64,000 bases of DNA, taken from assembly GCF_013364155.1 (NCBI RefSeq), contig NZ_CP054916.1, positions 8,896,001 to 8,960,000 on the forward strand, written 5' to 3'. The notes below the pieces were generated by a model. It was given only the letters and a program-made list of their open reading frames with translations. It was not told the DNA's origin and made no database searches. This DNA comes from Streptomyces sp. NA02950 (GTDB taxonomy: Bacteria > Actinomycetota > Actinomycetes > Streptomycetales > Streptomycetaceae). Positions 1-64,000 of the stretch are shown here, in pieces (the first letter of the stretch is position 1; the number at the start of each line of letters is the position of its first letter). Made by a program: the position numbers and the translations under genes.

Positions 1-599
1 TGATCGACCGCGGCGACTACTGGCAGTGCGCCGTCCTCATCCCCAAGGGCCGCGACGAGGAACGCCGCGCCGCCGGTCTCGACCGGTTCCTGGCCGACTT
101 CGCCGAGGCGAACCCCTGGATCGCCGACCGCGAGCCGGAGCTGAAGTCCTGGGACGAGGTGAAGCTGCTGGACGTACGGCTCGAACGGCTCCACCGCTGG
201 CACCGCCCCGGACTGCTGTGCATCGGCGACGCCGCGCACGCCATGTCGCCCGTCTTCGGGATCGGGATCAACCTCGCCGTCGAGGACGCCGTCGCCGCCG
301 CCCGCCATCTCGTCGGGCCCCTGTGCGAGGGCACCGTCGGGCTGGGCGACGTCCGCGCGGTCCAGCGCCGCCGGTGGCCGACCACGGTCGCGACCCAGGC
401 ACTCCAGCGGCTCGCCCATGCCCGGGTCATCGAACCGCTGCTCAGCGGACGTTCACCGGTCGGCAAGGAAGTACGCCCCCTGCGGCTGGCCGATCTGCTG
501 ACCAAGGCGCCATGGCTCAAGCGGGCGCCCGCGTACTTCCTCGCCTACGGCGCGATGCGCGAGCGCCCGCCCGCCGTGTCGCTGCGGCGCCCGGACTGA
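1..599 (+). CDS. FAD-dependent monooxygenase, 3' end only
   Basis: The frame is open from the left edge and stops with TGA at 597-599, so only the last 198 or so residues are present. They contain the GDAAHAMSPVFGIGINLA segment (from about nt 228), the second FAD-contacting motif (GD, then hydrophobic and glycine residues) of the class A flavoprotein hydroxylases (PheA/UbiH type, FAD_binding_3). Enzymes of this family hydroxylate aromatic or polyketide-like substrates with NAD(P)H and oxygen in the cytoplasm. The substrate cannot be read from this fragment and the N-terminal GxGxxG is off the edge. It converges on the permease gene, with 28 bp between the two stops and no obvious hairpin. The family is secure; the precise function is unknown. 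Confidence 0.85.
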   Translation, partial: IDRGDYWQCAVLIPKGRDEERRAAGLDRFLADFAEANPWIADREPELKSWDEVKLLDVRLERLHRWHRPGLLCIGDAAHAMSPVFGIGINLAVEDAVAAARHLVGPLCEGTVGLGDVRAVQRRRWPTTVATQALQRLAHARVIEPLLSGRSPVGKEVRPLRLADLLTKAPWLKRAPAYFLAYGAMRERPPAVSLRRPD

Positions 600-627
600 A
601 CCGGGCGAGCGCACGGAGCCGGACCGC

Positions 628-2148
628 TCAGACGATGCCCTCCGCGATCTCCGCCTGCTCACGGGCGGTCCCGTAACCGGTGGGGGTCCGGTACGAGCGG
701 CGGGCGACGAACCACCAGACGGTGGCCAGGAGCAGCACTACCGCCAGGGCGATGGCGGCGTAGTTCATGGAGTCGACCGTCACCGGGCTGGACTGCGGCA
801 GACAGAACAGCACCGTCACGCAGGCGACCCACACCACCGCCACCCAGCCCACCGGCTTGCTCCAGCGGCCCAGCTGCCACGGCCCCGGACGGAACCGGTC
901 CCCGGCGCGCAGCCGCAGGAAGACCGGGATGGCGTAGGCGGGCGTGATCCCGATGACGTTGATCGCCGTCACCGCGCCGTAGGCGGTCTTGGAGTACAGA
1001 GACGGCAGCGCCAGCACACAGGCGACCACCACCGAAAGCCACACCGCGTGTACCGGGGTCTGGGTACGGGAGCTCACCCGCTGCCACATCCGGGACCCCG
1101 GCAGCGCGCCATCGCGGCTGAACGCGAACACCATCCGGCTGGCCGCCGCCACCTCGGCGTTGCCACAGAACAGCTGCGCCACGATGACGATGAGCAGCAT
1201 GGCGGTGGCACCGCCGGTGCCGAGGGCGTCGATGAGGATCTGCGCCGGGGGCACCCCGGTGTCACTGTTCTGGGTCCCGGCGTAGTCCTGGATGGCGAAC
1301 GTCAGCCCGGCCAGCAGCACGAACCCGGCGGCCCAGGACACCCAGATGGCCCGGACGATCCCGCGCGCGGCGGACACCGAGGCGTTGGAGGTCTCCTCGG
1401 ACAGATGCGCGGAGGCGTCGTACCCGGAGAAGGTGTACTGCGCGAGCAGCAGCCCGATCGCCGCCACATACAGGGGATTCGACCAGCCGGTGTCATTGAC
1501 GAACTCGGTGAACACGAACTCCGGCGACTGGTGGTGGGACGGGACGACCGCCAGCGCCCCGACGATCACGGCCACACCCACCAGATGCCACCACACACTG
1601 ATCGAGTTGAGCACACTGACCAGCCGCACCCCGAACAGATTCAGCACCGCGTGCAGCAGCAGGATGCAGGCGAAGATGACCATGGTCGATTCCGGGGTGG
1701 GATCGAAACCCCACTGGAGCTGGAACAGGGCGCCGGTGAACAGCGCGGCGCCGTAGTCGATTCCGGCGATCGCTCCCAGCAGTCCCAGGAGGTTGAGCCA
1801 GCCGGTGTACCAGCCCCAGGCCCGGCCGCCGAGCCGGTCGGCCATGTAGTACAGCGCACCGGAGGTGGGATACGCACTGGTCACCTCCGCCAGCGCCAGC
1901 CCGACGAACAGCACGAACAGGCCGACTCCGGCCCAGCCCCACAGCATCACCGCCGGACCGCCGGTGCTCAGCCCGAAGCCGTACAGCGTCATACAGCCGG
2001 ACAGGATCGAGATCACCGAGAAACTGATGGCGAAGTTGCCGAAGCCGCCCATCCGGCGGGCCAGGACCGGCTGATAGCCGAGTTCCCGCAGCCGCTGCTC
2101 TTCGTCGTGCTGGGGGGCGTGCCCCGATTGCGACCATGCCGTGGACAT
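628..2148 (-). CDS. APC-family amino acid or polyamine permease
   Basis: A 506-residue protein with about twelve strongly hydrophobic segments and the N-terminal APC signature: RRMGGFGNFAISFSVIS at residues 31-47, followed by a glycine-rich first helix. This is typical of the GABA/choline/amino-acid permease branch, which imports small amino compounds across the cytoplasmic membrane by proton symport. Substrate cannot be assigned. The start is ATG at 2148, with GGAGG about nine bases upstream. It lies 69 bp downstream of the unknown gene that ends at 2218 on the same strand, so the two are probably co-transcribed. Length is normal for the family, and no truncation or frameshift is visible. 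Confidence 0.88.
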   Translation of the reverse strand: MSTAWSQSGHAPQHDEEQRLRELGYQPVLARRMGGFGNFAISFSVISILSGCMTLYGFGLSTGGPAVMLWGWAGVGLFVLFVGLALAEVTSAYPTSGALYYMADRLGGRAWGWYTGWLNLLGLLGAIAGIDYGAALFTGALFQLQWGFDPTPESTMVIFACILLLHAVLNLFGVRLVSVLNSISVWWHLVGVAVIVGALAVVPSHHQSPEFVFTEFVNDTGWSNPLYVAAIGLLLAQYTFSGYDASAHLSEETSNASVSAARGIVRAIWVSWAAGFVLLAGLTFAIQDYAGTQNSDTGVPPAQILIDALGTGGATAMLLIVIVAQLFCGNAEVAAASRMVFAFSRDGALPGSRMWQRVSSRTQTPVHAVWLSVVVACVLALPSLYSKTAYGAVTAINVIGITPAYAIPVFLRLRAGDRFRPGPWQLGRWSKPVGWVAVVWVACVTVLFCLPQSSPVTVDSMNYAAIALAVVLLLATVWWFVARRSYRTPTGYGTAREQAEIAEGIV

Positions 2149-2217
2149 GAAGGTACCTCCGGAATCGGAAAGCGGAGAGCGTTCAACGGAAGGTGGAGGA
2201 GGGCCGAGCGGTGACGC

Positions 2218-3225
2218 TCAGCCGTTCGGCCCGGATCTGGACCCGCCGGCGCCCGCCAGACTGCGGACGCGGGCGCGCAGGAACGTATCCTCGGCCAGTG
2301 CGCGGTCCGCCGGGTCGGGGGTGCGATAGGCCCAGGGGAGCGGGGTGAAGTACGGCCCGAGTGCCTCGAACACGCGGGCGGCGTCGGGGAATTGCAGCGC
2401 TCCCCAGAGCGCGTGCGCCAGATGGTTGAGGTCCAGCGGGGAACGTGTGGTCCGGTCCGTGTGGTCGAACCAGCCGTGCAGCGCCCTGTTCGCGTCCCGG
2501 ACCGCGTCCTCGGTGGCCCAGTGCAGATCCAGCGCCTTCTCGAAGCCGCGCTCCTCCCGGTACCGCTCGACGTGGACGTACAGCGGCAGCACATGCAGCG
2601 GTGACGCCTCGGGCGCGCCCGAGACCACCCACTGCACGAAGTTGACCGCCTCGGCCAGCGAACCGCCGGCCCGCCGCATGTACACGAACTGGAGCATCCG
2701 GTGGTACGCCTCGCGGTTGTACGGATCGCGCCGGTCGGCCTCCGCCAGCAGCCCCCAGGGGCCGGGGAACAGCAGCGGCCCCGGCGGCTCCGTCCGGTGC
2801 TCCGCCATCCGCTGCCCGGTGTCGAGCTGTGCCAGGGCCAGCAGACACACCCAGGGCACGGGGTCCGCCGCTGAGTTGTGCGCGGCCATCCGGCAGGACT
2901 CCCACGCCTCCTGCCACAGCTCCTGGGTGCGCTGGTGTCCCTCCCGGTGGGCGCGGACCGCCCGCTCCACCACCACCCGGGTGTGCATCACCAGCGCCGC
3001 CACGCTCCGCGGCTCCTCGGCTCGCCACGCGTCCACCACATTGGATCCGGCGGCCACCGCGGCCAGCACCTGGGTGCGCTGGGTCCACAGCGCCCAGGTC
3101 GGGGTCTCCGCCAGCAGGTTGCGCATCGAGATCCAGCGGCCGGTCCGCAGGTCCTGCAAGGCGATGCGCAGCCCGTCGTCGTAACCCGCCGGGTGGTAGA
3201 CGGGGCGGAACTCTTCCTCGGCCAT
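2218..3225 (-). CDS. Conserved hypothetical protein, helical repeat-like
   Basis: A 335-residue soluble protein that I do not recognise as a characterised family. It is rich in Trp, Ala and Arg and reads as successive amphipathic helices, for example WALWTQRTQVLAAVAAG and LDLNHLAHALWGALQ, resembling a TPR-like scaffold. There is no signal peptide, membrane segment or catalytic motif. ATG at 3225 is preceded by GGAAAG at a normal distance. It is the first gene of a two-gene leftward unit with the APC permease. It diverges from the glycerol-type operon, with 345 bp between the two starts. It may modulate the transporter or the adjacent metabolism, but that is inference from position only. Confidence 0.7.
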   Translation of the reverse strand: MAEEEFRPVYHPAGYDDGLRIALQDLRTGRWISMRNLLAETPTWALWTQRTQVLAAVAAGSNVVDAWRAEEPRSVAALVMHTRVVVERAVRAHREGHQRTQELWQEAWESCRMAAHNSAADPVPWVCLLALAQLDTGQRMAEHRTEPPGPLLFPGPWGLLAEADRRDPYNREAYHRMLQFVYMRRAGGSLAEAVNFVQWVVSGAPEASPLHVLPLYVHVERYREERGFEKALDLHWATEDAVRDANRALHGWFDHTDRTTRSPLDLNHLAHALWGALQFPDAARVFEALGPYFTPLPWAYRTPDPADRALAEDTFLRARVRSLAGAGGSRSGPNG

Positions 3226-3479
3226 CGGATGACTTTCCTGCGGAGCTGACGTGGACGTGCCGGACGTGGTGCTGAAGTTACTGATGGGGCATCAAGTGGC
3301 GGCTGGTTATCGGGATGTGGGGGATCCTAGGGCATCGCTGTGTCCGGTACATGACCGCGTATCCCGCGGCCGGCCGCACTCGGCCGGTGGTGTGGAGAAT
3401 TGGCACCGGTTCGGGGGCGCCCTTGACGTCGCACGGACCCTGCCACCAGGCTTTTGCGCGCGATCATCGAAACCCACCA

Positions 3480-3544
3480 CGATCGACCGACCCCCGATCG
3501 ATCACCCCACGATCGACCAACCCCCGATCGGGGGAACGCGATCG
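3480..3544. promoter_or_regulatory. Phased CGATCG array, candidate operator
   Basis: Five CGATCG hexamers start at 3480, 3495, 3510, 3525 and 3539, that is at 15, 15, 15 and 14 bp. They form two near-identical 23-bp direct repeats (3478-3500 and 3508-3530, one mismatch). The last repeat extends into the perfect palindrome CCCCCGATCGGGGG at 3521-3534. The array lies just upstream of the ribosome site of the kinase gene and within the divergent intergenic region, so it is a good candidate for cooperative repressor binding. No regulator gene is adjacent. Binding is inferred, not shown. Confidence 0.5.
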
Positions 3545-3570
3545 GCGAACTCCCCTGTGGAGAAAGGGAC

Positions 3571-5073
3571 ATGCTGCCAGCAGAGCGCCGCACCCCCACC
3601 CCGGCCGGCTCCCCGAGCGGGCCGGTGCTCGCCGTCGACCAGGGCACCTCGGGCACCAAGGCACTGGTCGTCTGTCCCGAGCGCGGTGTGATCGGTAACG
3701 GTGCGGCCACCGTGCGCCCCCGTTTCCTGCCCGGCGGATTGGTCGAGGTGGACCCCGCGGCGTTGCTCACCTCGGTCGTCGAGGCCGGACGCCAGGCGCT
3801 CGCGGCGGCGGGGGAACCGGTCGTGGCGGTCGGTCTGGCCAACCAGGGCGAGACCGTGCTCGCCTGGGACCCCGCCACCGGCACTCCGCTGACCGACGCG
3901 CTGGTGTGGCAGGACCGGCGGGCCGAGACGGTGTGCGCCGACCTCGCACCGCACGCGGACACCCTGCGCGAACTGACCGGGCTGCCGCTCGACCCGTACT
4001 TCGCGGCGCCCAAGATGGCGTGGATCCGCCGCCACCTCACCCGCGAAGGTGTGGTCACCACCAGCGACGTCTGGCTGGTGCACCGGCTCACCGGAGCGTT
4101 TGTCACCGACGCCGCCACCGCGGGCCGCACCCAGCTGCTCGACCTGGACCGGGTGGAGTGGTCCCCGAAGGCCCTGGACCTCTACGGGCTGAGCGCCGAG
4201 CGGCTGCCGCGGGTCGTCGACGCCGACACCGCGGTCGGCACCACCACCGCCTTCGGCCCCGAGATCCCCCTCACCGGATTGCTCGTCGACCAGCAGGCCG
4301 CCCTGCTGGCCCAGCGGGTGACCCGGGCGGGCACCGCCAAGTGCACCTACGGCACCGGCGCCTTCCTCCTCGCCCAGACCGGCCCCCGGCCCCGCCGCGG
4401 CAGCCACGGCCTGGTCAGCTGTGTCGCGTGGCGGCTCGGCGGGCGCACCAGCTACTGCCTGGACGGGCAGGTGTACACCGCCGCCTCCGCGGTGCGCTGG
4501 CTCACCGACCTCAAGGTGATCGGCGGGGCCGGGGACCTCGATCCTGTCGGCGGAAGTGTGCCGGACACCGGGGGAGTCACCTTCGTACCGGCGCTCGCCG
4601 GACTCGCGGCGCCGTGGTGGCGCGGCGACGCACGGGGCTCGCTGACCGGGCTGGGCCTGGACACCACCGCGGGCCATCTGGTGCGCGCGCTGTGCGAGGG
4701 CATCGCAGCCCAGGTCGCCGAGATCGCCACCGCCGCCTCCGCCGACCTGGGCGCGCCGCTGACGAGCCTTCGGGTCGACGGCGGGCTGACCCGTTCGGCC
4801 CTCCTCATGCAGACCCAGGCCGATCTGCTGCAACGGCCCGTCGAGGTGTCCGCCCTGCCCGATGTCACCGCGCTGGGCGTGGCCGCCGCCGCCCGGATGG
4901 GACGGGACCCCGGCCTCGACGTCGAACGGGCCGTCCCGGCCTGGGAGCCGTCCGCCGTCTACGAGCCGCGGATCGGCGCGGCCCAGGCCGCCGAACGGCT
5001 GGCCCGCTTCCGCTCGGCCGTGGCCGCGCTGCCGGAGCCCGCGCCACCGGCCGCCCCGCCCGGCGCCGGGTGA
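3571..5073 (+). CDS. FGGY carbohydrate kinase, glycerol kinase-like
   Basis: A 500-residue FGGY kinase. The ATP-binding start DQGTSGTKALVV, the substrate-loop sequence ALVWQDRR, LDPYFAAPKMAWI, DQQAALLAQ, KCTYGTGAFLL and VDGGLTRS all line up with remembered glycerol kinase motifs (GlpK) rather than xylulokinase. It would phosphorylate glycerol, or a related polyol, to the 3-phosphate in the cytoplasm. I chose ATG 3571 because GGAGAAAGGG lies directly upstream. A longer in-frame start at 3454 would translate the CGATCG array into a repetitive basic leader, which is unlikely. The next two genes encode oxidoreductases of the glycerol-3-phosphate dehydrogenase type, supporting the assignment. A different polyol remains possible. 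Confidence 0.82.
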   Translation: MLPAERRTPTPAGSPSGPVLAVDQGTSGTKALVVCPERGVIGNGAATVRPRFLPGGLVEVDPAALLTSVVEAGRQALAAAGEPVVAVGLANQGETVLAWDPATGTPLTDALVWQDRRAETVCADLAPHADTLRELTGLPLDPYFAAPKMAWIRRHLTREGVVTTSDVWLVHRLTGAFVTDAATAGRTQLLDLDRVEWSPKALDLYGLSAERLPRVVDADTAVGTTTAFGPEIPLTGLLVDQQAALLAQRVTRAGTAKCTYGTGAFLLAQTGPRPRRGSHGLVSCVAWRLGGRTSYCLDGQVYTAASAVRWLTDLKVIGGAGDLDPVGGSVPDTGGVTFVPALAGLAAPWWRGDARGSLTGLGLDTTAGHLVRALCEGIAAQVAEIATAASADLGAPLTSLRVDGGLTRSALLMQTQADLLQRPVEVSALPDVTALGVAAAARMGRDPGLDVERAVPAWEPSAVYEPRIGAAQAAERLARFRSAVAALPEPAPPAAPPGAG

Positions 5074-5112
5074 CCGCCACCGCACACGAGCCGCAGCGAG
5101 CAAGGGACCAGC

Positions 5113-6561
5113 ATGACCGTCACGACCACGGGCGACCTCCCGGACGAGGTCTACGACGTGGCCATCGTCGGCGCCGGGGTGGTCGGCAGCGCCATCGCCC
5201 GCGAACTGGCCGGACACCGGCTGCGGATCGCCCTCCTCGAGGCGTCCGACGACGTGGGCAACGGCACGTCGAAGGCCAACACCGCGATTCTGCACACCGG
5301 TTTCGACGCCACCCCGGACACCCTGGAGGCCCGGCTGGTGCGCGACGGCCACCGGCGGCTGAACGCGTACGCCACCGAGGCGGGCATCCCGGTCGAGCGG
5401 CTCGGCGCCCTCCTGGCGGCCTGGGACACCGAACAGCTCGCAGCGCTCCCGGCACTCGCCGAGAAGGCCGTGCGCAACGGCTGCCACGAGACCCGGATCC
5501 TCGGCGCAGACGCGGTCTACGCCCGGGAACCGCGTCTGGGGCCGGGCGCCCTCGGCGCACTCCACGTCCCCGGCGAGAGCGTCATCTGCCCCTGGACGAC
5601 CACGCTCGCCTACGCCACCCAGGCGGTGCGCGCCGGTGTCCACCTCCATCTGCACTGCGCGGTGCGGGCCGTCACCACCGGCGAACCCCACGAGGTGGCC
5701 ACCACCCGCGGTGTGCTGCGCACCCGCCATCTGGTCAACGCCGCGGGCCTGTACGCCGACGAGATCGACCGGCTGCTCGGCCACACCGAGTTCCGGGTGA
5801 CCCCGCGCCGCGGCCAGCTCATCGTCTTCGACAAGTTCGCCCGCGGCCTGGTGAACCACATCCTGCTGCCGGTGCCCACCGCACTCGGCAAGGGGGTGCT
5901 GGTCGCGCCGACCGTCTACGGCAATGTGCTGCTCGGGCCCACCGCCGAGGACCTCGACGACAAGCAGGCCACCGGATCGACGGCCGAAGGGCTCGCCCTC
6001 CTCCGCGAGAAGGGCGCACGCATCATGCCCGAGCTGCTGGACGAGGAGGTCACCGCGGTCTACGCCGGACTGCGCGCCGCCACCGGACACGGCGACTACC
6101 GGATCCGCGCCCACCCCGAGCAGCGCTATGTGACCGTCGGCGGCATCCGCTCCACCGGGCTGACCGCCTCCCTGGCCATCGCCGCCCATGTGGCCGAACT
6201 CCTCACCGGCTGCGGACTGGACCCCGGCCCCGCGCGGAAGCTCGAGCCGGTGCGGATGCCCAACATCGGCGAGGCGTTTCCGCGCCCCTACCAGCGGGCC
6301 GACCTCATCGCCGCCGACCCCGCCTACGGCACCGTCGTCTGCCACTGCGAACGCGTCACCCGCGGCGAGATCCGCGACGCGCTCACCAGCACCGTGCCAC
6401 CGGGCTCCCTCGGCGGCCTCCAGCGCCGTACGCGCGCACTCGGCGGCCGCTGCCAGGGGTTCTCCTGCGGAGCCGCCGTACGCGCCCAGTTCGAGGCGCA
6501 CGGCGGCCCCGGCGCACCTCCCCGCACCCCCGGCACGGCACCGAAGGAGGTCCGGCGATGA
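5113..6561 (+). CDS. FAD-dependent glycerol-3-phosphate dehydrogenase with Bfd-like 2Fe-2S tail
   Basis: A 482-residue flavoprotein. The N-terminus carries a DAO-type Rossmann motif, VAIVGAGVVGSAIAREL (about residues 16-32), and the middle has the DAO fold with TPRRGQLIVFDK. After about residue 400 comes a Bfd-like domain with CHC and then CQGFSC, the spacing expected for a [2Fe-2S] site. Proteins with this layout oxidise sn-glycerol 3-phosphate to dihydroxyacetone phosphate and pass electrons to a partner flavoprotein instead of directly to quinone, as classic GlpD does. ATG 5113 has AAGGGA upstream. The gene lies 39 bp after the kinase, and its stop overlaps the next start by 4 bp, so the three genes are almost certainly one operon. 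Confidence 0.82.
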   Translation: MTVTTTGDLPDEVYDVAIVGAGVVGSAIARELAGHRLRIALLEASDDVGNGTSKANTAILHTGFDATPDTLEARLVRDGHRRLNAYATEAGIPVERLGALLAAWDTEQLAALPALAEKAVRNGCHETRILGADAVYAREPRLGPGALGALHVPGESVICPWTTTLAYATQAVRAGVHLHLHCAVRAVTTGEPHEVATTRGVLRTRHLVNAAGLYADEIDRLLGHTEFRVTPRRGQLIVFDKFARGLVNHILLPVPTALGKGVLVAPTVYGNVLLGPTAEDLDDKQATGSTAEGLALLREKGARIMPELLDEEVTAVYAGLRAATGHGDYRIRAHPEQRYVTVGGIRSTGLTASLAIAAHVAELLTGCGLDPGPARKLEPVRMPNIGEAFPRPYQRADLIAADPAYGTVVCHCERVTRGEIRDALTSTVPPGSLGGLQRRTRALGGRCQGFSCGAAVRAQFEAHGGPGAPPRTPGTAPKEVRR

Positions 6562-7835
6562 CCACTCCGACCGAGCCCGCCACCGCCGCCCCCGGCCGCC
6601 GCCCGCGCACCGTCGATGTGCTGGTCGTCGGCGCCGGACCGGCCGGTCTCGCCGTCGCCGCCCGGCTGGCCGCCGCCGGGCTGGACCGGGTCGAGGTGCT
6701 GGACCGCGAACGGCACGCGGGCGGCATCCCCCGCCACTGCCACCACACCGGATTCGGACTGCGCGATCTGCGGCGAATGATGAACGGCCCGGACTACGCC
6801 CGTCACCACATCGCCACCGCCCTGCGCGCCGGAGCGCGCTTGCGCACCGGTGTCACCGCCACCGGATGGGCGGGCCCGCGCACCCTGGACACCACCGGCC
6901 CCGGTGGTCTGGAACGCATCACCGCCCGGGCCGTGGTCCTCGCCACCGGCGCCCGTGAACGCCCGCGCGACGCACGGCTGGTCCCCGGCGACCGCCCGGC
7001 GGGTGTGCTCACCACCGGCGGGCTCCAGCAGGCCGTCCATGTGCACCACCAGACCGTCGGCCGCCGGGCGGTGGTGGTCGGCGCCGAACACATCAGTTAC
7101 TCGGCCGTCCTCACCCTCCGCCACGCCGGGGCCGAGGTGGCCGCCATGGTCACCGCTCTCCCGCACCACCAGACCGTGTCCGCGTTCGACATCGGGGCCC
7201 GGCTGCGCCGCCCCTTCCCGCTGCTCACCGACACCACCGTGACCGGGCTGACCGGACGGGGGCGGCTGGACGGTGTGCGGGTGCGCCACCGCGACGGCAG
7301 GACCGCGACCATCGCCTGCGACACCGTGGTCTTCACCGGAGACTGGATCCCCGACCACGAACTCGCCCGGAGCGCCGGAATCGCCCTCGACCACGGCACC
7401 CGGGGCCCCGCGGCCGACACCGAGTTCCGCACCGGGGAGCCCGGGGTGTTCGCCGTGGGCAATCTGCTGCACCCCGTCGAAACGGCCGATGTGGCCGCCC
7501 TGGACGGCCGGTTCGCGGCCGGACCGGTGCTGCGCCATCTGACCGACGGACGATGGCCCGCCGACCCGCTGCCGGTGCGCGTCCGCGCGCCACTGCGCTG
7601 GATCGCGCCCAACCGCATCGACCCCGACGGCCCTCGTCCGCCACTGGACCGGTTCACCCTGCGCACCGCCGCGTTTCTGACCCGGCCGGTCCTCACCGTC
7701 CGTCAGGACGGCCGGACGCTTCACCGGCGGTGGGTGCCGCGCACCGTGGCACCCGCCCGGCCGCTCCACCTCGGCGCCGACTGGATCGCCTCGGCGGATC
7801 CGCGCGGCGGACCGGTGCTGATCGCCGTGGACTGA
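6558..7835 (+). CDS. FAD/NAD(P)-binding oxidoreductase, partner of the dehydrogenase
   Basis: A 425-residue pyridine nucleotide-disulfide-type oxidoreductase. It has the FAD motif VLVVGAGPAGLAVAARL (about residues 18-34), ATGARERPR, a second Rossmann segment (VVVGAEHISYSAVLTL) and the terminal FAD motif GVFAVGNLL. There is no redox-active CxxxxC disulfide, so it belongs with the GlpB/HcnB/opine-oxidase-like subunits that accept electrons from a DAO-type partner. ATG 6558 overlaps the upstream stop (ATGA) and has GGAGG at 6546-6550. In other bacteria a kinase-DAO/Bfd-oxidoreductase trio often ends with a small DUF1667 protein; none follows here. Role in glycerol oxidation is inferred from context. 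Confidence 0.75.
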   Translation: MTTPTEPATAAPGRRPRTVDVLVVGAGPAGLAVAARLAAAGLDRVEVLDRERHAGGIPRHCHHTGFGLRDLRRMMNGPDYARHHIATALRAGARLRTGVTATGWAGPRTLDTTGPGGLERITARAVVLATGARERPRDARLVPGDRPAGVLTTGGLQQAVHVHHQTVGRRAVVVGAEHISYSAVLTLRHAGAEVAAMVTALPHHQTVSAFDIGARLRRPFPLLTDTTVTGLTGRGRLDGVRVRHRDGRTATIACDTVVFTGDWIPDHELARSAGIALDHGTRGPAADTEFRTGEPGVFAVGNLLHPVETADVAALDGRFAAGPVLRHLTDGRWPADPLPVRVRAPLRWIAPNRIDPDGPRPPLDRFTLRTAAFLTRPVLTVRQDGRTLHRRWVPRTVAPARPLHLGADWIASADPRGGPVLIAVD

Positions 7836-7877
7836 CCGCGCCGACCCGCGACCGGGACACCGCGGCCTCCCGCGCGC

Positions 7878-8252
7878 TCACAGACCGCGCAGCCGCTCCA
7901 TCTCCCGCCGGTCCCGCTTGGTCGGCCGCCCGGTGCCCCGGTCGCGCAGCCCGATCGGCACCGTGTGCTCGCGCGGTGGCGGAGGAGGACTGTTGTCCAC
8001 GTAGCACTCCACCGCGACAGGCGCTCCGACCCGCTTGCGCACCACCCGCGACACCACCACGACCCGGTCCCGCCCGCCATGGCGCAGCCGCACCTCGTCA
8101 CCGGCGCGCACCACGTGGGCGGGCTTGACCCGCTCGCCGTTGACGCGGACGTGACCGGCGCGGCAGGCCGAGGCCGCCATGGAACGCGTCTTGGTGAGCC
8201 GCACGGACCAGATCCAGCTGTCCACCCGTACGGACCCCTCATCAGAAGCCAT
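7878..8252 (-). CDS. S4-domain RNA-binding protein, HslR/RqcP-like
   Basis: A 124-residue basic protein made essentially of one S4 RNA-binding domain, residues 8-70, with [16 protein letters not shown] and the loop [19 protein letters not shown] typical of Hsp15/HslR. The C-terminal third is Arg-rich ([19 protein letters not shown]). The family binds free 50S subunits carrying stalled peptidyl-tRNA and helps ribosome rescue; actinobacterial members are mostly uncharacterised. It lies between the oxidoreductase (convergent, 42 bp apart) and the divergent lpd gene, whose start is only about 30 bp away, so promoters must overlap. Length is normal. Confidence 0.85.
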
Positions 8253-8282
8253 ACTCCGACTCTAATGTCTAAGGTGCGACGC

Positions 8283-9683
8283 ATGAGCGCACATTTCGAC
8301 GTCGTGGTCCTGGGGGCGGGGTCGGGCGGCTATGTCGCGGCGATCCGCGCCGCTCAGCTCGGTCTGACCACGGCCATCGTGGAGGAACGCTACTGGGGCG
8401 GCGTCTGTCTGAACGTGGGCTGCATTCCGTCCAAGGCACTGCTGCGCAACGCGGAGCTGGCCCATCTGTTCACCCATGAGGCGGCGACCTTCGGGTTCCG
8501 GGTGACCGGCGATGTGACCCTGGACTACCGCACGGCGTTCGAGCGCAGCCGGAAGGTGGCGGACGGCCGGGTCCGCGGCATCCACTACCTGATGAAGAAG
8601 AACAAGATCACCCAGTACAACGGACGGGGCAGTTTCACCAGCCCCCATCAGCTGCGGGTCGGGCTCGCCGACGGGCGCATCGAGAACCTGACCTTCGACC
8701 ACTGTGTGATCGCGGCGGGCACGACCACCAATCTGCTGCCCGGCACCTCGCTCAGCGACCGCGTGGTGACGTACGAGGAACAGATCCTCTCGCCCGACCT
8801 GCCCGGCAGTGTGCTGATCGCGGGCGCGGGCGCCATCGGCGTGGAGTTCGCGTACATCATGCACAGCTACGGCGTGCAGGTGACGCTGGTGGAGTTCCTG
8901 GACCGGATCGTGCCCCTGGAGGACGAGGAGGTCTCCGCCGAGCTGGCGCGCCGCTACCGCAAACTGGGCATCCACGTGCTGACCTCCACCCGGGTCGAGG
9001 CGATCAACGACGCGGGCCCCGCCGTCAAGGTCATGGTCACCACGGGTGGCCAGCGGCAGACCCTCCAGGCCGGACGGGTGCTCCAGGCGATCGGATTCCG
9101 GCCCCGGGTCGAGGGGTACGGCCTGGAGAACACCGGGGTCCGGCTCACCGAGCGCGGCGCCATCGACGTGGACGGCCGCTGCCGCACCAGCGTGCCGCAC
9201 ATCTTCGCGGTCGGGGACGTCACCGCCAAGCTGATGCTCGCGCACGCGGCCGAGGCCATGGGCATCGTCGCGGCCGAGACCATCGCCGACGCGGAGACGA
9301 TGGAGCTGGACTACGTCATGATCCCGCGCGCCACCTTCTGCCAGCCGCAGATCGCCAGCTTCGGCTGGACCGAGGCCCAGGCACGGGAGCGCGGCTTCGA
9401 CGTGCGGGTGGCCAAGTTCCCGTTCAGCGCCAATGGCAAGGCCCACGGGCTGGGCGACCCCGTCGGCTTTGTGAAGCTCATCAGCGACGGCCGCCATGGG
9501 GAGCTGCTCGGCGGCCATCTCATCGGCCCCGAGGTCACCGAGCTGCTCCCGGAGCTCACCCTCGCCCAGCAGTGGGATCTGACCGTGCACGAGGTGGCGC
9601 GCAACGTGCACGCCCATCCCACGCTCGGCGAGGCCGTCAAGGAGGCGGTCCACGGGCTGGCGGGGCACATGGTCAACATGTGA
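8283..9683 (+). CDS. lpdA: Dihydrolipoyl dehydrogenase (E3)
   Basis: A 466-residue flavoprotein disulfide reductase. It has the FAD motif [14 protein letters not shown] near the N-terminus, the redox-active disulfide CLNVGC at Cys42/Cys47, NAD-binding [12 protein letters not shown], and the C-terminal [13 protein letters not shown] segment that supplies the His-Glu dyad. It reoxidises dihydrolipoamide of the E2 subunits of 2-oxoacid dehydrogenases with NAD+ in the cytoplasm. The sequence resembles the mycobacterial LpdC lineage more than mycothione reductase. I placed the start at ATG 8283 because AAGGTG lies six bases upstream; an ATG at 8265 is possible. The gene stands alone, with no E1 or E2 gene nearby, so it may serve several complexes. 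Confidence 0.9.
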
Positions 9684-9730
9684 TCCGGCACCGGCTCCCG
9701 TCCGGTGTGTTGTATGCAGATATGCAGGAA

Positions 9731-9746
9731 AGTTTCATGTGAAACT
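9731..9746. other. parS-like palindrome
   Basis: AGTTTCATGTGAAACT is a 16-bp palindrome with a two-base centre. Its inner 14 bases, GTTTCATGTGAAAC, differ from the Streptomyces ParB site GTTTCACGTGAAAC (remembered consensus) at one central base. It sits in an AT-richer 98-bp gap between the convergent ends of lpdA and the AAA gene, just after a short direct repeat of TATGCAG (9720-9733). It could be a degenerate chromosomal centromere site, or simply a hairpin at the end of the flanking genes. Confidence 0.5.
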
Positions 9747-9781
9747 GTCCCATAGACCGGCCGGCATACCCTGCGCCGGGG

Positions 9782-11827
9782 TCACTCCGTGGCAGGCAGC
9801 TCGGCCATCCGGGCCAGCGCGCCGACCCAGAAGCGCTGCCGCTCCGCGCTCTGGCCCACCAGATGGGTGGCGCGCAGCTTGGGCGGCAGATGGCGCAGCA
9901 GCCGTGCGACCGCCTCGGTGTGCCGCTTCAGCTGGGACACCTCGGCGTTGGCGAACGCCTGGTGCACCAGATCGGTGTCATTGGTGCCCTCGGCCGAGGT
10001 CTCGGACGCGGCGGCCAGCCGGGCCTCCCAGCGGTCCACGTCCTTGGCGATCTCCCGCAGCCCGATGACCCGTCGCTCGGTGCTCTCGGCGAGCCGCGCC
10101 TCCAGCCGGGACAGCGGCACCGGTGCGTACTCGCCCTCGCCGAGGTAGATCAGCCCCGTCTCCAGTGGCTGTTCGGCCAGATGCAGCTTGATCAGCCGCT
10201 CCAGGGTGCGCTTGGTGATCCAGTCCCGGCCCTCGTCGTCGATGTCGTTCTTCCACCAGTCGAGCACCGTCTCGGCCACTTCGCCGTAGGTGGAGATCAG
10301 CCACTCGTTGGCGGGGATGTCCTCCGGCCGCACCTCGTAGCTGACCGTGAAACGGCTGGCCTGCGCCACGTTGTTGCTGCTCACCAGCAGCTTGCGGCCC
10401 AGGTGGTACGGCGGGTTCTGGAGCGCGACCTGGGCGCGCAGCCCCGGGATCGGCCGCCCGGCCAGGGACCACTCCTGGGTGATCTCCATCAGCTTGGCGA
10501 ACGTGGCCTTGTCCTTGGGCCGGTTGTACTCGTCCCAGACGATCACCTTGGGGTCGGGGCCGGTCAGTGAGCGGCTGAGCAGGGTCTCCAGGGTGCCGTC
10601 GGGGGTGGGGACCGGTACGCACAGGTCCTCGACGTTGGTGACCGGCAGCGAGAAGTACACCGGGTCGGTGCCGCTCTCCTCGCGGACCACCGTCTTGGTG
10701 ATCTCCGTCTTGCCGCAGCCGGGCGGCCCCTGGAGCAGTACCGCCCAGTTCTCCCGGACCGCGGTGCGCAGGATCCGGCGCACCGGGTCGGGGACCGAAG
10801 CGGGGTTGGGGCGGCCCAGGGCGGCGGCGATGGCGTCCAGCAGCTCGGTGGTGCGGTCCGGCCCCGGGGTGCCGTCGCCCTTGCGGTCCCGCAGCCGCAG
10901 CCGCGCGCCGCCCACCAGGGGCAGCCCCCAGGCGAGCGGGAACTCGGCGCGGGCGCAGTCCAGGATGTGCTGGAGGGTGCGGGGCGACAGCAGCGACCGC
11001 AGATACGGGGTCAGCCCGGCCCAGACGCGGAACACCTCGGTCAGGTCCCAGTCCTCGTAGCGCTCGGCCAGCTTCTCCCGCCAGGCGGTGTCATTGGCCG
11101 TGATCCGCAGGGTGACCATCCGGTCCAGGACGGCCAGATCGCTGCGGCGGGCGCTGGTCTCGGCCAGGGACTCGTTGTCCGCGAGGAAGACACCGACGCA
11201 CCCCAGCTTCCGCAGATCGTGTTCGCCCAGCGTCCAGTTGCAGGCGATCTGCATCAACTGCGACTGGATGGTCTCCCCGGCCTGCAAGGAGTCGTCGATC
11301 AGCAGCACAAAGGGCCTCCCCGGAGCGAGCTGACGCGTCATCAGCTGAGTGAGGACCAGCTCCCCGGTGCGGTCGTCCCGGACCGGCGCGTTCACCAGCA
11401 GATCGTCCGGGGTCAGATTGGCCGCCGGGACGAGGATCACCTCGGTGCCCGGATGCGCCCGCGGTATGTAGGACAGGAACGTCGATGTCTTCCCGATGCC
11501 GTGCTCACCGAAGACCTGTCCGGTCTGCCCCATGGCGATCATGGCGCTGATGAACCGCTCGAGCCGTGGCCCGCCCCTGGCCGGACCGGTCCGCCGGGGT
11601 GGTTCGGGGTAGGTGGCGGTGGCCCGCCAGCCGTCCCCGGTGCCGTCGTGGCGTGCCGCCGTGCCGCGGCCAACCGCTGTGGTCCTCCTCGCGCTTGCGG
11701 TCGTCGCGCCGCTGGTCCCCGTCCTCGTGCGGGTGGTCCGCTGCGCCGCCGGCTGCCGCTGTTCCGCCGCCGCGTTCCCCGCGGGTGCCGTTGTGTCCAC
11801 ACTGCTCACGGTGGCCTGTTCCCTCAT
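9782..11827 (-). CDS. Double AAA+ ATPase, MoxR-like
   Basis: A 681-residue protein with two AAA+ modules. The first has Walker A GEHGIGKTS (107-115) and Walker B LLIDDS (175-180). The second has GPPGCGKTE (367-375) and VIVWDEY (428-434). The first 85 residues are low-complexity (Thr, Arg, Ala) and probably disordered. MoxR-type ATPases act as chaperones that load or remodel partner proteins, usually with a VWA-domain protein encoded alongside; that partner is the next gene upstream, 75 bp away. ATG 11827 is used, though GTG codons shortly inside are possible starts. Both nucleotide sites look intact. The substrate of this system is not known to me. Confidence 0.8.
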   Translation of the reverse strand: MREQATVSSVDTTAPAGNAAAEQRQPAAQRTTRTRTGTSGATTASARRTTAVGRGTAARHDGTGDGWRATATYPEPPRRTGPARGGPRLERFISAMIAMGQTGQVFGEHGIGKTSTFLSYIPRAHPGTEVILVPAANLTPDDLLVNAPVRDDRTGELVLTQLMTRQLAPGRPFVLLIDDSLQAGETIQSQLMQIACNWTLGEHDLRKLGCVGVFLADNESLAETSARRSDLAVLDRMVTLRITANDTAWREKLAERYEDWDLTEVFRVWAGLTPYLRSLLSPRTLQHILDCARAEFPLAWGLPLVGGARLRLRDRKGDGTPGPDRTTELLDAIAAALGRPNPASVPDPVRRILRTAVRENWAVLLQGPPGCGKTEITKTVVREESGTDPVYFSLPVTNVEDLCVPVPTPDGTLETLLSRSLTGPDPKVIVWDEYNRPKDKATFAKLMEITQEWSLAGRPIPGLRAQVALQNPPYHLGRKLLVSSNNVAQASRFTVSYEVRPEDIPANEWLISTYGEVAETVLDWWKNDIDDEGRDWITKRTLERLIKLHLAEQPLETGLIYLGEGEYAPVPLSRLEARLAESTERRVIGLREIAKDVDRWEARLAAASETSAEGTNDTDLVHQAFANAEVSQLKRHTEAVARLLRHLPPKLRATHLVGQSAERQRFWVGALARMAELPATE

Positions 11828-11902
11828 CCCGTTCCGGTTGTTCTGTCTGCGTCCCCGTGCGCCCGGGCGCGGAGGGACTTCTCGGTCCGACGGACTTCTC
11901 GT

Positions 11903-13357
11903 TCAGCTGTCGCCGGTGATCACGCGGTGGCAGGCCATCGGCGGGTCATGTCGCTCCGGCCAGTCGTCGCCACCATCAGTGATCAGCCAGATCCATCGAT
12001 CGGGCCGCTCCGGGGTGACGGCGGGCGCATAGCCGTCGGTGACCATGATCACCGCGTCGGCGCGCTCCTCGAACCGCCGTCCGTTCACCGCGAGCCGCCC
12101 CTCGACGTAGTCCACGACCGACTGGAAGCTGGTGCCGCCCCCGCCGTGCACCCGCTCCCCGGGAGCGAAGGGCATCACCGTCCCGTCGAAGCTCAGCCAA
12201 TGGCTCTCCACCCCTTCGGTCCGGCCCACCAGCGAGGTGATCCAGTCGACCACCGGCTGGGGCATCGACCCCGAGGTGTCCAGCGCCACGACCACCACCT
12301 TGGTGCGCTCGGCACCGCGCCGGGACAGCATCGGATCATGCCCGAGCGCCAGCAGCACCGCCCCCTGCTTCTTCGGGTAGACCAGTCGATCGCCCTCCCG
12401 CAGCTTGGACGCCAGCACATCGGAGAGCCAGCGCCGCCACCACTCCACCTTGCGGGTCCGCTGGGTCTCGCCGCGCAGTGCGCCGAGCCCCATGCGGCCC
12501 CACATCATTTCCAGCCGCTTGCCGCCTCCCGCACTGCGGTCCGCCAGGGCCAGCAGCTCATCGCGAGCAAGCGGCTCACCGCGCAGCGCCCGGCGCATCG
12601 CCTCGGCCAGCGTCCGGTCCACCACCGAGGACACCGTCTCCGCGTCCAAGGGCAGCCTGTCCCGCCCGTCCCCGTCCGCGCCCATGTGGACGCACAGCAC
12701 CGGTGGCACCGGAGGGTTGCGCATCCGCTTCAGCTCCCCGTAGATCGTCAGATCCGTCACGGTGAAGTCCTCGTAGGACAGCGGCTGAAGACCCTGCTCC
12801 CGCAGATCGGCCACATAATCCCGGTGCACCTCGCGCGGATCGACCCCCACCGGCTCACGCCGGGCGCCCCCCTCGCCGTCCGGCACCGCGCGGGTCGGCA
12901 GCTCGGTGCGCCCCAGCCGGACCAGCGCCACATGGTTGATCGCCACTTCGGCCGCCAGATCGAAGACGGGGTCGGCGCGCAGCTCCTCCTCCACGTACAG
13001 ATGGCGGTGGATCAGATGACGCGCCTCGTGGAACAGCACGAACCGCACCCCGCTCGCCCCGATGGCCACGAAGAACGCGGGGTTGTACAGCAGCAGACAG
13101 CTGCCGTCGCCGGTGGCCACCACCGCCGCGGTGTCCACCGCTGCCGTCGGGATCTGATAGTGGCACTTGGCGTACAGCCACGAGGACACCACGCTGTCCC
13201 TGACCCCGAAGTCGAGCAGCGCCGCCTCCTTGAGTCTGCGCCCCTCCTCGGTCACCTCCGGGTCGTCCACCTGACAGGCCAGCAGGGCCCGCCGGTCGGC
13301 CAGATCCACGACCGGGCGTACCGGGGTGTGCCGGCTTCGCCCCGCCACCCACGTCAT
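11903..13357 (-). CDS. Metallopeptidase-fold and VWA-like protein (DUF2201 type)
   Basis: A 484-residue protein with two parts. The N-terminal half contains HEARH at 110-114, an HExxH zinc signature (followed by another His-rich turn, LIHRH), as in the DUF2201 N-terminal metallopeptidase-like domain. The C-terminal half is VWA-like, with an intact MIDAS start, DTSGS, at 360-364, and HGGGGTSFQ further on. No signal peptide. Its ATG at 13357 overlaps the upstream stop (ATGA), so it is translationally coupled to the frameshifted repeat gene and lies just before the double-AAA ATPase. Such VWA proteins are usually the MoxR partner that recognises clients. Whether the HExxH site is proteolytically active is unknown. 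Confidence 0.82.
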   Translation of the reverse strand: MTWVAGRSRHTPVRPVVDLADRRALLACQVDDPEVTEEGRRLKEAALLDFGVRDSVVSSWLYAKCHYQIPTAAVDTAAVVATGDGSCLLLYNPAFFVAIGASGVRFVLFHEARHLIHRHLYVEEELRADPVFDLAAEVAINHVALVRLGRTELPTRAVPDGEGGARREPVGVDPREVHRDYVADLREQGLQPLSYEDFTVTDLTIYGELKRMRNPPVPPVLCVHMGADGDGRDRLPLDAETVSSVVDRTLAEAMRRALRGEPLARDELLALADRSAGGGKRLEMMWGRMGLGALRGETQRTRKVEWWRRWLSDVLASKLREGDRLVYPKKQGAVLLALGHDPMLSRRGAERTKVVVVALDTSGSMPQPVVDWITSLVGRTEGVESHWLSFDGTVMPFAPGERVHGGGGTSFQSVVDYVEGRLAVNGRRFEERADAVIMVTDGYAPAVTPERPDRWIWLITDGGDDWPERHDPPMACHRVITGDS

Positions 13358-15946
13358 GCCTCGCCCTCCCGCCCCGCTCCGGCCCCGACGGGGGCCAGGG
13401 CCGCCAGTGCCGCGGTCCGCAACAGCTCCGGTACGGTGCCGGTGAACTCCGGGAGCAGGCGCAGCGCCATTGTCCACGCCTCCGCACCGCCGTCCAGATG
13501 CTGACGGATCAGAGCCTCCAGATACTCCCCGCCACCGTCCCCCTCGCCCCGCTCCTCCGCGTGGTCCACGAGGGTCAGCACACACCGGGCGGGCTTGGCG
13601 GTGCGCATCGTCTCGGCGTGGGTCAGCAGGTTCCGCCGGACCGCCAACTCCACCCAGGACACCCCGCGGTAGGGCAGCGAGAGCGTAGCCTTGGCCAGCA
13701 CCCGCGAGGGGTCCTCGCCCTCCGTCAGCTTCCGGTAGGCGGTCTGCTCCGAACGGGACATCTGCGCGACCGCCAGCCGCAACAGCTCCGGACAGCCGTC
13801 GAGTCCGGCCAGCTGCGACAGGTAGTAGGAGGGCAGCGGCGCCCGCAGATGCTCCGCGAGCAGGGTGTCCCAGTCCCAGACGAAGCCCTCGGCCAGCAGC
13901 CAGTCCAGGGTGCGGTCGATGGTCGGATGGCGCAGTCGCCCGGCCAGCTGTTTGGCCGACCCGGCCTTCCGCGCCAGCTCCCGCAACCGCTCCAGCGCAC
14001 CGTCCGGGTCGGGGTCCGCCAGCAGCACCCGCGACCGTGGTGCGCACGGTGGGCTGGAACCAGTCCGGAATCCGGTCCCCGACCTCCTCCGGCCCCTGAC
14101 GCTCCCACAGCCCGAGCGCGAACCGCCACTGGAGATGCTGCGAGGAGAGCGAGACCCGGTCCAGAGCACGCCCCAGCATCCACGGGTCGCCACTGGCGAT
14201 CCAGGGAGCGAACCACACCTTCTGGTCCCTGCGGGTGCTTCGGTCCAGGTCCGCGCGGAGCGCCTCGTCGACCGGCAGCCGATCGGTGCGTCCCGGTGTG
14301 AACGGCCTGCCGGTGACCAGCGCCAACCGCTGCTCCCAGCTCGCCGCGCGCTGATAGACCAGGCCCGCGTTGACCGCCGGATCGTCCAGGGCCGCCAGCG
14401 CCGTCACCGCCTCCGCCGACAGATCGCGGCGGCGGGAGAGCAGCACCCGCTCCTGGTGTTCCGGGGCGGTGAGCGCCCGTTCCAGCCACCCGGTCCGCCA
14501 CCGGCCGAGCACCAGCAGGTCGTACGCGGTGCGGGCGTCCAGATGCGGCAGCAGCCGCCACTGGGCCGCGGTGTCGGCGGCGTCGAGCAGCACCAGGAAC
14601 GCCGCCCGGGCGCCCTTGGGGACCACCGCCTCGGTGAACGCCGGGCGCTCGGCCGCCTCCGGCCACGGCCCGGCGGCGCCCTCCCCGCGCGCCGCCCTGG
14701 CGACGGCGTCGTCCAGCAACTCGGCCACCGTGCCGCGGAACCGGGACAGCCGAGCCCGCACCACGCGCCAGGCGGCCACCTCGTCCCCCAGCTTCTCCGC
14801 CACCAGCGCGGCCAGCATTCCGGTGAACTCGGCGGCCCGCTCGCGCCCTTCGCGGGTGGTCGTCATCGGCTGCACCGAGGTCAGCGCCGCCATCGCCGGG
14901 CGCAACGCCAGCAGCTCATCGGCGGACACGGTCCCGCCGAGCCCCTCCCGCACCAGGGAGGGGAGCAGCTTGCGGGCGTCCTTGGCGGGCAGCGCCTCGA
15001 GGGCGGCGAGCGGCACCGGCCTCCCGAGGTCCGTCAGCAGCTTCCCGGCGTCGGGATGTCCCTCGCACAGCACCGGCAGCGCCTCGGCGGGACACTCGGC
15101 CCTGGACACCAGCGCGGCCACCACCGCCGGTGCCAGGGGCCGTGAGCGATGTCCGCGCACCAGACCCGCCCAGTCCAGCTCGGCGCGCAGCCCCAGGGCC
15201 TGGGGCACGCCCTCCGGCGCGCCGTACACCTCGTCCAGCAGCCCCGCGGGCCCCTCGGCCGCCGCCACCGCGGCCCGCAGGGCCTCCACTCCCTCCGGAC
15301 CGGCCGCGGCCGCCCGGCCCAGCGCGAGGTCCTCCGCGTCGCCGTGGCCGCCGCGGGGTGCGCCCCCGGTGTCCAGCAGCGCGGCGAGCCGGTCCGAGCC
15401 ATCGTGGAGGACGAGGGAGAGCATGCCCCGCAGCCGCTCGCCACGGGTCAGCTCCCCGCCGGGCCACAAGGTGTCCAGGGCGTGCGCCACCACCTCGGGG
15501 AACGGAGAGACCACCGCGGCCCGCAGGGCCAGCCGCCGGTGCCCGGCCGAGGAGGCCCGCACCGTCAGCAGCCCGGCCGCCGGACCCGGCCTGTCGAACC
15601 AGAGGCGGTCGGCGGGATCCGCCGCCGCCAGAACGGTGCGCAGCTCGGCGAGTGTCCACGAGCCGTCGTGGAACGCCTTGGCCGCCACCAGCGGATGCCC
15701 GGACGCCGCGAGCCGCACGCGCAGCGCCGGACCGGCCGCCGTCGCCTTCTGGTTCCCGGCCAGCAACTCCAGCCACGTGCCGCCTTCGGCCAGCACCGCG
15801 TCCACCAGAGCCGACGGGATCCGCTCGGCCGACCGGACCACGGGCTTCAGCAGATCGGGCGTCCGCTCGAGCAACTCCCGCAGATCCTCCGGGCGGCCGC
15901 GGTCGAGCAGCGGCCCGAACGCGGGGCGGGGCGGCAATCCGGTCAT
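13354..15946 (-). pseudogene. Large helical-repeat protein with an apparent frameshift
   Basis: From ATG 15946 (AGGACC upstream) the frame encodes a Leu/Ala-rich, repeat-like protein with no catalytic motif. It reads well to about nt 14045 (IPDWFQPTVRTT). The convincing sequence then continues in another frame (VLLADPDPDGALERLRELA) to a TGA at 13354 that overlaps the VWA start. The intact product would be about 863 residues. Around 14030-14040 the sequence has one base too many or two too few in a GCGGG context. Without correction, the first frame runs on through out-of-frame residues into the VWA gene, giving a misleading 1353-residue fusion. An in-frame gene is expected in relatives. Sequencing error, true decay or programmed shifting are all possible; error is the most likely. 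Confidence 0.65.
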
Positions 15947-16120
15947 CTGGCCTGGTCCTCTCATCGGCGCTCACAGGGCGCGGGGAACCAGGACAGGGCG
16001 ACCGGCCGGGGAGCATGACGCTCCCTCGGCAGGTGACCTGTCTTCCCCCGCAACACCCCACACGTTATCGGCGGGATACGACACCGTGAGGGCCCGTCCC
16101 GGACGCCGGTGGGCGAGGAC

Positions 16121-17242
16121 TCAACGGGCGCTGGCCAGGGTCGGGTAGTCGGTGTAGCCCGTCTCTCCGCCCGTGTACATCGCGTACCGGTCCCGCACCG
16201 GATTGAGGGGCGCGCCGATGCGCAGTCGTTCGACCAGGTCGGGATTGGCCATGAACGCGCGGCCGAGCGCGATGAGGTCGGCTCCGGAGGCCAACAGCCG
16301 TTCGCCCGCGCGGCGGCCGCCGTCGGCGGGCAGCGGACCCCGCCCCAGCGCCGGATTGGCCATCAGTGTGCCCGGCCAGTCACGCCGGATGTCCCGGTAG
16401 AGCGGCTGGTCCGGGTCGGCGAACACGATGTGCAGATAGGCCAGGCCGGTGCCGGCCAGCACCCTGACCAGCGCCGGGTAGATCTCGTCGGTGTCGCCTT
16501 CCGCGATGCTGTTGACCGTGTTTCCGGGGGAGATGCGCAGTCCGGTCCGTTCGGGACCGATCGCGTCGGCGACGGCCCGGACCACCTCGACCGTGAAGCG
16601 GATCCGGCCGGAAACCGCACCGCCGTAGCCGTCGGTGCGCCGGTTGGTGTTCTTCGCCAGGAACTGGTGCAGGAGGTGGCCGTTGGCCGAGTGCACCTCG
16701 ACGCCCTCGAACCCGGCATCGATGGCGTTGCGGGCCGCCGCGGCGAAGTCGGCCACGGTGGACCGGATGTCGTCGGCAGTCATCTCCCGGGGCGGAAAGG
16801 CGGGTTGACGTCCCTGAGGGGTGTGGATCGTCTCCGGGAGCGGGACGGGTGACGGCGCGACGGGCGTCAGACCGTGGGTGTCGGGGTGGCCGACCCGTCC
16901 TCCGTGCTGCAACTGCAGGAACATCCGGCCACCGGCGGCACGGACCGCGTCGGTCACCCGTCGCCAACCCGCCACCTGCGCACCGGTGTGGATCCCGGGG
17001 ATGTGGGGATACGTCTGCCCCACGGCGTTCGGCGTGGCCGCCTCGGCGATGATCAGCCCCGCGGAGGCGCGCTGTGCGTAGTACGTCGTCATCATGGGAC
17101 CCGGCACCCCGTCGGCCCCGGCCCGGTTGCGGGTCAGCGGTGCCATCACCAGACGGTTGGGCAGTTCCAGGGGGCCGAGGCGGGAGGGGGCGAAGAGCGG
17201 GGACTCCACCGATGCGGGGGACTGTACTGATGTGTTCGTCAT
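16121..17242 (-). CDS. Old Yellow Enzyme family alkene reductase
   Basis: A 373-residue FMN-dependent TIM-barrel enzyme. It has LFAPSRLGPLELPNRLVMAPLTRNRA at the N-terminus, FLQLQHGGRVGHP, GFEGVEVHSANGHLLHQF and NRRTDGYGG, all classical OYE/NemA/xenobiotic reductase motifs. It reduces activated C=C bonds of enones, nitro-olefins or nitrate esters with NAD(P)H in the cytoplasm. I prefer ATG 17242 to the upstream ATG at 17317, because the latter would start inside the MerR gene and run through its operator. No ribosome site precedes 17242, but a -10-like TACCGT ends six bases before it, so the mRNA may be leaderless. It diverges from a MerR regulator that probably controls it. Confidence 0.9.
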   Translation of the reverse strand: MTNTSVQSPASVESPLFAPSRLGPLELPNRLVMAPLTRNRAGADGVPGPMMTTYYAQRASAGLIIAEAATPNAVGQTYPHIPGIHTGAQVAGWRRVTDAVRAAGGRMFLQLQHGGRVGHPDTHGLTPVAPSPVPLPETIHTPQGRQPAFPPREMTADDIRSTVADFAAAARNAIDAGFEGVEVHSANGHLLHQFLAKNTNRRTDGYGGAVSGRIRFTVEVVRAVADAIGPERTGLRISPGNTVNSIAEGDTDEIYPALVRVLAGTGLAYLHIVFADPDQPLYRDIRRDWPGTLMANPALGRGPLPADGGRRAGERLLASGADLIALGRAFMANPDLVERLRIGAPLNPVRDRYAMYTGGETGYTDYPTLASAR

Positions 17243-17248
17243 GCCGGT

Positions 17249-17280
17249 ACGGTAGAAGTTGACATCAGTGTCAGATTCAA
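17249..17280 (-). promoter_or_regulatory. MerR-type promoter/operator for the OYE gene
   Basis: On the minus strand TTGAAT (17280-17275) and TACCGT (17254-17249) are separated by 20 bp, the long spacer typical of MerR-activated promoters. The spacer region holds an inverted repeat at 17255-17278: GAA, two bases, TGACA, four bases, TGTCA, two bases, TTC. Transcription from this promoter would begin at or next to the ATG at 17242. The element lies 32 bp upstream of the merR start, so it could also autoregulate that gene. Confidence 0.65.
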
Positions 17281-17309
17281 GTCCTCGAGTCGGCATGCGA
17301 GGTGGGGCA

Positions 17310-17669
17310 ATGCGCATCGGTGAACTGGCCCGGCGGAGCGGGGTGAGCGAGCGTTCGCTGCGCTACTACGAACAGCAGGGACTGCTGCGCGCGGAGCGCA
17401 CTCCCGGCGGCCACCGCGACTACGGCGACTGGGCCGTCGACCGGGTCATCCGCATTCAGGAACTGCTGGCCGCGGGACTGAACAGCGCGAAGATCGCCCA
17501 GTTGCTGCCCTGTATGCGGGACGGGGACGGCGGGCCGTCCGAGATCGCCACCCGGCAGCTGGTCACCGAACTCATCGGGGAACGGGACCGCATCGACCGC
17601 ATGATCGGCGATCTGATCCGCTCACGCGATGTCCTGGACGAGGTGATCGCCACGGCGTCGGACGGATGA
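17310..17669 (+). CDS. MerR-family transcriptional regulator
   Basis: A 119-residue regulator beginning MRIGELARRSGVSERSLRYYE, the winged-helix DNA-binding domain of the MerR family, with ERTPGGHRDYG and the arginine-rich turn following. The second half is a coiled-coil dimerisation helix (IATRQLVTELIGERDRIDRMI). There is no cysteine-rich metal loop; the single Cys near residue 69 (LLPCMRDG) suggests a small-molecule or redox effector rather than a metal. ATG 17310 has GAGGTGGGG upstream and fits the family start exactly; the in-frame ATG at 17259 would lie within the operator. It diverges from the Old Yellow Enzyme gene, its likely target. Confidence 0.9.
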   Translation: MRIGELARRSGVSERSLRYYEQQGLLRAERTPGGHRDYGDWAVDRVIRIQELLAAGLNSAKIAQLLPCMRDGDGGPSEIATRQLVTELIGERDRIDRMIGDLIRSRDVLDEVIATASDG

Positions 17670-17707
17670 GCGGCCGCCCCGCCGGTGTTCCGTGCCCCCG
17701 TCCCGGC

Positions 17708-18700
17708 CTAGTCCGCCGCCACCTCCTCCCGTCGCTCCCAGGCGACCTGGGCGACATCGGCCATGACGGCGAGGATGTCCGGACCGTCTGCTGCCCCGTC
17801 GAGATGGCGGTATTCGGTGGCCACCGTGATGACCATCCGTTCGGGCAGTCCCAGCCGCGGAAAGGTGTTCTCTGCGATGAGGGCGCGGGCCGCGTCCAGG
17901 GCGGGGACCCCGGCCTGGTGCAGCTGATGACTGCGGTGGCGGAGGTGCTCGAGGTAGCGGATGTGGCCGCGGACGCCCTCCGGATCGAGCACCGGACCGT
18001 GGCCCGGGACGATGATCTCGGCCCCGGTGGCCAGCACCCGTTCACAGGCGGCGATCACGTGGCTCAGCGGGCCCGCCCAGTGCACCGCGTGGTCGCCGGG
18101 GTCCTCCGTGCCGGAGGCGAAGATGACATCCCCGGTGAACGCCACGCGCTGCCGCGGCAGATAGGCGATCAGATCACCGGTGGTGTGCGCGGAGGGCAGT
18201 CCGAACAGCTGGACCGGCACCTGCCCGATGCACAGATCGAGTTCGCCGGTGAAGGTCAGGGTCGGCTCCACGACATCGGTGGCGGACCAGTCGAACCGTC
18301 CGAAGTGGCGCTGGAGGTACCAGCCGAGCGGTGTCTCCGGATCGCTGCCGTGCACCAGGGCGTGCAGCTGCCGTGGCTTCGGCTCCCAGGCGATATGACC
18401 GAGCGCCTCACGGGTGGCCACGACCTCCGGGTCCGGCAGCACCTCCGCACCCCACAGATGGTCACCGTTGGCATGGGTGACGATCACCCGTCCGATGCGG
18501 CCGCCGTCGGGGAGCAGGGTCCTGCTGCGCTCCAGGAAGTCGAGGGCCATCCGCCGGTCGTAGGGGGTGTCCACCCAGGCGGCGGCGCCGTCGGGGGAGA
18601 CGATCAGACCGCAGTTGGCCAGTCCCCATCCGGTACTCGGTCTGGGGGACCACAGGTGGACTCCGTCGGCGAGGGCGATGAGCGGCGACTGCGAGATCAT
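17708..18700 (-). CDS. MBL-fold metallo-hydrolase
   Basis: A 330-residue metallo-beta-lactamase-fold protein with THANGDH (where most members have HxHxDH), SAHTTGD, FTGDVIF and VPGHGPV in order. The second His of the first motif is Asn, a variant seen in some actinobacterial MBL hydrolases. It implies a changed or partly occupied metal site, while the Asp-His pair and later ligands remain. No signal peptide. The C-terminal 80 residues are helical. The substrate cannot be predicted. It is convergent with merR (38 bp between stops) and precedes nothing obvious on its strand; gltD, upstream of it, is 113 bp away. Confidence 0.82.
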   Translation of the reverse strand: MISQSPLIALADGVHLWSPRPSTGWGLANCGLIVSPDGAAAWVDTPYDRRMALDFLERSRTLLPDGGRIGRVIVTHANGDHLWGAEVLPDPEVVATREALGHIAWEPKPRQLHALVHGSDPETPLGWYLQRHFGRFDWSATDVVEPTLTFTGELDLCIGQVPVQLFGLPSAHTTGDLIAYLPRQRVAFTGDVIFASGTEDPGDHAVHWAGPLSHVIAACERVLATGAEIIVPGHGPVLDPEGVRGHIRYLEHLRHRSHQLHQAGVPALDAARALIAENTFPRLGLPERMVITVATEYRHLDGAADGPDILAVMADVAQVAWERREEVAAD

Positions 18701-18813
18701 GAACGCCAGTATCCCGGGTGCCGGGCCTCACGACGGTGACTTCGCGCCATGGGGACGGTGGCGCCGCCCCAGCCGTCGCGGCCGCCCCAGCGGTCACGCC
18801 GTGCGGGAGCGGG

Positions 18814-20313
18814 TCACGCCGTGAGGGGGCGGTCGGCCGGTTCGATCGGCGCCGGAAGCGTCGTGGAGCCCGTCAGATAGCGGTCCACGGCCGCCGCGGC
18901 CGACCGGCCCTCGGCGATCGCCCAGACGATCAGCGACTGGCCGCGGCCCGCGTCCCCGGCCACGAAGACCCCGTCCGCCCCGGCGCCGAAGTCCACGTCG
19001 CGGGCGATGTTCCCCCGGGTGTCGGTCTCCAGCCCGAGCTGGTCGAAGAGCCCGTCGTGCTCCGGACCGCGGAACCCCAGGGCGAGCAGCACCAGATCGG
19101 CGGGGAGCACCCGCTCGCCGCCCGGCTCCGGCCGCCCCTCGCGCTCCGCCCCGACCAGCCGCAGCGCCCGGACGCCGCCGTGCGGGCACGCCGCGTCCGG
19201 TGCGGTGCCCTCGAAGCGGACGGTGGTGGCCGAGAACACCCGGGCGTCCACGTCCGCCTCCGGTGCGGCCGCCAGCTCGTCCGCCTCCTCGTGGGCGGCG
19301 GACATCCGGTAGATCCTGGGGTAGGTGGGCCAGGGCTCGGCCTCGTCCCGCTCCTCGCCCGGCCGGGGGTGGATGTCCAGCTGGGTCACCGAGGCGGCGC
19401 CCTGCCGCAGTACGGTACCCAGGCAGTCGGCGCCGGTGTCCCCGCCGCCGATGATCACGACGTGCTTGCCCTCGGCGTTGATCGGCGGCCGGAGGTAGTC
19501 GCCCTCCTGGACCCGGTTGGCCATCGGCAGGAACTCCATCGCCTGGTGGATCCCGGCCAGTTCCCGGCCGGGCACCGGCAGCTCCCGCCAGGCCCGCGCG
19601 CCCACCGCGATCACCAGCGCGTCGTAGCGGGATCTGAGCTCGGCGGCGTCCACATCGGTGCCCACGCCCACCCCGGTACGGAATTTGGTGCCCTCGGCCC
19701 GCATCTGCGCCAGCCGCCGGTCCAGGTGGTGCTTCTCCATCTTGAACGCGGGGATGCCGTAGCGCAGCAGACCGCCCGCCCGGTCGTCCCGCTCGTACAC
19801 CGCCACGGTGTGCCCCGCCCGTGTCAGCTGCTGGGCCGCGGCCAGACCCGCGGGGCCCGAGCCGATCACCGCGACGGTGCGGCCGGTCAGCCGCTCCGGG
19901 GGCCGGTGCGGGACACGGCCGCTCTCCCACGCCCGGTCGGCGATGGCGACCTCGACGTTCTTGATGGTGACCGCCGGCTGGTTGATGGCGAGCACACACG
20001 CGCTCTCGCACGGGGCCGGACACAGCCGCCCGGTGAACTCCGGGAAGTTGTTGGTGGCGTGCAGCCGCTCGATGGCCCGCAGCCAGTCGTCCCGCGAGAC
20101 CAGGTCGTTCCACTCCGGGATGAGATTGCCCAGCGGGCAGCCCTGGTGGCAGAACGGGATACCGCAGTCCATACAGCGACCGGCCTGGGCGCTGATGATC
20201 GGCAGCAGTCCGCCCGGTGCGTAGACCTCGTCCCAGTCCCGCACCCGCTCGGCCACGGGGCGGCGGGGTGGAAGGCGGCGCGGTGTGGTGAGAAAACCCT
20301 TCGGGTCGGCCAT
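18814..20313 (-). CDS. gltD: Glutamate synthase small subunit (NADPH-GOGAT beta)
   Basis: A 499-residue protein with the N-terminal cysteine clusters of GltD: CMDCGIPFCHQGC near residue 47 and CPAPCESAC about 50 residues later, which ligate Fe-S clusters at the subunit interface. It then has FAD-binding IGSGPAGLAAAQQL and NADPH-binding IIGGGDTGADCLG. It delivers electrons from NADPH to the large GOGAT subunit for glutamate synthesis. ATG 20313 has GGAGG eight bases upstream, better than an upstream ATG at 20388. No gltB lies beside it, which is unusual because the two are normally adjacent. It may pair with a distant GltB, or feed another acceptor as GltD-like paralogues do. Confidence 0.88.
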   Translation of the reverse strand: MADPKGFLTTPRRLPPRRPVAERVRDWDEVYAPGGLLPIISAQAGRCMDCGIPFCHQGCPLGNLIPEWNDLVSRDDWLRAIERLHATNNFPEFTGRLCPAPCESACVLAINQPAVTIKNVEVAIADRAWESGRVPHRPPERLTGRTVAVIGSGPAGLAAAQQLTRAGHTVAVYERDDRAGGLLRYGIPAFKMEKHHLDRRLAQMRAEGTKFRTGVGVGTDVDAAELRSRYDALVIAVGARAWRELPVPGRELAGIHQAMEFLPMANRVQEGDYLRPPINAEGKHVVIIGGGDTGADCLGTVLRQGAASVTQLDIHPRPGEERDEAEPWPTYPRIYRMSAAHEEADELAAAPEADVDARVFSATTVRFEGTAPDAACPHGGVRALRLVGAEREGRPEPGGERVLPADLVLLALGFRGPEHDGLFDQLGLETDTRGNIARDVDFGAGADGVFVAGDAGRGQSLIVWAIAEGRSAAAAVDRYLTGSTTLPAPIEPADRPLTA

Positions 20314-20496
20314 GACGGCCTCCGTTACCCGTGTCATGGTCTGGCCGGGGAAGCCCGGTCCACCGGGCTCCCGGCGTGGCGGCACCACGCGGCGCTGTCA
20401 CGCGTTTCTCCCCACTGTACGACCGGTGCGTACGACAGGGCCGAGCCGCTGTCTCCGTGCTGACCAGGGCGTTCCGGACCGTCGGGCCGACCGGAA

Positions 20497-20512
20497 GCCA
20501 CGGACCCGTGGC
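20497..20512. terminator. Weak hairpin downstream of ipdC
   Basis: GCCACG, loop GACC, CGTGGC, flanked on both sides by the direct repeat GACCGGAA (20489-20496 and 20514-20521). It lies 22 bp past the ipdC stop on the minus strand. There is no T tract, so this is at most a weak terminator. Confidence 0.3.
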
Positions 20513-20533
20513 CGACCGGAAACGGGCGGACCG

Positions 20534-21580
20534 CTATCCGGCCGGCAGCCGGGCGCGTACCGCCTCCGCCTGTGCCATCACCCGGTCCACCAGCTCCGCA
20601 CAGGACGGCAGATCACCGATGACCCCGGCCACCTGGCCCGAGGTCATCACCCCGGTGTCGGTCCGGCCGTCCACCATCGACGCCTTGAGCAGCATCGGGG
20701 TGGTGGCGGCCAGCAGCACCTGGCTCCAGGTGAGGTCCCGGCCGCGGCGCATGGCCAGCCCGTCGCGCGCCATCCGCGCCCAGCTCAGCCCGGACAGCCG
20801 CCGGAAGGCGGCGGCGTGGCGCACGGCGCGGACGAGGGCGGCGGCGCGCCCGGAGCGCTCCAGGGCGTCGACCAGCTCGCTGCGGAGCATCCGGTGCGGC
20901 AGTCCGTCCACCGCGGTGGTGACGGTGACATCGGTGACCGCGGCGGCCAGATAGCGGGCCTTCACCGCGTCCGGCACCGTGCTGTCGGAGGTCAGCAGGA
21001 AGCGGGTGCCCATCGCGATCCCGGCCGCCCCGTAGACGAGCGCGGCCACCAGGCCCCGGCCGTCGTGGAAGCCGCCCGCGGCCACCACCGGGATGTCCAC
21101 CGCGTCCACGACCTGCGGGAGCAGCACACCGGTGGCCACCTCACCGGTGTGGCCGCCGCCCTCGCCGCCCTGCACCACGACCGCGTCCGCACCCCAGGCC
21201 GCCACCTTCTCCGCGTGCCGTCGCGCGCCGACGGAGGGGATGACGACCACGCCCGCGTCCTTCAGCCGGGCGATCAGCTCACGGGTGGGGGCCAGCGCGA
21301 AGGACGCCACCCGCACGCCCTCCTCGATGATGATCCGCACCCGCTCCGCGGCGTCGCCCGCGTCGGCCCGCAGATTGACGCCGAAGGGTGCGTCGGTGCG
21401 CGAGGCGACCTCCCGTACCGCCGCCCGCAGCCGGTCGGGGGACATGGTGGAGGAGGCGAGGATGCCCAGCGCCCCGGCGCCGGCCACGGCGGAGACCAGC
21501 CGGGGCCCGGCCACCCACCCCATACCGGTCTGGACGATCGGGTGGCGGACGCCGGTGAGCGCGGTCAGCGGGGTGTCCAT
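20534..21580 (-). CDS. ipdC: IpdC-like flavin enzyme of steroid HIP degradation
   Basis: A 348-residue protein of the nitronate monooxygenase/2-nitropropane dioxygenase fold. It has HPIVQTGMGWVAG at the N-terminus, GGEGGGHTG for FMN phosphate binding, and AAGGFHDGRGLVAAL. It matches my memory of mycobacterial IpdC (Rv3553) along its whole length, including the TPMLLKA-VDG region near the C-terminus. In mycobacteria IpdC is needed for steps on CoA-linked remnants of steroid rings C and D, probably a dehydrogenation before ring opening. The start ATG shares a base with the ipdB stop (TGATG), so it is the last gene of a tightly coupled echA20-ipdA-ipdB-ipdC operon. Function is by homology and context. 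Confidence 0.85.
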   Translation of the reverse strand: MDTPLTALTGVRHPIVQTGMGWVAGPRLVSAVAGAGALGILASSTMSPDRLRAAVREVASRTDAPFGVNLRADAGDAAERVRIIIEEGVRVASFALAPTRELIARLKDAGVVVIPSVGARRHAEKVAAWGADAVVVQGGEGGGHTGEVATGVLLPQVVDAVDIPVVAAGGFHDGRGLVAALVYGAAGIAMGTRFLLTSDSTVPDAVKARYLAAAVTDVTVTTAVDGLPHRMLRSELVDALERSGRAAALVRAVRHAAAFRRLSGLSWARMARDGLAMRRGRDLTWSQVLLAATTPMLLKASMVDGRTDTGVMTSGQVAGVIGDLPSCAELVDRVMAQAEAVRARLPAG

Positions 21581-22320
21581 CAGGACGGCACCTCCCTTTC
21601 GCGCAGCCCCTCCGGATCGATGACCTCCCGGATCAGCCGCAGCTCGGCCCCGCTCGGCTCACGGGTGCGGGGGACGTCGTCGGCGACGGCCAGCGGGAAG
21701 CCGGTGGCCTCCCGCACCTGATCGGCGGTCACCCCCGGATGCAGGGAACACACCCGCAGGGCGCGGTCGGGGGTGGCGAAATCGAGGACGGCGAGATCGG
21801 TCACCACCCGCCGCAGATCGTGGAAGCGGCTCGCCGAGGGCCCGGCCGCGGCCGCCCGGTCGTGGCCGACCCCGCAGACCATGTCCACGCGCTCCACGAA
21901 GACCCGCCGGGAGTGCCGGGGTACCCAGTAACTCGTTGGGTTGTTCAGGGTGTTGACGGTCGCTCCGCGCACCCCCAGCAGCTGCCGCCGGGGCCGTTTC
22001 CAGTCGCCGACGCAACTGATGTTCTGGTTGCCGTGGCGGTCGAGCTGGCTCGCGCCCATCATCACATGGCGTCCGCCGCCGGTGACCAGCGCCAGGTGGC
22101 GGCGGTACGGCAGCCAGCCCTCCACCACCTCCGGGTCGTCGCCGATGAGCATGGCCTCGCCGTCGGTCAGCAGCAGACCGGGCGCGAAAGTGAGCCTGGC
22201 CAGCCGTGCGCCGATCCGGGGCACCACCCCCATCGGCGCGGCCAGGATCTCCCCGTCGCCCCGCCATGCCTCCGCGCACGCCACCACGCAGTACTCGGCC
22301 CGGCTCACGCCCCGGCTCAT
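21580..22320 (-). CDS. ipdB: IpdB-like ring hydrolase subunit (CoA-transferase fold)
   Basis: A 246-residue CoA-transferase beta-fold protein with RIGARLARLTFAP, LLTDGEAMLIGDDP, GNQNISCVGDWKRP, NNPTSYWVPRHS and the C-terminal LIREVIDPEGLREREVPS. It corresponds closely to remembered mycobacterial IpdB (Rv3552, 250 residues). With IpdA it forms a heteromer that, despite the CoA-transferase fold, hydrolyses the last carbocyclic steroid ring of the COCHEA-CoA intermediate. ATG 22320 overlaps the ipdA stop (ATGA) and has GGAGGGAG upstream. An open frame extends further upstream but is out of register with ipdA coding and not used. Confidence 0.88.
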   Translation of the reverse strand: MSRGVSRAEYCVVACAEAWRGDGEILAAPMGVVPRIGARLARLTFAPGLLLTDGEAMLIGDDPEVVEGWLPYRRHLALVTGGGRHVMMGASQLDRHGNQNISCVGDWKRPRRQLLGVRGATVNTLNNPTSYWVPRHSRRVFVERVDMVCGVGHDRAAAAGPSASRFHDLRRVVTDLAVLDFATPDRALRVCSLHPGVTADQVREATGFPLAVADDVPRTREPSGAELRLIREVIDPEGLREREVPS

Positions 22321-23186
22321 CGGCTCTCCCTCCGGAAGTCCGCCACCGCGGCCCGGTACGTGTCCTCGTCCCCGGACAGGAAGCGCGCACTGAACTCCCG
22401 CCATGCGGCGGGGTCGGTGGCGGCCTTGGCGTACGCGCTCTGGAACGCCTCGTCGCGTCCGTAGTCGGGGGCGCAGGAGGTGAAGTGGGCGCCGTGCGGG
22501 GCCTCGATCACACCGGTCACACTGTGACGGCTGACCAGCAGCGTCTGCGGACCGCCCGCCGCCGCGAACTCCGCGGTGTCGACCACACGTTCGCAGGAGA
22601 CATACGCCCGCTCCGCCGCCTCGCAGAACAGGTCGTCGAAGTACGGGTCGGGACCCAGGTACTGGCCGTTGCCCGCGGCGTCCGCGCGGTTGAGGTGCAC
22701 CAGCGCCACGTCCAGCCGCAGCGCCGGTACGGCTGCCAGCTCCTCGCCGTCCCCGTAGGGGGAACGGACCGTCCGCAGTGCCGGGTTGACCGTCATCACG
22801 TCCGAGCCGAGGCCCGCGCGGACCGGCAGGAACGGCAGCCGGTGCACCGCGGCGGTCAGCCCCCACATGACCATCGCCTCGTCCAGTTCAACCAGTTCGA
22901 GGGTGCCGCCCTCGCGTGCCGCACGGAAGTGCGGCTCCAGGGCGATGGAGTCCAGGGTCGCGAACGCGGTGACCAGTGTGCGGATCGTTCCGGCGGCGGC
23001 CAGCAGCCCCACGTCCGGGCCGCCGAAGGAGACCACCGTCAGATCCGTGACGTCCGTGCGCAGCAGGGCCCGTACCAGCGCCATCGGTTTGCGGCGGGAA
23101 CCCCAGCCGCCGATGCCGACCGTCATCCCGCTCTCGATCCGGCCGACCGCCTCCGCCGCGCTCATCCGCTTGTCCCCGTGCCTCAT
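22317..23186 (-). CDS. ipdA: IpdA-like ring hydrolase subunit (CoA-transferase fold)
   Basis: A 289-residue CoA-transferase alpha-fold protein with GMTVGIGGWGSRRKPMALVR, LTVVSFGGPDVGLL, RLPFLPVRAGLGSD, PYFDDLFCEAAERAYVS and IEAPHGAHFTSCAPDYGRDE, all shared with remembered mycobacterial IpdA (Rv3551). It pairs with IpdB to open the final ring of the C/D-ring remnant left after HIP-CoA processing. ATG 23186 overlaps the echA20 stop (ATGA), with GAGAGG upstream. The length and start agree with mycobacterial homologues. Being second in a four-gene coupled operon, it should be expressed in fixed ratio with IpdB. Confidence 0.88.
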   Translation of the reverse strand: MRHGDKRMSAAEAVGRIESGMTVGIGGWGSRRKPMALVRALLRTDVTDLTVVSFGGPDVGLLAAAGTIRTLVTAFATLDSIALEPHFRAAREGGTLELVELDEAMVMWGLTAAVHRLPFLPVRAGLGSDVMTVNPALRTVRSPYGDGEELAAVPALRLDVALVHLNRADAAGNGQYLGPDPYFDDLFCEAAERAYVSCERVVDTAEFAAAGGPQTLLVSRHSVTGVIEAPHGAHFTSCAPDYGRDEAFQSAYAKAATDPAAWREFSARFLSGDEDTYRAAVADFRRESR

Positions 23187-23938
23187 CGCCTCTCACCGCC
23201 CCGCGCGAGGAAGGCGTCCCGGTGCCGGTCGGCGAGCCCGCCGAGGTTGGCCTCGAAGGTGAAGCCCTGCTCGAAGCGGTAACTGCGGTGCACATCGACC
23301 GGGTCGATCCCGTTGATGGCCGCCTTGGCCAGCCGCAGCAGTTCGCCGTCCTTGGCGGCGATCTCGCGTGCCAGCTCCAGCGCCGCGGCCCGCAGTCCGG
23401 CGCGCGGCACCACCCGCCACACCGAACCGTGCCGGTGCAGCTCCTCCGCGGTCGCGGTACGCGCGGTGTAGTACAGCGCCCGCATCAGATGCTGTGGCAC
23501 CAGCCGGGCCAGATGGGTGGCCGCCCCCAGCGCGCCGCGGTCCAGCTCCGGCAGTCCGAAGGCCGCGTCCTCGCTTGCCACGATCGCGTCCGCGTTGCCC
23601 ACCAGGCCGATACCGCCGCCGAGGCAGAAGCCCTGCACCGCCGCGACGACCGGTACCGGGCAGTCGTACACGGCGGCGAACGCCTCGGCGCAGCCCCGGT
23701 TGGCGCCGAGGAGCGCGCCGTACCCCTCGGTGCGCCGCATCTCCTTGATGTCCACGCCCGCGTTGAACCCCCGGCCCTCGGCGGTGATAACCACACAGCG
23801 CACCGCGGGGTCGGCGCCCGCGTCGCGCACGGCCGCGGCCAGTGCGTACCAGCCGTGCACGGGAAGGGCGTTGACGGGTGGGAAGTCCGTGGTGACAACG
23901 GCGACGCCCGCTTCCGGGGCGGTGGTGGAGACACCCAT
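23183..23938 (-). CDS. echA20: EchA20-like enoyl-CoA hydratase-family ring hydrolase
   Basis: A 251-residue crotonase-fold protein. FPPVNALP, AEGRGFNAGVDIKEM, GFCLGGGIGLVGNADAI, FGLPELDRGALGAATHL and FEQGFTFEANL are near-identical to remembered mycobacterial EchA20 (Rv3550). That enzyme hydrolyses the first ring of the HIEC-CoA intermediate. ATG 23938 was chosen over 23968: the latter lies inside the palindromic operator, and the homologue starts close to 23938. The ribosome site is weak. It is the promoter-proximal gene of the leftward ipd operon and diverges from two SDR genes, with 79 bp between the starts. Confidence 0.88.
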   Translation of the reverse strand: MGVSTTAPEAGVAVVTTDFPPVNALPVHGWYALAAAVRDAGADPAVRCVVITAEGRGFNAGVDIKEMRRTEGYGALLGANRGCAEAFAAVYDCPVPVVAAVQGFCLGGGIGLVGNADAIVASEDAAFGLPELDRGALGAATHLARLVPQHLMRALYYTARTATAEELHRHGSVWRVVPRAGLRAAALELAREIAAKDGELLRLAKAAINGIDPVDVHRSYRFEQGFTFEANLGGLADRHRDAFLARGGERR

Positions 23939-23950
23939 GAGCAGATCCGC

Positions 23951-23986
23951 TACCTTTCCACCAAACATTTGTTAGGTGAGAAGGTA
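23951..23986. promoter_or_regulatory. 36-bp palindromic operator between echA20 and the SDR operon
   Basis: The left arm reads TACCTT, two bases, CACC, one base, AACA. After a two-base centre the right arm mirrors it with TGTT, one base, GGTG, two bases and AAGGTA. Thirty of 36 positions obey the symmetry. The core CCAAACATTTGTTAGG is at 23961-23976. It sits 12 bp from the echA20 start and 31 bp from the SDR start, covering the only space where both promoters can be. It does not match my memory of the mycobacterial KstR2 motif (CAAG, two bases, CTTG). A TetR-family regulator encoded elsewhere is the likely ligand. Confidence 0.7.
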
Positions 23987-24017
23987 GCAGCGCTCACCGT
24001 ACAGCGGGAGGTGTCGC

Positions 24018-24866
24018 GTGGCCGTCACCATCGACCTCGCCGGGCAGGTCGCCGTGGTCACCGGAGGAACGCGCGGCGTCGGGGCGGGCATCGCACGCGC
24101 CCTGCTCGCCGCCGGGGCCGAGGTGGTGGTGTGCGCCCGCCGCGCCCCCGGCCGCCCGGTCGAGGCCGCCGGCCGCACCGCGCGATACCGGCCGCTGGAC
24201 GTCCGTGACGCCGATGCCGTCGACGGCTTCTTCACCTGGCTGCGGGCTGCGTACGGCCGCCTGGACCTCCTGGTCAACAACGTCGGAGGCAGCCCCTACG
24301 GGTTGATCGCCGACACCGGTCCACGCCGCGCCGCCCGGGTCCTGGAGCTGAATCTGACCGCGCCCATGACCGTCGCCCTCGCCGCCCACGCGATGATGCG
24401 CCATCAGCACGGCGGCGGCTCCGTCGTGATGATCGGCAGCGTCAGCGGAACCCGCCCTTCCCCGGGCACCGCCGCCTACGGGGCCGCCAAGGCGGGCCTG
24501 GAGAACCTCGCCCGCACCCTGGCCGTGGAATGGGCCCCGGAGGTGCGGGTGAACACTCTCGTGCTCGGCATGGTCCGCACCGAGCTGTCGCATCTGCACT
24601 ACGGAGAGGCGGACGGTGTCGCCGCCGTCGGCCGGACCGTGCCGCTCGGACGGCTGGCCGAACCCGCCGAGGCCGGTGACGCTTGTGTCTTCCTCACCTC
24701 CGGCCTCGCCCGCTACATCACCGGCGCGAGCCTGGCCGTGCACGGCGGCGGGGAGCGCCCGGCCTTCCTCCACGCCGCCACGGTGAACGCGGCGGAGGAC
24801 ACCGCCGCGACCGATCCCAGCGCCCAGGGCCCCACGGTCCAGGCCCCCACCACCCAGGAGGAGTGA
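24018..24866 (+). CDS. Short-chain dehydrogenase of the HIP locus (Rv3549c-like)
   Basis: A 282-residue classical SDR with the NAD(P) motif TGGTRGVGAGIARAL, NNVGG, the catalytic Ser in MIGSVSGTR and YGAAK. It starts at GTG 24018 with GGGAGG six bases upstream. The C-terminal 25 residues (Ala, Thr, Pro, Gln) form a dispensable-looking tail. Its position, divergent from echA20 and next to a second SDR, mirrors mycobacterial Rv3549c-Rv3548c of the KstR2 regulon. It probably oxidises a hydroxyl on a CoA-linked steroid ring remnant or reduces the corresponding ketone; the exact step is not known to me. It lies one base before the next start. Confidence 0.83.
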   Translation: MAVTIDLAGQVAVVTGGTRGVGAGIARALLAAGAEVVVCARRAPGRPVEAAGRTARYRPLDVRDADAVDGFFTWLRAAYGRLDLLVNNVGGSPYGLIADTGPRRAARVLELNLTAPMTVALAAHAMMRHQHGGGSVVMIGSVSGTRPSPGTAAYGAAKAGLENLARTLAVEWAPEVRVNTLVLGMVRTELSHLHYGEADGVAAVGRTVPLGRLAEPAEAGDACVFLTSGLARYITGASLAVHGGGERPAFLHAATVNAAEDTAATDPSAQGPTVQAPTTQEE

Positions 24867-24867
24867 G

Positions 24868-25782
24868 ATGAGCGGACTGTGCGGCGGACGTGTCGCCGTC
24901 GTCACCGGAGCGGGCCGCGGCCTCGGCCGCGCACACGCGCTCGCCTTCGCCGCCGATGGCGCGAAGGTCGTCGTCAACGACCTCGGCGCGGGCCCGGACG
25001 GCGTCGGCCGGTCGGCGGACCCGGCCCAGGAGGTGGTGGCGGAGATCCGCGCCGCGGGCGGTGAAGCGGTCGCCCACACCGGGGACATCGCCGCCACGGA
25101 CGGCGCGGCCTCCCTCGTCGCCACCGCGCTGGACACCTACGGCCGCCTCGACACCCTCGTCAGCAACGCCGGTTTTGTACGCGACCGGATGCTCGTCAAC
25201 CTCGGCGAGGAGGAGTGGGACACGGTGATCCGCGTCCACCTCAGGGGCCACTTCCTGCCACTGCGGTACGCCGCCGCGCACTGGCGCGCCGAGACCAAGG
25301 TCGGGCGCACCCCGGCCGCCCGCGTCATCCACACCAGCTCCGGCGCGGGGCTCATGGGCAGCGTCGGCCAGGGCAACTACGCGGCGGCCAAGGCCGGGAT
25401 CCTCGGTCTCACCCTCGTCGCCGCCGCCGAACTGGACCGCTACGGCGTCCAGGTCAACGCCGTGGCACCGGCCGCCCGCACCCGGATGACGGAGACCACC
25501 TTCGCCGACACCATGACCGCCCCCGACCGGCCCGGCGCCTTCGACACCATGGCCCCCGCGAACGTCTCACCGCTCGTGGTCTGGCTCGGCTCCGCCGCCT
25601 GCGCCGGGGTCACCGGCCGGGTCTTCGAGGCCGACGGCGGGCGCATCACCGTCATGGACGGCTGGCGCCGCGGCCCGACCGTCGACAAAGGCGCCCGCTG
25701 GACCCCCGCCGAGGCGGGCGAGGCGGTGGGCGAACTCCTCGCCGCCGCCCGACCGCCGGAGCCGGTGTACGGGGCCTGCTGA
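24868..25782 (+). CDS. Short-chain dehydrogenase of the HIP locus (Rv3548c-like)
   Basis: A 304-residue SDR with TGAGRGLGRAHALAF, NDLGAG (NAD-preferring acidic residue), SNAGFVRDRML, a catalytic Ser in HTSSGAGLMGS and YAAAK. The extended NDLGAGPDGVGRSADPA loop and length near 300 match the multifunctional-type SDRs such as remembered Rv3548c. ATG 24868 follows the previous stop by one base with GGAGGAG upstream, so the pair is co-translated. Predicted role is a hydroxyl/ketone interconversion during steroid C/D-ring catabolism. It ends six bases before a strong hairpin at 25788-25841. Confidence 0.83.
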   Translation: MSGLCGGRVAVVTGAGRGLGRAHALAFAADGAKVVVNDLGAGPDGVGRSADPAQEVVAEIRAAGGEAVAHTGDIAATDGAASLVATALDTYGRLDTLVSNAGFVRDRMLVNLGEEEWDTVIRVHLRGHFLPLRYAAAHWRAETKVGRTPAARVIHTSSGAGLMGSVGQGNYAAAKAGILGLTLVAAAELDRYGVQVNAVAPAARTRMTETTFADTMTAPDRPGAFDTMAPANVSPLVVWLGSAACAGVTGRVFEADGGRITVMDGWRRGPTVDKGARWTPAEAGEAVGELLAAARPPEPVYGAC

Positions 25783-25787
25783 GGGCC

Positions 25788-25841
25788 TGTCCCCACCCGT
25801 GCGCGGAGAAGCGCCCGGGTGGAGGGAAGGGGGTGGGGACA
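25788..25841. terminator. Hairpin after the SDR operon
   Basis: TGTCCCCACCC (25788-25798) pairs perfectly with GGGTGGGGACA (25831-25841), an 11-bp stem. The 32-nt loop contains its own small GCGC stem. It lies directly behind the second SDR stop and before the next ribosome site, fitting a transcription terminator without a T run, as is common in this group. Confidence 0.6.
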
Positions 25842-25940
25842 ACCCCCGCGGCGGACGGGCGCCAGCGGGATGGGCGACGTGCCCGGCGCCCCGGCAGGCT
25901 TGATCCCCGGACGGAACAGCCGAGCGGAGCGGGAGCAGTT

Positions 25941-27110
25941 GTGGGTGCACGTGCGAGGACCGTGGCACTGTGGACGGGCATCGGGGCGGTGGCGGTGTCA
26001 TCGGCCGTCGCGGCCGGAACTCCGGCGCGGGGGACGTCCGCCGCGCCCCCGCCCGGCTTCGAGGAGGCCGTCGGACAGACCGTCGAGGACGGCTTCCCGG
26101 CCGCCGTGGCCTACGCACGGCGCGGTGGTGAGACCTGGCGTACGGCTGCCGGGGTCGCCGACACCGCGACCGGCGAACGGGCCCGCCCCGGCCAGCGGTT
26201 CCGGATCGCCAGCAACACCAAGGCGTTCGTGGCGACGGTACTGCTGCAACTCGAGGGCGAGGGGCGGCTCTCGCTCGACGACAGCGTGGAGAGGTGGCTT
26301 CCCGGCATGGTGCGCGGAAACGGCAACGACGGCGCCGCCATCACCGTACGGCAGCTGCTCAACCACACCTCGGGGATCTACGACCCCACCACCGAACCCG
26401 AGTTCTTCGCCCCCTACCTCGAGGACGGCGACCGGGACCACATCATCACCCCGCGCGAGGTGATCGCCCGCGCCGTCGGGCATCCGCCGGAGTTCGCGCC
26501 CGGCCGGGGCTGGTCGTACTCCAACACCAACTACCTGCTCGCCGGGCTGGTGATCGAGGCGGTCACGCAGCACAGCGCCCCCGCCGAGATCCACCGCAGG
26601 ATCCTCGCCCCGCTCGGGCTGACCCGCACCTCCTTCCCGGTGACCGACCCCGGCATCCGCGGGCCGCATCTGCACGGCTACGACCTCGAGGGGCGCGATC
26701 TCACCCGGTTCAGCCCCTCCTACGACTGGACCGCGGGAGCCATGATCTCCACCGTGGACGATCTGGCCCGCTTCCACCGGGCGCTCTTCGGCGGCGCGCT
26801 GCTGCGTCCCGCGCAGCAGCGTGAACTCCGGACTCCGGTGTCGTTCCCCGACGCCCCGGCGTACGGCCTCGGGGTGCAGCGGATGGAGCTGCCGTGCGGC
26901 ACCGGGAAGGACGCCGACCCGGTCACGGCCTGGGAGACCGACGGCGGCGGACCGGGCTTCACCAGCGTCGCCCTCACCACCGCCGACGGCAAACGCCAAC
27001 TGGTCCTCGCCGCCACCGTCTTCGACTTGGCCGCGGAGCTGAAGGGCGAGCCGCCCGTGCCGCGTTCCAAGGGGCTCCAGAAGGCGCAGCGGGCGGCCCT
27101 GTGCGCATGA
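25941..27110 (+). CDS. Secreted serine hydrolase (beta-lactamase / DD-peptidase family)
   Basis: A 389-residue protein starting at GTG 25941 with GGGAG five bases upstream. Residues 1-35 are a signal peptide (basic start, then a hydrophobic stretch around VALWTGIGAVAVSSAVAA). The mature part has the penicillin-binding/class C fold: nucleophile Ser in SNTK (SxxK), NHTSG, YSNTNY (YxN) and a late Gly-rich DGGGPGF where the KTG-like strand lies. Such enzymes hydrolyse D-Ala-D-Ala peptides, esters or beta-lactams outside the membrane. An open frame continues far upstream but is only a shadow of the SDR gene. It converges on the cell-wall hydrolase gene, with 15 bp between the stops. Confidence 0.85.
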   Translation: MGARARTVALWTGIGAVAVSSAVAAGTPARGTSAAPPPGFEEAVGQTVEDGFPAAVAYARRGGETWRTAAGVADTATGERARPGQRFRIASNTKAFVATVLLQLEGEGRLSLDDSVERWLPGMVRGNGNDGAAITVRQLLNHTSGIYDPTTEPEFFAPYLEDGDRDHIITPREVIARAVGHPPEFAPGRGWSYSNTNYLLAGLVIEAVTQHSAPAEIHRRILAPLGLTRTSFPVTDPGIRGPHLHGYDLEGRDLTRFSPSYDWTAGAMISTVDDLARFHRALFGGALLRPAQQRELRTPVSFPDAPAYGLGVQRMELPCGTGKDADPVTAWETDGGGPGFTSVALTTADGKRQLVLAATVFDLAAELKGEPPVPRSKGLQKAQRAALCA

Positions 27111-27125
27111 GACGGGCCGAACGTC

Positions 27126-28511
<1,386 letters not shown>

Positions 28512-31500
28512 TCACTCGGTGGTGCGGGAGAAGCGCAGGGTGACGATCTCGAACGGACGCAGCGCGAGCGCACAGTGCGGGCCTTCGGTATCGGCCCGGC
28601 CGGTCGGCCGCTCCAGCAGATCGCAGGACGCGGCGCCGGTCCACGGGAATCCGGCGGTCAACCCTGTCCGCACCCGCCCTCCCCGCGACTCGTGCAGCCG
28701 CACCACCACATCGCCGCTGCCGTCGTCGGCCAGCTTGACGGCCGTCACCACCACGGCGTCGTCCTCGACCGACACCAGCGGTGCCACGGCGGCACCGACC
28801 GGTATCCGCCGCTCGGGCAGATTGATCCGGTACCCCTCCCGCACCGCGTCCCCGATCGCCGCCCCCGGCACCAGTGCGTAACGGAAGCGGTGCGTCCCCT
28901 GGTCGGTGCGCGGATCCGGGAAGCGCGGGGCACGCAGCAGCGACAGCCGGACGGTTGTCGTATGCGCGGTACGCGTGACGTCGTAGCCATAGGTCGAGTC
29001 ATTGACCAGGGCGGCACCCCATCCCGGCTCCTCCAGATGGACGAAGCGGTGCTGGCACGCCTCGAACTTCGCCGCATCCCAGCTGGTGTTGGTGTGCGTG
29101 GGCCGGTGCAGATGGCCGAACTGGGTCTCGGCGGCGATCCGGTCGCTGCGCACATCCAGCGGAAAGGCGGCCTTGAGGAACTTCTCCGTCTCGTGCCAGT
29201 CCACCTCCGTGTCGATCTCCAGCCGCCGTTCGCCCTGGAGAAGGCTCAGCCGCTGCTCGACCCGTGAGGAGCCGAACGTCCGCACCACCCGCACCGCGCC
29301 GTCGACCCACGCCAGCTCCCGCACGTCCGTGAGGTCGGTGACGGTGTTCCGGTAGAAGTGGTCGACGTCCCAGGCGTCCCACATGTTCGGGAAGTCCGGG
29401 TGCAGCTGGAGCAGATTGGCCGCCTGCCCCGGGGCCACCGTCTCCCGGTCCGCGACGAGGTCGTACACCGACACCACCAGACCGCGGCCGTCGATACCGA
29501 TCCGCAGCAGCCCGTTGTCGAGCACAAAGCCACCGCCCTCGCGCGGCTCGGCGGCCACCGGCGCGCCCACGCCCGGTCGCGCGGGCGCGGCACCGCCCGC
29601 CGGAACCCCGGCCCGCTCATGCGGAGCCGCGTTGAACACCAGCTCCGCACCGCCCTCCGCACCGTCCGCCGCGAGGGCGGCCAGCGCCCCCGCGACGATC
29701 TCCTCCAGTTCCTCGGCGACCCGCGCGTACGTCCGCTCCGCCTCCCGGTGCACCCAGGCGATCGACGACCCCGGCAGGATGTCGTGGAACTGGTGGAGCA
29801 GCACCGTCTTCCACAGCCGGTCCAGCGCCTCGTACGGATAGCGGAATCCGGTGCGCACCGCCGCCGTCGCCGCCCACAGCTCCGCCTCGCGCAGCAGGTG
29901 CTCACTGCGCCGATTGCCCTGCTTGGTCCTGGCCTGGCTGGTCAGCGTCGCCCGGTGCAGCTCCAGATACAGTTCGCCCACCCACACCGGGGCATGTCCG
30001 TACTCCGCGTGCGCCTTCTCGAAGAACGCCGACGGGCGTTCGAAGACCACCCTCGCCGAACCCTCCAGGTCCGCCAGCCGCTTGGCCCGGGCCACCATCT
30101 CGCGGGTGGTGCCCCCGCCGCCGTCGCCCCAGCCGGTGGGTGCCAGCGAACGCCCCGCCGAGCCCTTCTCCCGGAAGTTGCGGACCGCGTGCGCGACCTC
30201 CTTCCCCGACAGCTGTGCGTTGTAGGTGTCGATCGGCGGGAAGTGGGTGAACACCCGGGTGCCGTCCAGCCCCTCCCACCAGAAGGTGTGATGGGGAAAG
30301 GCGTTGGTCTGGCTCCAGGAGATCTTCTGGGTGAGGAACCACTTCGCCCCCGCCTGCCTGACCAGCTGCGGCAGCGCGGCCGAGTACCCGAAGGTGTCCG
30401 GCAGCCACACCTCCTCGGTCTCGATGCCGAACTCCTCCAGGAAGAACCGCTTGCCGTGCACGAACTGCCGGGCCAGCGCCTCCGACCCCGGCATATTGGT
30501 GTCCGACTCCACCCACATCCCGCCCACCGGAACGAACCGGCCCTCCGCCACGGCCTTCTTCACCCGGGCGTACACCTCCGGGCGGTGCTCCTTGATCCAG
30601 GCGAACTGCTGCGCCTGCGACATCGCGTAGACGAAGTCCGGCTCGTCCTCCAGCAGCGCCGTCATGTTCGCGGTGGTGCGGGCCACCTTGCGCACCGTCT
30701 CGCGCAGCGGCCACAGCCACGCCGAATCGATATGCGCGTGGCCCACCGCGCTGATCCGGTGCGCCGAGGCATGGGCCGGGGCCGCCAGCACCTCCGCCAG
30801 CAGCTCCCGGCCCCGGCCCGCCGTACCGCCCACATCCTGCAAGTCCACCGCGTCCAGGGCCCGTTCGACCGCGCGCAGGATCTCCCAGCGGCGCGGGCTC
30901 TCGGGCGACAGCTCCGCCATCAGCTCGCCCAGCACCTCCAGGTCCTGCACCAGCTCCCACACCGTCTCGTCGAAGACGGCGAGATCCATCCGGGCCAGCC
31001 GGTACCGCGGCTCGCTGCCCGCCGTCTCCGGATCGCCCAGCTCGGTCGGCTGGAAGGGGTGGTAGTCCAGCAGCACCGGATTGGAGGCGGCCTCGATGTG
31101 CAGCACCACCTCCTCGCCGCCCGCCACCGGGGACCCCACCCGCACCCACTGGTTGCGCGGATTGAGCCCCTTCACCGGGGAGCCGTCCGGCCGGTACACC
31201 AGCCCCTCGCACTGGAAGCCCGGCATGTTCTCGTCGAAGCCCAGGTCCAGCACCGCTTCCACGGTCCGGCCGGCCCACGAGTCCGGGACCGTGCCGCGCA
31301 CCGTGAACCAGCTGGTGCCCCACGGCGGCCCCCAGGCCGCGCCGGCCGCGATGGGGGTTCGGGGCGCGGCCAGCCCCTCGGCCACGGGCACCGGCTCGCC
31401 CGGTGCGTTCCAGATCCCGGTCTCGAGCGGTACGGACTCCGGGTGGACCGCCGGGCGGATGCGCTCCTCCAGGACACGCTTGAGCCGGGCTTCGGTGACG

Positions 31501-31517
31501 GCACGGTCGCTGTGCAT
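28512..31517 (-). CDS. GH38 alpha-mannosidase
   Basis: A 1001-residue glycoside hydrolase family 38 enzyme. GHAHIDSAWLWP gives zinc ligands at about His260 and Asp264. WLPDTFGYSAALPQL holds the nucleophile Asp at about 374. HQFHDILPGSSI is the third conserved block, followed by the beta-rich C-terminal half. It removes alpha-linked mannose by a retaining mechanism. There is no signal peptide, so it acts in the cytoplasm on imported glycans. ATG 31517 has AAGGAG upstream. It is the last gene of the operon that runs from the sugar-binding protein at 38004, 45 bp after the GH85 gene. Together with GH85 and the GH5-type enzyme it indicates use of high-mannose N-glycans. Confidence 0.92.
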   Translation of the reverse strand: MHSDRAVTEARLKRVLEERIRPAVHPESVPLETGIWNAPGEPVPVAEGLAAPRTPIAAGAAWGPPWGTSWFTVRGTVPDSWAGRTVEAVLDLGFDENMPGFQCEGLVYRPDGSPVKGLNPRNQWVRVGSPVAGGEEVVLHIEAASNPVLLDYHPFQPTELGDPETAGSEPRYRLARMDLAVFDETVWELVQDLEVLGELMAELSPESPRRWEILRAVERALDAVDLQDVGGTAGRGRELLAEVLAAPAHASAHRISAVGHAHIDSAWLWPLRETVRKVARTTANMTALLEDEPDFVYAMSQAQQFAWIKEHRPEVYARVKKAVAEGRFVPVGGMWVESDTNMPGSEALARQFVHGKRFFLEEFGIETEEVWLPDTFGYSAALPQLVRQAGAKWFLTQKISWSQTNAFPHHTFWWEGLDGTRVFTHFPPIDTYNAQLSGKEVAHAVRNFREKGSAGRSLAPTGWGDGGGGTTREMVARAKRLADLEGSARVVFERPSAFFEKAHAEYGHAPVWVGELYLELHRATLTSQARTKQGNRRSEHLLREAELWAATAAVRTGFRYPYEALDRLWKTVLLHQFHDILPGSSIAWVHREAERTYARVAEELEEIVAGALAALAADGAEGGAELVFNAAPHERAGVPAGGAAPARPGVGAPVAAEPREGGGFVLDNGLLRIGIDGRGLVVSVYDLVADRETVAPGQAANLLQLHPDFPNMWDAWDVDHFYRNTVTDLTDVRELAWVDGAVRVVRTFGSSRVEQRLSLLQGERRLEIDTEVDWHETEKFLKAAFPLDVRSDRIAAETQFGHLHRPTHTNTSWDAAKFEACQHRFVHLEEPGWGAALVNDSTYGYDVTRTAHTTTVRLSLLRAPRFPDPRTDQGTHRFRYALVPGAAIGDAVREGYRINLPERRIPVGAAVAPLVSVEDDAVVVTAVKLADDGSGDVVVRLHESRGGRVRTGLTAGFPWTGAASCDLLERPTGRADTEGPHCALALRPFEIVTLRFSRTTE

Positions 31518-31562
31518 GAGACGAGGACTCCTTGACTGCCGGGCGGAGGGTGCTTCCGGGGA

Positions 31563-33689
31563 CTACCAGGTGAACGAGACGGCGGAGGGCGGAGAGGGAG
31601 TGAACAGCTCGTCCACGGCCCGCACTTCGATCCGGGACGCCCGCTCACCCTCCGCACGGCGCAGAGCGGGAACGTAGAAGGCCGTGCCACAGGTGCCGCC
31701 GAGGAAGCGGCGGCCTCCACCCGGCAGCACCTGGTGCAGCTCGTAGTGGCGTACCGCACCGGACGAGCGCCCCCAGGACAGCCGCAGCGCGGCCGTCCCG
31801 GTCTCACCGCCGGGCCGGGACGCGGTCACCGTCAGCGGTCCGGGCGTGTCCGGAGCCCCGGCCGCGGCATCCCGCACCGCGAGCGCCCCCAGCCGCCAGC
31901 GCACGGTGCCACCGCCGGACGGGGTCAGCCGCACCCCGAAGGCGCGCACGGACTCCGCCCGGAGCGCGCGCAGCCGCCGTCCGATCCACAGGGTGGCCGT
32001 GGTCCACCCACCGCCCGCGCGGAGCGTGCCCGCCGGAAGGTAGCTGAAGTCGTACGCACCGCCCGGAGTGTCCGGCTCCCGTACGGCCACCGCGAGCTCC
32101 ACCCGGACCGCCGCCGACCCGGCGTCGGCCCGATGGGCCAGCTCCACCACGGTGGCGGCCGACAGCGGCAGCCGGACGGAGTGCAATTCGACCGTCGTGG
32201 GCGCGCCCGGGGCGCCGTCCACCAGCAGACTGCTGCCACCGCGCCACGCGTCGGCGAAGTCGAAGTTGACGGTGGGGCGGGCACCGGTCGTGCGCACCAC
32301 CCAGCGGCGCCCCGGCAGCCGGTCCTGGAGGCCCAGATGGGTCCAGGCCGTGTCCGAGAGCGCGGTGCCCTCCTCGTACCAGCGCATCCCATGGCCGGTG
32401 TTGAAGGAGGTGGCGAAGGGCAGCGCGGTGACGGTGGAGCGGTCCGCGACGGAGACGGCGGGCGCCCGCCACCCTCCGGTGCCGCTGCCCGGCGCGGACG
32501 GGTCGAGGGAGGCGCCGGTCCAGAAGCGGTCGTCGCGGGCGTGGAAGGCCGCCGGTGTCCGCTGCCCCGACGGCAGACTGGTCCAGGTCCACTCGGGACG
32601 GTAGAAGCCGTAGCCGGTGGTGTGCGGGGCGTCGGCGGGTATCACGGCGTCCCAGTTCACCGAGGTGTCATAGCCGCGGGACTCGACGTCGATCCCGGCC
32701 CACAGCTCGTAGCGGCTGCGGCCGAGCTCTTGTGCCAGCCGCCCCGAGGAGGCCAGTCCCGAGCGGCTCCAGTCGAAGTTCAGGAACATGGTGGCGGAGG
32801 CCCGGAAGAAGGCGGAGTTGCGGTTGTTGAGCGCGTTCTGCCAGCTCACGGCCCCGCTGTCGACCATCGCGTCGTACCACGTGACCCGCAGGCCCTCGCC
32901 GCGGTCGCGCAGATGGAGCAGGAAGTCCCGCATATCGGTGGCCAGCTGGGTGTTCCCGCCGTCGGTCTCGGCGTTGATGAACCAGCCGTCGAAGCCGTAC
33001 GCCTTCGCCACCTGGATCAGCTTGTCCGCGACCGGGAACCCGCCGCCGCTGCCGCGCTGGACCAGATCCCGGGTCCAGCGCAACTGCCCGCCGTACGCCA
33101 CGGGCGGCAGGAAGACGGTGCCGAGCACCGGGACGCCGTTGCGGTGAGCGGCGTCCACGACGGGTGCGTTGGGCGCCAGGATCAGCCCCTCTCCGGAGGA
33201 ACCGCCCCAGAACACCAGCTCGTCGAGATAGGCCCAGTGGGTGAGCGCGTAGGAGTCGGCCGTCGCGGACCCCTGGGAGGGGTTGCCGGCGGTGGGAGCG
33301 AAGGCGGCCAGGGCGGACACCCGCGCCTGGCCGGTGCGCGCGGTGGCGTTGGGCGCCACCGGCGTGAAACGGGACGCGAGCGGAACGGCCGAGGTGTTGA
33401 AGGCCAGGTCCGGATCGGACTCCGGGGTCCAGGACATCAGGCTGCGCCAGACGACACCGTCCCCCGGGCTGCCGGAGGGCAGGCTGTCGGGGAACCAGTA
33501 CGAGGCGTACGGCCGCAGATCGTCGGTGGCAGAGGCGGCAGAGGCGGCCGCCGTACCCGTCCGGCCCGCGGCGGTCGCGGTGCCCATGGGCAGGGCGGCG
33601 GCCGCCGCCGTGGCCGCGCCCGCGGCCAGCACCCGGCGGCGGCCGGGACGAGCGGTGGCTGTGCCGGGCGTTGCGGAGCTGTCGTACAT
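31563..33689 (-). CDS. GH85 endo-beta-N-acetylglucosaminidase, Tat-exported
   Basis: A 708-residue protein. Residues 17-40 carry a twin-arginine signal (GRRRVLAAG followed by an Ala-rich hydrophobic stretch), so it is probably exported folded. The catalytic domain has YASYWFPDSL at 61-70 and the GH85 signature GFDGWFINAE, with Asn239 and Glu241 as the substrate-assisted catalytic pair, then a beta-sandwich and a C-terminal fibronectin-like segment. GH85 enzymes cut the chitobiose core of N-glycans, releasing the glycan and leaving one GlcNAc on the protein. ATG 33689 has AAGGAG upstream; the frame extends 65 codons further, over the GH5 gene end, without a plausible start. It sits 41 bp after the GH5-type gene. 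Confidence 0.9.
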   Translation of the reverse strand: MYDSSATPGTATARPGRRRVLAAGAATAAAAALPMGTATAAGRTGTAAASAASATDDLRPYASYWFPDSLPSGSPGDGVVWRSLMSWTPESDPDLAFNTSAVPLASRFTPVAPNATARTGQARVSALAAFAPTAGNPSQGSATADSYALTHWAYLDELVFWGGSSGEGLILAPNAPVVDAAHRNGVPVLGTVFLPPVAYGGQLRWTRDLVQRGSGGGFPVADKLIQVAKAYGFDGWFINAETDGGNTQLATDMRDFLLHLRDRGEGLRVTWYDAMVDSGAVSWQNALNNRNSAFFRASATMFLNFDWSRSGLASSGRLAQELGRSRYELWAGIDVESRGYDTSVNWDAVIPADAPHTTGYGFYRPEWTWTSLPSGQRTPAAFHARDDRFWTGASLDPSAPGSGTGGWRAPAVSVADRSTVTALPFATSFNTGHGMRWYEEGTALSDTAWTHLGLQDRLPGRRWVVRTTGARPTVNFDFADAWRGGSSLLVDGAPGAPTTVELHSVRLPLSAATVVELAHRADAGSAAVRVELAVAVREPDTPGGAYDFSYLPAGTLRAGGGWTTATLWIGRRLRALRAESVRAFGVRLTPSGGGTVRWRLGALAVRDAAAGAPDTPGPLTVTASRPGGETGTAALRLSWGRSSGAVRHYELHQVLPGGGRRFLGGTCGTAFYVPALRRAEGERASRIEVRAVDELFTPSPPSAVSFTW

Positions 33690-33730
33690 GCTGGACTCCT
33701 TCGCTGCGAGGTCAGGTGGGGGCGGGCGGC

Positions 33731-34960
33731 TCAGTCGATGGCGTCGACGGTCAGCACCTCCGTGATGCCCCGGGCCGCCAAGTGCGTGCTGTCCGCGGCC
33801 CGTTCGGCCAGCACCACGGCCGGGCGCAGCCCCCGCGCGGCAGCCCGCATCCACGCCTCGAAGAACACCCCGCCCGGTGCGCACCCCGAACGCCCCCGGG
33901 CGGACTCCTCCCCGACCTCCGCCACCAGCGCCGTGGTGCGCGGCGCGGGAAGCCGCTCCCGCCGCTCCCGGACGATCCGGGCGAGTGCCCGCCCGGCGGG
34001 TTTGACCCGGCGGTCGTTGGTGAGCAGCCCGAGCCCGTACTCCAGCTCGGGGAAGTCGGCGAGCCCGCGGTCCACGTCATGGGAACACCACCAGGTCACG
34101 CCCCAGAGATCGGGGCAGTCCAGGGCATGGGCCACGGTGGTCTCGGTGAAGGCGGCGGCGCGCTCGGGGGGAATGTGCGGCGCGGGCGCCCCGACCTCCT
34201 GCAACCAGACCGGGCGGTGCGGATCCGTCGCCCATGCCTTGGACAGCTCGATGAGATAGGCGGCGTGCCGTCCGGTGGCGGCGCCGGTGGGGCCGTGGCG
34301 CTGCGCCGTGCCGTTGAACACCCAGGAGTGGACGGCGGTGGCGGCGCCGAGCCGGGCCGATTGGGCGGGGGTGAACGGGTGGTCCTCGTGGTACCAGGCG
34401 GCGTCGTAGGAGGAATGCAGATGCGGCCGCCCCGGCGCGCCCTTCGCACACGCGTCGAGCATTCCGCGCAGCCACGCCCCGGCCTGTTCGGAGGTGATGC
34501 GGTCGGGGTCGGGGTGGGGCGCGGCGGAGAACTGGTTGAACTCGTTGCCGACGGTCATCCCGAGGAACGCGGGCCGGTCGGCGAGGGCGGCGGCCAGGGT
34601 GCGCAGATACTCCGCCTGGGCCTCCACCACATCGGGGTCGGTGAAGAGGCTGCGGCGGTGCCAGGTGGTGGTCCAGGACGGAATGAAGTCGAAGCTGGAC
34701 AGATGACCCTGCAATCCGTCCACGTTCACCTCGAGACCGCGCTCGGCGGCCGCGTCGACGAGCTCGACCAGCTGCTCGACCGCGCGCGGGCGGATGAGCG
34801 TGCGGTTGGGGTGGAAGACCGGCCACAGCGGGAAGACCCGGATGTGGTCCAGGCCCAGGGCCGCGATGGAGTCCAGATCGGCGCGGACCGCGTCGAGGTC
34901 GAAGTCCAGCCAGTGGTGGAACCAGCCGCGGGTGGGGGTGTAGTTGACGCCGAAGCGCAC
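33731..34960 (-). CDS. GH5-superfamily beta-mannosidase (GH5_18-like)
   Basis: A 409-residue (beta/alpha)8 glycosidase starting RFGVNYTPTRGWFHHW and continuing DHIRVFPLWPVFHPN. The acid/base Glu is in VGNEFNQ (about Glu140) and the nucleophile in WLQEVGAP (about Glu255). The opening closely resembles the bifidobacterial GH5_18 enzymes that split Man-beta-1,4-GlcNAc of N-glycan cores. No signal peptide, hence cytoplasmic. I chose GTG 34960 because TGAAGGGA precedes it, overlapping the permease stop. The more upstream ATG at 35005 would add 15 residues absent from the family start. Subfamily assignment is from memory of motifs and supported by GH85 and GH38 neighbours. Confidence 0.82.
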   Translation of the reverse strand: MRFGVNYTPTRGWFHHWLDFDLDAVRADLDSIAALGLDHIRVFPLWPVFHPNRTLIRPRAVEQLVELVDAAAERGLEVNVDGLQGHLSSFDFIPSWTTTWHRRSLFTDPDVVEAQAEYLRTLAAALADRPAFLGMTVGNEFNQFSAAPHPDPDRITSEQAGAWLRGMLDACAKGAPGRPHLHSSYDAAWYHEDHPFTPAQSARLGAATAVHSWVFNGTAQRHGPTGAATGRHAAYLIELSKAWATDPHRPVWLQEVGAPAPHIPPERAAAFTETTVAHALDCPDLWGVTWWCSHDVDRGLADFPELEYGLGLLTNDRRVKPAGRALARIVRERRERLPAPRTTALVAEVGEESARGRSGCAPGGVFFEAWMRAAARGLRPAVVLAERAADSTHLAARGITEVLTVDAID

Positions 34961-34973
34961 GGAATCGATCCCT

Positions 34974-35804
34974 TCAGCCCTTGACGGCGCCCTCACCGAC
35001 GCCACGGAAGAAGTACCGCTGGAGACAGGCGAACATCACGATGAGCGGGGCGACCGCGATGATGGTGCCCGCCGCGACGAGCCGTGGATTGTTGGCGAAG
35101 GTGCCGTGCAGATAGTCGAGGCCGACGGTCAGGGTGAACTTGTCGGAGTCGGAGAGCACGATCAGCGGCCACAGGAAGTCGTCCCAGGCGCCCATGAAGG
35201 CGAAGATGGCGACCACCGCGAGGGTGCCCTTCACGGCGGGCAGCCCGATCCGTACGAACCGCTGCCACACATTGGCCCCGTCGATGACCGCCGCTTCCTC
35301 GATCTCGTACGGGAGGTTGGCGAACGCGTTCCGCATCAGCAGGACGTTCAGCGAACTGACCGCGCCCGGCAGCACCACCGCGGTGAGGGTGTTGTTCAGT
35401 TCCAGATCCCGCATGGTGGTGAACTGGGCGATGATGATGGACTCCAGTGGCACCAGCAGCGCCATCACAAACGCCAGCCTGGCCGCCTTCCGGCCCCGGA
35501 ACCGCAGCCTCGCCAGCGCGTATCCGGCCATCGCCGCGCCCACGCAGTTGGTGAGCACATTGGCCACCGCCACCTTGAGCGAGTTCAGTGCGTAGTCCCA
35601 CACCGGGACGATGTCGGCGACCCCGGAGTAGTTGTCGAGCGTGGGGTGTTCGGGCAGGAAGGCCGGCGGCGAGGTGTAGATGTCCTCGGTGGTGCTCTTG
35701 AGCGAGGTGGACAGCTGCCACAGGAAGGGGCCCACGGTCAGCGCCAGGACGGCGAGCAGCAGCAGATAGCGCAGCGCCTTCTCCCAGCCGGAAATGCGCT
35801 TCAC
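34974..35804 (-). CDS. Sugar ABC transporter permease (MalG type)
   Basis: A 276-residue inner-membrane permease with six hydrophobic segments. The EAA-loop motif EEAAVIDGANVWQRFVRIGLP contacts the ATPase. PFLWQLSTSLKS near the N-terminus and the C-terminal YFFRGVGEGAVKG are typical of the CUT1 MalG-type family. It starts at GTG 35804, which overlaps the stop of the preceding permease (GTGA), with GGAGG upstream. No ATP-binding subunit is encoded in this operon. Streptomyces CUT1 importers generally share the MsiK ATPase encoded elsewhere, which is the likely arrangement here. Cargo is predicted to be an N-glycan or manno-oligosaccharide from operon context. Confidence 0.9.
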   Translation of the reverse strand: MKRISGWEKALRYLLLLAVLALTVGPFLWQLSTSLKSTTEDIYTSPPAFLPEHPTLDNYSGVADIVPVWDYALNSLKVAVANVLTNCVGAAMAGYALARLRFRGRKAARLAFVMALLVPLESIIIAQFTTMRDLELNNTLTAVVLPGAVSSLNVLLMRNAFANLPYEIEEAAVIDGANVWQRFVRIGLPAVKGTLAVVAIFAFMGAWDDFLWPLIVLSDSDKFTLTVGLDYLHGTFANNPRLVAAGTIIAVAPLIVMFACLQRYFFRGVGEGAVKG

Positions 35805-36700
35805 CTCAGCTCCTCCCGGCGGTCGGCGCGCAGCACCAGCAGCATCAGCACGAGGGTGATGGCGAAGACGACGAGTGAGAGGGCGGAGGCGTAGCCCACC
35901 CGTCCGTTCAGCCCGGTGCCCACCCGCTGCACCAGCATGACGAGCGTGGTGTCCTGCCCGGCCGGGCCGCCGGTGGGCCCGGCCAGCAGATACACCTCGG
36001 AGAACACCTTGAACGCGGCCATCGAGGAGAGCGCGCCGACCAGCACCATGGTGGAGCGGACGGCCGGGACGGTGACGCTGAGGAAGCGGCGGACCGCGCC
36101 CGCGCCGTCCACGGCGGCGGCTTCGTGCAGTTCGGGCGGGACGTTCGCCAGCGCGGCGAGATAAATGATCATGTAGTAGCCCAGCCCCTTCCACACCGTC
36201 AGCGCCATGGCGCTGAACAGCAGCAGCCACTCGTCGCCGAGGAAGCCCACGGGACCGGCGCCGAGGAAGGCGAGGATGCCGTTGACCAGACCGCGGTCGT
36301 CCAGCATCCACACCCAGATCAGGGAGACCACGACGACCGATGCCACCACCGGGGTGTAGAAGGCGGCCCGGAAGAAGGTGACACCGGGGATCTGCTTGCG
36401 GACGAGCAGGGCCAGCAGCAGCGGCAGCAGCACCGTGCACGGCACCACCATCACCACGTACAGCAGGCTGTTGCGCAGGCCCACCGCGAACTGCTCGTCG
36501 TCCAGCATGGTCCGGAAGTTCTCCAGGCCCACCCAGGAACCGCCGGTGAGCGTCCGGGTGTCGGTGAACGCCTGGTGGACGGTGGTCAGAAAGGGATAGA
36601 GGGTGAACGCGCTGACCACGGCGAGCCCCGGGAGCAGAAAGAGCCAGGGGCTCGCGGCCCGGTGCGTCCGTGGCGAGGGAGCGGCGGGGCGGCGGCTCAT
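35801..36700 (-). CDS. Sugar ABC transporter permease (MalF type)
   Basis: A 299-residue permease with six membrane segments: an N-terminal PWLFLLPGLAVVSAFTLYP helix, the EAA loop HEAAAVDGAGAVRRFLSVTVP, and a seven-residue basic tail. It is the MalF-type partner of the following permease, together forming the transmembrane channel of a CUT1 importer. It starts at ATG 36700, 8 bp after the stop of the binding protein, and overlaps the next gene by four bases, so the three transporter genes are co-expressed. Length is normal. Confidence 0.9.
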   Translation of the reverse strand: MSRRPAAPSPRTHRAASPWLFLLPGLAVVSAFTLYPFLTTVHQAFTDTRTLTGGSWVGLENFRTMLDDEQFAVGLRNSLLYVVMVVPCTVLLPLLLALLVRKQIPGVTFFRAAFYTPVVASVVVVSLIWVWMLDDRGLVNGILAFLGAGPVGFLGDEWLLLFSAMALTVWKGLGYYMIIYLAALANVPPELHEAAAVDGAGAVRRFLSVTVPAVRSTMVLVGALSSMAAFKVFSEVYLLAGPTGGPAGQDTTLVMLVQRVGTGLNGRVGYASALSLVVFAITLVLMLLVLRADRREELR

Positions 36701-36708
36701 CGGTGCCC

Positions 36709-38004
36709 CTAACCCTGCTGGAGCAGCTTGTTGCTCTGCGCCACGGCGTCGTCCAGCGCCTTCTTCGGCGACTTCTTGCCCTGGAGGGCCTTGGCCACCT
36801 CGTTCTGGAGCACGGTCTTCATTTCGTCGCTCATGACGACGGGGGTGTAGTTCACCGCGCCCTTGAGCAGCTTCGCGGAAGCGACCCGCACGCGGCCCTC
36901 GTCGGTGCCGTCGTCCTTCGTCCAGTACGGCTTGTCCAGCGACCCCTTGGTACTGGGGAAGATCGCCACCTTGTGGGCGAAGGACTCCTGGTTCTTCCGG
37001 TTGGTGACGAAGTGCGCGAACGCGATGGCGGCGGCCTTGTGCTCGCTGTTCTCCTTCACCGCCAGACCCATCACATACATGTTGGGCTTGCCGGTGTTGT
37101 TGGGCGCCTCCGTGATGCCGAGGTTCTTGTAGAGGCTGGGTGCGTCCCGTTTGAAGGTCTCCAGGTCATGGGCGCTGCCCGGATTCATCGCGACCTTCTG
37201 CTCCAGGAACTTCTGCCCCGCCTTCTCGGGGGTGTTGGTGAGCGCCTGCCCGTCCAGAGCGCCCTTGTCGTAGAGCTTCTTGTACCGGGTGAGCAGCTCG
37301 ACGCCCTGGGGCTCGTTGTAGGTGAAGGCGGTGGCGTCGTCGTTCATCAGCGTCACGCCGTAGCGGCCGAAGTCCTCGATGGACGGGGTGCCCGCGAGGG
37401 TGGCGACCTTGCCGTCGGACTTTTCGGCGATGGTGTCGGCGGCGCTGAACAGCTGGTCGTAGCTGCGCGGCGGGTCGGCCGGATCGAGCCCCGCCTTCCG
37501 GAAGAGCGCCTTGTTGTAGAACATCGGGCCGGTGTTGAGGTACCAGGGGAAGGCATAGGTCCCGTCCAGGCCCGGAAGGGCGTTGCCGCGCCACGCCTCG
37601 GGGGTGTACTCCGGGCGGTAGCGCGAACTGGCCTTCTCATGGTCGAGGTTCATCAGCACACCGGCCTTGGCCAGCGGATGGGCGAGGTCCGGGGACACAT
37701 TGACCACATCCGGAAGGCTGCCGGATCCGGCGTCCGCGCTGAGCTTTTCCGCGTAGTTCTCGGCGGGCTGATCCAGCCACGCGACCTCGACATCCGGATA
37801 CTTCTCCTCGAAAGCGTCGATCAGGCCGTTGAAGTAGTCCTTGAAGTTGGCCCGGAGATTCCAGGTCTGGAAACGGATCTTGCCCTCGATTTTGCCGTCC
37901 GCACTCGATCCGCCTCCGCCGCCATCTCCATTGCAGCCGGTCAGGGCCATGGAGGAGAGCAGGAGGGGGAGGATGGCGGCGGTCGCTCTACGGGATATGG
38001 GCAT
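36709..38004 (-). CDS. Sugar-binding lipoprotein of the ABC importer
   Basis: A 431-residue extracellular solute-binding protein of the SBP_bac_1 (CUT1) family. Its signal peptide ends in the lipobox LTGC (Cys24), so the mature protein is a lipid-anchored receptor on the outer face of the membrane. FQTWNLRANFKDYFNGLIDAFEEKYP begins domain 1, and WYLNTGPMFYNKALFRKAG is the hinge region shared by oligosaccharide binders. ATG 38004 has AAGGAGC upstream, within a perfect 12-bp palindrome CTTCGATCGAAG (38018-38029). First gene of the glycan operon, transcribed away from the LacI regulator. Ligand inferred from the glycosidases downstream. Confidence 0.9.
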   Translation of the reverse strand: MPISRRATAAILPLLLSSMALTGCNGDGGGGGSSADGKIEGKIRFQTWNLRANFKDYFNGLIDAFEEKYPDVEVAWLDQPAENYAEKLSADAGSGSLPDVVNVSPDLAHPLAKAGVLMNLDHEKASSRYRPEYTPEAWRGNALPGLDGTYAFPWYLNTGPMFYNKALFRKAGLDPADPPRSYDQLFSAADTIAEKSDGKVATLAGTPSIEDFGRYGVTLMNDDATAFTYNEPQGVELLTRYKKLYDKGALDGQALTNTPEKAGQKFLEQKVAMNPGSAHDLETFKRDAPSLYKNLGITEAPNNTGKPNMYVMGLAVKENSEHKAAAIAFAHFVTNRKNQESFAHKVAIFPSTKGSLDKPYWTKDDGTDEGRVRVASAKLLKGAVNYTPVVMSDEMKTVLQNEVAKALQGKKSPKKALDDAVAQSNKLLQQG

Positions 38005-38122
38005 GGCCGACGAGCTCCTTCGATCGAAGCCGGCGTGAGTCCGGTGGAAGCGGGAAGGGCCGGAGCGGGCAGACCAAAAACTGCACCCGAAGCGGGAGTT
38101 GCGTCAAGACTTCCGTCGCGAA

Positions 38123-38161
38123 CTAATGCGCTTTAGTCTTAATCCAGCTCAAGCGCTTTAG
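38123..38161. promoter_or_regulatory. Twin LacI-type operators
   Basis: CTAATGCGCTTTAG (38123-38136) and CTCAAGCGCTTTAG (38148-38161) are near-palindromes, each 12 of 14 positions symmetric around GCGC, with centres 25 bp apart. They fit the central-CG operator class bound by LacI/GalR repressors. They lie between the binding-protein gene and the lacI gene, so one regulator could control both directions. The surrounding 40 bp are the most AT-rich of the gap, as expected for a promoter. Confidence 0.7.
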
Positions 38162-38205
38162 TGATCTCCTCGAATGACCACCGTCCGGGGAGCGGGAGGA
38201 CGCCC

Positions 38206-39267
38206 ATGCGCCGGACACCGGCCCGACGCCCCACCATGAAGGACATCGCCCGCCGCGCCGGGGTCTCCGAGAGCGCGGTCTCCTTCGCGCTCAACGACCG
38301 CCCCGGTGTCTCGGCGGCCACCCGCGACCGGGTGCGGCGCGTCGCCGAACAGCTCGGCTGGCAGCCCAGCACGGCCGCCCGTGCCCTGTCCGGCGAGGGC
38401 TCGGCCACCGTCGGCCTGGTGCTCGCCCGGCCCGCCAGCACCCTCGGCGTCGAGTCGTTCTTCCTGCAACTGGTCTCCGGGGTGCAGGAAGCGCTCTCCC
38501 CGCGCCGCCTCGGCCTGCTGTTCCAGGTGGTCGAGGACCTGGACGCCGAATGCGCCACCTACCGCCGCTGGTGGGCCGAGCACCGGGTGGACGGGGTCCT
38601 CGTGGTCGACCCCTGCCGGGACGACCCCCGGCCTGACCTGCTCGACGAACTGGGACTGCCCGCCGTGGTGATCGGCTCCATGACCGACGACCAGGCCGCC
38701 GAGCCCACCGCCCACCCGGGCATCTCCAACCTCTGGGCGGACGACGCCGCCGCGATGGCCTCGATCGTCGGCCATCTCCACGACCTCGGCCACCGCCGGA
38801 TCGTGCATATCGCAGGACTGCCCGAACTGGCCCACACCCGGCGCCGGATGCGCTCGCTGCGCGCCGAGGCCGAGCGCCGCGGGCTCACCGAGGTGGCCTC
38901 GGTGACCACCGACTACTCCGACGCACAGGGAGCCGAGGCCACCAGCCGGGTGCTCGCGCGGGAGCGGCCGCCCACCGCCCTGGTCTACGACAACGACGTG
39001 ATGGCGGTCGCCGGACTCGCCGCCGCCGCCGAGCGCGGTCTGTCCGTCCCGGCCGATCTCTCCATCGTGGCCTGGGACGACTCCGTGCTGTGCCGCAGCA
39101 CCCACCCCTCCCTGACCGCGCTGGTACGCGACACGGCAACCTTCGGGCGGCATGCCGCCGAGCGGCTGATCGCGCTGCTCGACGGGGAGGCGGCGGTACG
39201 GGTCCAGGACGACGTCCCCCGGCTGGCCCCTCGCGGCAGCACCGCCGCCCCACCGGACAGGGCGTGA
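38206..39267 (+). CDS. LacI-family transcriptional regulator of the glycan operon
   Basis: A 353-residue repressor. The helix-turn-helix TMKDIARRAGVSESAVSFAL with the hinge STAARALSGEGSATVGLVL occupies residues 10-70. A periplasmic-binding-protein-like effector domain follows, with ISNLWADDAAAM, GHRRIVHIAG and LSIVAWDDS. It should bind the two CTAA-GCGC operators just upstream and release them when a glycan-derived sugar binds. ATG 38206 has GGGAGG upstream and starts just before the HTH; the frame is open to 38161 but that start falls on an operator. Divergent from the transporter/glycosidase operon. Confidence 0.9.
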   Translation: MRRTPARRPTMKDIARRAGVSESAVSFALNDRPGVSAATRDRVRRVAEQLGWQPSTAARALSGEGSATVGLVLARPASTLGVESFFLQLVSGVQEALSPRRLGLLFQVVEDLDAECATYRRWWAEHRVDGVLVVDPCRDDPRPDLLDELGLPAVVIGSMTDDQAAEPTAHPGISNLWADDAAAMASIVGHLHDLGHRRIVHIAGLPELAHTRRRMRSLRAEAERRGLTEVASVTTDYSDAQGAEATSRVLARERPPTALVYDNDVMAVAGLAAAAERGLSVPADLSIVAWDDSVLCRSTHPSLTALVRDTATFGRHAAERLIALLDGEAAVRVQDDVPRLAPRGSTAAPPDRA

Positions 39268-39404
39268 GCGGCCTCGCTGAAGTCCGGTGGACCGGTTGCG
39301 CCCCGAAGTGGGCGCGGGGTACTGCGCGATCAGCCACGACGCAGCCGCGGACGTCTATCGGCACCTCGCGGCTTCCTGCGCAAGCCGCAGGCCCGTGCTC
39401 ACGG

Positions 39405-39440
39405 CGGTGGCCGCCGCCCGGACGCGGGCGGCGGCCACCG
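39405..39440. terminator. Strong bidirectional hairpin between lacI and egtD
   Basis: CGGTGGCCGCCGCCCG (39405-39420), loop GACG, and the exact complement CGGGCGGCGGCCACCG (39425-39440) form a 16-bp perfect stem. It lies between two converging genes, 138 bp past lacI and 19 bp past the egtD stop. No T run on either side. Confidence 0.75.
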
Positions 39441-39458
39441 GAAACACCCGTGCGCCGA

Positions 39459-40424
39459 CTACGTACGGACCGCCAGCGACAGCGCGAAGCGGCCCTCGGC
39501 GTCGGTCCACCAGCGCCGCGGCTCCAGGCCCGAAGCGGCCAGTTCGGTCCGCACCTTGCCCTCCCGGAACTTGGCCGACACCTCGGTGCGGACCTCCTCC
39601 CCGGCCGTGAAGTGGATGGCGAGATCCATCGCGGGGATCTTCGCGGTGAGCTCCTTGCGGGCCCGCAGCCGCATCTCGATCCACTCCTCCTCGGCGTTCC
39701 AGGCCGCCACATGGTCGAAGTCCGCCGGGTTGAAGTCGGCGCCCAGCTCGCGGTTGAGCACCGCGAGCACGTTCTTGTTGAACGCCGCGGTGACTCCTTG
39801 CGCGTCGTCGTACGCGGCGACCAGCGTGGCCTCGTCCTTGACCAGGTCGGTGCCGAGCAGCAGCGCGTCACCCGGGGCCAGCAGCGCGCTCACCGCGGTG
39901 AAGAACTCCGCCCGCTCGGACGGCAGCAGATTGCCGATGGTGCCGCCGAGGAACGCCAGCAGCCGCGGCCCGGGCGATTCCTCGGGCAGGGTGAGCCCGG
40001 TCATGAAGTCGGCCACCATGGCGTGCACCGTCAGTTCCGGATGTTCGGTGAGCAGAGCGCGCCCGGCCGGTTCGAGGGCGCTCTCGCTCACGTCCACCGG
40101 GACGTAGGTCCGCAGCTCCGGCAGTGCCCGGATCAGATGACGGGTCTTCTCCGAGGAGCCGGAGCCCAGTTCGACCAGGGTTCTGGCTCCGGTGGCGTCG
40201 GCGATCTCGGCCGCCCTCGCTCTGAGGATCTCCCGCTCCGCGCGGGTCGGATAGTACTCGGGCAGCCGGGTGATCTCTTCGAAGAGCTCACTTCCACGGG
40301 CGTCGTAGAACCACTTCGGCGGCAGCTGCTTGGGGGTGCGGGTCAGCCCGTCGGCCACATCGGCGCGCAGCGCGGCGGTGGTGGTGTCCACGGGCAGGGT
40401 GCGGGTCATGGTGAAGGAGCTCAC
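39459..40424 (-). CDS. egtD: L-histidine N-alpha-methyltransferase
   Basis: A 321-residue SAM-dependent methyltransferase, exactly the length I recall for mycobacterial Egt[45 protein letters not shown] (SAM loop), [11 protein letters not shown] and [16 protein letters not shown] are diagnostic. It trimethylates histidine to hercynine, the first committed step of ergothioneine synthesis. GTG 40424 is chosen because AAGGAGG stands seven bases upstream and it overlaps the egtC stop (GTGA); an ATG at 40409 lacks this. Last gene of the egtABCD operon, before a strong hairpin. Confidence 0.95.
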
Positions 40425-41176
40425 GCGGAAGCCTCCTTGAGGGGGGAGAGGAGAACCTCGGTACGGGTCGCGGTCAGCAGGGTGCGGTCGGGGACTTCCG
40501 TCCAGAGCGGATCGTCGTCGTACGGCTCGGAGGCCACGGCCACCGCGCGGCCCGGGTCGGCCCGGTACCACAGGGTGTCGCCCCACGCGGTGGCGGCGAT
40601 CGTCGATCCGTCCAGGAGCAGCAGGTTCAGCCGCGAACCGGGCGCGGCGGCGGCCACCGTCTCGACGGCCCCGGCCAGCGCCTCGCCCGCTGCGTGCCCC
40701 AGCCGCAGCCGGTGCAGCACCAGCGCCCACACCAGCGCGGAGTCACAGCGCGCCGCCAGGCTCAGCAGGTCGGCGGGCGGCAGTGACGCGGCCACCTCCG
40801 CGAGGGAGCGCGGCCACTCGCGCACCGCGCCGTTGTGGCTGAACAGCCAGACCCCGGAGGCGAAGGGCGAGGCGCCCGCCTCCCCGTCCGCGCTCGCCTC
40901 GGTGGCGTCGCGCACGGCGGCCATCAGCGCCCCGGTGCGCACCACCCGGGCGAGATCGGCGAAGGACAGATCGCCCCAGATGGGCCCGGCACGCCGGTAG
41001 CGCGCGGGCACCGGGTCCTCCGGCGCGTACCAGCCGACGCCGAACCCGTCGGCGTTGACGGTGCCGTGGGCCTGCCGCCGCGGCGCCCACGACTGCGAGA
41101 ACAGACTGTGCGGCGGAGCGCTGACCACCTCGCCGATGGTGGTCTCCGGTCCGAGGTAGGCGAGATGCCGGCACAT
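40421..41176 (-). CDS. egtC: Gamma-glutamyl-hercynylcysteine sulfoxide hydrolase
   Basis: A 251-residue class II glutamine amidotransferase-fold protein beginning MCRHLAYLG, where Cys2 becomes the N-terminal nucleophile. [10 protein letters not shown] and FSHNGAV are the fold's substrate loops. EgtC removes the glutamyl group from gamma-glutamyl-hercynyl-cysteine sulfoxide. ATG 41176 is required to place Cys at position 2. It is 46 bp after egtB and overlaps egtD. Confidence 0.93.
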
Positions 41177-41222
41177 CAGCCCCACCCCCCGGCAGCGGGG
41201 ACGGCGTATCCGGCGGTGGCCC

Positions 41223-42566
41223 TCACGCGGCCTCCGCGGCGGCGTCGCGGGCGGTGCGGAACCCCGAGAAGATCTGCCGGCGGACCGGCAGGTCCCAGTT
41301 GCGGAAGGTGCCCCGGCAGGCCACCGCGTCCACCGCGAACGAGCCACCGCGCAGCACCTTGTACGCGGGCCCGAAGAAGACCTGCGAGTACTCCGGGTAG
41401 GGGAAGACGCTGAACCCCGGATAGGGCAGGAAGTCGCTGGACGTCCACTCCCACACATCGCCGATCAGCTGCCGGACGCCGAGCGGGGAGGCACCCTTCG
41501 GATAGCTCCCGGCCCGTGCGGGCCGCAGATGGCGCTGGCCGAGGTTGGCATGGTCGGGGGTGGGGTCCTCGTCGCCCCACGGATAGCGCAGCGAGCGGCC
41601 GGTCGCCGGATCGTGGCGGGCCGCCTTCTCCCACTCCTCCTCGCTGGGCAGCCGGCGCCCCGCCCAGCGGGCGTAGGCGTCCGCCTCGTACCAGCTCACA
41701 TGCAGCACCGGCTCGTCCTCCGGCACCGGTTCGGTCACCCCGAACCGGCGGCGCAGCCACTGCCCGCCCTCGTGCCGCCAGAACAGCGGGGCGCTCAGCC
41801 CGTGCTCCTGGATGTGCGCCCAGCCCTCCGGAGTCCACCAGCGGCGCTCCGCGTAGCCGCCGTCCGCGATGAACCGGGCGTACGCACCGTTGGTCACCGG
41901 GGCGGTGTCGATCCAGAAGGGCGGGACCAGCCGCCGGTGGGCGGGCCGTTCGTTGTCCAGCGCCCAGGGCTCGGTGGAGGTGCCCATGGTGAACGGACCG
42001 CCGGGGACCAGGACCTCCTCGGGCAGCGCGCCCCCGTCGACGGTGTCCGGCGGCTCCGGGGCGGTCAGCGCGGCGGGCCCGAGCCGCAGCTGGTGGGTGA
42101 TGAGCATGGTCTCGTCGTGCTGCTGCTCATGCTGGGCGATCATGCCGAAGGCGAAGCCCGCGTCGACCAGCGGGGCGCCGCGCAGCTCGATCCGCTCCAG
42201 GACGTCGAACACCCGCCCGCGCACTTCGGAGACATAGCCCCGGGCCTCGGACGGTGCCAGCAGCGGCAGTGAGGGCCGCTCGGCGCGCGGATGCTCGAAG
42301 GCGTCGTACACCGAGTCGATCTCCGGGCGCAGCGCCTCCCGTCCGCCGACGGCGCGCAGCAGCCACTGCTCCTCCTGGTTGCCGATATGAGCCAGGTCCC
42401 ACACCAGCGGGGACATCAAAGGGGAGTGCTGGGCGGTGAGGTCGTGGTCGTCCACGCAGGTGGTGAGGGTGTGGGTGCGTTCGCGCGCGGTGCGCAGCGC
42501 GGCCTCGGCGCGCCGGCGCAGCGCCTCGGGATCGAGATCGAGGAGGTCGGAGTCGGGAGCGGTCAT
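41223..42566 (-). CDS. egtB: Ergothioneine sulfoxide synthase
   Basis: A 447-residue protein with an N-terminal DinB-like domain supplying iron ligands (LAHIGNQEEQW and QHEQQHDETM, HxxxH-type) and a C-terminal FGE-sulfatase-like domain (VPGGPFTMGT, WEKAARHDP, VWEWTSSDF, VLRGGSF, GFRTARD). EgtB uses iron and oxygen to join gamma-glutamylcysteine to hercynine as a sulfoxide. ATG 42566 overlaps the egtA stop (ATGA) with GGAGGAA upstream. Length matches mycobacterial-type EgtB. Confidence 0.95.
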   Translation of the reverse strand: MTAPDSDLLDLDPEALRRRAEAALRTARERTHTLTTCVDDHDLTAQHSPLMSPLVWDLAHIGNQEEQWLLRAVGGREALRPEIDSVYDAFEHPRAERPSLPLLAPSEARGYVSEVRGRVFDVLERIELRGAPLVDAGFAFGMIAQHEQQHDETMLITHQLRLGPAALTAPEPPDTVDGGALPEEVLVPGGPFTMGTSTEPWALDNERPAHRRLVPPFWIDTAPVTNGAYARFIADGGYAERRWWTPEGWAHIQEHGLSAPLFWRHEGGQWLRRRFGVTEPVPEDEPVLHVSWYEADAYARWAGRRLPSEEEWEKAARHDPATGRSLRYPWGDEDPTPDHANLGQRHLRPARAGSYPKGASPLGVRQLIGDVWEWTSSDFLPYPGFSVFPYPEYSQVFFGPAYKVLRGGSFAVDAVACRGTFRNWDLPVRRQIFSGFRTARDAAAEAA

Positions 42567-43819
42567 GGCCGTTCCTCCTTCCCGGGGACGGGGGCGAGCA
42601 GATCGTCGGCGGGACATCGGCCTCTGGCCACATAGCGGTCGGTGAAGTCGGCGACGGCGGACGTGATGGCGGGGGAGGCACCCAGCCGGGGCAGTGCCTC
42701 CAGCGCGGTGGCGAAGCAGGTGGCGGCGGCGGTCCGCAGCTCGGGGTCGGCCAGACCGTCCCGGGTCGCGCTCAGCCACAGCGGATTGCACGGAGCGGGC
42801 GCGGAGCCCGCGGTCTCGGCGAGGGGTTTCACCACGCGGTAGACGGTTTCCGCGGCCTGGGGGTCATCGAAGAGCGCCACCGTGACGGCGAGGGGCACGA
42901 TCCAGCCGTCGTCGCCGCTCTGCGCGTCGATCATGCGCAGTTCGAGATGCCCGCGCGGCCGCACGGGCGGGAAGAGGGTGGAGACGTGGAAGTCGAGATC
43001 GTCGAGGGTGGGTGGCCGGGGCAGTGCGGTACGGGCCCACTGGCGGAAGGTGAGTCCGTCCGGAACGGTCCACGGCCCGTGCTCGGCCCGGACGGCCATC
43101 ACCGGCGCGTCCAGCACATAGCGGGTCCAGGCGGCGCGCGGGTCCTTGCCGTCGGACGGGGCGAGGGTGCGGCCGGGATCCATCGAGGCCCACAGGGCTT
43201 GCCGGGTGGAGCGGTAGCCGGTGGGCCGGCCCTCGCACAGCGGCGAATTGGCGAAGGCGGCGGTCAGGACGGCGCCCACTAGGTGGGCGAGCCGCCAGCG
43301 CCGCCCCAGACCCAGCGGACCGGGCTCCTCCTGCCCGGCGTCCACGCACACCTGGACCGAGGCGGTGCTGCACATCATGGACCGCCCCGCCGGGCCCCGG
43401 CGGTTGAAATAGGTCTCCATGGACTCGTAGCGGGGCGTGGAAAGAAACCGGCGTGGCGGCCGCCAGGGGTCATGCCCATGCCCGGCAATACCGAGGCCGA
43501 GCCCGGCGAGGAGGGTGCGGACGAGAACCAGATCGGCGGCGGCGGACTCCACACATGCGGTGAGGGAGTCGGCCGGGGGGGAGCTCAGCTCCACCTGGCC
43601 GCCGGGTTCGAAGGTGATCGCGGACCGGAGCGGCAGTCCGCGCAGTGCGGTGACCGCGGCTTCCAGCCGGGCCACCTCCACGGGTCGTACGGGGTCGTGC
43701 GGGTCGTACACGAGCCATTCCAGCTCAACACCGATACGGCGCGGCGGCCCTGTTTTGAAACAGATGCCGTGCAGCCTGGCCTCCATCTCGGCCTCACTGA
43801 TCGCCTTGCTGTCGGGCAC
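42563..43819 (-). CDS. egtA: Glutamate-cysteine ligase of ergothioneine synthesis
   Basis: A 418-residue GCS2-family ligase with RIGVELEWLVYDP near the N-terminus, FEPGGQVELSSPP, and RGHLELRMIDAQSGDDGW. It joins glutamate and cysteine with ATP, supplying the gamma-glutamylcysteine used by EgtB. It starts at GTG 43819 with GGGAGAGA upstream. First gene of a four-gene coupled operon egtA-B-C-D. The promoter must lie within the 254 bp separating it from the divergent oxidoreductase gene at 44074; I see no clear -10/-35 pair. The PLP-dependent lyase gene egtE is not in the window. Confidence 0.92.
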   Translation of the reverse strand: MPDSKAISEAEMEARLHGICFKTGPPRRIGVELEWLVYDPHDPVRPVEVARLEAAVTALRGLPLRSAITFEPGGQVELSSPPADSLTACVESAAADLVLVRTLLAGLGLGIAGHGHDPWRPPRRFLSTPRYESMETYFNRRGPAGRSMMCSTASVQVCVDAGQEEPGPLGLGRRWRLAHLVGAVLTAAFANSPLCEGRPTGYRSTRQALWASMDPGRTLAPSDGKDPRAAWTRYVLDAPVMAVRAEHGPWTVPDGLTFRQWARTALPRPPTLDDLDFHVSTLFPPVRPRGHLELRMIDAQSGDDGWIVPLAVTVALFDDPQAAETVYRVVKPLAETAGSAPAPCNPLWLSATRDGLADPELRTAAATCFATALEALPRLGASPAITSAVADFTDRYVARGRCPADDLLAPVPGKEERP

Positions 43820-44003
43820 AGTCGTCTCTCCCGTCCCGTTCGGGCTACCGGTCCGCCGTGCTGCGAACCGATATCTCGCCCACTTTCACCTGCTGACGTG
43901 CCGGGGCTCAAGAGTGCCTCCAGAGTTGCACAGGAGTTCCCGCAGCGCCGGACGGAAGCGGCAGGATGGCTGATGCCACAGGACGGGGCTGTTTTCAGTG
44001 TCG

Positions 44004-44019
44004 TACCGACTGGTTAGTA
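44004..44019. promoter_or_regulatory. TetR-type palindrome before the acyl-CoA dehydrogenase operon
   Basis: TACCGACTGGTTAGTA: TAC, AC, GT and GTA are symmetric around the centre (10 of 16 positions). It resembles the AAC/GTT-type operators of TetR regulators controlling acyl-CoA metabolism. It lies 55 bp before the start of the oxidoreductase gene. Sequence differs from the 36-bp palindrome at 23951. Confidence 0.5.
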
Positions 44020-44073
44020 TGTGCCGCCTCGGCGTAGAGAACGCCGCTACCGAGAGCTTGTGGAGGCCACCGG

Positions 44074-45078
44074 ATGCAGGCATGGCGAGTGCACGACAAT
44101 GGCGAGCCGCGCGAGGTCATGCGCCTGGCGGACGTGCCCGATCCGGTGGCGGGGCGGGGACAGCTGCTGGTGCGGGTCCTGGGTGTCAACGTCAACTTCC
44201 CCGACGCCCTGCTGTGCCGCGGCCAGTACCAGGTCCGGCCGCCGCTGCCGTTCACCCCGGGCGTCGAACTGTGCGGTGAGGTCGTCGCCGTCGGCGAGGG
44301 CGCCGAGGGCGAGGTGGGCTCCCGGGTCCTGGCCACCCCCACCCTGCCGTCGGGCGGCTTCGCCGAGCTGGTCGCCGTGGACGCGGCGAACGCGCTCCCC
44401 GCCCCCGACGCCCTCGATGACGCGGAGGCCGCGGCGCTGCACATCGGCTACCAGACCGGCTGGTTCGGTCTGCACCGCCGGGCCCGGCTGCAATCAGGAG
44501 AAACCCTGCTGGTGCACGCCGCCGCGGGCGGGGTGGGCACCGCCGCCGTCCAGCTCGGCAAGGCGGCCGGCGCCCGGGTCATCGGCGTCGTCGGCGGCGC
44601 GGACAAGGTGCGAGTCGCCCGTGAACTGGGCTGCGACCTCGTCCTCGACCGCCGCGAGGACGACATCGTGGCCGCGGTCAAGGAGGCCACCGGCGGACGC
44701 GGCGCCGATGTGATCTACGACCCGGTCGGCGGCGACGCCTTCGCCAAGTCCGTCAAGTGCGTGGCCTTCGAGGGCCGCATCGTGGTCGTCGGATTCGCCA
44801 GCGGCGTCGTCCCGCAGGCCGCCCTCAACCACGCCCTGGTCAAGAACTACGCCATCCTCGGCCTCCACTGGGGCCTGTACAACACCAAGGACCCGGCCGC
44901 CGTCCGCTCCTGCCACGACGAACTGACCAAGCTGGCCGCCCAGGGCACCGTACGGCCCCTGGTCAGCGAGCGGGTGCCGCTCGCTGGCGCGGCCGAAGCC
45001 GTCCAGCGCGTCGCCGACGGCGTCACCACCGGCCGTGTGGTCGTCGTCCCCGGCCTGGCGACGGGAGGGGCCCGATGA
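44074..45078 (+). CDS. NADPH:quinone oxidoreductase-like MDR protein
   Basis: A 334-residue medium-chain dehydrogenase/reductase lacking zinc ligands. The N-terminal domain has NFPDALLCRGQYQVRPPLPF and PGVELCGEV. The Rossmann motif LLVHAAAGGVGTAAVQL and YDPVGGDAF follow. It belongs with the QOR/acryloyl-CoA- and enoyl-reductase-like group that uses NADPH on quinones or activated double bonds. ATG 44074 has GGAGG seven bases upstream. It overlaps the next gene by four bases (ATGA), so it is the head of an operon with two acyl-CoA dehydrogenases. This arrangement, reminiscent of the mycobacterial fadB4-fadE loci, suggests an enoyl- or acyl-CoA step. Confidence 0.85.
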   Translation: MQAWRVHDNGEPREVMRLADVPDPVAGRGQLLVRVLGVNVNFPDALLCRGQYQVRPPLPFTPGVELCGEVVAVGEGAEGEVGSRVLATPTLPSGGFAELVAVDAANALPAPDALDDAEAAALHIGYQTGWFGLHRRARLQSGETLLVHAAAGGVGTAAVQLGKAAGARVIGVVGGADKVRVARELGCDLVLDRREDDIVAAVKEATGGRGADVIYDPVGGDAFAKSVKCVAFEGRIVVVGFASGVVPQAALNHALVKNYAILGLHWGLYNTKDPAAVRSCHDELTKLAAQGTVRPLVSERVPLAGAAEAVQRVADGVTTGRVVVVPGLATGGAR

Positions 45079-46280
45079 CCACCGCCCGGGACCGGACCGC
45101 CGTGGACGCCCCCGAACTGCGCCGCCGCGTCCGCGCACTCCTCGACGCCCACCCCCCGGCCGGCACCGACCGGCTGGACTTCCTGCGGGCCCGCTTCGAC
45201 GCCGGACTCGCCTGGGTGCACTACCCGGTCGGCCTCGGCGGCCTGGACGCCCCGCGCTCCCTCCAGTCCGTCGTGGACGCCGAACTCGAGGCCGCCGGCG
45301 CACCCGACAACGACCCCCGCCGCATCGGTATCGGCCTGGGCATGGCCGCCCCCACCATCCTCGGCTTCGGCACCGACGAGCAGCGCACCCGACTGCTGCG
45401 CCCGCTGTGGACCGGCGAGGAGGTGTGGTGCCAGCTGTTCAGCGAGCCCGGCGCCGGATCGGACCTCGCGGCCCTCGGCACCCGCGCCGTACGCGACGGC
45501 GACACCTGGGTGGTAGACGGCCAGAAGGTGTGGACCTCCAGCGCGCATATCGCCCGCTGGGCCATCCTCATCGCCCGCACCGACCCCGATCTGCCCAAGC
45601 ACCGCGGCATCACCTACTTCATCTGCGATATGACCGACCCTGGTGTCGAGGTGCGGCCCCTGCGGCAGATCACCGGTGAGGCGGAGTTCAACGAGGTCTT
45701 CCTCACCGGCGTGCGCATCCCCGACAGCCGCCGCCTCGGCGAGATCGGCGAGGGCTGGCGGGTCGCCCAGACCACCTTGATGAACGAGCGGGTCGCCATC
45801 GGCGGCGGCCGCGTCCCCCGCGAGGGCGGCATGATCGGCCTGGTCGCCGGGACCTGGCGCGAGCGGCCCGAGCTGCGCACGCACGATCTCCACCAGCGGC
45901 TGCTGCGGCTGTGGACGGACGCCGAGGCGGCCCGGCTGGCGAGCGAACGGCTGCGCCAGCAGCTCGCGCTCGGCCAGCCCGGCCCGGAGGGCTCGGCCAT
46001 GAAGCTCGCCTTCTCCCACCTCAACCAGCGGCTCAGCGCGCTGGAGGTCGAAATGCTGGGGGAGGAGGGGCTGAGTTACGACGACTGGACGCTGCGCCGC
46101 CCCGAACACGTCGACTTCACCGGCCGCGACGCCGGCTACCGCTATCTGCGGGCCAAGGGCAACTCCATCGAGGGCGGCACCTCGGAGGTGCTGCTCAACA
46201 TCATCGCCGAACGCGTCCTGGGCCTGCCGCCCGAGCCGCGGACCGACAAGGACGTCGCGTGGAAGGACCTGCCCCGATGA
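45075..46280 (+). CDS. Acyl-CoA dehydrogenase, large partner
   Basis: A 401-residue acyl-CoA dehydrogenase with CQLFSEPGAGSDLAAL, WVVDGQKVWTSSAH (FAD-side loops), EGWRVAQTTLMNER and the C-terminal GNSIEGGTSEVLLNIIAERVLGLP. The last block carries the Glu of the IEGG segment at the position of the catalytic base in canonical enzymes. It oxidises an acyl-CoA to the 2-enoyl-CoA, passing electrons to ETF. ATG 45075 overlaps the upstream stop, and the gene overlaps the next by four bases. Adjacent to a second, dissimilar ACAD gene, it is likely one subunit of a heteromeric enzyme, as known for bulky steroid or branched substrates in actinobacteria. Confidence 0.88.
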   Translation: MTTARDRTAVDAPELRRRVRALLDAHPPAGTDRLDFLRARFDAGLAWVHYPVGLGGLDAPRSLQSVVDAELEAAGAPDNDPRRIGIGLGMAAPTILGFGTDEQRTRLLRPLWTGEEVWCQLFSEPGAGSDLAALGTRAVRDGDTWVVDGQKVWTSSAHIARWAILIARTDPDLPKHRGITYFICDMTDPGVEVRPLRQITGEAEFNEVFLTGVRIPDSRRLGEIGEGWRVAQTTLMNERVAIGGGRVPREGGMIGLVAGTWRERPELRTHDLHQRLLRLWTDAEAARLASERLRQQLALGQPGPEGSAMKLAFSHLNQRLSALEVEMLGEEGLSYDDWTLRRPEHVDFTGRDAGYRYLRAKGNSIEGGTSEVLLNIIAERVLGLPPEPRTDKDVAWKDLPR

Positions 46281-47413
46281 GCACCCCGGATCTGCTCTAC
46301 TCCGAGGCCGAGGACGATCTGCGCGCGGCCGTACGGTCGTTGCTCGCCGACCGCTGCCCGCCCCCGGCCGTCCTCGCCCAGGCGGAGAGCGACCGGCCGT
46401 ACGACCCCGCCGTATGGCAGGCGCTGGGCGCCGAGATGGGCACGGCAGGGCTGCTGGTCCCCGACAAGCTGGGCGGACAGGGCGCCACCGCACGCGAGGC
46501 GGCGGTGGTGATGGAGGAACTCGGCCGCGCCGTGGCCCCCGTGCCCTACCTCACCAGTGCCGTCCTGGCCGTCACCGCCCTTCTCGGCTGCGACACCGAC
46601 GAGGAGGCCGTGGCACGGCTGCTCGGCGGACTCGCCGAGGGCGGGACGACCGGCGCGCTGGCCCTGCCGTTGTCCAGCGCCCCGGGGGAGGGCACCCCGC
46701 CCGCCACCGTAAGGGCAGGCGGCGACGGAACCCTGAGCGGCGAGGTCCGCGGTGTCGCGGGCGCGCTGGGTGCCGAGGTGCTGCTCGTCCCCGCCGAAGG
46801 GCCGGACGGCTACGGGCTGTACGCCGTGCACACCACCGAACCCGGAGCCACCCTCGAACCGCTCACCTCACTGGACCTCACCAGGCCGCTCGCCACGGTG
46901 ACCCTCGACAGCGCGCCCGCACGCCGGGTGGCCGCTGCGGAACGGGCCGGGGACGCGGTCCGGCGTGCCCTGCTGACCGGGGCGGGGTTGCTCGCCTCCG
47001 AACAGCTGGGGATCGCCGAATGGTGTCTGACCGAGGCCGTGCGCCACACCGGCGAGCGCCATCAGTTCGGCCGGCCCATCGGCTCGTTCCAGGCGCTGAA
47101 ACACCGGATGGCCGCGCTGTGGCTGGAGTTGGTCTCCGCCCGGGCCGCCGCCCGGTACGCCGCCGACGCCCTGGCCGCGGACAGCCCGGACACCCCGGTG
47201 GCGGTGGCCGTCGCCCAGGCGCACTGCGCCGAAGTGGCCGTGCACGCCGCCGAGGAGTGCGTACAGCTGCACGGCGGTATCGGGATGACCTGGGAACACC
47301 CGGCGCATCTCTACCTCAAGCGGGCCAAGAGCGACGAAATCGCGCTGGGGACGCCCGGCCGTCATCGTCAACTCCTGGCCGGGCTGGTGGACCTCCCGGC
47401 ACCCACCGGCTGA
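46277..47413 (+). CDS. Acyl-CoA dehydrogenase-like partner subunit
   Basis: A 378-residue protein of the acyl-CoA dehydrogenase superfamily with EAEDDLRAAVRSLLADR at the N-terminus, LGIAEWCLTEAV, RHQFGRPIGSFQALKH and LHGGIGMTWEHPAHLYLKRA. Instead of the catalytic xEGT/IEGG block it ends ALGTPGRHRQLL, so the usual C-terminal Glu is absent. This is typical of the beta partner in alpha2beta2 ACADs, where one subunit supplies the base and the other part of the FAD site. It overlaps the previous gene (ATGA) and is the operon's last gene, 18 bp before a strong hairpin. Substrate unknown. Confidence 0.87.
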   Translation: MSTPDLLYSEAEDDLRAAVRSLLADRCPPPAVLAQAESDRPYDPAVWQALGAEMGTAGLLVPDKLGGQGATAREAAVVMEELGRAVAPVPYLTSAVLAVTALLGCDTDEEAVARLLGGLAEGGTTGALALPLSSAPGEGTPPATVRAGGDGTLSGEVRGVAGALGAEVLLVPAEGPDGYGLYAVHTTEPGATLEPLTSLDLTRPLATVTLDSAPARRVAAAERAGDAVRRALLTGAGLLASEQLGIAEWCLTEAVRHTGERHQFGRPIGSFQALKHRMAALWLELVSARAAARYAADALAADSPDTPVAVAVAQAHCAEVAVHAAEECVQLHGGIGMTWEHPAHLYLKRAKSDEIALGTPGRHRQLLAGLVDLPAPTG

Positions 47414-47431
47414 CCGCCCGGCGGCGGTAGC

Positions 47432-47465
47432 GGTCCGCCCCGGCGCCTGAGCGCCGGGGCGGACC
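47432..47465. terminator. Hairpin terminator after the ACAD operon
   Basis: GGTCCGCCCCGGCGC (47432-47446), loop CTGA, GCGCCGGGGCGGACC (47451-47465): a 15-bp perfect stem 18 bp past the stop, followed by CCTTCCC rather than a T run. The 160 bp beyond it up to the next start hold no other feature I can support. Confidence 0.8.
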
Positions 47466-47626
47466 CCTTCCCGCACCGGGACCACCGGCACCGGGACCAC
47501 CCGGCATCCATTCCGAACAGCAGATCGGCACCCGTCCGGAGCACCACGGTTCGGCGGGTCATGGGCGATTCTGGGCCACACTGACGGCCGGATTCCGATC
47601 CTCCGTAGCGGCCGAGGAGGCTCCCC

Positions 47627-47821
47627 ATGGCCATTTCCATCTCCGTGGTCCTGCTGCTTCTGATCCTGGCGGTGGTCTTTCTGCGCAGCGGCGGACTGCG
47701 CATCTCCCATGCCCTGGTCTGTGTGACGCTCGGCTTCTACCTGGCCAGCAGCAGTGTGGCGCCCACCATTTCCGAAGGGCTCGCCGCCACAGCGGACGTG
47801 GTCAGCAGCGTTCGCCCCTGA
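47627..47821 (+). CDS. Small membrane protein next to the encapsulins
   Basis: A 64-residue protein starting at ATG 47627 with GAGGAGG six bases upstream. Two hydrophobic stretches, about residues 3-18 (ISISVVLLLLILAVVF) and 29-45, could span the membrane, with a polar tail (SEGLAATADVVSSVRP). I do not recognise a characterised family, but the good ribosome site and clean hydrophobic pattern make it a real gene. It is convergent with the first encapsulin gene, only 28 bp between stops. Any functional link to the shell proteins is conjecture. Confidence 0.7.
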   Translation: MAISISVVLLLLILAVVFLRSGGLRISHALVCVTLGFYLASSSVAPTISEGLAATADVVSSVRP

Positions 47822-47849
47822 CCCGCGCCCGCGGCGACCGCGGCACCGC

Positions 47850-49238
47850 TCAGCGGCCGATCTCGACGTCCTCCAGAACACCCAGCGCGTCAGGCACCAG
47901 AATCGCCGCCGAGTAGTAGACGCTGACCAGATACGACGTCATGGCCTGCTCGCTGATGCCCATGAACCGGACGTTCAGACTGGGCTCGTACTCATCGGGG
48001 ATCCCGGTCTGGTGGAGGCCGATGACGCCCTGGCTCTCCTCCCCGGTGCGCATCGCCAGGATGGAGCTGGTGCCGGACTCGCTGACCGGGATCTTGTTGC
48101 ACGGCAGCAGCGGCACCCCGCGCCAGGCCCGCACCGCCACCCCGTGGACCTCGGTGCCCTGCGGATACAGGCCCCGGCTGCTGCACTCCCGCCCGAACGC
48201 CGCGATGGTCCGCGGATGGGCCAGCAGAAACTGCGTCTTGCGGCGTCGCGTCAGCAGTTCGTCGAGGTCGTCGGGGGTGGGCGGGCCGCTGCGGGTGTGG
48301 ATGCGCTGGGACAGATCCGCATGGTGCAGCAGACCGAACTCCCGGTTGTTGACGAGCTCGTGCTCCTGGCGCTCGCGCAGCGCCTCGATGGTCAGCCGGA
48401 GCTGCTGCTCGACCTGGTCCATGGGGTCGCTGTAGAGATCCGCGACCCGGGTGTGGACCCGCAGCACGGTCTGGGCCACGCTCAGCTCGTACTCCCGCGG
48501 ACTCAGCTCGTACTCGGCGAACGTCCCCGGCAGCACCGGCTCGCCCGAGTGGCCCGAGGCGATCGCGATATCGGCCTCGCCGCGCCGGTTCCGCGCGGGC
48601 TCCGGCCGGTTCTCCCGGTCCTCGAGATGGCCGCGCAGCGCCTCGGAGCGGTCGGCCGCCTCCTGGAAGGCACGGCGGGGGAGGGTGAGCACCGTGGTGC
48701 GGGTGACCGCCCGGACGGTGAAGTCCCAGGTATGCTCCGGGCCGGTGAGCACGGGGTCGCCGAAGTACTCCCCGTCGGCCAGCACCGCGAGCGCCGTATC
48801 GGTGTCATAGGCGCCGGGGGCGATCTGCCGGACCTTGCCATGGGCGATGAGATACACCTGATCGGCCGGGCGGCCGGCCTCGACCAGCACATCCCCGGGC
48901 GCGTACTCCCGCTGGACACAGGCGTCGGCCAGCGACTCCAGCACGGCGGTGTCCGAGAAGCCGCGCAGCGTCGGCAGCTCACCCAACTCCGGCGGGATGA
49001 CCCGCACCCGCGACCCGGTGGAGACGAACTCCACCCGCCCGTCACCGACCGTGTAGCTCAGCCGCCGGTTCACCCGGTAGGTGCCGGCCGACACCTGCAC
49101 CCAGGGCAGGATCCGCAGCAGCCACCGCGACGAGATGGCCTGCATCTGCGGAACGGACTTGGTCGTGGTCGCCAGATTCCGTGCGGCGGCCGTGCCCAGG
49201 CTCAGCGGCTGCTCATCGGACTCCACGGAAGTGGTCAT
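47850..49238 (-). CDS. Family 2B encapsulin shell protein (EshA-like), copy 1
   Basis: A 462-residue HK97-fold shell protein. [20 protein letters not shown] begins the N-arm. Residues about 85-205 hold an inserted cyclic-nucleotide-binding-like domain ([41 protein letters not shown]). From about 225 on the shell domains follow ([57 protein letters not shown]). The phosphate-binding cassette has YFGDP and lacks the usual Arg, so true cNMP binding is doubtful. Family 2B encapsulins assemble into protein compartments, in Streptomyces often around terpene-synthesis enzymes; the related EshA affects aerial growth and antibiotics. Second gene of a tandem pair, 71 bp behind copy 2, with a weak ribosome site. 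No cargo enzyme is nearby. Confidence 0.88.
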
Positions 49239-49309
49239 CTGTGCTCATCACTCATTTCGGTAGGTATTCGGGAACGTATGCGAGGGGCACCGGAAGGTAT
49301 GGCGGGCCG

Positions 49310-50722
49310 TCAGAGGCCGATTTCCACGTTCTCCAGGATTCCGAGCGCGTCCGGGACCAGAACGGCCGCGGAATAGTAGGCACTGACGAGATACGAGATG
49401 ATGGCCTGCTCGCTGATTCCCATGAACCGCACGGAGAGGCTCGGCTGGTATTCATCGGGAATTCCGGTCCGATGCAGCCCGATCACCCCCTGGTTCTCCT
49501 CGCCGGTGCGCAGCGCGAGAACGGAGGTGACCCCGCTGCGGGTCACCGGGATCTTGTTGCACGGGAAAATGGGCACCCCGCGCCACGCGGGCACCGCATG
49601 ACCGTTCACCTCCACGCTCTGCGGGGAGATGCCACGGTTGTTGAACTCCCGGCCGATCGCGGCGATGGCGCGCGGATGCGCGAGGATCAGCCCCGGGTCC
49701 TTCCACACGGTGGCCAGCAGGGAGTCGAGGTCGTCGGGGGTGGGCGGGCCGCCGCGGGTGTGAATGCGCTGGGACAGATCCGCGTTGTGCAGCAGACCGA
49801 TCCGGGGGTTGTTGACGAGCTCGTGCTCCTGGCGCTCCCGCAGCGCCTCGATGGTCAGCCGGAGCTGCTGCTCGACCTGGTTCATCGGGTCGTTGTACAG
49901 GTCGGCGACCCGGGTGTGGACCCGCAGCACGGTCTGGGCCACGCTCAGCTCGTACTCGCGGGGCGCGAGCTCGTACTCGGCGAACGTCCCCGGCAGCACG
50001 GGCTCGCCCGCATGGCCGGAGGACAGCTCGATGGACGCCTCGCCGTGCTCGTTGGCCGGGGCCTTCGGTGCCGCGCGCACCGCCTCCACATGCTCCCGCA
50101 GCGCCCCCGAGCGGTCCATCTGCTCCTCGAACTCCTGGCGGGAGAGCGCCAGGACGGTGCAGGAGGTGACCGCCTTGACGGTGACGCCCCAGGTGCAGCC
50201 CTCTGCCGAGGCCAGCTCCCGCTCGCCGAGGTGGTCACCGCCCGCGGCCGTGCCGACCACCGAGGGATCGTCGAAGGCACCCTCGGCCAGCTTGTCGACC
50301 TTGCCGTGGGCGATCAGATACAGCTCGTCGGCCGGACGCCCGGCCTCCACCAGCACCTCGCCGGGAGCCAGCTCCCGCTGGGTGAACCGGTTCGCCAGCG
50401 CCTCGAGGACATCGGTGTCCTCGAAGCCGCGGAGCAGCGGAAGCTCCCGCAGCTCGACCGGAATGACCCGGACCTCGGCACCGGTGGTGGTGAATTCCAC
50501 CCGGCCGTCCCCGAGCGTGTGCGAGGCACGCCGGTTCACCCGGTAGGTGCCGCCCGGCACATGCACCCACGACAGCATGCGCAGCAGCCATCGCGAGGAA
50601 ATTCCCTGCATCTGCGGAACGGACTTGGTCGTCGTCGCCAGATTCCGTGCGGCGGCCGTGCCGAGACTCGACAGCGGCTGCGAATCGTCGGTACCGGAAC
50701 CCCGTTCAACGGACGTCGTCAT
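49310..50722 (-). CDS. Family 2B encapsulin shell protein (EshA-like), copy 2
   Basis: A 470-residue paralogue of the next gene, roughly two-thirds or more identical by eye. It is best conserved in the shell parts ([70 protein letters not shown]) and more divergent in the cNMP-binding-like insert at about 92-212. Its length equals that remembered for S. griseus EshA (about 470). ATG 50722 has GGTGGGTGAG upstream. It is promoter-proximal, so probably made in equal or greater amount than copy 1; two-component shells built from both proteins have been described for Streptomyces. Cytoplasmic. No terpene cyclase or methyltransferase cargo lies in the window. Confidence 0.88.
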
Positions 50723-51091
50723 CGTGAATGCTCACCCACCCCTGTACGGACCTCAAGAGAAAATCCCCCTGAGCAACTCCCAAGCTATCAGCGGCCTTTG
50801 GACCTGTGCATTCACTCAAAAGTGTGGGCGCCCGGAAGGTTGGGACGAAGGCAAGGAACGGGTAAATACTCCGGTTCCGTGGGGCAACCCACCGGATCCG
50901 CCCTCCGGCGTCCGCCGGCGGGCAGCGCACCCCGGGGCCCCGGGTGACGCGGGAACGGCGGGGAAATGGCCGGAGTCCGCCCGCCGAACTCTTCGCGCGG
51001 CTCTGCCCTTTGGGGCCACGGTCCCCCGATACTCACTGGCGTTCACCGCGCACATCCGAGCACCACGCCGGGACGAGAGCCGGGAGGCCCC
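50723..51091. promoter_or_regulatory. Divergent control region of the encapsulin pair
   Basis: 369 bp without a gene. It contains an AT-richer patch (50755-50875) that must hold the encapsulin promoter, and an inverted repeat of GTGAATGC (50724-50731, at the ATG) with GCATTCAC (50808-50815) 76 bp apart. I cannot assign -10/-35 boxes with confidence. GGGAGG at 51082-51087 is the ribosome site of the rightward gene. Confidence 0.4.
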
Positions 51092-51955
51092 ATGGAACGC
51101 CGTACGCGCCGCGCCTTTGTCGTCACCCTCGGAGCCGCCGTGGCGGGCGGTGTGGCCACCCCCGCCTTCGCCGGTACGACGGCCACCCGCAGGCCCGCAC
51201 CGCCGCTGGCCAGAGCCCACGCGCACAACGACTACGAGCACCCCCGCCCGCTCACCGACGCGCTCTCCCACGGCTTCGGCAGCGTCGAGGCCGACATCTG
51301 GCTGGTGGACGGCGCGCTGCTGGTCGCCCACGACGCCACCGACCTGGACCCCGCCCGGACCCTCGAAGCGCTCTACCTCGACCCGCTGGCCCGGCGGGTG
51401 AAGGCCAATGGAGGCCGCGTCTACCGCGGTTACGACCTCTCCCTCCAGCTCCTGATCGACCTCAAGACCCCGGGCGAGGCCACCTACCGCGCACTCGCCC
51501 ACCGGCTGCGCCGCTACGGCCCGATGTTCAGCGCCGCCTATGGCGGGGTCGGCGGCCGGGTGCGCCGCGGCCCGGTGACCGCCGTCATCTCCGGCGACCG
51601 CGGCGCACGCGCCCCCATGGAGGCCGAGAAGGTGCGACACGCCTTCTACGACGGACGTCTGGAGGACCTCGGTACCGGGGTGCCCGCCTCCTTCATCCCG
51701 CTCGTCAGCGCCGACTGGAACAAGACCTTCACCTGGCAGGGCGCGGGCGCCATGCCACCGGCGGAGCGGGAGAAGCTGCGGCAGATCGCCGGCGCCGCGC
51801 ACCGCGCCGGCCAGCGGGTGCGCTTCTGGGCCACGCCCGACGCGGCGGGGCCGGAGCGCGACGCGCTGTGGCGCGAACTGCTGGCCGCCGACGTCGACTA
51901 CCTCAACACCGACGATCTCGCGGGCCTGGAGGACTTCCTGCGCCGTGCCTCCTGA
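51092..51955 (+). CDS. Exported PLC/GDPD-like phosphodiesterase
   Basis: A 287-residue protein with a Tat-like signal peptide (MERRTRRAFVVTLGAAVAGG, cleaved after AFA). The mature part has RAHAHNDYEHPRPL, GFGSVEADIWLVDG and VAHD, the His/Glu/Asp set of the phosphatidylinositol PLC/glycerophosphodiesterase TIM barrel; it also resembles the AIM6-like branch. LLIDLKTPG and the C-terminal FWATPDAAGPERDALW and DYLNTDDL complete the fold. Probably hydrolyses phosphodiesters outside the cell. ATG 51092 has GGGAGG upstream. Diverges from the encapsulin genes; nothing ties their functions together. Confidence 0.82.
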   Translation: MERRTRRAFVVTLGAAVAGGVATPAFAGTTATRRPAPPLARAHAHNDYEHPRPLTDALSHGFGSVEADIWLVDGALLVAHDATDLDPARTLEALYLDPLARRVKANGGRVYRGYDLSLQLLIDLKTPGEATYRALAHRLRRYGPMFSAAYGGVGGRVRRGPVTAVISGDRGARAPMEAEKVRHAFYDGRLEDLGTGVPASFIPLVSADWNKTFTWQGAGAMPPAEREKLRQIAGAAHRAGQRVRFWATPDAAGPERDALWRELLAADVDYLNTDDLAGLEDFLRRAS

Positions 51956-52021
51956 CCGCAGCGGTGACGGCGGGCCGGGAAACCACTCGCGGCCCGCCGT
52001 CTTTCCGCTCATGCTGGCCCC

Positions 52022-52509
52022 ATGCTCATCAGGACCGCCACCCCCGAGGACTGGCCGGCGATCTGGCCCATTCTGCACCGCGTCGTCGCCGAGGGAGAGA
52101 CCTACACCTATCCGCGCGACCTCGACGAGGACCGGGCCCGCGACCTCTGGATGCTCGAACCCCCAGCCGTACCGTCGTCGCCACCGACCCGGACGGCACC
52201 GTGCTCGGCACGGCCACGATGAACCCCAACCACATGGGCCCCGGTTCGCATATCGCGAACGCCAGCTTCATGGTGGCGCCCGAGCACGCCGGGCGCGGCA
52301 TCGGACGAGCCCTGGGCGAACACGTCCTGGAGTGGGCGCGGGCCGAGGGCTACCGGGGCATGCAGTTCAACGCCGTCGTGGAGAGCAACACCCAGGCGGT
52401 CTCGCTGTGGCGTTCGCTGGGCTTCGAGGTGGTGGGCACCGTCCCGGAGGCGTTCGAGCATCCGACGAAGGGACGTGTCGGGCTGCACATCATGCACCGG
52501 TACCTGTGA
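52022..52509 (+). pseudogene. GNAT N-acetyltransferase with a one-base frameshift
   Basis: The first frame (ATG 52022) encodes MLIRTATPEDWPAIWPILHRV to DLWMLEP. The rest of the enzyme is in another frame: TVVATDPDGTVLGTATMNPN, the acetyl-CoA loop VAPEHAGRGIGRALGE, and SLWRSLGFEVVGTVPEAF, ending TGA 52509. The switch is at the run of five C at 52160-52164. One more C would restore a continuous 162-residue protein reading LEPPSRTVVA. So this is either a homopolymer sequencing error or a recent inactivation. Without it, the product is a normal phosphinothricin/small-molecule acetyltransferase-like GNAT. Its stop overlaps the next start (GTGA). Confidence 0.7.
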
Positions 52510-53264
52510 GCGCCGCCGGACCACCGGGCCCGGCCGTCGAACCGTTCGGCCCCGAGCGGCTCGACGCGGCCGCCGCACTGCTCGCCGCCCGGCACCGTCG
52601 CGCCCGGCGGCGGGAACCGGCCCTCGACGGGCGCCACACCACCCGCGCGGCGTGTGTGTCCCTCCTGCGCCGGGCCCGGGACGACGGCGCGCGGTGCGGT
52701 CGCCCTCCGCGGCGGTGCGGTGGCGGGCTGTCTGCTGGCCCGGACCGGCCGCCGAGCGGTGTCCGTCGCGCGGACCCCTCGGACATCGACGCCCTCGAGC
52801 CGCCGCGCGGCCTCGTCAACGCCGCCCACACGGCCCCGCCCGTCTTCGCCTTCGCCGACCAGCCGATGTGGGACGTCCTGCGCTCCGGCCATCCGGAGCT
52901 GCTGAGCGACCCGGAGGTCGCGTACTGGGTCGCCGAGGGAAGCGGAGGTGTCGACGGCTTCATCGTCATGCGCCCGGTCCCGGCGGGAGAGTCCTCGCTC
53001 CTCAAGCCCCAAGGATCGCTGGAACTGCTGCTGGCCGCCACCGCCCCGCACGCCCGCGGCTCCGGGGTCGGAACCCTTCTGACCCGATGGGCACTGACGG
53101 ACGCGGCACGGCGGGGGTTCACCGTCTGCGCCACTGACTGGCGGGCGGCCAATCCGCTGGCCTCCGTCTTCTGGCCGCACCGGGGCTTCCGCCCGGCCGC
53201 CCACCGGCTGCACCGCATCCTGGGCCCGCGGCTCACCGGCCCGGAGCACATCACGGGGCCTTGA
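52506..53264 (+). CDS. GNAT acetyltransferase, probably with two compensating frameshifts
   Basis: A 252-codon frame from GTG 52506, coupled to the previous gene. The second half is a clear GNAT domain: LELLLAATAPHARGSGVGTLLTRWALTDA, then ATDWRAANPLASVFWPHRGF. Between about 52690 and 52780 the frame reads an unlikely Arg/Gly/Pro-rich stretch (GRPPRRCGGGLSAGPDRPPSG). A neighbouring frame there encodes a sensible beta-strand segment, GAVALRGGAVAGCLLARTG, which suggests one shift out and one back. The final 14 bp overlap the end of the convergent ROK gene. Substrate unknown; the enzyme may be inactive as written. Confidence 0.6.
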   Translation: MSAAGPPGPAVEPFGPERLDAAAALLAARHRRARRREPALDGRHTTRAACVSLLRRARDDGARCGRPPRRCGGGLSAGPDRPPSGVRRADPSDIDALEPPRGLVNAAHTAPPVFAFADQPMWDVLRSGHPELLSDPEVAYWVAEGSGGVDGFIVMRPVPAGESSLLKPQGSLELLLAATAPHARGSGVGTLLTRWALTDAARRGFTVCATDWRAANPLASVFWPHRGFRPAAHRLHRILGPRLTGPEHITGP

Positions 53265-54474
53265 ACGCCGAGGGATCGTCGAGGACCGCCTGGACGACGG
53301 AGTGGGCGGCACCGAGCAGCGGGCCCTCCGCGCCCAGGAGGGAGACGGTGACCATCTCCCGGCCGGGCCGGGCCGGGTCCGCCACCCGCCGCCCCAGTTC
53401 CTTTTCGAGGGCGGGCAGCAGCCAGGGCGCCAGCGGGGTCAGCGCCCCGCCGAGCACCACCTTCTGCGGGTCCAGCAGGTTCACCGTGCCCGCGAGCGCG
53501 ATACCGAGGGCCGCGCCCGCCTCGCGCAGCGCGCGACGCACCCGGCGGTCGCCCGCGGCGGCCCGCACCGCCAGCAGGGCGATCCGGCCGCCGGGGCCGG
53601 GATGTTCGGCGTCGGCCTGCTCGGGGGAGAGGCCGCTCGCCCGCAGCACCGCCTCCTCGCCCGCGTAACGCTCCAGACAGCCGCGTCCGCCGCACGGGCA
53701 CTCGGGCCCCTCGGGGCGTACCGGCACATGGCCCAGCTCGCCCGCGAAACCGTGTGTGCCGCGGAGCAGTTGTCCGTCGAGCACCACCGCGGCACCGATG
53801 CCGATCTCGGCCGAGACATGGACGAAGTCACGGGGCACCGGGTCGTGGCCGCCGCGCCACAGCTCGGCGAGCGCGCCCACGTTGGCCTCGTTGCCGACGG
53901 TCAGGGGGAGGCCGGGCAGCTCGGCGCGGAGTCCCGGGCCGATGTCCACGCCCTCCCAGCCGAGGTTGGGGGCGCGGACGACGAGGGACGACTCACGGGC
54001 CACCAGACCGGGCACCGCCACGGTCAGCCCCACCGGCCGCAGCCCCGCGCCCTCCGCGTCGGCTGCCACCTGCCGTACCAGGTCGGCCAGTTGGCCGAGG
54101 ACGGGTTCCGGGGCGCGGTCCCGGTTCGCCGCGGCGATCTCCGTCCGGGCCCGTATCCGCCCGCGCAGGTCCACCGCGCAGACCGCCAGCCGGTCCACCC
54201 CGATCTCCGCGCCGAGTCCGGCCGGACCGCGCTCGTTCAGCTGGAGCGCGCTGCCGGGGCGGCCGACCGTACCGGGCCAGGAGGGGCCCAGTTCGACCAG
54301 CTGCCCGTCCCTGATCAGCTCGTCGACGAGGGTCGAGACCGCGGCCCGGGTCAGCCCGACCTCACCGGCGACGGCCGCGCGGGACAGCGGGCCCCGCGCG
54401 GCCACGGTGTGCAGGACGAGGGACAGATTGCGCCGGCGCATCGCCTGTTGGGTGTGGGGCAGTGGCGGTGCCAC
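53251..54474 (-). CDS. ROK-family transcriptional repressor (XylR-like)
   Basis: A 407-residue ROK protein. Residues about 10-70 form a winged HTH (LSRAAVAGEVGLTRAAVSTLVDELI). The sugar-kinase-like domain has GAEIGVDRLAVCAVDL, VSAEIGIGAAVV, GELGHVPV and the zinc loop CPCGGRGCLERYAG. Such proteins repress sugar genes until the sugar binds. It starts at GTG 54474 with GAGGAG upstream and lies 27 bp after xylB on the same strand, so it probably regulates the xylB/xylA region, like Bacillus XylR. Length normal; sites intact. Confidence 0.88.
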   Translation of the reverse strand: MAPPLPHTQQAMRRRNLSLVLHTVAARGPLSRAAVAGEVGLTRAAVSTLVDELIRDGQLVELGPSWPGTVGRPGSALQLNERGPAGLGAEIGVDRLAVCAVDLRGRIRARTEIAAANRDRAPEPVLGQLADLVRQVAADAEGAGLRPVGLTVAVPGLVARESSLVVRAPNLGWEGVDIGPGLRAELPGLPLTVGNEANVGALAELWRGGHDPVPRDFVHVSAEIGIGAAVVLDGQLLRGTHGFAGELGHVPVRPEGPECPCGGRGCLERYAGEEAVLRASGLSPEQADAEHPGPGGRIALLAVRAAAGDRRVRRALREAGAALGIALAGTVNLLDPQKVVLGGALTPLAPWLLPALEKELGRRVADPARPGREMVTVSLLGAEGPLLGAAHSVVQAVLDDPSAFKAP

Positions 54475-54501
54475 CGTCGTGGTCTCCTCTCTCGTGGTGC
54501 G

Positions 54502-55956
54502 TCAGGTCCGGTGGAGCAGACCGTCGGCGTCGGACAGCACCCCCGCGACACGCTCCAGCGTCGCTTCGTCGCGCGGCACCGCATCGTAGGACGGCCCCTG
54601 TGCCGTCGCCCAGCGCCGGGCCACCGCCGCCGGGTCCTCCCCCAGCAGCAGCCCGGCGGCCTGGGCCGCGGCGCCGAGGGCGACCAACTCCTGGGCGCGC
54701 GGCACCTGCACGGGACGGCCGCTCAGCCTCCGCACCGTCTCCCGCCATGCCGTGCCCTTGGCGCCGCCGCCGATGAGCAGCAGCGGCGCATCGGACGAGT
54801 TCTCGCCGTACAGCACCCGGTCCAGCGCGGTGAGCAGGGCGAACACGGCGCCGTCATAGGCGGCTTGGAGCACCTGGCCGGGCGTCGTGTCATGGCGCAG
54901 CCCGTGCAGCAGACCGGACGCCCGCGGCAGATGCGGGGTGCGCTCGCCGTCCAGGAAGGGGAGCAGTACGGCCGAGCCGCCCGGCTCCACCGCCTCCCGC
55001 TCCCGGCCGAGCAGCGCCGCGATCCGGTCCACCGCCAGTGTGCAGTTGAGGGTGCAGGCGAGCGGCAGCCAGGCGTCACGGGCGTCGGCGAACCCCGCGA
55101 CCACCCCGGTGGGGTCGGCGGGCCGGTGCGCCGAGACCGCGTACACGGTGCCGGAAGTCCCCAGGCTCAGCACCGGCTGCCCCGGGCGCAGCCCGAGTCC
55201 GAGGGCGGCGGCCATGTTGTCGCCCGTGCCGGTGGCCACCAGGGCGCCGCTGGGGAGGGAGAGGTCCGGGAGGTCCCGTACGGTCCCGGCGGCCTCGCCG
55301 TGGCGCAGTACCCGCGGCAGCAGCTCCGGCGACAGCCCCGCCCGCTCGAGAATGTCCTCGTCGTACGCCTCGGTCGCCGACGCCCACCAGCCGGTGCCCG
55401 AGGCATCCCCGCGGTCGGTCGCGCCGTGACCGGTCAGCCGCTCGGTGAGGTAGTCGTGGGGGAGGCGTACGGCCGCGGTGGCACGCGCCGCCTCCGGTTC
55501 GTTCTCCCTGAGCCAGGCCCACTTGGTGACGGTGAACGCGGGCGCGGGCACACTGCCGATCCGCTCCGCCCACGCCTTCGGACCGCCCAGCTCCGCCACC
55601 AGCCGGTCGCGCTGCGGGGCCGAGCGCACGTCGTTCCACAGCAGCGCGGGCCGCACCGAACGGCCGGAGGCGTCCAGGGTGACCAGACCGTGCTGCTGGC
55701 CGCCGACGGAGACCGCGGCCGCCTCGTGGGCGGGGGCCCCGCACTGGCGCAGCGCTTCGGCCAGCGCCTCCCACCACTGCTCCGGCACGGACTCCTTGCC
55801 GGTGCCGTCGGTGCCGCCGGTGACGGTGTGCGGGGCCTGTCCGCGTGCGACGACCCGCCCCGTCGCGGAGTCGACGACCAGTGCCTTGGTCGACTGCGTG
55901 GAGCTGTCCACGCCGACGACCAGCGGTCCTTCCGGCACGGGCACGGCTGCTGCCAT
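54502..55956 (-). CDS. xylB: Xylulokinase
   Basis: A 484-residue FGGY kinase with VGVDSSTQSTKALVVD at the N-terminus, VSVGGQQHGLVTLD, RPALLWNDVRSA, GTGDNMAAALGLG, LSLGTSGTVYAVS and LLLIGGGAKGTAWRE: xylulokinase rather than glycerol kinase features. It phosphorylates D-xylulose for the pentose phosphate pathway. ATG 55956 has GGGAGGG seven bases upstream. Divergent from xylA with a 148-bp shared control region, and followed by the ROK repressor gene. Confidence 0.93.
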   Translation of the reverse strand: MAAAVPVPEGPLVVGVDSSTQSTKALVVDSATGRVVARGQAPHTVTGGTDGTGKESVPEQWWEALAEALRQCGAPAHEAAAVSVGGQQHGLVTLDASGRSVRPALLWNDVRSAPQRDRLVAELGGPKAWAERIGSVPAPAFTVTKWAWLRENEPEAARATAAVRLPHDYLTERLTGHGATDRGDASGTGWWASATEAYDEDILERAGLSPELLPRVLRHGEAAGTVRDLPDLSLPSGALVATGTGDNMAAALGLGLRPGQPVLSLGTSGTVYAVSAHRPADPTGVVAGFADARDAWLPLACTLNCTLAVDRIAALLGREREAVEPGGSAVLLPFLDGERTPHLPRASGLLHGLRHDTTPGQVLQAAYDGAVFALLTALDRVLYGENSSDAPLLLIGGGAKGTAWRETVRRLSGRPVQVPRAQELVALGAAAQAAGLLLGEDPAAVARRWATAQGPSYDAVPRDEATLERVAGVLSDADGLLHRT

Positions 55957-56054
55957 CTCGGGCCCTCCCTTGCGTCCCAGGTGTGCGGGGCTTATGGGTG
56001 TGTGGTGTGTGAGGGGGTGCGGTGTGCGGCTGTCGGGGCTTCCCCGGAATGCTT

Positions 56055-56077
56055 GCGCATACTAATTTGTAAAGCGC
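56055..56077. promoter_or_regulatory. Candidate xylose repressor operator
   Basis: A 23-bp imperfect inverted repeat in the xylB-xylA gap, with GCGC at both ends (56055-56058 and 56074-56077) and an AT-rich centre (ACTAATTTGTAAA). It is the most AT-rich spot of the gap and lies about 28 bp before the xylA start, where a ROK repressor would block transcription in both directions. Confidence 0.5.
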
Positions 56078-56104
56078 CATGACGAAATAGGCGAGGGAGC
56101 CGCG

Positions 56105-57277
56105 ATGAGCTACATCCCCACCCCCGAGGACAGGTTCACCTTCGGCCTCTGGACCGTCGGCTGGCAGGGCCGGGACCCGTTCGGCGACGCCACCCGCCCG
56201 GTGCTCGACCCCGTTGGGGCGGTGACCCGGCTCGCCGAACTCGGCGCCTGGGGCGTCACGTTCCACGACGACGACCTGATCCCCCACGGCGCGCCGGAGG
56301 CCGAGCGCGAAGCCCGCGTCAAACGCTTCCGGCAGGCCCTGGAGGCCACCGGTATGACCGTGCCCATGGCCACCACCAACCTCTTCACCCATCCGGTCTT
56401 CAAGGACGGCGCCTTCACCGCCAACGATCGGGACGTACGCCGGTACGCCCTGCGCAAGACTTTCCGCAACATCGACCTCGCCGTCGAGCTGGGCGCCACG
56501 ACCTATGTTGCCTGGGGCGGGCGCGAGGGCGCGGAGTCCGGCGCCGCCAAGGACGTACGCGCCGCGCTGGACCGGATGAAGGAGGCGTTCGACCTGCTCG
56601 GCGCGTATGTCACCGAGCAGGGCTACGATCTGCGTTTCGCCATCGAGCCCAAGCCGAACGAGCCGCGCGGCGACATCCTGCTGCCGACCGTCGGCCACGC
56701 CCTGGCCTTCATCGAGAGGCTGGAGCGGCCGGGGCTGTTCGGGGTGAACCCGGAGGTCGGCCACGAGCAGATGGCCGGGCTGAACTTCCCGCACGGCATC
56801 GCCCAGGCCCTGTGGGCGGACAAGCTCTTCCACATCGACCTCAACGGCCAGTCGGGCATCAAGTACGACCAGGACCTGCGCTTCGGCGCGGGCGATCTGC
56901 GGGCGGCCTTCTGGCTCGTCGACCTCCTGGAGACGGCCGGATACCGGGGCCCGCGCCACTTCGACTTCAAGCCGCCGCGCACCGAGGACATCGAGGGCGT
57001 CTGGGCCTCCGCCGCCGGGTGCATGCGGAACTACCTGATCCTGAAGGAGCGGGCCGCGGCCTTCCGCGCCGACCCCGAGGTCCAGCAGGCGCTGCGCGCC
57101 TCCCGCCTGGACCAGCTGTCCCGGCCCACCCTCGACGCGGGCGAGACCCCGGCAGCCCTGCTCACGGACCGTTCCGCCTTCGAGGAGTTCGACCTCGAGG
57201 CGGCCGCCTCACGTGGTATGGCCTTCGAACGCCTCGACCAGCTGGCCATGGACCACCTGTTGGGGGCACGCGGCTGA
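56105..57277 (+). CDS. xylA: Xylose isomerase
   Basis: A 390-residue xylose isomerase of the short (class I) actinobacterial type. [31 protein letters not shown] (catalytic His), [42 protein letters not shown] and [16 protein letters not shown] supply the metal and substrate residues. It converts D-xylose to D-xylulose (and glucose to fructose). ATG 56105 has GAGGGAG five bases upstream. Divergent from xylB. Length is typical of Streptomyces enzymes (about 388). Confidence 0.97.
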
Positions 57278-57661
57278 GGGGCTCCTGCGGCCCGTAGCGG
57301 CCGGGCGGCCGGGATACGACCGCGGCCCGTGGGACAGCGCACCGACGGGCCGCTGGTCGACCCGCGGGACGGGCGTGGTGCTCCCGGCCACGGGACCGCT
57401 GCCCGGCCCGCCTGGCTGAGCCGAGGGGACGCGAGGGGTATCGCGGTGTGCGGCGTCTGCCGCCGCGTGCGGCAGGGCGGCCGTACGCGCCCGCGCCTGG
57501 CCTTGGCCTCGGGCTGTCGGGGCGTGGCCGGTGCGCGAGGCGTCCCCCGGGGCGGCGCACCGACCGGCTGCCGGTGCCGGGCGGCTGCCACCCGCGGCAC
57601 GGCGCGTCACCGGCGGGACGCCGACCACCCGGTGGTTTCCGGCACACGGCGGAACCGCGTG
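57278..57661. other. Gene-free stretch after xylA
   Basis: 384 bp, very GC-rich, between the convergent xylA and SWIM genes. Several frames are open, but none has a ribosome site, a plausible start or protein-like composition. I see no repeat, RNA gene or operator here. It ends at the strong hairpin that begins at 57662. Confidence 0.6.
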
Positions 57662-57701
57662 CCCCGGGTGGTGGCCCCCGGACGAGGGCCACCACCCGGG
57701 G
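57662..57701. terminator. Strong hairpin between xylA and the SWIM gene
   Basis: CCCCGGGTGGTGGCCC (57662-57677), an 8-nt loop, and the exact complement GGGCCACCACCCGGGG (57686-57701) give a 16-bp perfect stem. It is 20 bp past the SWIM gene stop on the minus strand and so most likely ends the helicase operon, and can also stop read-through from xylA. Confidence 0.8.
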
Positions 57702-57720
57702 TCGGCCGGGTGCCGCGTCC

Positions 57721-59055
57721 TCAGCCGGACGACTCCAAGGCCGCCAGGGCCGCCGCCGGGTCGTCGGCGGCGGACCCGGCCGGCCACCAGCGGCCCCGCT
57801 CCTTGCGGTACGGCCACCAGCGGCCGTCGTGCCCCAGGCGCACCTGGGTGTCGGACCCCACCACCGTCCACCGGTTGCCCGCCATCCGCAGCCGCGGCGC
57901 CCGCTCGCCGTCCTCCCACGCGGCGGAGAGGCGGGCGCGGGCACGGGCCAGCGCCTCCGCGTCCGGGGTCCACTCCTCCTCCAGGACGGCGAGGGCGGCG
58001 GGTCCGCCGTGCCCCCACGCCCTGACCGCGCGCGCCAGTTCGGCGCGTTCGCGGCCGCAGCCCGCCGCGAGCCGCCCCGCGACCTCCTCCGGAGGCCCGG
58101 CCGCCGACAGCCGCACCGTGTCCTGCCACACCGTGAGCGTGTCCGGGACCGCCGGGGTGACCGGTGCGGTCGCGTGGCCGGGGGACAGCACCTCGGCCAA
58201 CAGCCGCTGGGCGCGTACGGCCGCGTCCGCGGCGAGGAACTCCAGCGCCGCCACATCCAGCCCCGGTGCCGGTTCCGCGCCACCGGCCAGCGCCGGTGGC
58301 CGGCCCGGTGAGGTCACCGGCGGCGGGGGCACGGGCAGCGCGACAGGGCCGGGCGCGGCGAATGCCTCCCGGGCCGGGACGCCCGCCGGGGCGGGTACCG
58401 GCTCCGGCCCCGCCGTGGCGTACTCGCCCGACGCCTGCCGGGCGGCCCGCGCCACGCTGCGCACCTGGAGTTCGTCCAGCAGTTCCCGTTCCCCACGCCC
58501 GCGCATCAGCAGCAGCACGAACGGGTCCTCGTCCAGCAGCCGGGCCAGTTGGTAGCAGAGCGCGGCGGTGTGCGGGCAGTGGTCCCACGCCTCGCACGCG
58601 CACTCCGGTTCCAGATCGCCGATCCCCGGCAGCAGCTCGACACCCGCGGCGGCCGCGTCCTCGACGAGCTGCGGGGGCATATCGCGGTCCAGCAGTGCGG
58701 CGATATGGCCCGAGCGGTCCGCGACCACCTCCAGCAGCCGGTCCCACGCGTCCTCGCTCAGCTCCTGGAGCAGGACGTCGGAGCGGTAGGGCGTACGGTC
58801 CCGGTCCCGCACCACCGCGGTGATCCGGCCCGGACGGACGGACACCGCGCCGACCGCGCCCTCGCGGGCGTGCTTGCGCCCGCTTCTGAGCTGCTCGCCG
58901 TCGAGCGCCGTGTCCTCCAGGGCCTTCAGCCACGCCTGGCCCCACCAGGTCCGGGCGAAACCGCGGCCGCGGGCGGGCGGCAGCGCGTCGAAGACCCGCT
59001 CCGGGCGCGGGACGGCACCGGCGTTCCGGTCATGGCTCATGGCTTCATGGCTCAT
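57721..59055 (-). CDS. SWIM zinc-finger protein, helicase partner
   Basis: A 444-residue protein with a SWIM zinc motif, CAC then CPH in ECACEAWDHCPHTAALCYQLA (near residue 150). This is a small DNA- or protein-binding finger usually fused to or encoded beside SNF2 ATPases. FARTWWGQAWLKALED near the N-terminus is typical of the family. The middle (residues about 210-260) is Pro/Ala-rich linker and the C-terminus is helical. ATG 59055 shares a base with the helicase stop (TGATG), so the pair is translationally coupled. The first codons contain three ATGs in GAGCCATGA-type repeats, so the exact start could be 15 bases downstream. Function in DNA repair or remodelling is inferred. Confidence 0.85.
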   Translation of the reverse strand: MSHEAMSHDRNAGAVPRPERVFDALPPARGRGFARTWWGQAWLKALEDTALDGEQLRSGRKHAREGAVGAVSVRPGRITAVVRDRDRTPYRSDVLLQELSEDAWDRLLEVVADRSGHIAALLDRDMPPQLVEDAAAAGVELLPGIGDLEPECACEAWDHCPHTAALCYQLARLLDEDPFVLLLMRGRGERELLDELQVRSVARAARQASGEYATAGPEPVPAPAGVPAREAFAAPGPVALPVPPPPVTSPGRPPALAGGAEPAPGLDVAALEFLAADAAVRAQRLLAEVLSPGHATAPVTPAVPDTLTVWQDTVRLSAAGPPEEVAGRLAAGCGRERAELARAVRAWGHGGPAALAVLEEEWTPDAEALARARARLSAAWEDGERAPRLRMAGNRWTVVGSDTQVRLGHDGRWWPYRKERGRWWPAGSAADDPAAALAALESSG

Positions 59056-62000
59056 CACTCGGTCCCCCTCAGCTCCACGAGCTCCGCCAGCTCGGCGTCG
59101 GTCAGTTCGGTCAGCGCGGCGTCGCCGGTGCCGAGCACCGCGTCCGCCAGCTCTCGCTTGCGCTCGAGCAGCGCGGCGATGCGGTCCTCCACCGTGCCCT
59201 CGGCGATGATGCGGTGGACCTGCACCGGCTGGGTCTGCCCGATGCGGTAGGCGCGGTCGGTGGCCTGCGCCTCGACGGCCGGGTTCCACCAGCGGTCGTA
59301 GTGCACGACATGTTCGGCCCGGGTGAGGTTCAGCCCGGTGCCCGCGGCCTTCAACGACAGCAGGAACACCGGCACTTCACCGTCCTGGAAGCGCCCCACC
59401 ATCTCCTCGCGCCGTGCCACCGGGGTGCCCCCGTGCAGCAGCTGGGTCGCCACCCCGCGGGCGGCCAGGTGTGTTTCGAGGATGCGGGCCATCTGGACGT
59501 ACTGCGTGAACACCAGCACGCTCGCGCCCTCGGCGAGGATGGTGTCCAGCAGTTCGTCCAGCAGCTCCAGCTTTCCGGACCGGCCGGGGACGGTGGGGCG
59601 CTCCTCCTTCAGATACTGGGCGGGGTGGTTGCAGATCTGCTTCAGGCCGGTGAGCAGCTTGACGATCAGCCCGCGGCGGACGAGGCCGTCGGTACCGGAG
59701 ATCTCGGCGAGGATTTCGCGCACCACCGCCTCGTAGAGCCCGGCCTGTTCCGCGGTGAGCGCCACGGCGCGGTCGGTCTCGGTCTTCGGCGGCAGTTCGG
59801 GGGCGATGCCCGGGTCGGACTTGCGGCGCCGCAGCAGGAAGGGCCGGACGAGTTTCGCCAGCCGCGCGGCGGCGGACGGATCGCTGCCGCTCTCGACCGC
59901 CTGGGCGTAGCGCCTGCGGAAGGCGCCGTGGGTGCCCAGCACCCCGGGGGTGGTCCAGTCGAGAATCGCCCACAGCTCGGACAGGTTGTTCTCGATGGGT
60001 GTTCCGGACAGTGCGACGCGGGCCTTCGCCCCGATGGTGCGCAGCTGCTTGGCGGTCGCCGAGAACGGGTTCTTGACGTGCTGGGCCTCGTCCGCGACCA
60101 CCATGCCCCAGGGTCCGGCCTCGGCCAGGCGCCGGGCGTCGAGCCGCATCGTTCCGTAGGTGGTGAGGACGAACTCCCCGTCGCCGAGATGGTCCAGGCT
60201 GCGGGCGGTGCCGTGATGGAGGCGCACCGGGGTGCCCGGCGCGAACTTCTCGATCTCGCGCCGCCAGTTGCCCATCAGGGAGGTGGGGCACACCACGAGG
60301 GTGGGCCCGGCGGCCTCGGGGACGCCCTGGCGGTGCAGATGCAGCGCGATCAACGTGACGGTCTTGCCGAGGCCCATGTCGTCGGCGAGACAGCCGCCGA
60401 GGCCGAGCGAGGTCATCCGGGCCAGCCAGTCCAGCCCGCGCAGCTGGTAGTCGCGCAGGGTGGCGGCGAGCGCCGCGGGATGGGCGACGGACGGCTGCCC
60501 GGGGTGGGCGGTCCCCTCGGGGTCGGCGAGCCGGTCGCGCAGCGCCGCGAGCCAGCCGGTGGGCTGGACGTCGACGACGGTGCCGTCGGCCTCCGTACGT
60601 CCGGTGAGGACGGCGTCGAGCGCGTCGACGGGGGTGAGCTTGCGGTCCGTGCGATCCCGGGCGCGGCGCGCCGACTCCGGGTCCAGGACGACCCATTGGT
60701 CGCGCAGCCGCACCACCGGTCGACTGGCCTCGGCGAGCCGCTCCAGCTCCTCGCGGGTGAGGTCCTGGCCGCCGATGGCGAACCGCCAGCTGAAGCGGAG
60801 CAGCGCGTCGGCGGAGAGGAAGGACGGCGTCCGGGGGCCGTGGTCGCCCTCGGCGTCACCGTCCTCGTCGGGTCCGATGACGGCGCGGGCGGTGAGCCCG
60901 CGCACCAGCTCCTTGGGCCAGTGCACCTGGACTCCGGCGGCGTCCAGCGCCTCCGCCGCCGAGCCGAGCAGCTCGGTGACCTCCTCGTCGGCGAGGTCGA
61001 TCGCATCGGGCACGGCGGCCGACAGCAGTGGGGTGAGCGGGGGCCAGGCGCGGGCCGCGCGCCGCAGGGTGAGCAGCGCGTCCATCCGGGCGCGCGGGCC
61101 CAGTGCCGCGCCGACGGAGGAGGTGCCCGCCCAGATGTCGGCGGCGTCCGCGACGAGGGCCGGGTCGGTGAGGCTGTGCAGCTGGAGAACGGCGCGGAAG
61201 TCCGGTCCGGCCGCCTGGTCGTGGTCGTCCGCCTGGCTGTGGTCGTCCGCACGGCTGTGATCGTCGTCCGCGGGCTGGATGTCGCCGTGCAGCACCTCGA
61301 TACGGAGCGAAAGCCGGACTCCGGCGTCGTGCCCGGCGGCCACATCGGCCGCCCAGGCACGCTGTTGGGGCAGACGCACCGGTGGCGCGGCGGCGGCGAA
61401 CGCGGGGCCGCCCGCGGCCAGGGACGCGGCGGGGGAGCGCGGCAGCCCGTCCGCCACCGCGTCGAGGAAGGCGCGCAGATGCCGCTCGGGCTCGGGCAGC
61501 AGAACGGGGTCGGTGCCGGGCAGCGGCAGCGCGTGCGCGGCGGGCGGCATGGCGGCGGCCAGCTCGCGCAGCCGGTCCAGATCTTCGGGGGTGAGCGGGC
61601 CGACGCGCCAGGCGTCGTGGTCGGCGGCGGTGAGGCCGGGCAGCAGCCGTCCGCGGGCGGCGAGTTGGAGGGCGAGCACGGCGGCGGCGCCCCAGAAGGC
61701 CGCCGTGGGGTCGGTGTCGGCCGCACTGTCCGCCGAGCGGGCGGCGGCCCGTGCGCGGGCGCGGGTGAGCACCGGTAGCGCGGCGCTCAGGGGCAGTACG
61801 AGCGCCGGGACGGTACGGGTGCGGACGGCACGGCCGTCGTCGGGACCGCCGTCCGCGCGGTCGTCCGGGTCATGCGGGCCGTGCGGGACCTCGGGAACGA
61901 CGACGGTCAGCTCCTCGACGGAGCCGGGGCCGGACGGGGGCGGCCCGCCCGGACACCAGAAGGCGACCCGTCCGGTGCGTGCCGGGTCGGCGGGCAGGAA

Positions 62001-62063
62001 GACCGTGGTGGAACGGCAGAGTTCGGCGATCTCGGAGGGCGTCGCCGCGCGGGGTGGTGTCAC
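59055..62063 (-). CDS. SNF2-family DEAD/DEAH-box ATPase (HelZ-like)
   Basis: A 1002-residue SWI2/SNF2 ATPase. The C-terminal half holds motif I DDMGLGKTVTLIALH, Ia VVCPTSLMGNWRREI, II DEAQHVKN, III ALSGTPIENNLSELW, IV LVFTQYVQMARILETHL, V LKAAGTGLNLTRA and VI QATDRAYRIGQTQPVQV. The N-terminal 500 residues are the less conserved actinobacterial extension. A short acidic/His tandem (DDHSRA, DDHSQA, DDHDQA) sits near residue 270. It translocates on duplex DNA and displaces proteins. It starts at GTG 62063; the only purine-rich site, GAGGAA, is about 14 bases away, so translation may be weak. A perfect palindrome TCAAATTTGA lies at 62080-62089. It is coupled to the SWIM gene. Confidence 0.93.
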   Translation of the reverse strand: MTPPRAATPSEIAELCRSTTVFLPADPARTGRVAFWCPGGPPPSGPGSVEELTVVVPEVPHGPHDPDDRADGGPDDGRAVRTRTVPALVLPLSAALPVLTRARARAAARSADSAADTDPTAAFWGAAAVLALQLAARGRLLPGLTAADHDAWRVGPLTPEDLDRLRELAAAMPPAAHALPLPGTDPVLLPEPERHLRAFLDAVADGLPRSPAASLAAGGPAFAAAAPPVRLPQQRAWAADVAAGHDAGVRLSLRIEVLHGDIQPADDDHSRADDHSQADDHDQAAGPDFRAVLQLHSLTDPALVADAADIWAGTSSVGAALGPRARMDALLTLRRAARAWPPLTPLLSAAVPDAIDLADEEVTELLGSAAEALDAAGVQVHWPKELVRGLTARAVIGPDEDGDAEGDHGPRTPSFLSADALLRFSWRFAIGGQDLTREELERLAEASRPVVRLRDQWVVLDPESARRARDRTDRKLTPVDALDAVLTGRTEADGTVVDVQPTGWLAALRDRLADPEGTAHPGQPSVAHPAALAATLRDYQLRGLDWLARMTSLGLGGCLADDMGLGKTVTLIALHLHRQGVPEAAGPTLVVCPTSLMGNWRREIEKFAPGTPVRLHHGTARSLDHLGDGEFVLTTYGTMRLDARRLAEAGPWGMVVADEAQHVKNPFSATAKQLRTIGAKARVALSGTPIENNLSELWAILDWTTPGVLGTHGAFRRRYAQAVESGSDPSAAARLAKLVRPFLLRRRKSDPGIAPELPPKTETDRAVALTAEQAGLYEAVVREILAEISGTDGLVRRGLIVKLLTGLKQICNHPAQYLKEERPTVPGRSGKLELLDELLDTILAEGASVLVFTQYVQMARILETHLAARGVATQLLHGGTPVARREEMVGRFQDGEVPVFLLSLKAAGTGLNLTRAEHVVHYDRWWNPAVEAQATDRAYRIGQTQPVQVHRIIAEGTVEDRIAALLERKRELADAVLGTGDAALTELTDAELAELVELRGTE

Positions 62064-62227
62064 AGCGCTGATTTATTCCTCAAATTTGACTAGCGGGTCG
62101 GGGCGGCCGAGGGTACAGGACTGCGGGAGGAATGAGGAACCGGAGACCGCCGGTGTGCGTTGTGAGGAGTGAACGCGGCTCAGGGCCGTGAGGAACGCGG
62201 CTCGGAGCCGAAGAGGAGGCGGGTGAG

Positions 62228-62410
62228 ATGTCCACGCGCGCGAAGGTCGCCGCCGGAGGTGTGGCGGCAGGTGTGATCCTGATGTGGCTGCTGCCCTTCT
62301 GGGCGGCCCTGCTGGTGCTCGTCGGCGTGCCCGCCGCGGCCTATCTGCTGCTGGATCCCTCCCAGCGCCGCAGGCTGCGCCGGGTCTCCCGTAAGGAGCT
62401 CGGCCGCTGA
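62228..62410 (+). CDS. Small membrane protein
   Basis: A 60-residue protein starting at ATG 62228, with GGAGG nine bases upstream. A hydrophobic region, residues 7-42 (VAAGGVAAGVILMWLLPFWA, then LLVLVGVPAAAYLLL), could form two closely spaced membrane helices, followed by a very basic tail RRRLRRVSRKELGR that would face the cytoplasm. I do not recognise a named family. The upstream leader contains a direct repeat of GAACGCGGCTC (62171 and 62191). Divergent from the helicase, with 164 bp between starts. Confidence 0.7.
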   Translation: MSTRAKVAAGGVAAGVILMWLLPFWAALLVLVGVPAAAYLLLDPSQRRRLRRVSRKELGR

Positions 62411-62641
62411 CCCCGGCCGCCCAGGACCGCTGGCCGGGCCCGGGGCCCACGGCGGCACGCACGTGGGAGTGACCGTGCAGCACCGATCGCGGGCCGCCCG
62501 GAGCCCCCACGCGGGACCCGGCCAGGCGGGGGAGAGGGATGGCCGCGGCCGGTACGGCAGCGCGGATACGCACCGCCGTACCGGCCGGGTCATGACGAAG
62601 ACCGCGATCCACCCGGGGTCCCCGGATCCCCGAGCCCGGAG
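62411..62641. other. Intergenic stretch, nothing recognised
   Basis: 231 bp between the small membrane protein gene and the convergent 129-residue gene. No open frame here has a credible ribosome site, and I see no strong hairpin or repeat. Confidence 0.5.
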
Positions 62642-63031
62642 TCACAACCGGCTTCGGTCCTCGACCGTCCAGCCATCGCCCACCTCACGGCGCAGAGCCG
62701 CCAGTGCGGCGTGCGCCCGTTCTCTGAACGCTCGCCACTCCTCTTCGGGCCACGGGGACGGATCCGGTGGGTAGTCCCAGTCGATCGACGACTGGTCCCA
62801 CTCGCACAACGTCTCCAGCTCGGTCCGTGTGGCCGCGCTGACCGGCAGGCGATCGAGCTCGCAGGGGGAGCCGTACGGGCTGTCGGCGTCGGATGGCCAC
62901 AGTGGGGTGTGCGGGACACCGTGCTCCGGCCGCGGCACAGCTGTCGCGGAGGCGGTCGCGGCGGTCGCGGCGGACGGCGCGATGACATCCATCGGATCGA
63001 ACCCGTCGAACGACACGAACTGGGCAAGCAT
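62642..63031 (-). CDS. Hypothetical protein, acidic
   Basis: A 129-residue protein from ATG 63031, with GGAGG about nine bases upstream; a longer open frame to 63517 has no good start and is arginine-biased, so I reject it. The protein is acidic and Trp/Pro-rich in its second half (CEWDQSSIDWDYPPDPSPWPEEEW), then helical (RERAHAALAALRREVGDG). No known domain, signal or membrane segment. Small acidic proteins like this are sometimes immunity or antitoxin partners, but no toxin gene adjoins, so I assign no function. Confidence 0.6.
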   Translation of the reverse strand: MLAQFVSFDGFDPMDVIAPSAATAATASATAVPRPEHGVPHTPLWPSDADSPYGSPCELDRLPVSAATRTELETLCEWDQSSIDWDYPPDPSPWPEEEWRAFRERAHAALAALRREVGDGWTVEDRSRL

Positions 63032-63150
63032 CTCGTCAATCCTCCACCGCCATCGGGCTACCCGGCCGGAAGCGCCGGCCCGACGCCAGGACGTCGTATC
63101 CACCCCAGAAGTGGCGAGATTGCCAGAGCCCAACGGATTCCCGTCAGGCG

Positions 63151-63918
63151 TCAAAACCGCGCGCGCAGCCGTTCGTCTCCGCCCCCCTCGGCCCCGTACT
63201 GCCCCTGTTGCTCCACCACGCGGGCACCGGTGGGGTGCGCGGCCGGGCCGCCATGGGCGCGGTGCGCCGGGTGCTGGCATCCGTGCCCGATCGTGCGGCC
63301 GTCGCCACCCTCGCACCCGTCGCGCGTGCGAGGGACACCCCGGTCGGCAGCCGTAAGCAGGCCGCCCGCGCACGGGTGGAACTGCCCGGTGAGACGGCAT
63401 TCGCCGCCCTGCTCGCCGCCTGGGACGAACCGGGGCGGCACCATGACGTCCGCGCCGTCCTCGCCCGCGGACTGCTCGCCCGCATCGGCGAACCCGGCGT
63501 CGCCGACCGGCTAACACCGTGGTGGACGGGCTCCTGACCGCGGGACTGCGGCGCGAGGCGTCCGACGCCGCCTTCGCCGTCGCCTGCGCCGGGCTGCACG
63601 CGGGCGACGCCTCCCCGGCCCGCTGGGAACGCTATCTGGCGCTGGTCGAGGAGCGCCCCGACCGGCTGACCGGCCGTGAGACCTTTCTGAGCCACGACAA
63701 CCTCGCGGTGCGCGAAGCGACCCTCAGTGTCGTCCGCACAACTGCGTGAGCACGGCGGCGGGGCGGCCGGACTCACCGCCCTCACGCTGGTGCGCGTGAT
63801 CGGAAGGCAGAGCGGCTGGGCGGACGTCTGGCGGGCCGAGCTCGACGCGCTGCGCCGGTACGACGACCCGGACACGGCCGAACAGGCCCTGCTCGTCGAC
63901 CCCGGGGATGGTTGGTGA
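63151..63918 (+). pseudogene. Eroded HEAT-like repeat coding sequence
   Basis: Three consecutive frames give good actinobacterial repeat-protein sequence. First, APLGPVLPLLLHHAG to LLARIGEPGVADRL (stop at 63535-63537). Second, VVDGLLTAGLRREASDAAF to AVREATLSVV (stop by 63749). Third, LREHGGGAAGLTALTLVRV to RRYDDPDTAEQALLVDPGDGW (stop 63918). Each is helical, as in HEAT or ARM repeats, and they join naturally if a base is changed near 63510 and again near 63735. No convincing ribosome site or start precedes the first. It looks like the C-terminal remnant of a larger repeat protein, or a gene broken by sequencing errors. The last 82 bp of the window hold nothing I can support. Confidence 0.5.
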
Positions 63919-64000
63919 CCGTCCGCCCCGGCGCGCGTCTGCTCCCGGCACGCGCCCGCCTCAGCGCCCATCCGCCCGGGGCCACGCCGCGTCGTGCGCG

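Follow-up and report, generated by a model that had tools for sequence, protein, structure and literature searches.

Two adjacent genes in the window (the whole 64,000-nucleotide stretch of DNA analysed here) encode Family 2B encapsulin shell proteins of the two-component type, which are closest to the solved Enc1 and Enc2 of Streptomyces lydicus. Our analysis further suggests, from sequence comparisons, that the xylulokinase encoded nearby is a positional bystander, which is a new claim, and that the best cargo candidate may be a geosmin synthase encoded elsewhere on the chromosome. The joint explanation that we favor, namely a mixed Enc1/Enc2 shell, a bystander xylulokinase, and a geosmin synthase loaded in trans, has a probability of roughly 40% in our estimate.

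Identity and layout of the shell gene pair

Enc1 (470 residues; 49310..50722, minus strand) lies upstream of Enc2 (462 residues; 47850..49238, minus strand), with a gap of 71 bp between the two genes. Both proteins match the shell family PF19307 (460 and 449 bits; Pfam cut-off, 22.8) and the NCBIfam model NF041163, encap_f2b (755.6 bits for Enc1 and 778 bits for Enc2; cut-off, 400), and their top PDB matches are 9bje for Enc1 (706 bits) and 9bix for Enc2 (690.5 bits). In both, a cNMP-binding-like domain is inserted in the E-loop of a Family 2 HK97-type shell domain, as is characteristic of Family 2B. This insert, which falls between two shell parts, comprises residues 116-204 of Enc1 (50111..50377, minus strand; PF00027, 51.5 bits) and residues 110-197 of Enc2 (48648..48911, minus strand; PF00027, 58.2 bits), against a PF00027 cut-off of 27.5 bits. 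The alignment also places the first diagnostic motif, as defined in PMC12407261, at 49700..49711 (minus strand) in Enc1, where it reads TVWK, and at 48237..48248 (minus strand) in Enc2, where it reads RRRK; an Enc1-type gene upstream of an Enc2-type gene, less than 10 kb apart, is the arrangement that defines two-component Family 2B systems. Identity between the two proteins is 80% in the N-terminal part and 77% in the C-terminal shell part, but only 54% in the insert. These results bear out the initial annotation, which had described adjacent Family 2B paralogues with HK97-type shell segments, a cyclic-nucleotide-binding-like insert, a two-component organization, and shell parts more conserved than the insert.

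The canonical cyclic-nucleotide phosphate-binding cassette contains an arginine, which, on reading by eye, we found to be absent from the inserts of both Enc1 and Enc2, as had been noted before. The accompanying suggestion, that the insert may sense something other than cAMP, fits this missing arginine and is already in print: the consulted parts of PMC12407261 describe a 2B insert that does not bind cyclic nucleotides and that may take some other ligand.

Xylose genes beside the shell pair

The flanking genes named in the initial annotation are all present, namely an acyl-CoA dehydrogenase ORF (44757..46280), an ORF for a 64-residue membrane protein (TM64; 47627..47821, plus strand), which has no Pfam or NCBIfam match, and a gene for a GDPD-like phosphodiesterase (51092..51955, plus strand; PF13653, 38.6 bits; cut-off, 27), which is probably exported, given its exported-type N-terminus. 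TM64 was rejected as a compartment component and serves only as a place marker, because all 200 Streptomyces searched have a match to its family. Also set aside as cargo was a PF09992 phosphodiester glycosidase with an exported-type start, whose gene lies between the GDPD-like gene and Enc1 in relatives (25 of 30 loci of the pair type) and is missing from the window.

A xylose block, 2.5-6.6 kb upstream of Enc1, had been overlooked. It comprises a ROK-family, XylR-like regulator (53251..54474, minus strand; PF00480, 165 bits), the xylulokinase XylB (54502..55956, minus strand; TIGR01312, 460 bits; cut-off, 380), and the xylose isomerase XylA (56105..57277, plus strand; TIGR02631, 719 bits; cut-off, 447). 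With xylB near the pair, together with a xylose regulator and xylA, the system is of the published XK operon type, a class used in both PMC8346489 and PMC12407261, with 124 XK systems given in the consulted parts of the former. The earlier claim of no visible cargo therefore holds for the immediate flank, but it missed xylulokinase, the published candidate, even though we argue below that this enzyme is a bystander. A 2025 structure paper, in the parts consulted, states that it is not yet determined which cargo XK-type two-component encapsulins natively carry.

If xylulokinase were the true cargo, as the XK class in PMC8346489 and PMC12407261 implies in the parts consulted, the compartment would serve xylose use. 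In support, 21 of 30 loci of the pair type have xylB no more than 10 kb away, and in S. lydicus-like loci (e.g., L073 and L091) xylB, xylR, Enc1, and Enc2 are co-directional. The order of the flanking genes, however, is the same with and without the pair: TM64 and xylB are convergent in all 15 pair genomes compared (of 20), and likewise in all 50 pair-less Streptomyces whose TM64 and xylB lie within 250 kb of each other, where the interval was compared by coordinates only. Moreover, xylB is missing from 9 of the 30 loci, and the genome-wide best xylB match is only a distant one in three of these pair genomes (G016, G033, and G057; E values of 6.0e-75, 1.2e-78, and 1.7e-75), as against 7.5e-223 or better in the remaining 17; a clade without xylB could, on the other hand, have switched its cargo. 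In the window itself, the GDPD-like gene and a broken acetyltransferase gene, both on the opposite strand, separate the shell pair from the xylose genes, so that no shared Enc1/Enc2-xylB transcript would be expected. Finally, the window XylB has no long N-terminal extension, its kinase domain beginning at residue 13, and XKs have no consistent disordered stretches according to the consulted parts of PMC8346489. Because the TM64-xylB order is the same without the pair and xylB is absent from some pair loci, with only a distant match in some pair genomes, we consider a xylulokinase cargo improbable and favor its role as a bystander, with the shell pair probably sitting within an old TM64-xyl block. 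If so, there is no longer a basis for the published operon class, and unlinked genes become the place to look for cargo.

An unlinked geosmin synthase as the candidate cargo

A bifunctional geosmin synthase is encoded at ∼4.86 Mb of the same chromosome, ∼4 million bases from the pair. Its C-terminal tail, GPTGLGTSAARI, carries the published targeting consensus GPTGLGTSAAR, the protein ends GPTGLGTSAARIPLPAGARP, and a weaker copy of the tag lies between its two domains. The enzyme scores 1208 bits with NF041168, the model for family 2 encapsulin cargo terpene cyclases, which is barely over the cut-off of 1200. Genome-wide, GPxGLGT has nine DNA matches, two of them in terpene cyclases (the geosmin synthase and a 2-methylisoborneol [2-MIB] synthase), although the two DNA motif searches did no better in number than their reversed controls (9 versus 7 and 3 versus 3). 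The 20 kb surrounding the geosmin synthase gene contain no shell match. From its tag, the geosmin synthase may be the best candidate, ahead of the 2-MIB enzymes as the motif carrier since these have a linked shell of their own; of the options raised in the initial annotation, a cargo encoded elsewhere thus becomes the likeliest.

Of 200 genomes, 197 have a geosmin synthase match, and most of these lack the pair. A tail tag of at least 10 bits occurs in 31 of 32 tandem-shell genomes versus 57 of 109 others read, in a nonrandom sample (141 of the 197 matched genomes). This sample joins the best-scoring 30 to the genomes already known to have tandem shells, its remainder being mainly genomes in which the end of the alignment is ambiguous, and untagged enzymes are under-counted in it, most genomes whose alignment ends before the tail having been left out. 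The tandem group includes 11 genomes with tandem shells elsewhere, as well as one (G142) in which partial matches on separate contigs suggest the presence of the pair, and further tandem genomes may hide among the 109, two of the 11 (G035 and G148) having been missed by one search for tandem shells and recovered by another. The single exception, G033, has an inter-domain tag in place of the tail tag. The association follows clades, with 2-3 independent contrasts on supported branches and 7 on all branches, which are too few for significance; a phylogeny-controlled test of the tag-pair link therefore has no power, and we set it aside. Programmed stop read-through of the tail was also considered, as several genomes show one TGA with the alignment running on, but the extension was taken as spurious, since neither of the first two cases read (L170 and L171) carries a tag beyond the stop.

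Linked cyclases and shells in relatives

Pair loci of the window's type yielded no terpene cyclase ORF. Among related loci, however, in one (L105) a bifunctional cyclase gene separates Enc1 from Enc2, and two single shells within the Enc2 clade (99/97; L103 and L157) lie directly beside a homolog 75-76% identical to the geosmin synthase of this genome. Geosmin synthase also adjoins shells of the other clade, which holds the polyprenyl-synthetase and 2-MIB shells (G041, G196, and G046), and its linkage is hence not specific to the Enc1/Enc2 pair.

A third shell in the same genome, 1.1 Mb away, adjoins both the 2-MIB synthase and its methyltransferase, neither of which was found beside the Enc1/Enc2 pair. 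The initial annotation had held that such an enzyme pair elsewhere in the genome, carrying the targeting extension and co-purifying with the shell, would make this an ordinary relocated cargo system; the first half stands, in that the genome does encode a tagged 2-MIB synthase, together with its methyltransferase, at another place, and the other half concerns co-purification. The 2-MIB synthase could conceivably be a shared cargo, entering both its own shell and the two-component one, given that GPSGLGTAS occurs in its N-terminal part and that it reaches 507 bits with the encapsulin cargo model NF041167 (cut-off, 400). We give this little credence, because the enzyme already has a linked shell and because 4 of the 20 pair genomes searched (G029, G055, G084, and G146) yielded no 2-MIB synthase match at E<=1e-10.

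Alternatively, the pair may take an unlinked cargo of another kind, either a polyprenyl synthetase or an enzyme whose tag goes unrecognized. Of 38 Streptomyces single-shell loci sampled, 32 show a match to a polyprenyl synthetase no farther than 3.5 kb away (one checked by Pfam), and a motif search would miss such a cargo, the consulted parts of PMC8346489 stating that no targeting motif is known for polyprenyl synthetases. Pair loci of the window's type, by contrast, have no polyprenyl synthetase within 3.5 kb and bear only the labels XK or none, and the Streptomyces polyprenyl-synthetase shells, like the 2-MIB shells, form another clade (98/98). We regard this alternative as unlikely, although worth keeping in mind. 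The lack of both enzyme types at the pair loci would also suit a cargo-less or relic compartment that is kept for another use; with both shell genes open, gene-like in codon-position composition, and still carrying the Enc1 and Enc2 motifs, such a relic appears quite improbable.

A proposed mode of cargo loading

The N-arms of both shell proteins contain the motif SLGTAAAR (50645..50668 in Enc1 and 49179..49202 in Enc2, both minus strand), which resembles the cargo tag GLGTSAAR. For 183 of 215 shells, the N-arm is where a tag profile matches best. The median real score is 5.3 bits (Enc1, 7.7; Enc2, 12.2), and the shuffled maximum, at 11.2 bits, exceeds both this median and the score of Enc1.

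Turning to cargo loading, the docking site, and a role in geosmin synthesis, we infer the following arrangement. Enc1 and Enc2 would co-assemble into one mixed Family 2B shell, by analogy with their S. lydicus orthologs, for which closed-shell assembly of Enc2 and of Enc1+Enc2 is reported in the consulted parts of PMC12407261. The main cargo, supplied in trans, would be the bifunctional geosmin synthase, whose tail, along with the weaker inter-domain copy, may attach to the inner face of the shell. Given the likeness between the tag and the N-arm of the shell, we propose that the two share a binding site, which can be filled by an Enc1 N-arm but would stay vacant in Enc2; the number of cargo sites would then follow from the Enc1:Enc2 ratio. 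The complete proposal, in which the XK class is a synteny artefact, the geosmin synthase is loaded in trans through an N-arm-mimicking tag, Enc1 (N-arm docked) and Enc2 (N-arm free) set the number of sites, and geosmin synthesis is compartmentalized, is a tentative one, with the odds clearly against it in every detail at once. The resemblance nevertheless offers a concrete proposal for a loading site and a reason for having two shell proteins. If geosmin synthase is the cargo, one of the best-known bacterial odor enzymes acts from within a shell of protein in these Streptomyces, and a cargo and its shell can be encoded megabases apart, a case that neighborhood-based prediction misses.

Comparison with known systems

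The 2-MIB encapsulin shell (PDB 9BHU, 9BHV, and 9BI0, which we take to be that of S. griseus) also belongs to Family 2B and has a close relative (838 bits) in the same genome; unlike the pair, it is a single shell with linked cargo, in a clade separate from Enc1/Enc2. A second likeness is to the operon of geosmin synthase and two 'cnb' genes in cyanobacteria and Deltaproteobacteria, described in the consulted parts of PMC7251104. These cnb genes are apparently two Family 2B shell genes in tandem, because cyanobacterial and myxobacterial loci show a bifunctional cyclase followed by two shells, and most of these cyclases carry GPTGLGTSAAR-like tags; in the genome of the window, by contrast, the geosmin synthase is unlinked. 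The XK-type Sl-Enc1/Sl-Enc2 system of S. lydicus (PDB 9BJE and 9BIX; PMC12407261, in the parts consulted) shares with the window the Enc1-then-Enc2 order, the TVWK and RRRK motifs, the insert, and xylose genes nearby, with matches of 706 and 690 bits between the window proteins and the solved chains; the difference noted is that in the window opposite-strand GDPD-like and acetyltransferase genes lie between the pair and the xylose genes. The window pair is thus another case of the known XK-type two-component Family 2B system.

Identity of the shell pair

The upstream shell gene, Enc1 (470 aa, 49310-50722, minus strand), and the downstream one, Enc2 (462 aa, 47850-49238, minus strand), are separated by 71 bp, and both ORFs show a gene-like codon-position composition. 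Each product contains PF19307 with a PF00027 insert and scores far above the 400-bit equivalog cut-off of the NCBIfam model for family 2B encapsulin shells (755.6 bits for Enc1 and 778 bits for Enc2). A PDB search returned 9bje (706 bits) and 9bix (690.5 bits) as the closest entries for Enc1 and Enc2, respectively, which the data statement of PMC12407261 lists as models of S. lydicus Enc1 and Enc2; the diagnostic motif 1 given in the consulted text of that paper, TVWK for Enc1 and RRRK for Enc2, is present in each window protein as expected. The initial annotation had described adjacent paralogues with conserved shell parts and a divergent insert, and this is borne out by identities of 80% (N-terminal part) and 77% (C-terminal part) versus 54% (insert). 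The reported absence of the phosphate-binding Arg was also confirmed in both inserts; a passage of PMC12407261, citing its reference 35, describes the Family 2B insert as not binding cyclic nucleotides. In two other genomes, one tandem shell gene has an in-frame TGA (G035:C45:110220-111602 and G148:C5:67820-69196).

Xylulokinase in the neighborhood of the pair

Upstream of Enc1 lie genes for a ROK regulator, the xylulokinase XylB, and the xylose isomerase XylA. The initial annotation had seen no cargo enzyme among the neighbors; its observation was sound, but it missed the xylulokinase, a published cargo candidate near the pair. The consulted part of PMC8346489 counts 124 such systems (XK), each a two-shell system from Streptomyces, and notes that the XK kinases, unlike other cargo types, have no consistent disordered stretches. 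Separately, a GNAT acetyltransferase gene (52022-52509), open in relatives such as loci L010 and L093, is apparently frameshifted in the window, with the first ∼48 codons in one frame and the remainder in another, which represents either a real loss or a sequencing error.

We drew on 80 Enc1-relative loci from named genomes, out of at least that many, and on 20 more fetched by handle; from these 100 and the window, 37 Streptomyces-type pairs were compared after removal of exact repeats. Thirty of them carry locus markers of the window, six carry none, and one runs into the end of its contig. Within the 30, the 64-residue membrane protein TM64 (47627-47821, plus strand, in the window) occurs in 27, a phosphodiester glycosidase in 25, and XylB in 21. 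A regular neighbor of the pair, the glycosidase (PF09992) flanks either Enc1 on its upstream side or Enc2 on its downstream side; the window has no copy of it. All nine XylB-less loci (eight named S. netropsis/klenkii/mashuensis-group loci and that of genome G016) retain the pair, TM64, and the GDPD-like phosphodiesterase gene (51092-51955, plus strand, in the window). Genome-wide, with seven candidates scored per genome, the best xylB match was distant in three pair genomes (G016, G033, and G057; E = 6.0e-75, 1.2e-78, and 1.7e-75), compared with an E value of at most 7.5e-223 in the remaining 17 pair genomes.

The same TM64-xylB order was found in genomes that have no pair. The best TM64 and xylB matches share a contig in 55 genomes without the pair; in 50 of these, the two lie within 250 kb, in 35 within 60 kb, and in 15 within 12 kb. 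They are convergent in all 50 of those within 250 kb, as well as in 15 of 15 pair genomes compared; in the two nonconvergent cases, the genes are megabases apart. These figures refer to the best matches listed (both genes in 97 genomes, on different contigs in 27), and the best TM64 match is a proxy for orthology, because the family has ∼4 members per genome. On the simplest reading, the pair sits within an old block that also includes xyl, and XylB looks like a bystander rather than a cargo.

Geosmin synthase as a candidate cargo

The genome of the window strain has three shell genes in total. The third, a single shell at 7.84 Mb (G000:C1:7842038-7842784; L004:7178-11211), is closest to 9bhu (838 bits) and is followed by a 2-MIB synthase (NF041167, 507 bits) and a geranyl diphosphate methyltransferase (NF041943, 481 bits). 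As a general cargo, 2-MIB synthase was ruled out, since 4 of the 20 pair genomes lack a similar protein at E ≤ 1e-10. A Terpene_syn_C_2 search of the genome matched five stretches, two of which are the halves of one bifunctional cyclase, the geosmin synthase at 4.859-4.861 Mb; it narrowly passes NF041168, "family 2 encapsulin nanocompartment cargo protein terpene cyclase" (1208 bits versus a cut-off of 1200). Its C-terminal end reads GPTGLGTSAARIPLPAGARP, and a weaker motif, GAGGLGVSAAD, lies between its domains. PMC8346489, the paper found to link encapsulins or nanocompartments with geosmin synthase, in its consulted part gives the targeting tag of geosmin-synthase-like cyclases as GPTGLGTSAAR, located between the domains and at the C terminus. 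No tag-like motif was seen in cyclase loci L119 and L121, and the 20 kb surrounding the geosmin synthase contained no shell match. At the DNA level, GPxGLGT occurs nine times in the genome versus seven for the reversed control (two of the nine in terpene cyclases, with frames read by eye), and GLGTxAAR occurs three times versus three, once in the geosmin synthase.

Geosmin synthase matches are present in 197 of 200 Streptomyces genomes. Tails were read in a nonrandom sample of 141 genomes, with a profile built from linked cargo tags (maximum on 152 shuffled tails, 5.2 bits). Among 32 genomes with tandem shells of this family, 31 have a tail tag of ≥10 bits, compared with 57 among the other 109 genomes (kinship ignored, Fisher P = 7e-7); across thresholds of 8 to 20 bits, these counts went from 31 to 28 and from 57 to 48. 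With the pair restricted to the 20 XK-locus genomes, 19 of 20 were tagged versus 69 of 121, kinship again ignored. Mapped on the geosmin synthase tree, tag status switches five times and pair status seven times, and independent contrasts (two to three on supported branches, seven on all) gave no significance. The association is compatible with geosmin synthase being a cargo and does not prove it. The C-terminal tag is missing in 53 of the 141, which comprise two large clades plus a few isolated genomes, often with a GTSAAD-like inter-domain motif still present.

Outside the clade of the window, many tandem loci have a linked bifunctional geosmin-synthase-like cyclase with similar tags, and some such cyclases have no tag by motif pattern; a geoA-cnb-cnb operon in cyanobacteria and Deltaproteobacteria is described in the consulted part of PMC7251104. 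We built shell trees of 215 shells and, more carefully, of 72 shells from shell columns only. The Streptomyces Enc2 clade (18 rows in the latter tree, 99/97) includes L105, where a geosmin-synthase-like cyclase gene lies between Enc1 and Enc2, as well as L103 and L157, single shells directly adjoining a homolog 75-76% identical to the geosmin synthase of the window strain. Single shells of Streptomyces that neighbor a polyprenyl synthetase or 2-MIB synthase group in another clade (98/98). Geosmin synthase also adjoins shells of that clade (G041, G196, and G046) and is therefore partnered with several kinds of shell; in G046 (L160:8498-14600), one strand carries in succession the genes for shell, 2-MIB synthase, methyltransferase, and geosmin synthase. 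The single Family 2B shells directly adjoining geosmin synthase, L103 (G172), L157 (G080), L322 (G041), and L328 (G196), occupy three places in the tree: within the Enc2 clade, next to the 2-MIB shells, and in the midst of the polyprenyl-synthetase shells.

Likeness of the cargo tag to the shell N-arm

The N-terminal arm of the shell, SLGTAAAR, resembles the cargo tag, GLGTSAAR. Of 215 shells, 122 match a strict N-arm pattern (SL, one of G/S/D/N/E, TAAA, R/K). The N-arm is also where the tag profile scores best in 183 of these 215 related, hence nonindependent, shells (median best score 5.3 bits versus -2.8 for shuffled sequences, whose maximum was 11.2). Enc2, Enc1, and the 2-MIB shell of the window strain score 12.2, 7.7, and 1.2 bits, respectively. 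From this likeness, together with the finding that some Enc1 subunits, unlike Enc2, have an ordered N-arm (PMC12407261, consulted part), we infer a possible common shell site for tag and N-arm. No statement of this idea was found in the consulted portions of the open-access journal literature on encapsulins and geosmin synthase or the N-arm.

In summary, we propose with moderate confidence a specific cargo candidate that is unlinked to the pair, namely geosmin synthase. The window locus itself is a system of a described kind, the XK class, whose published cargo candidate is argued to be a bystander by new comparative evidence.
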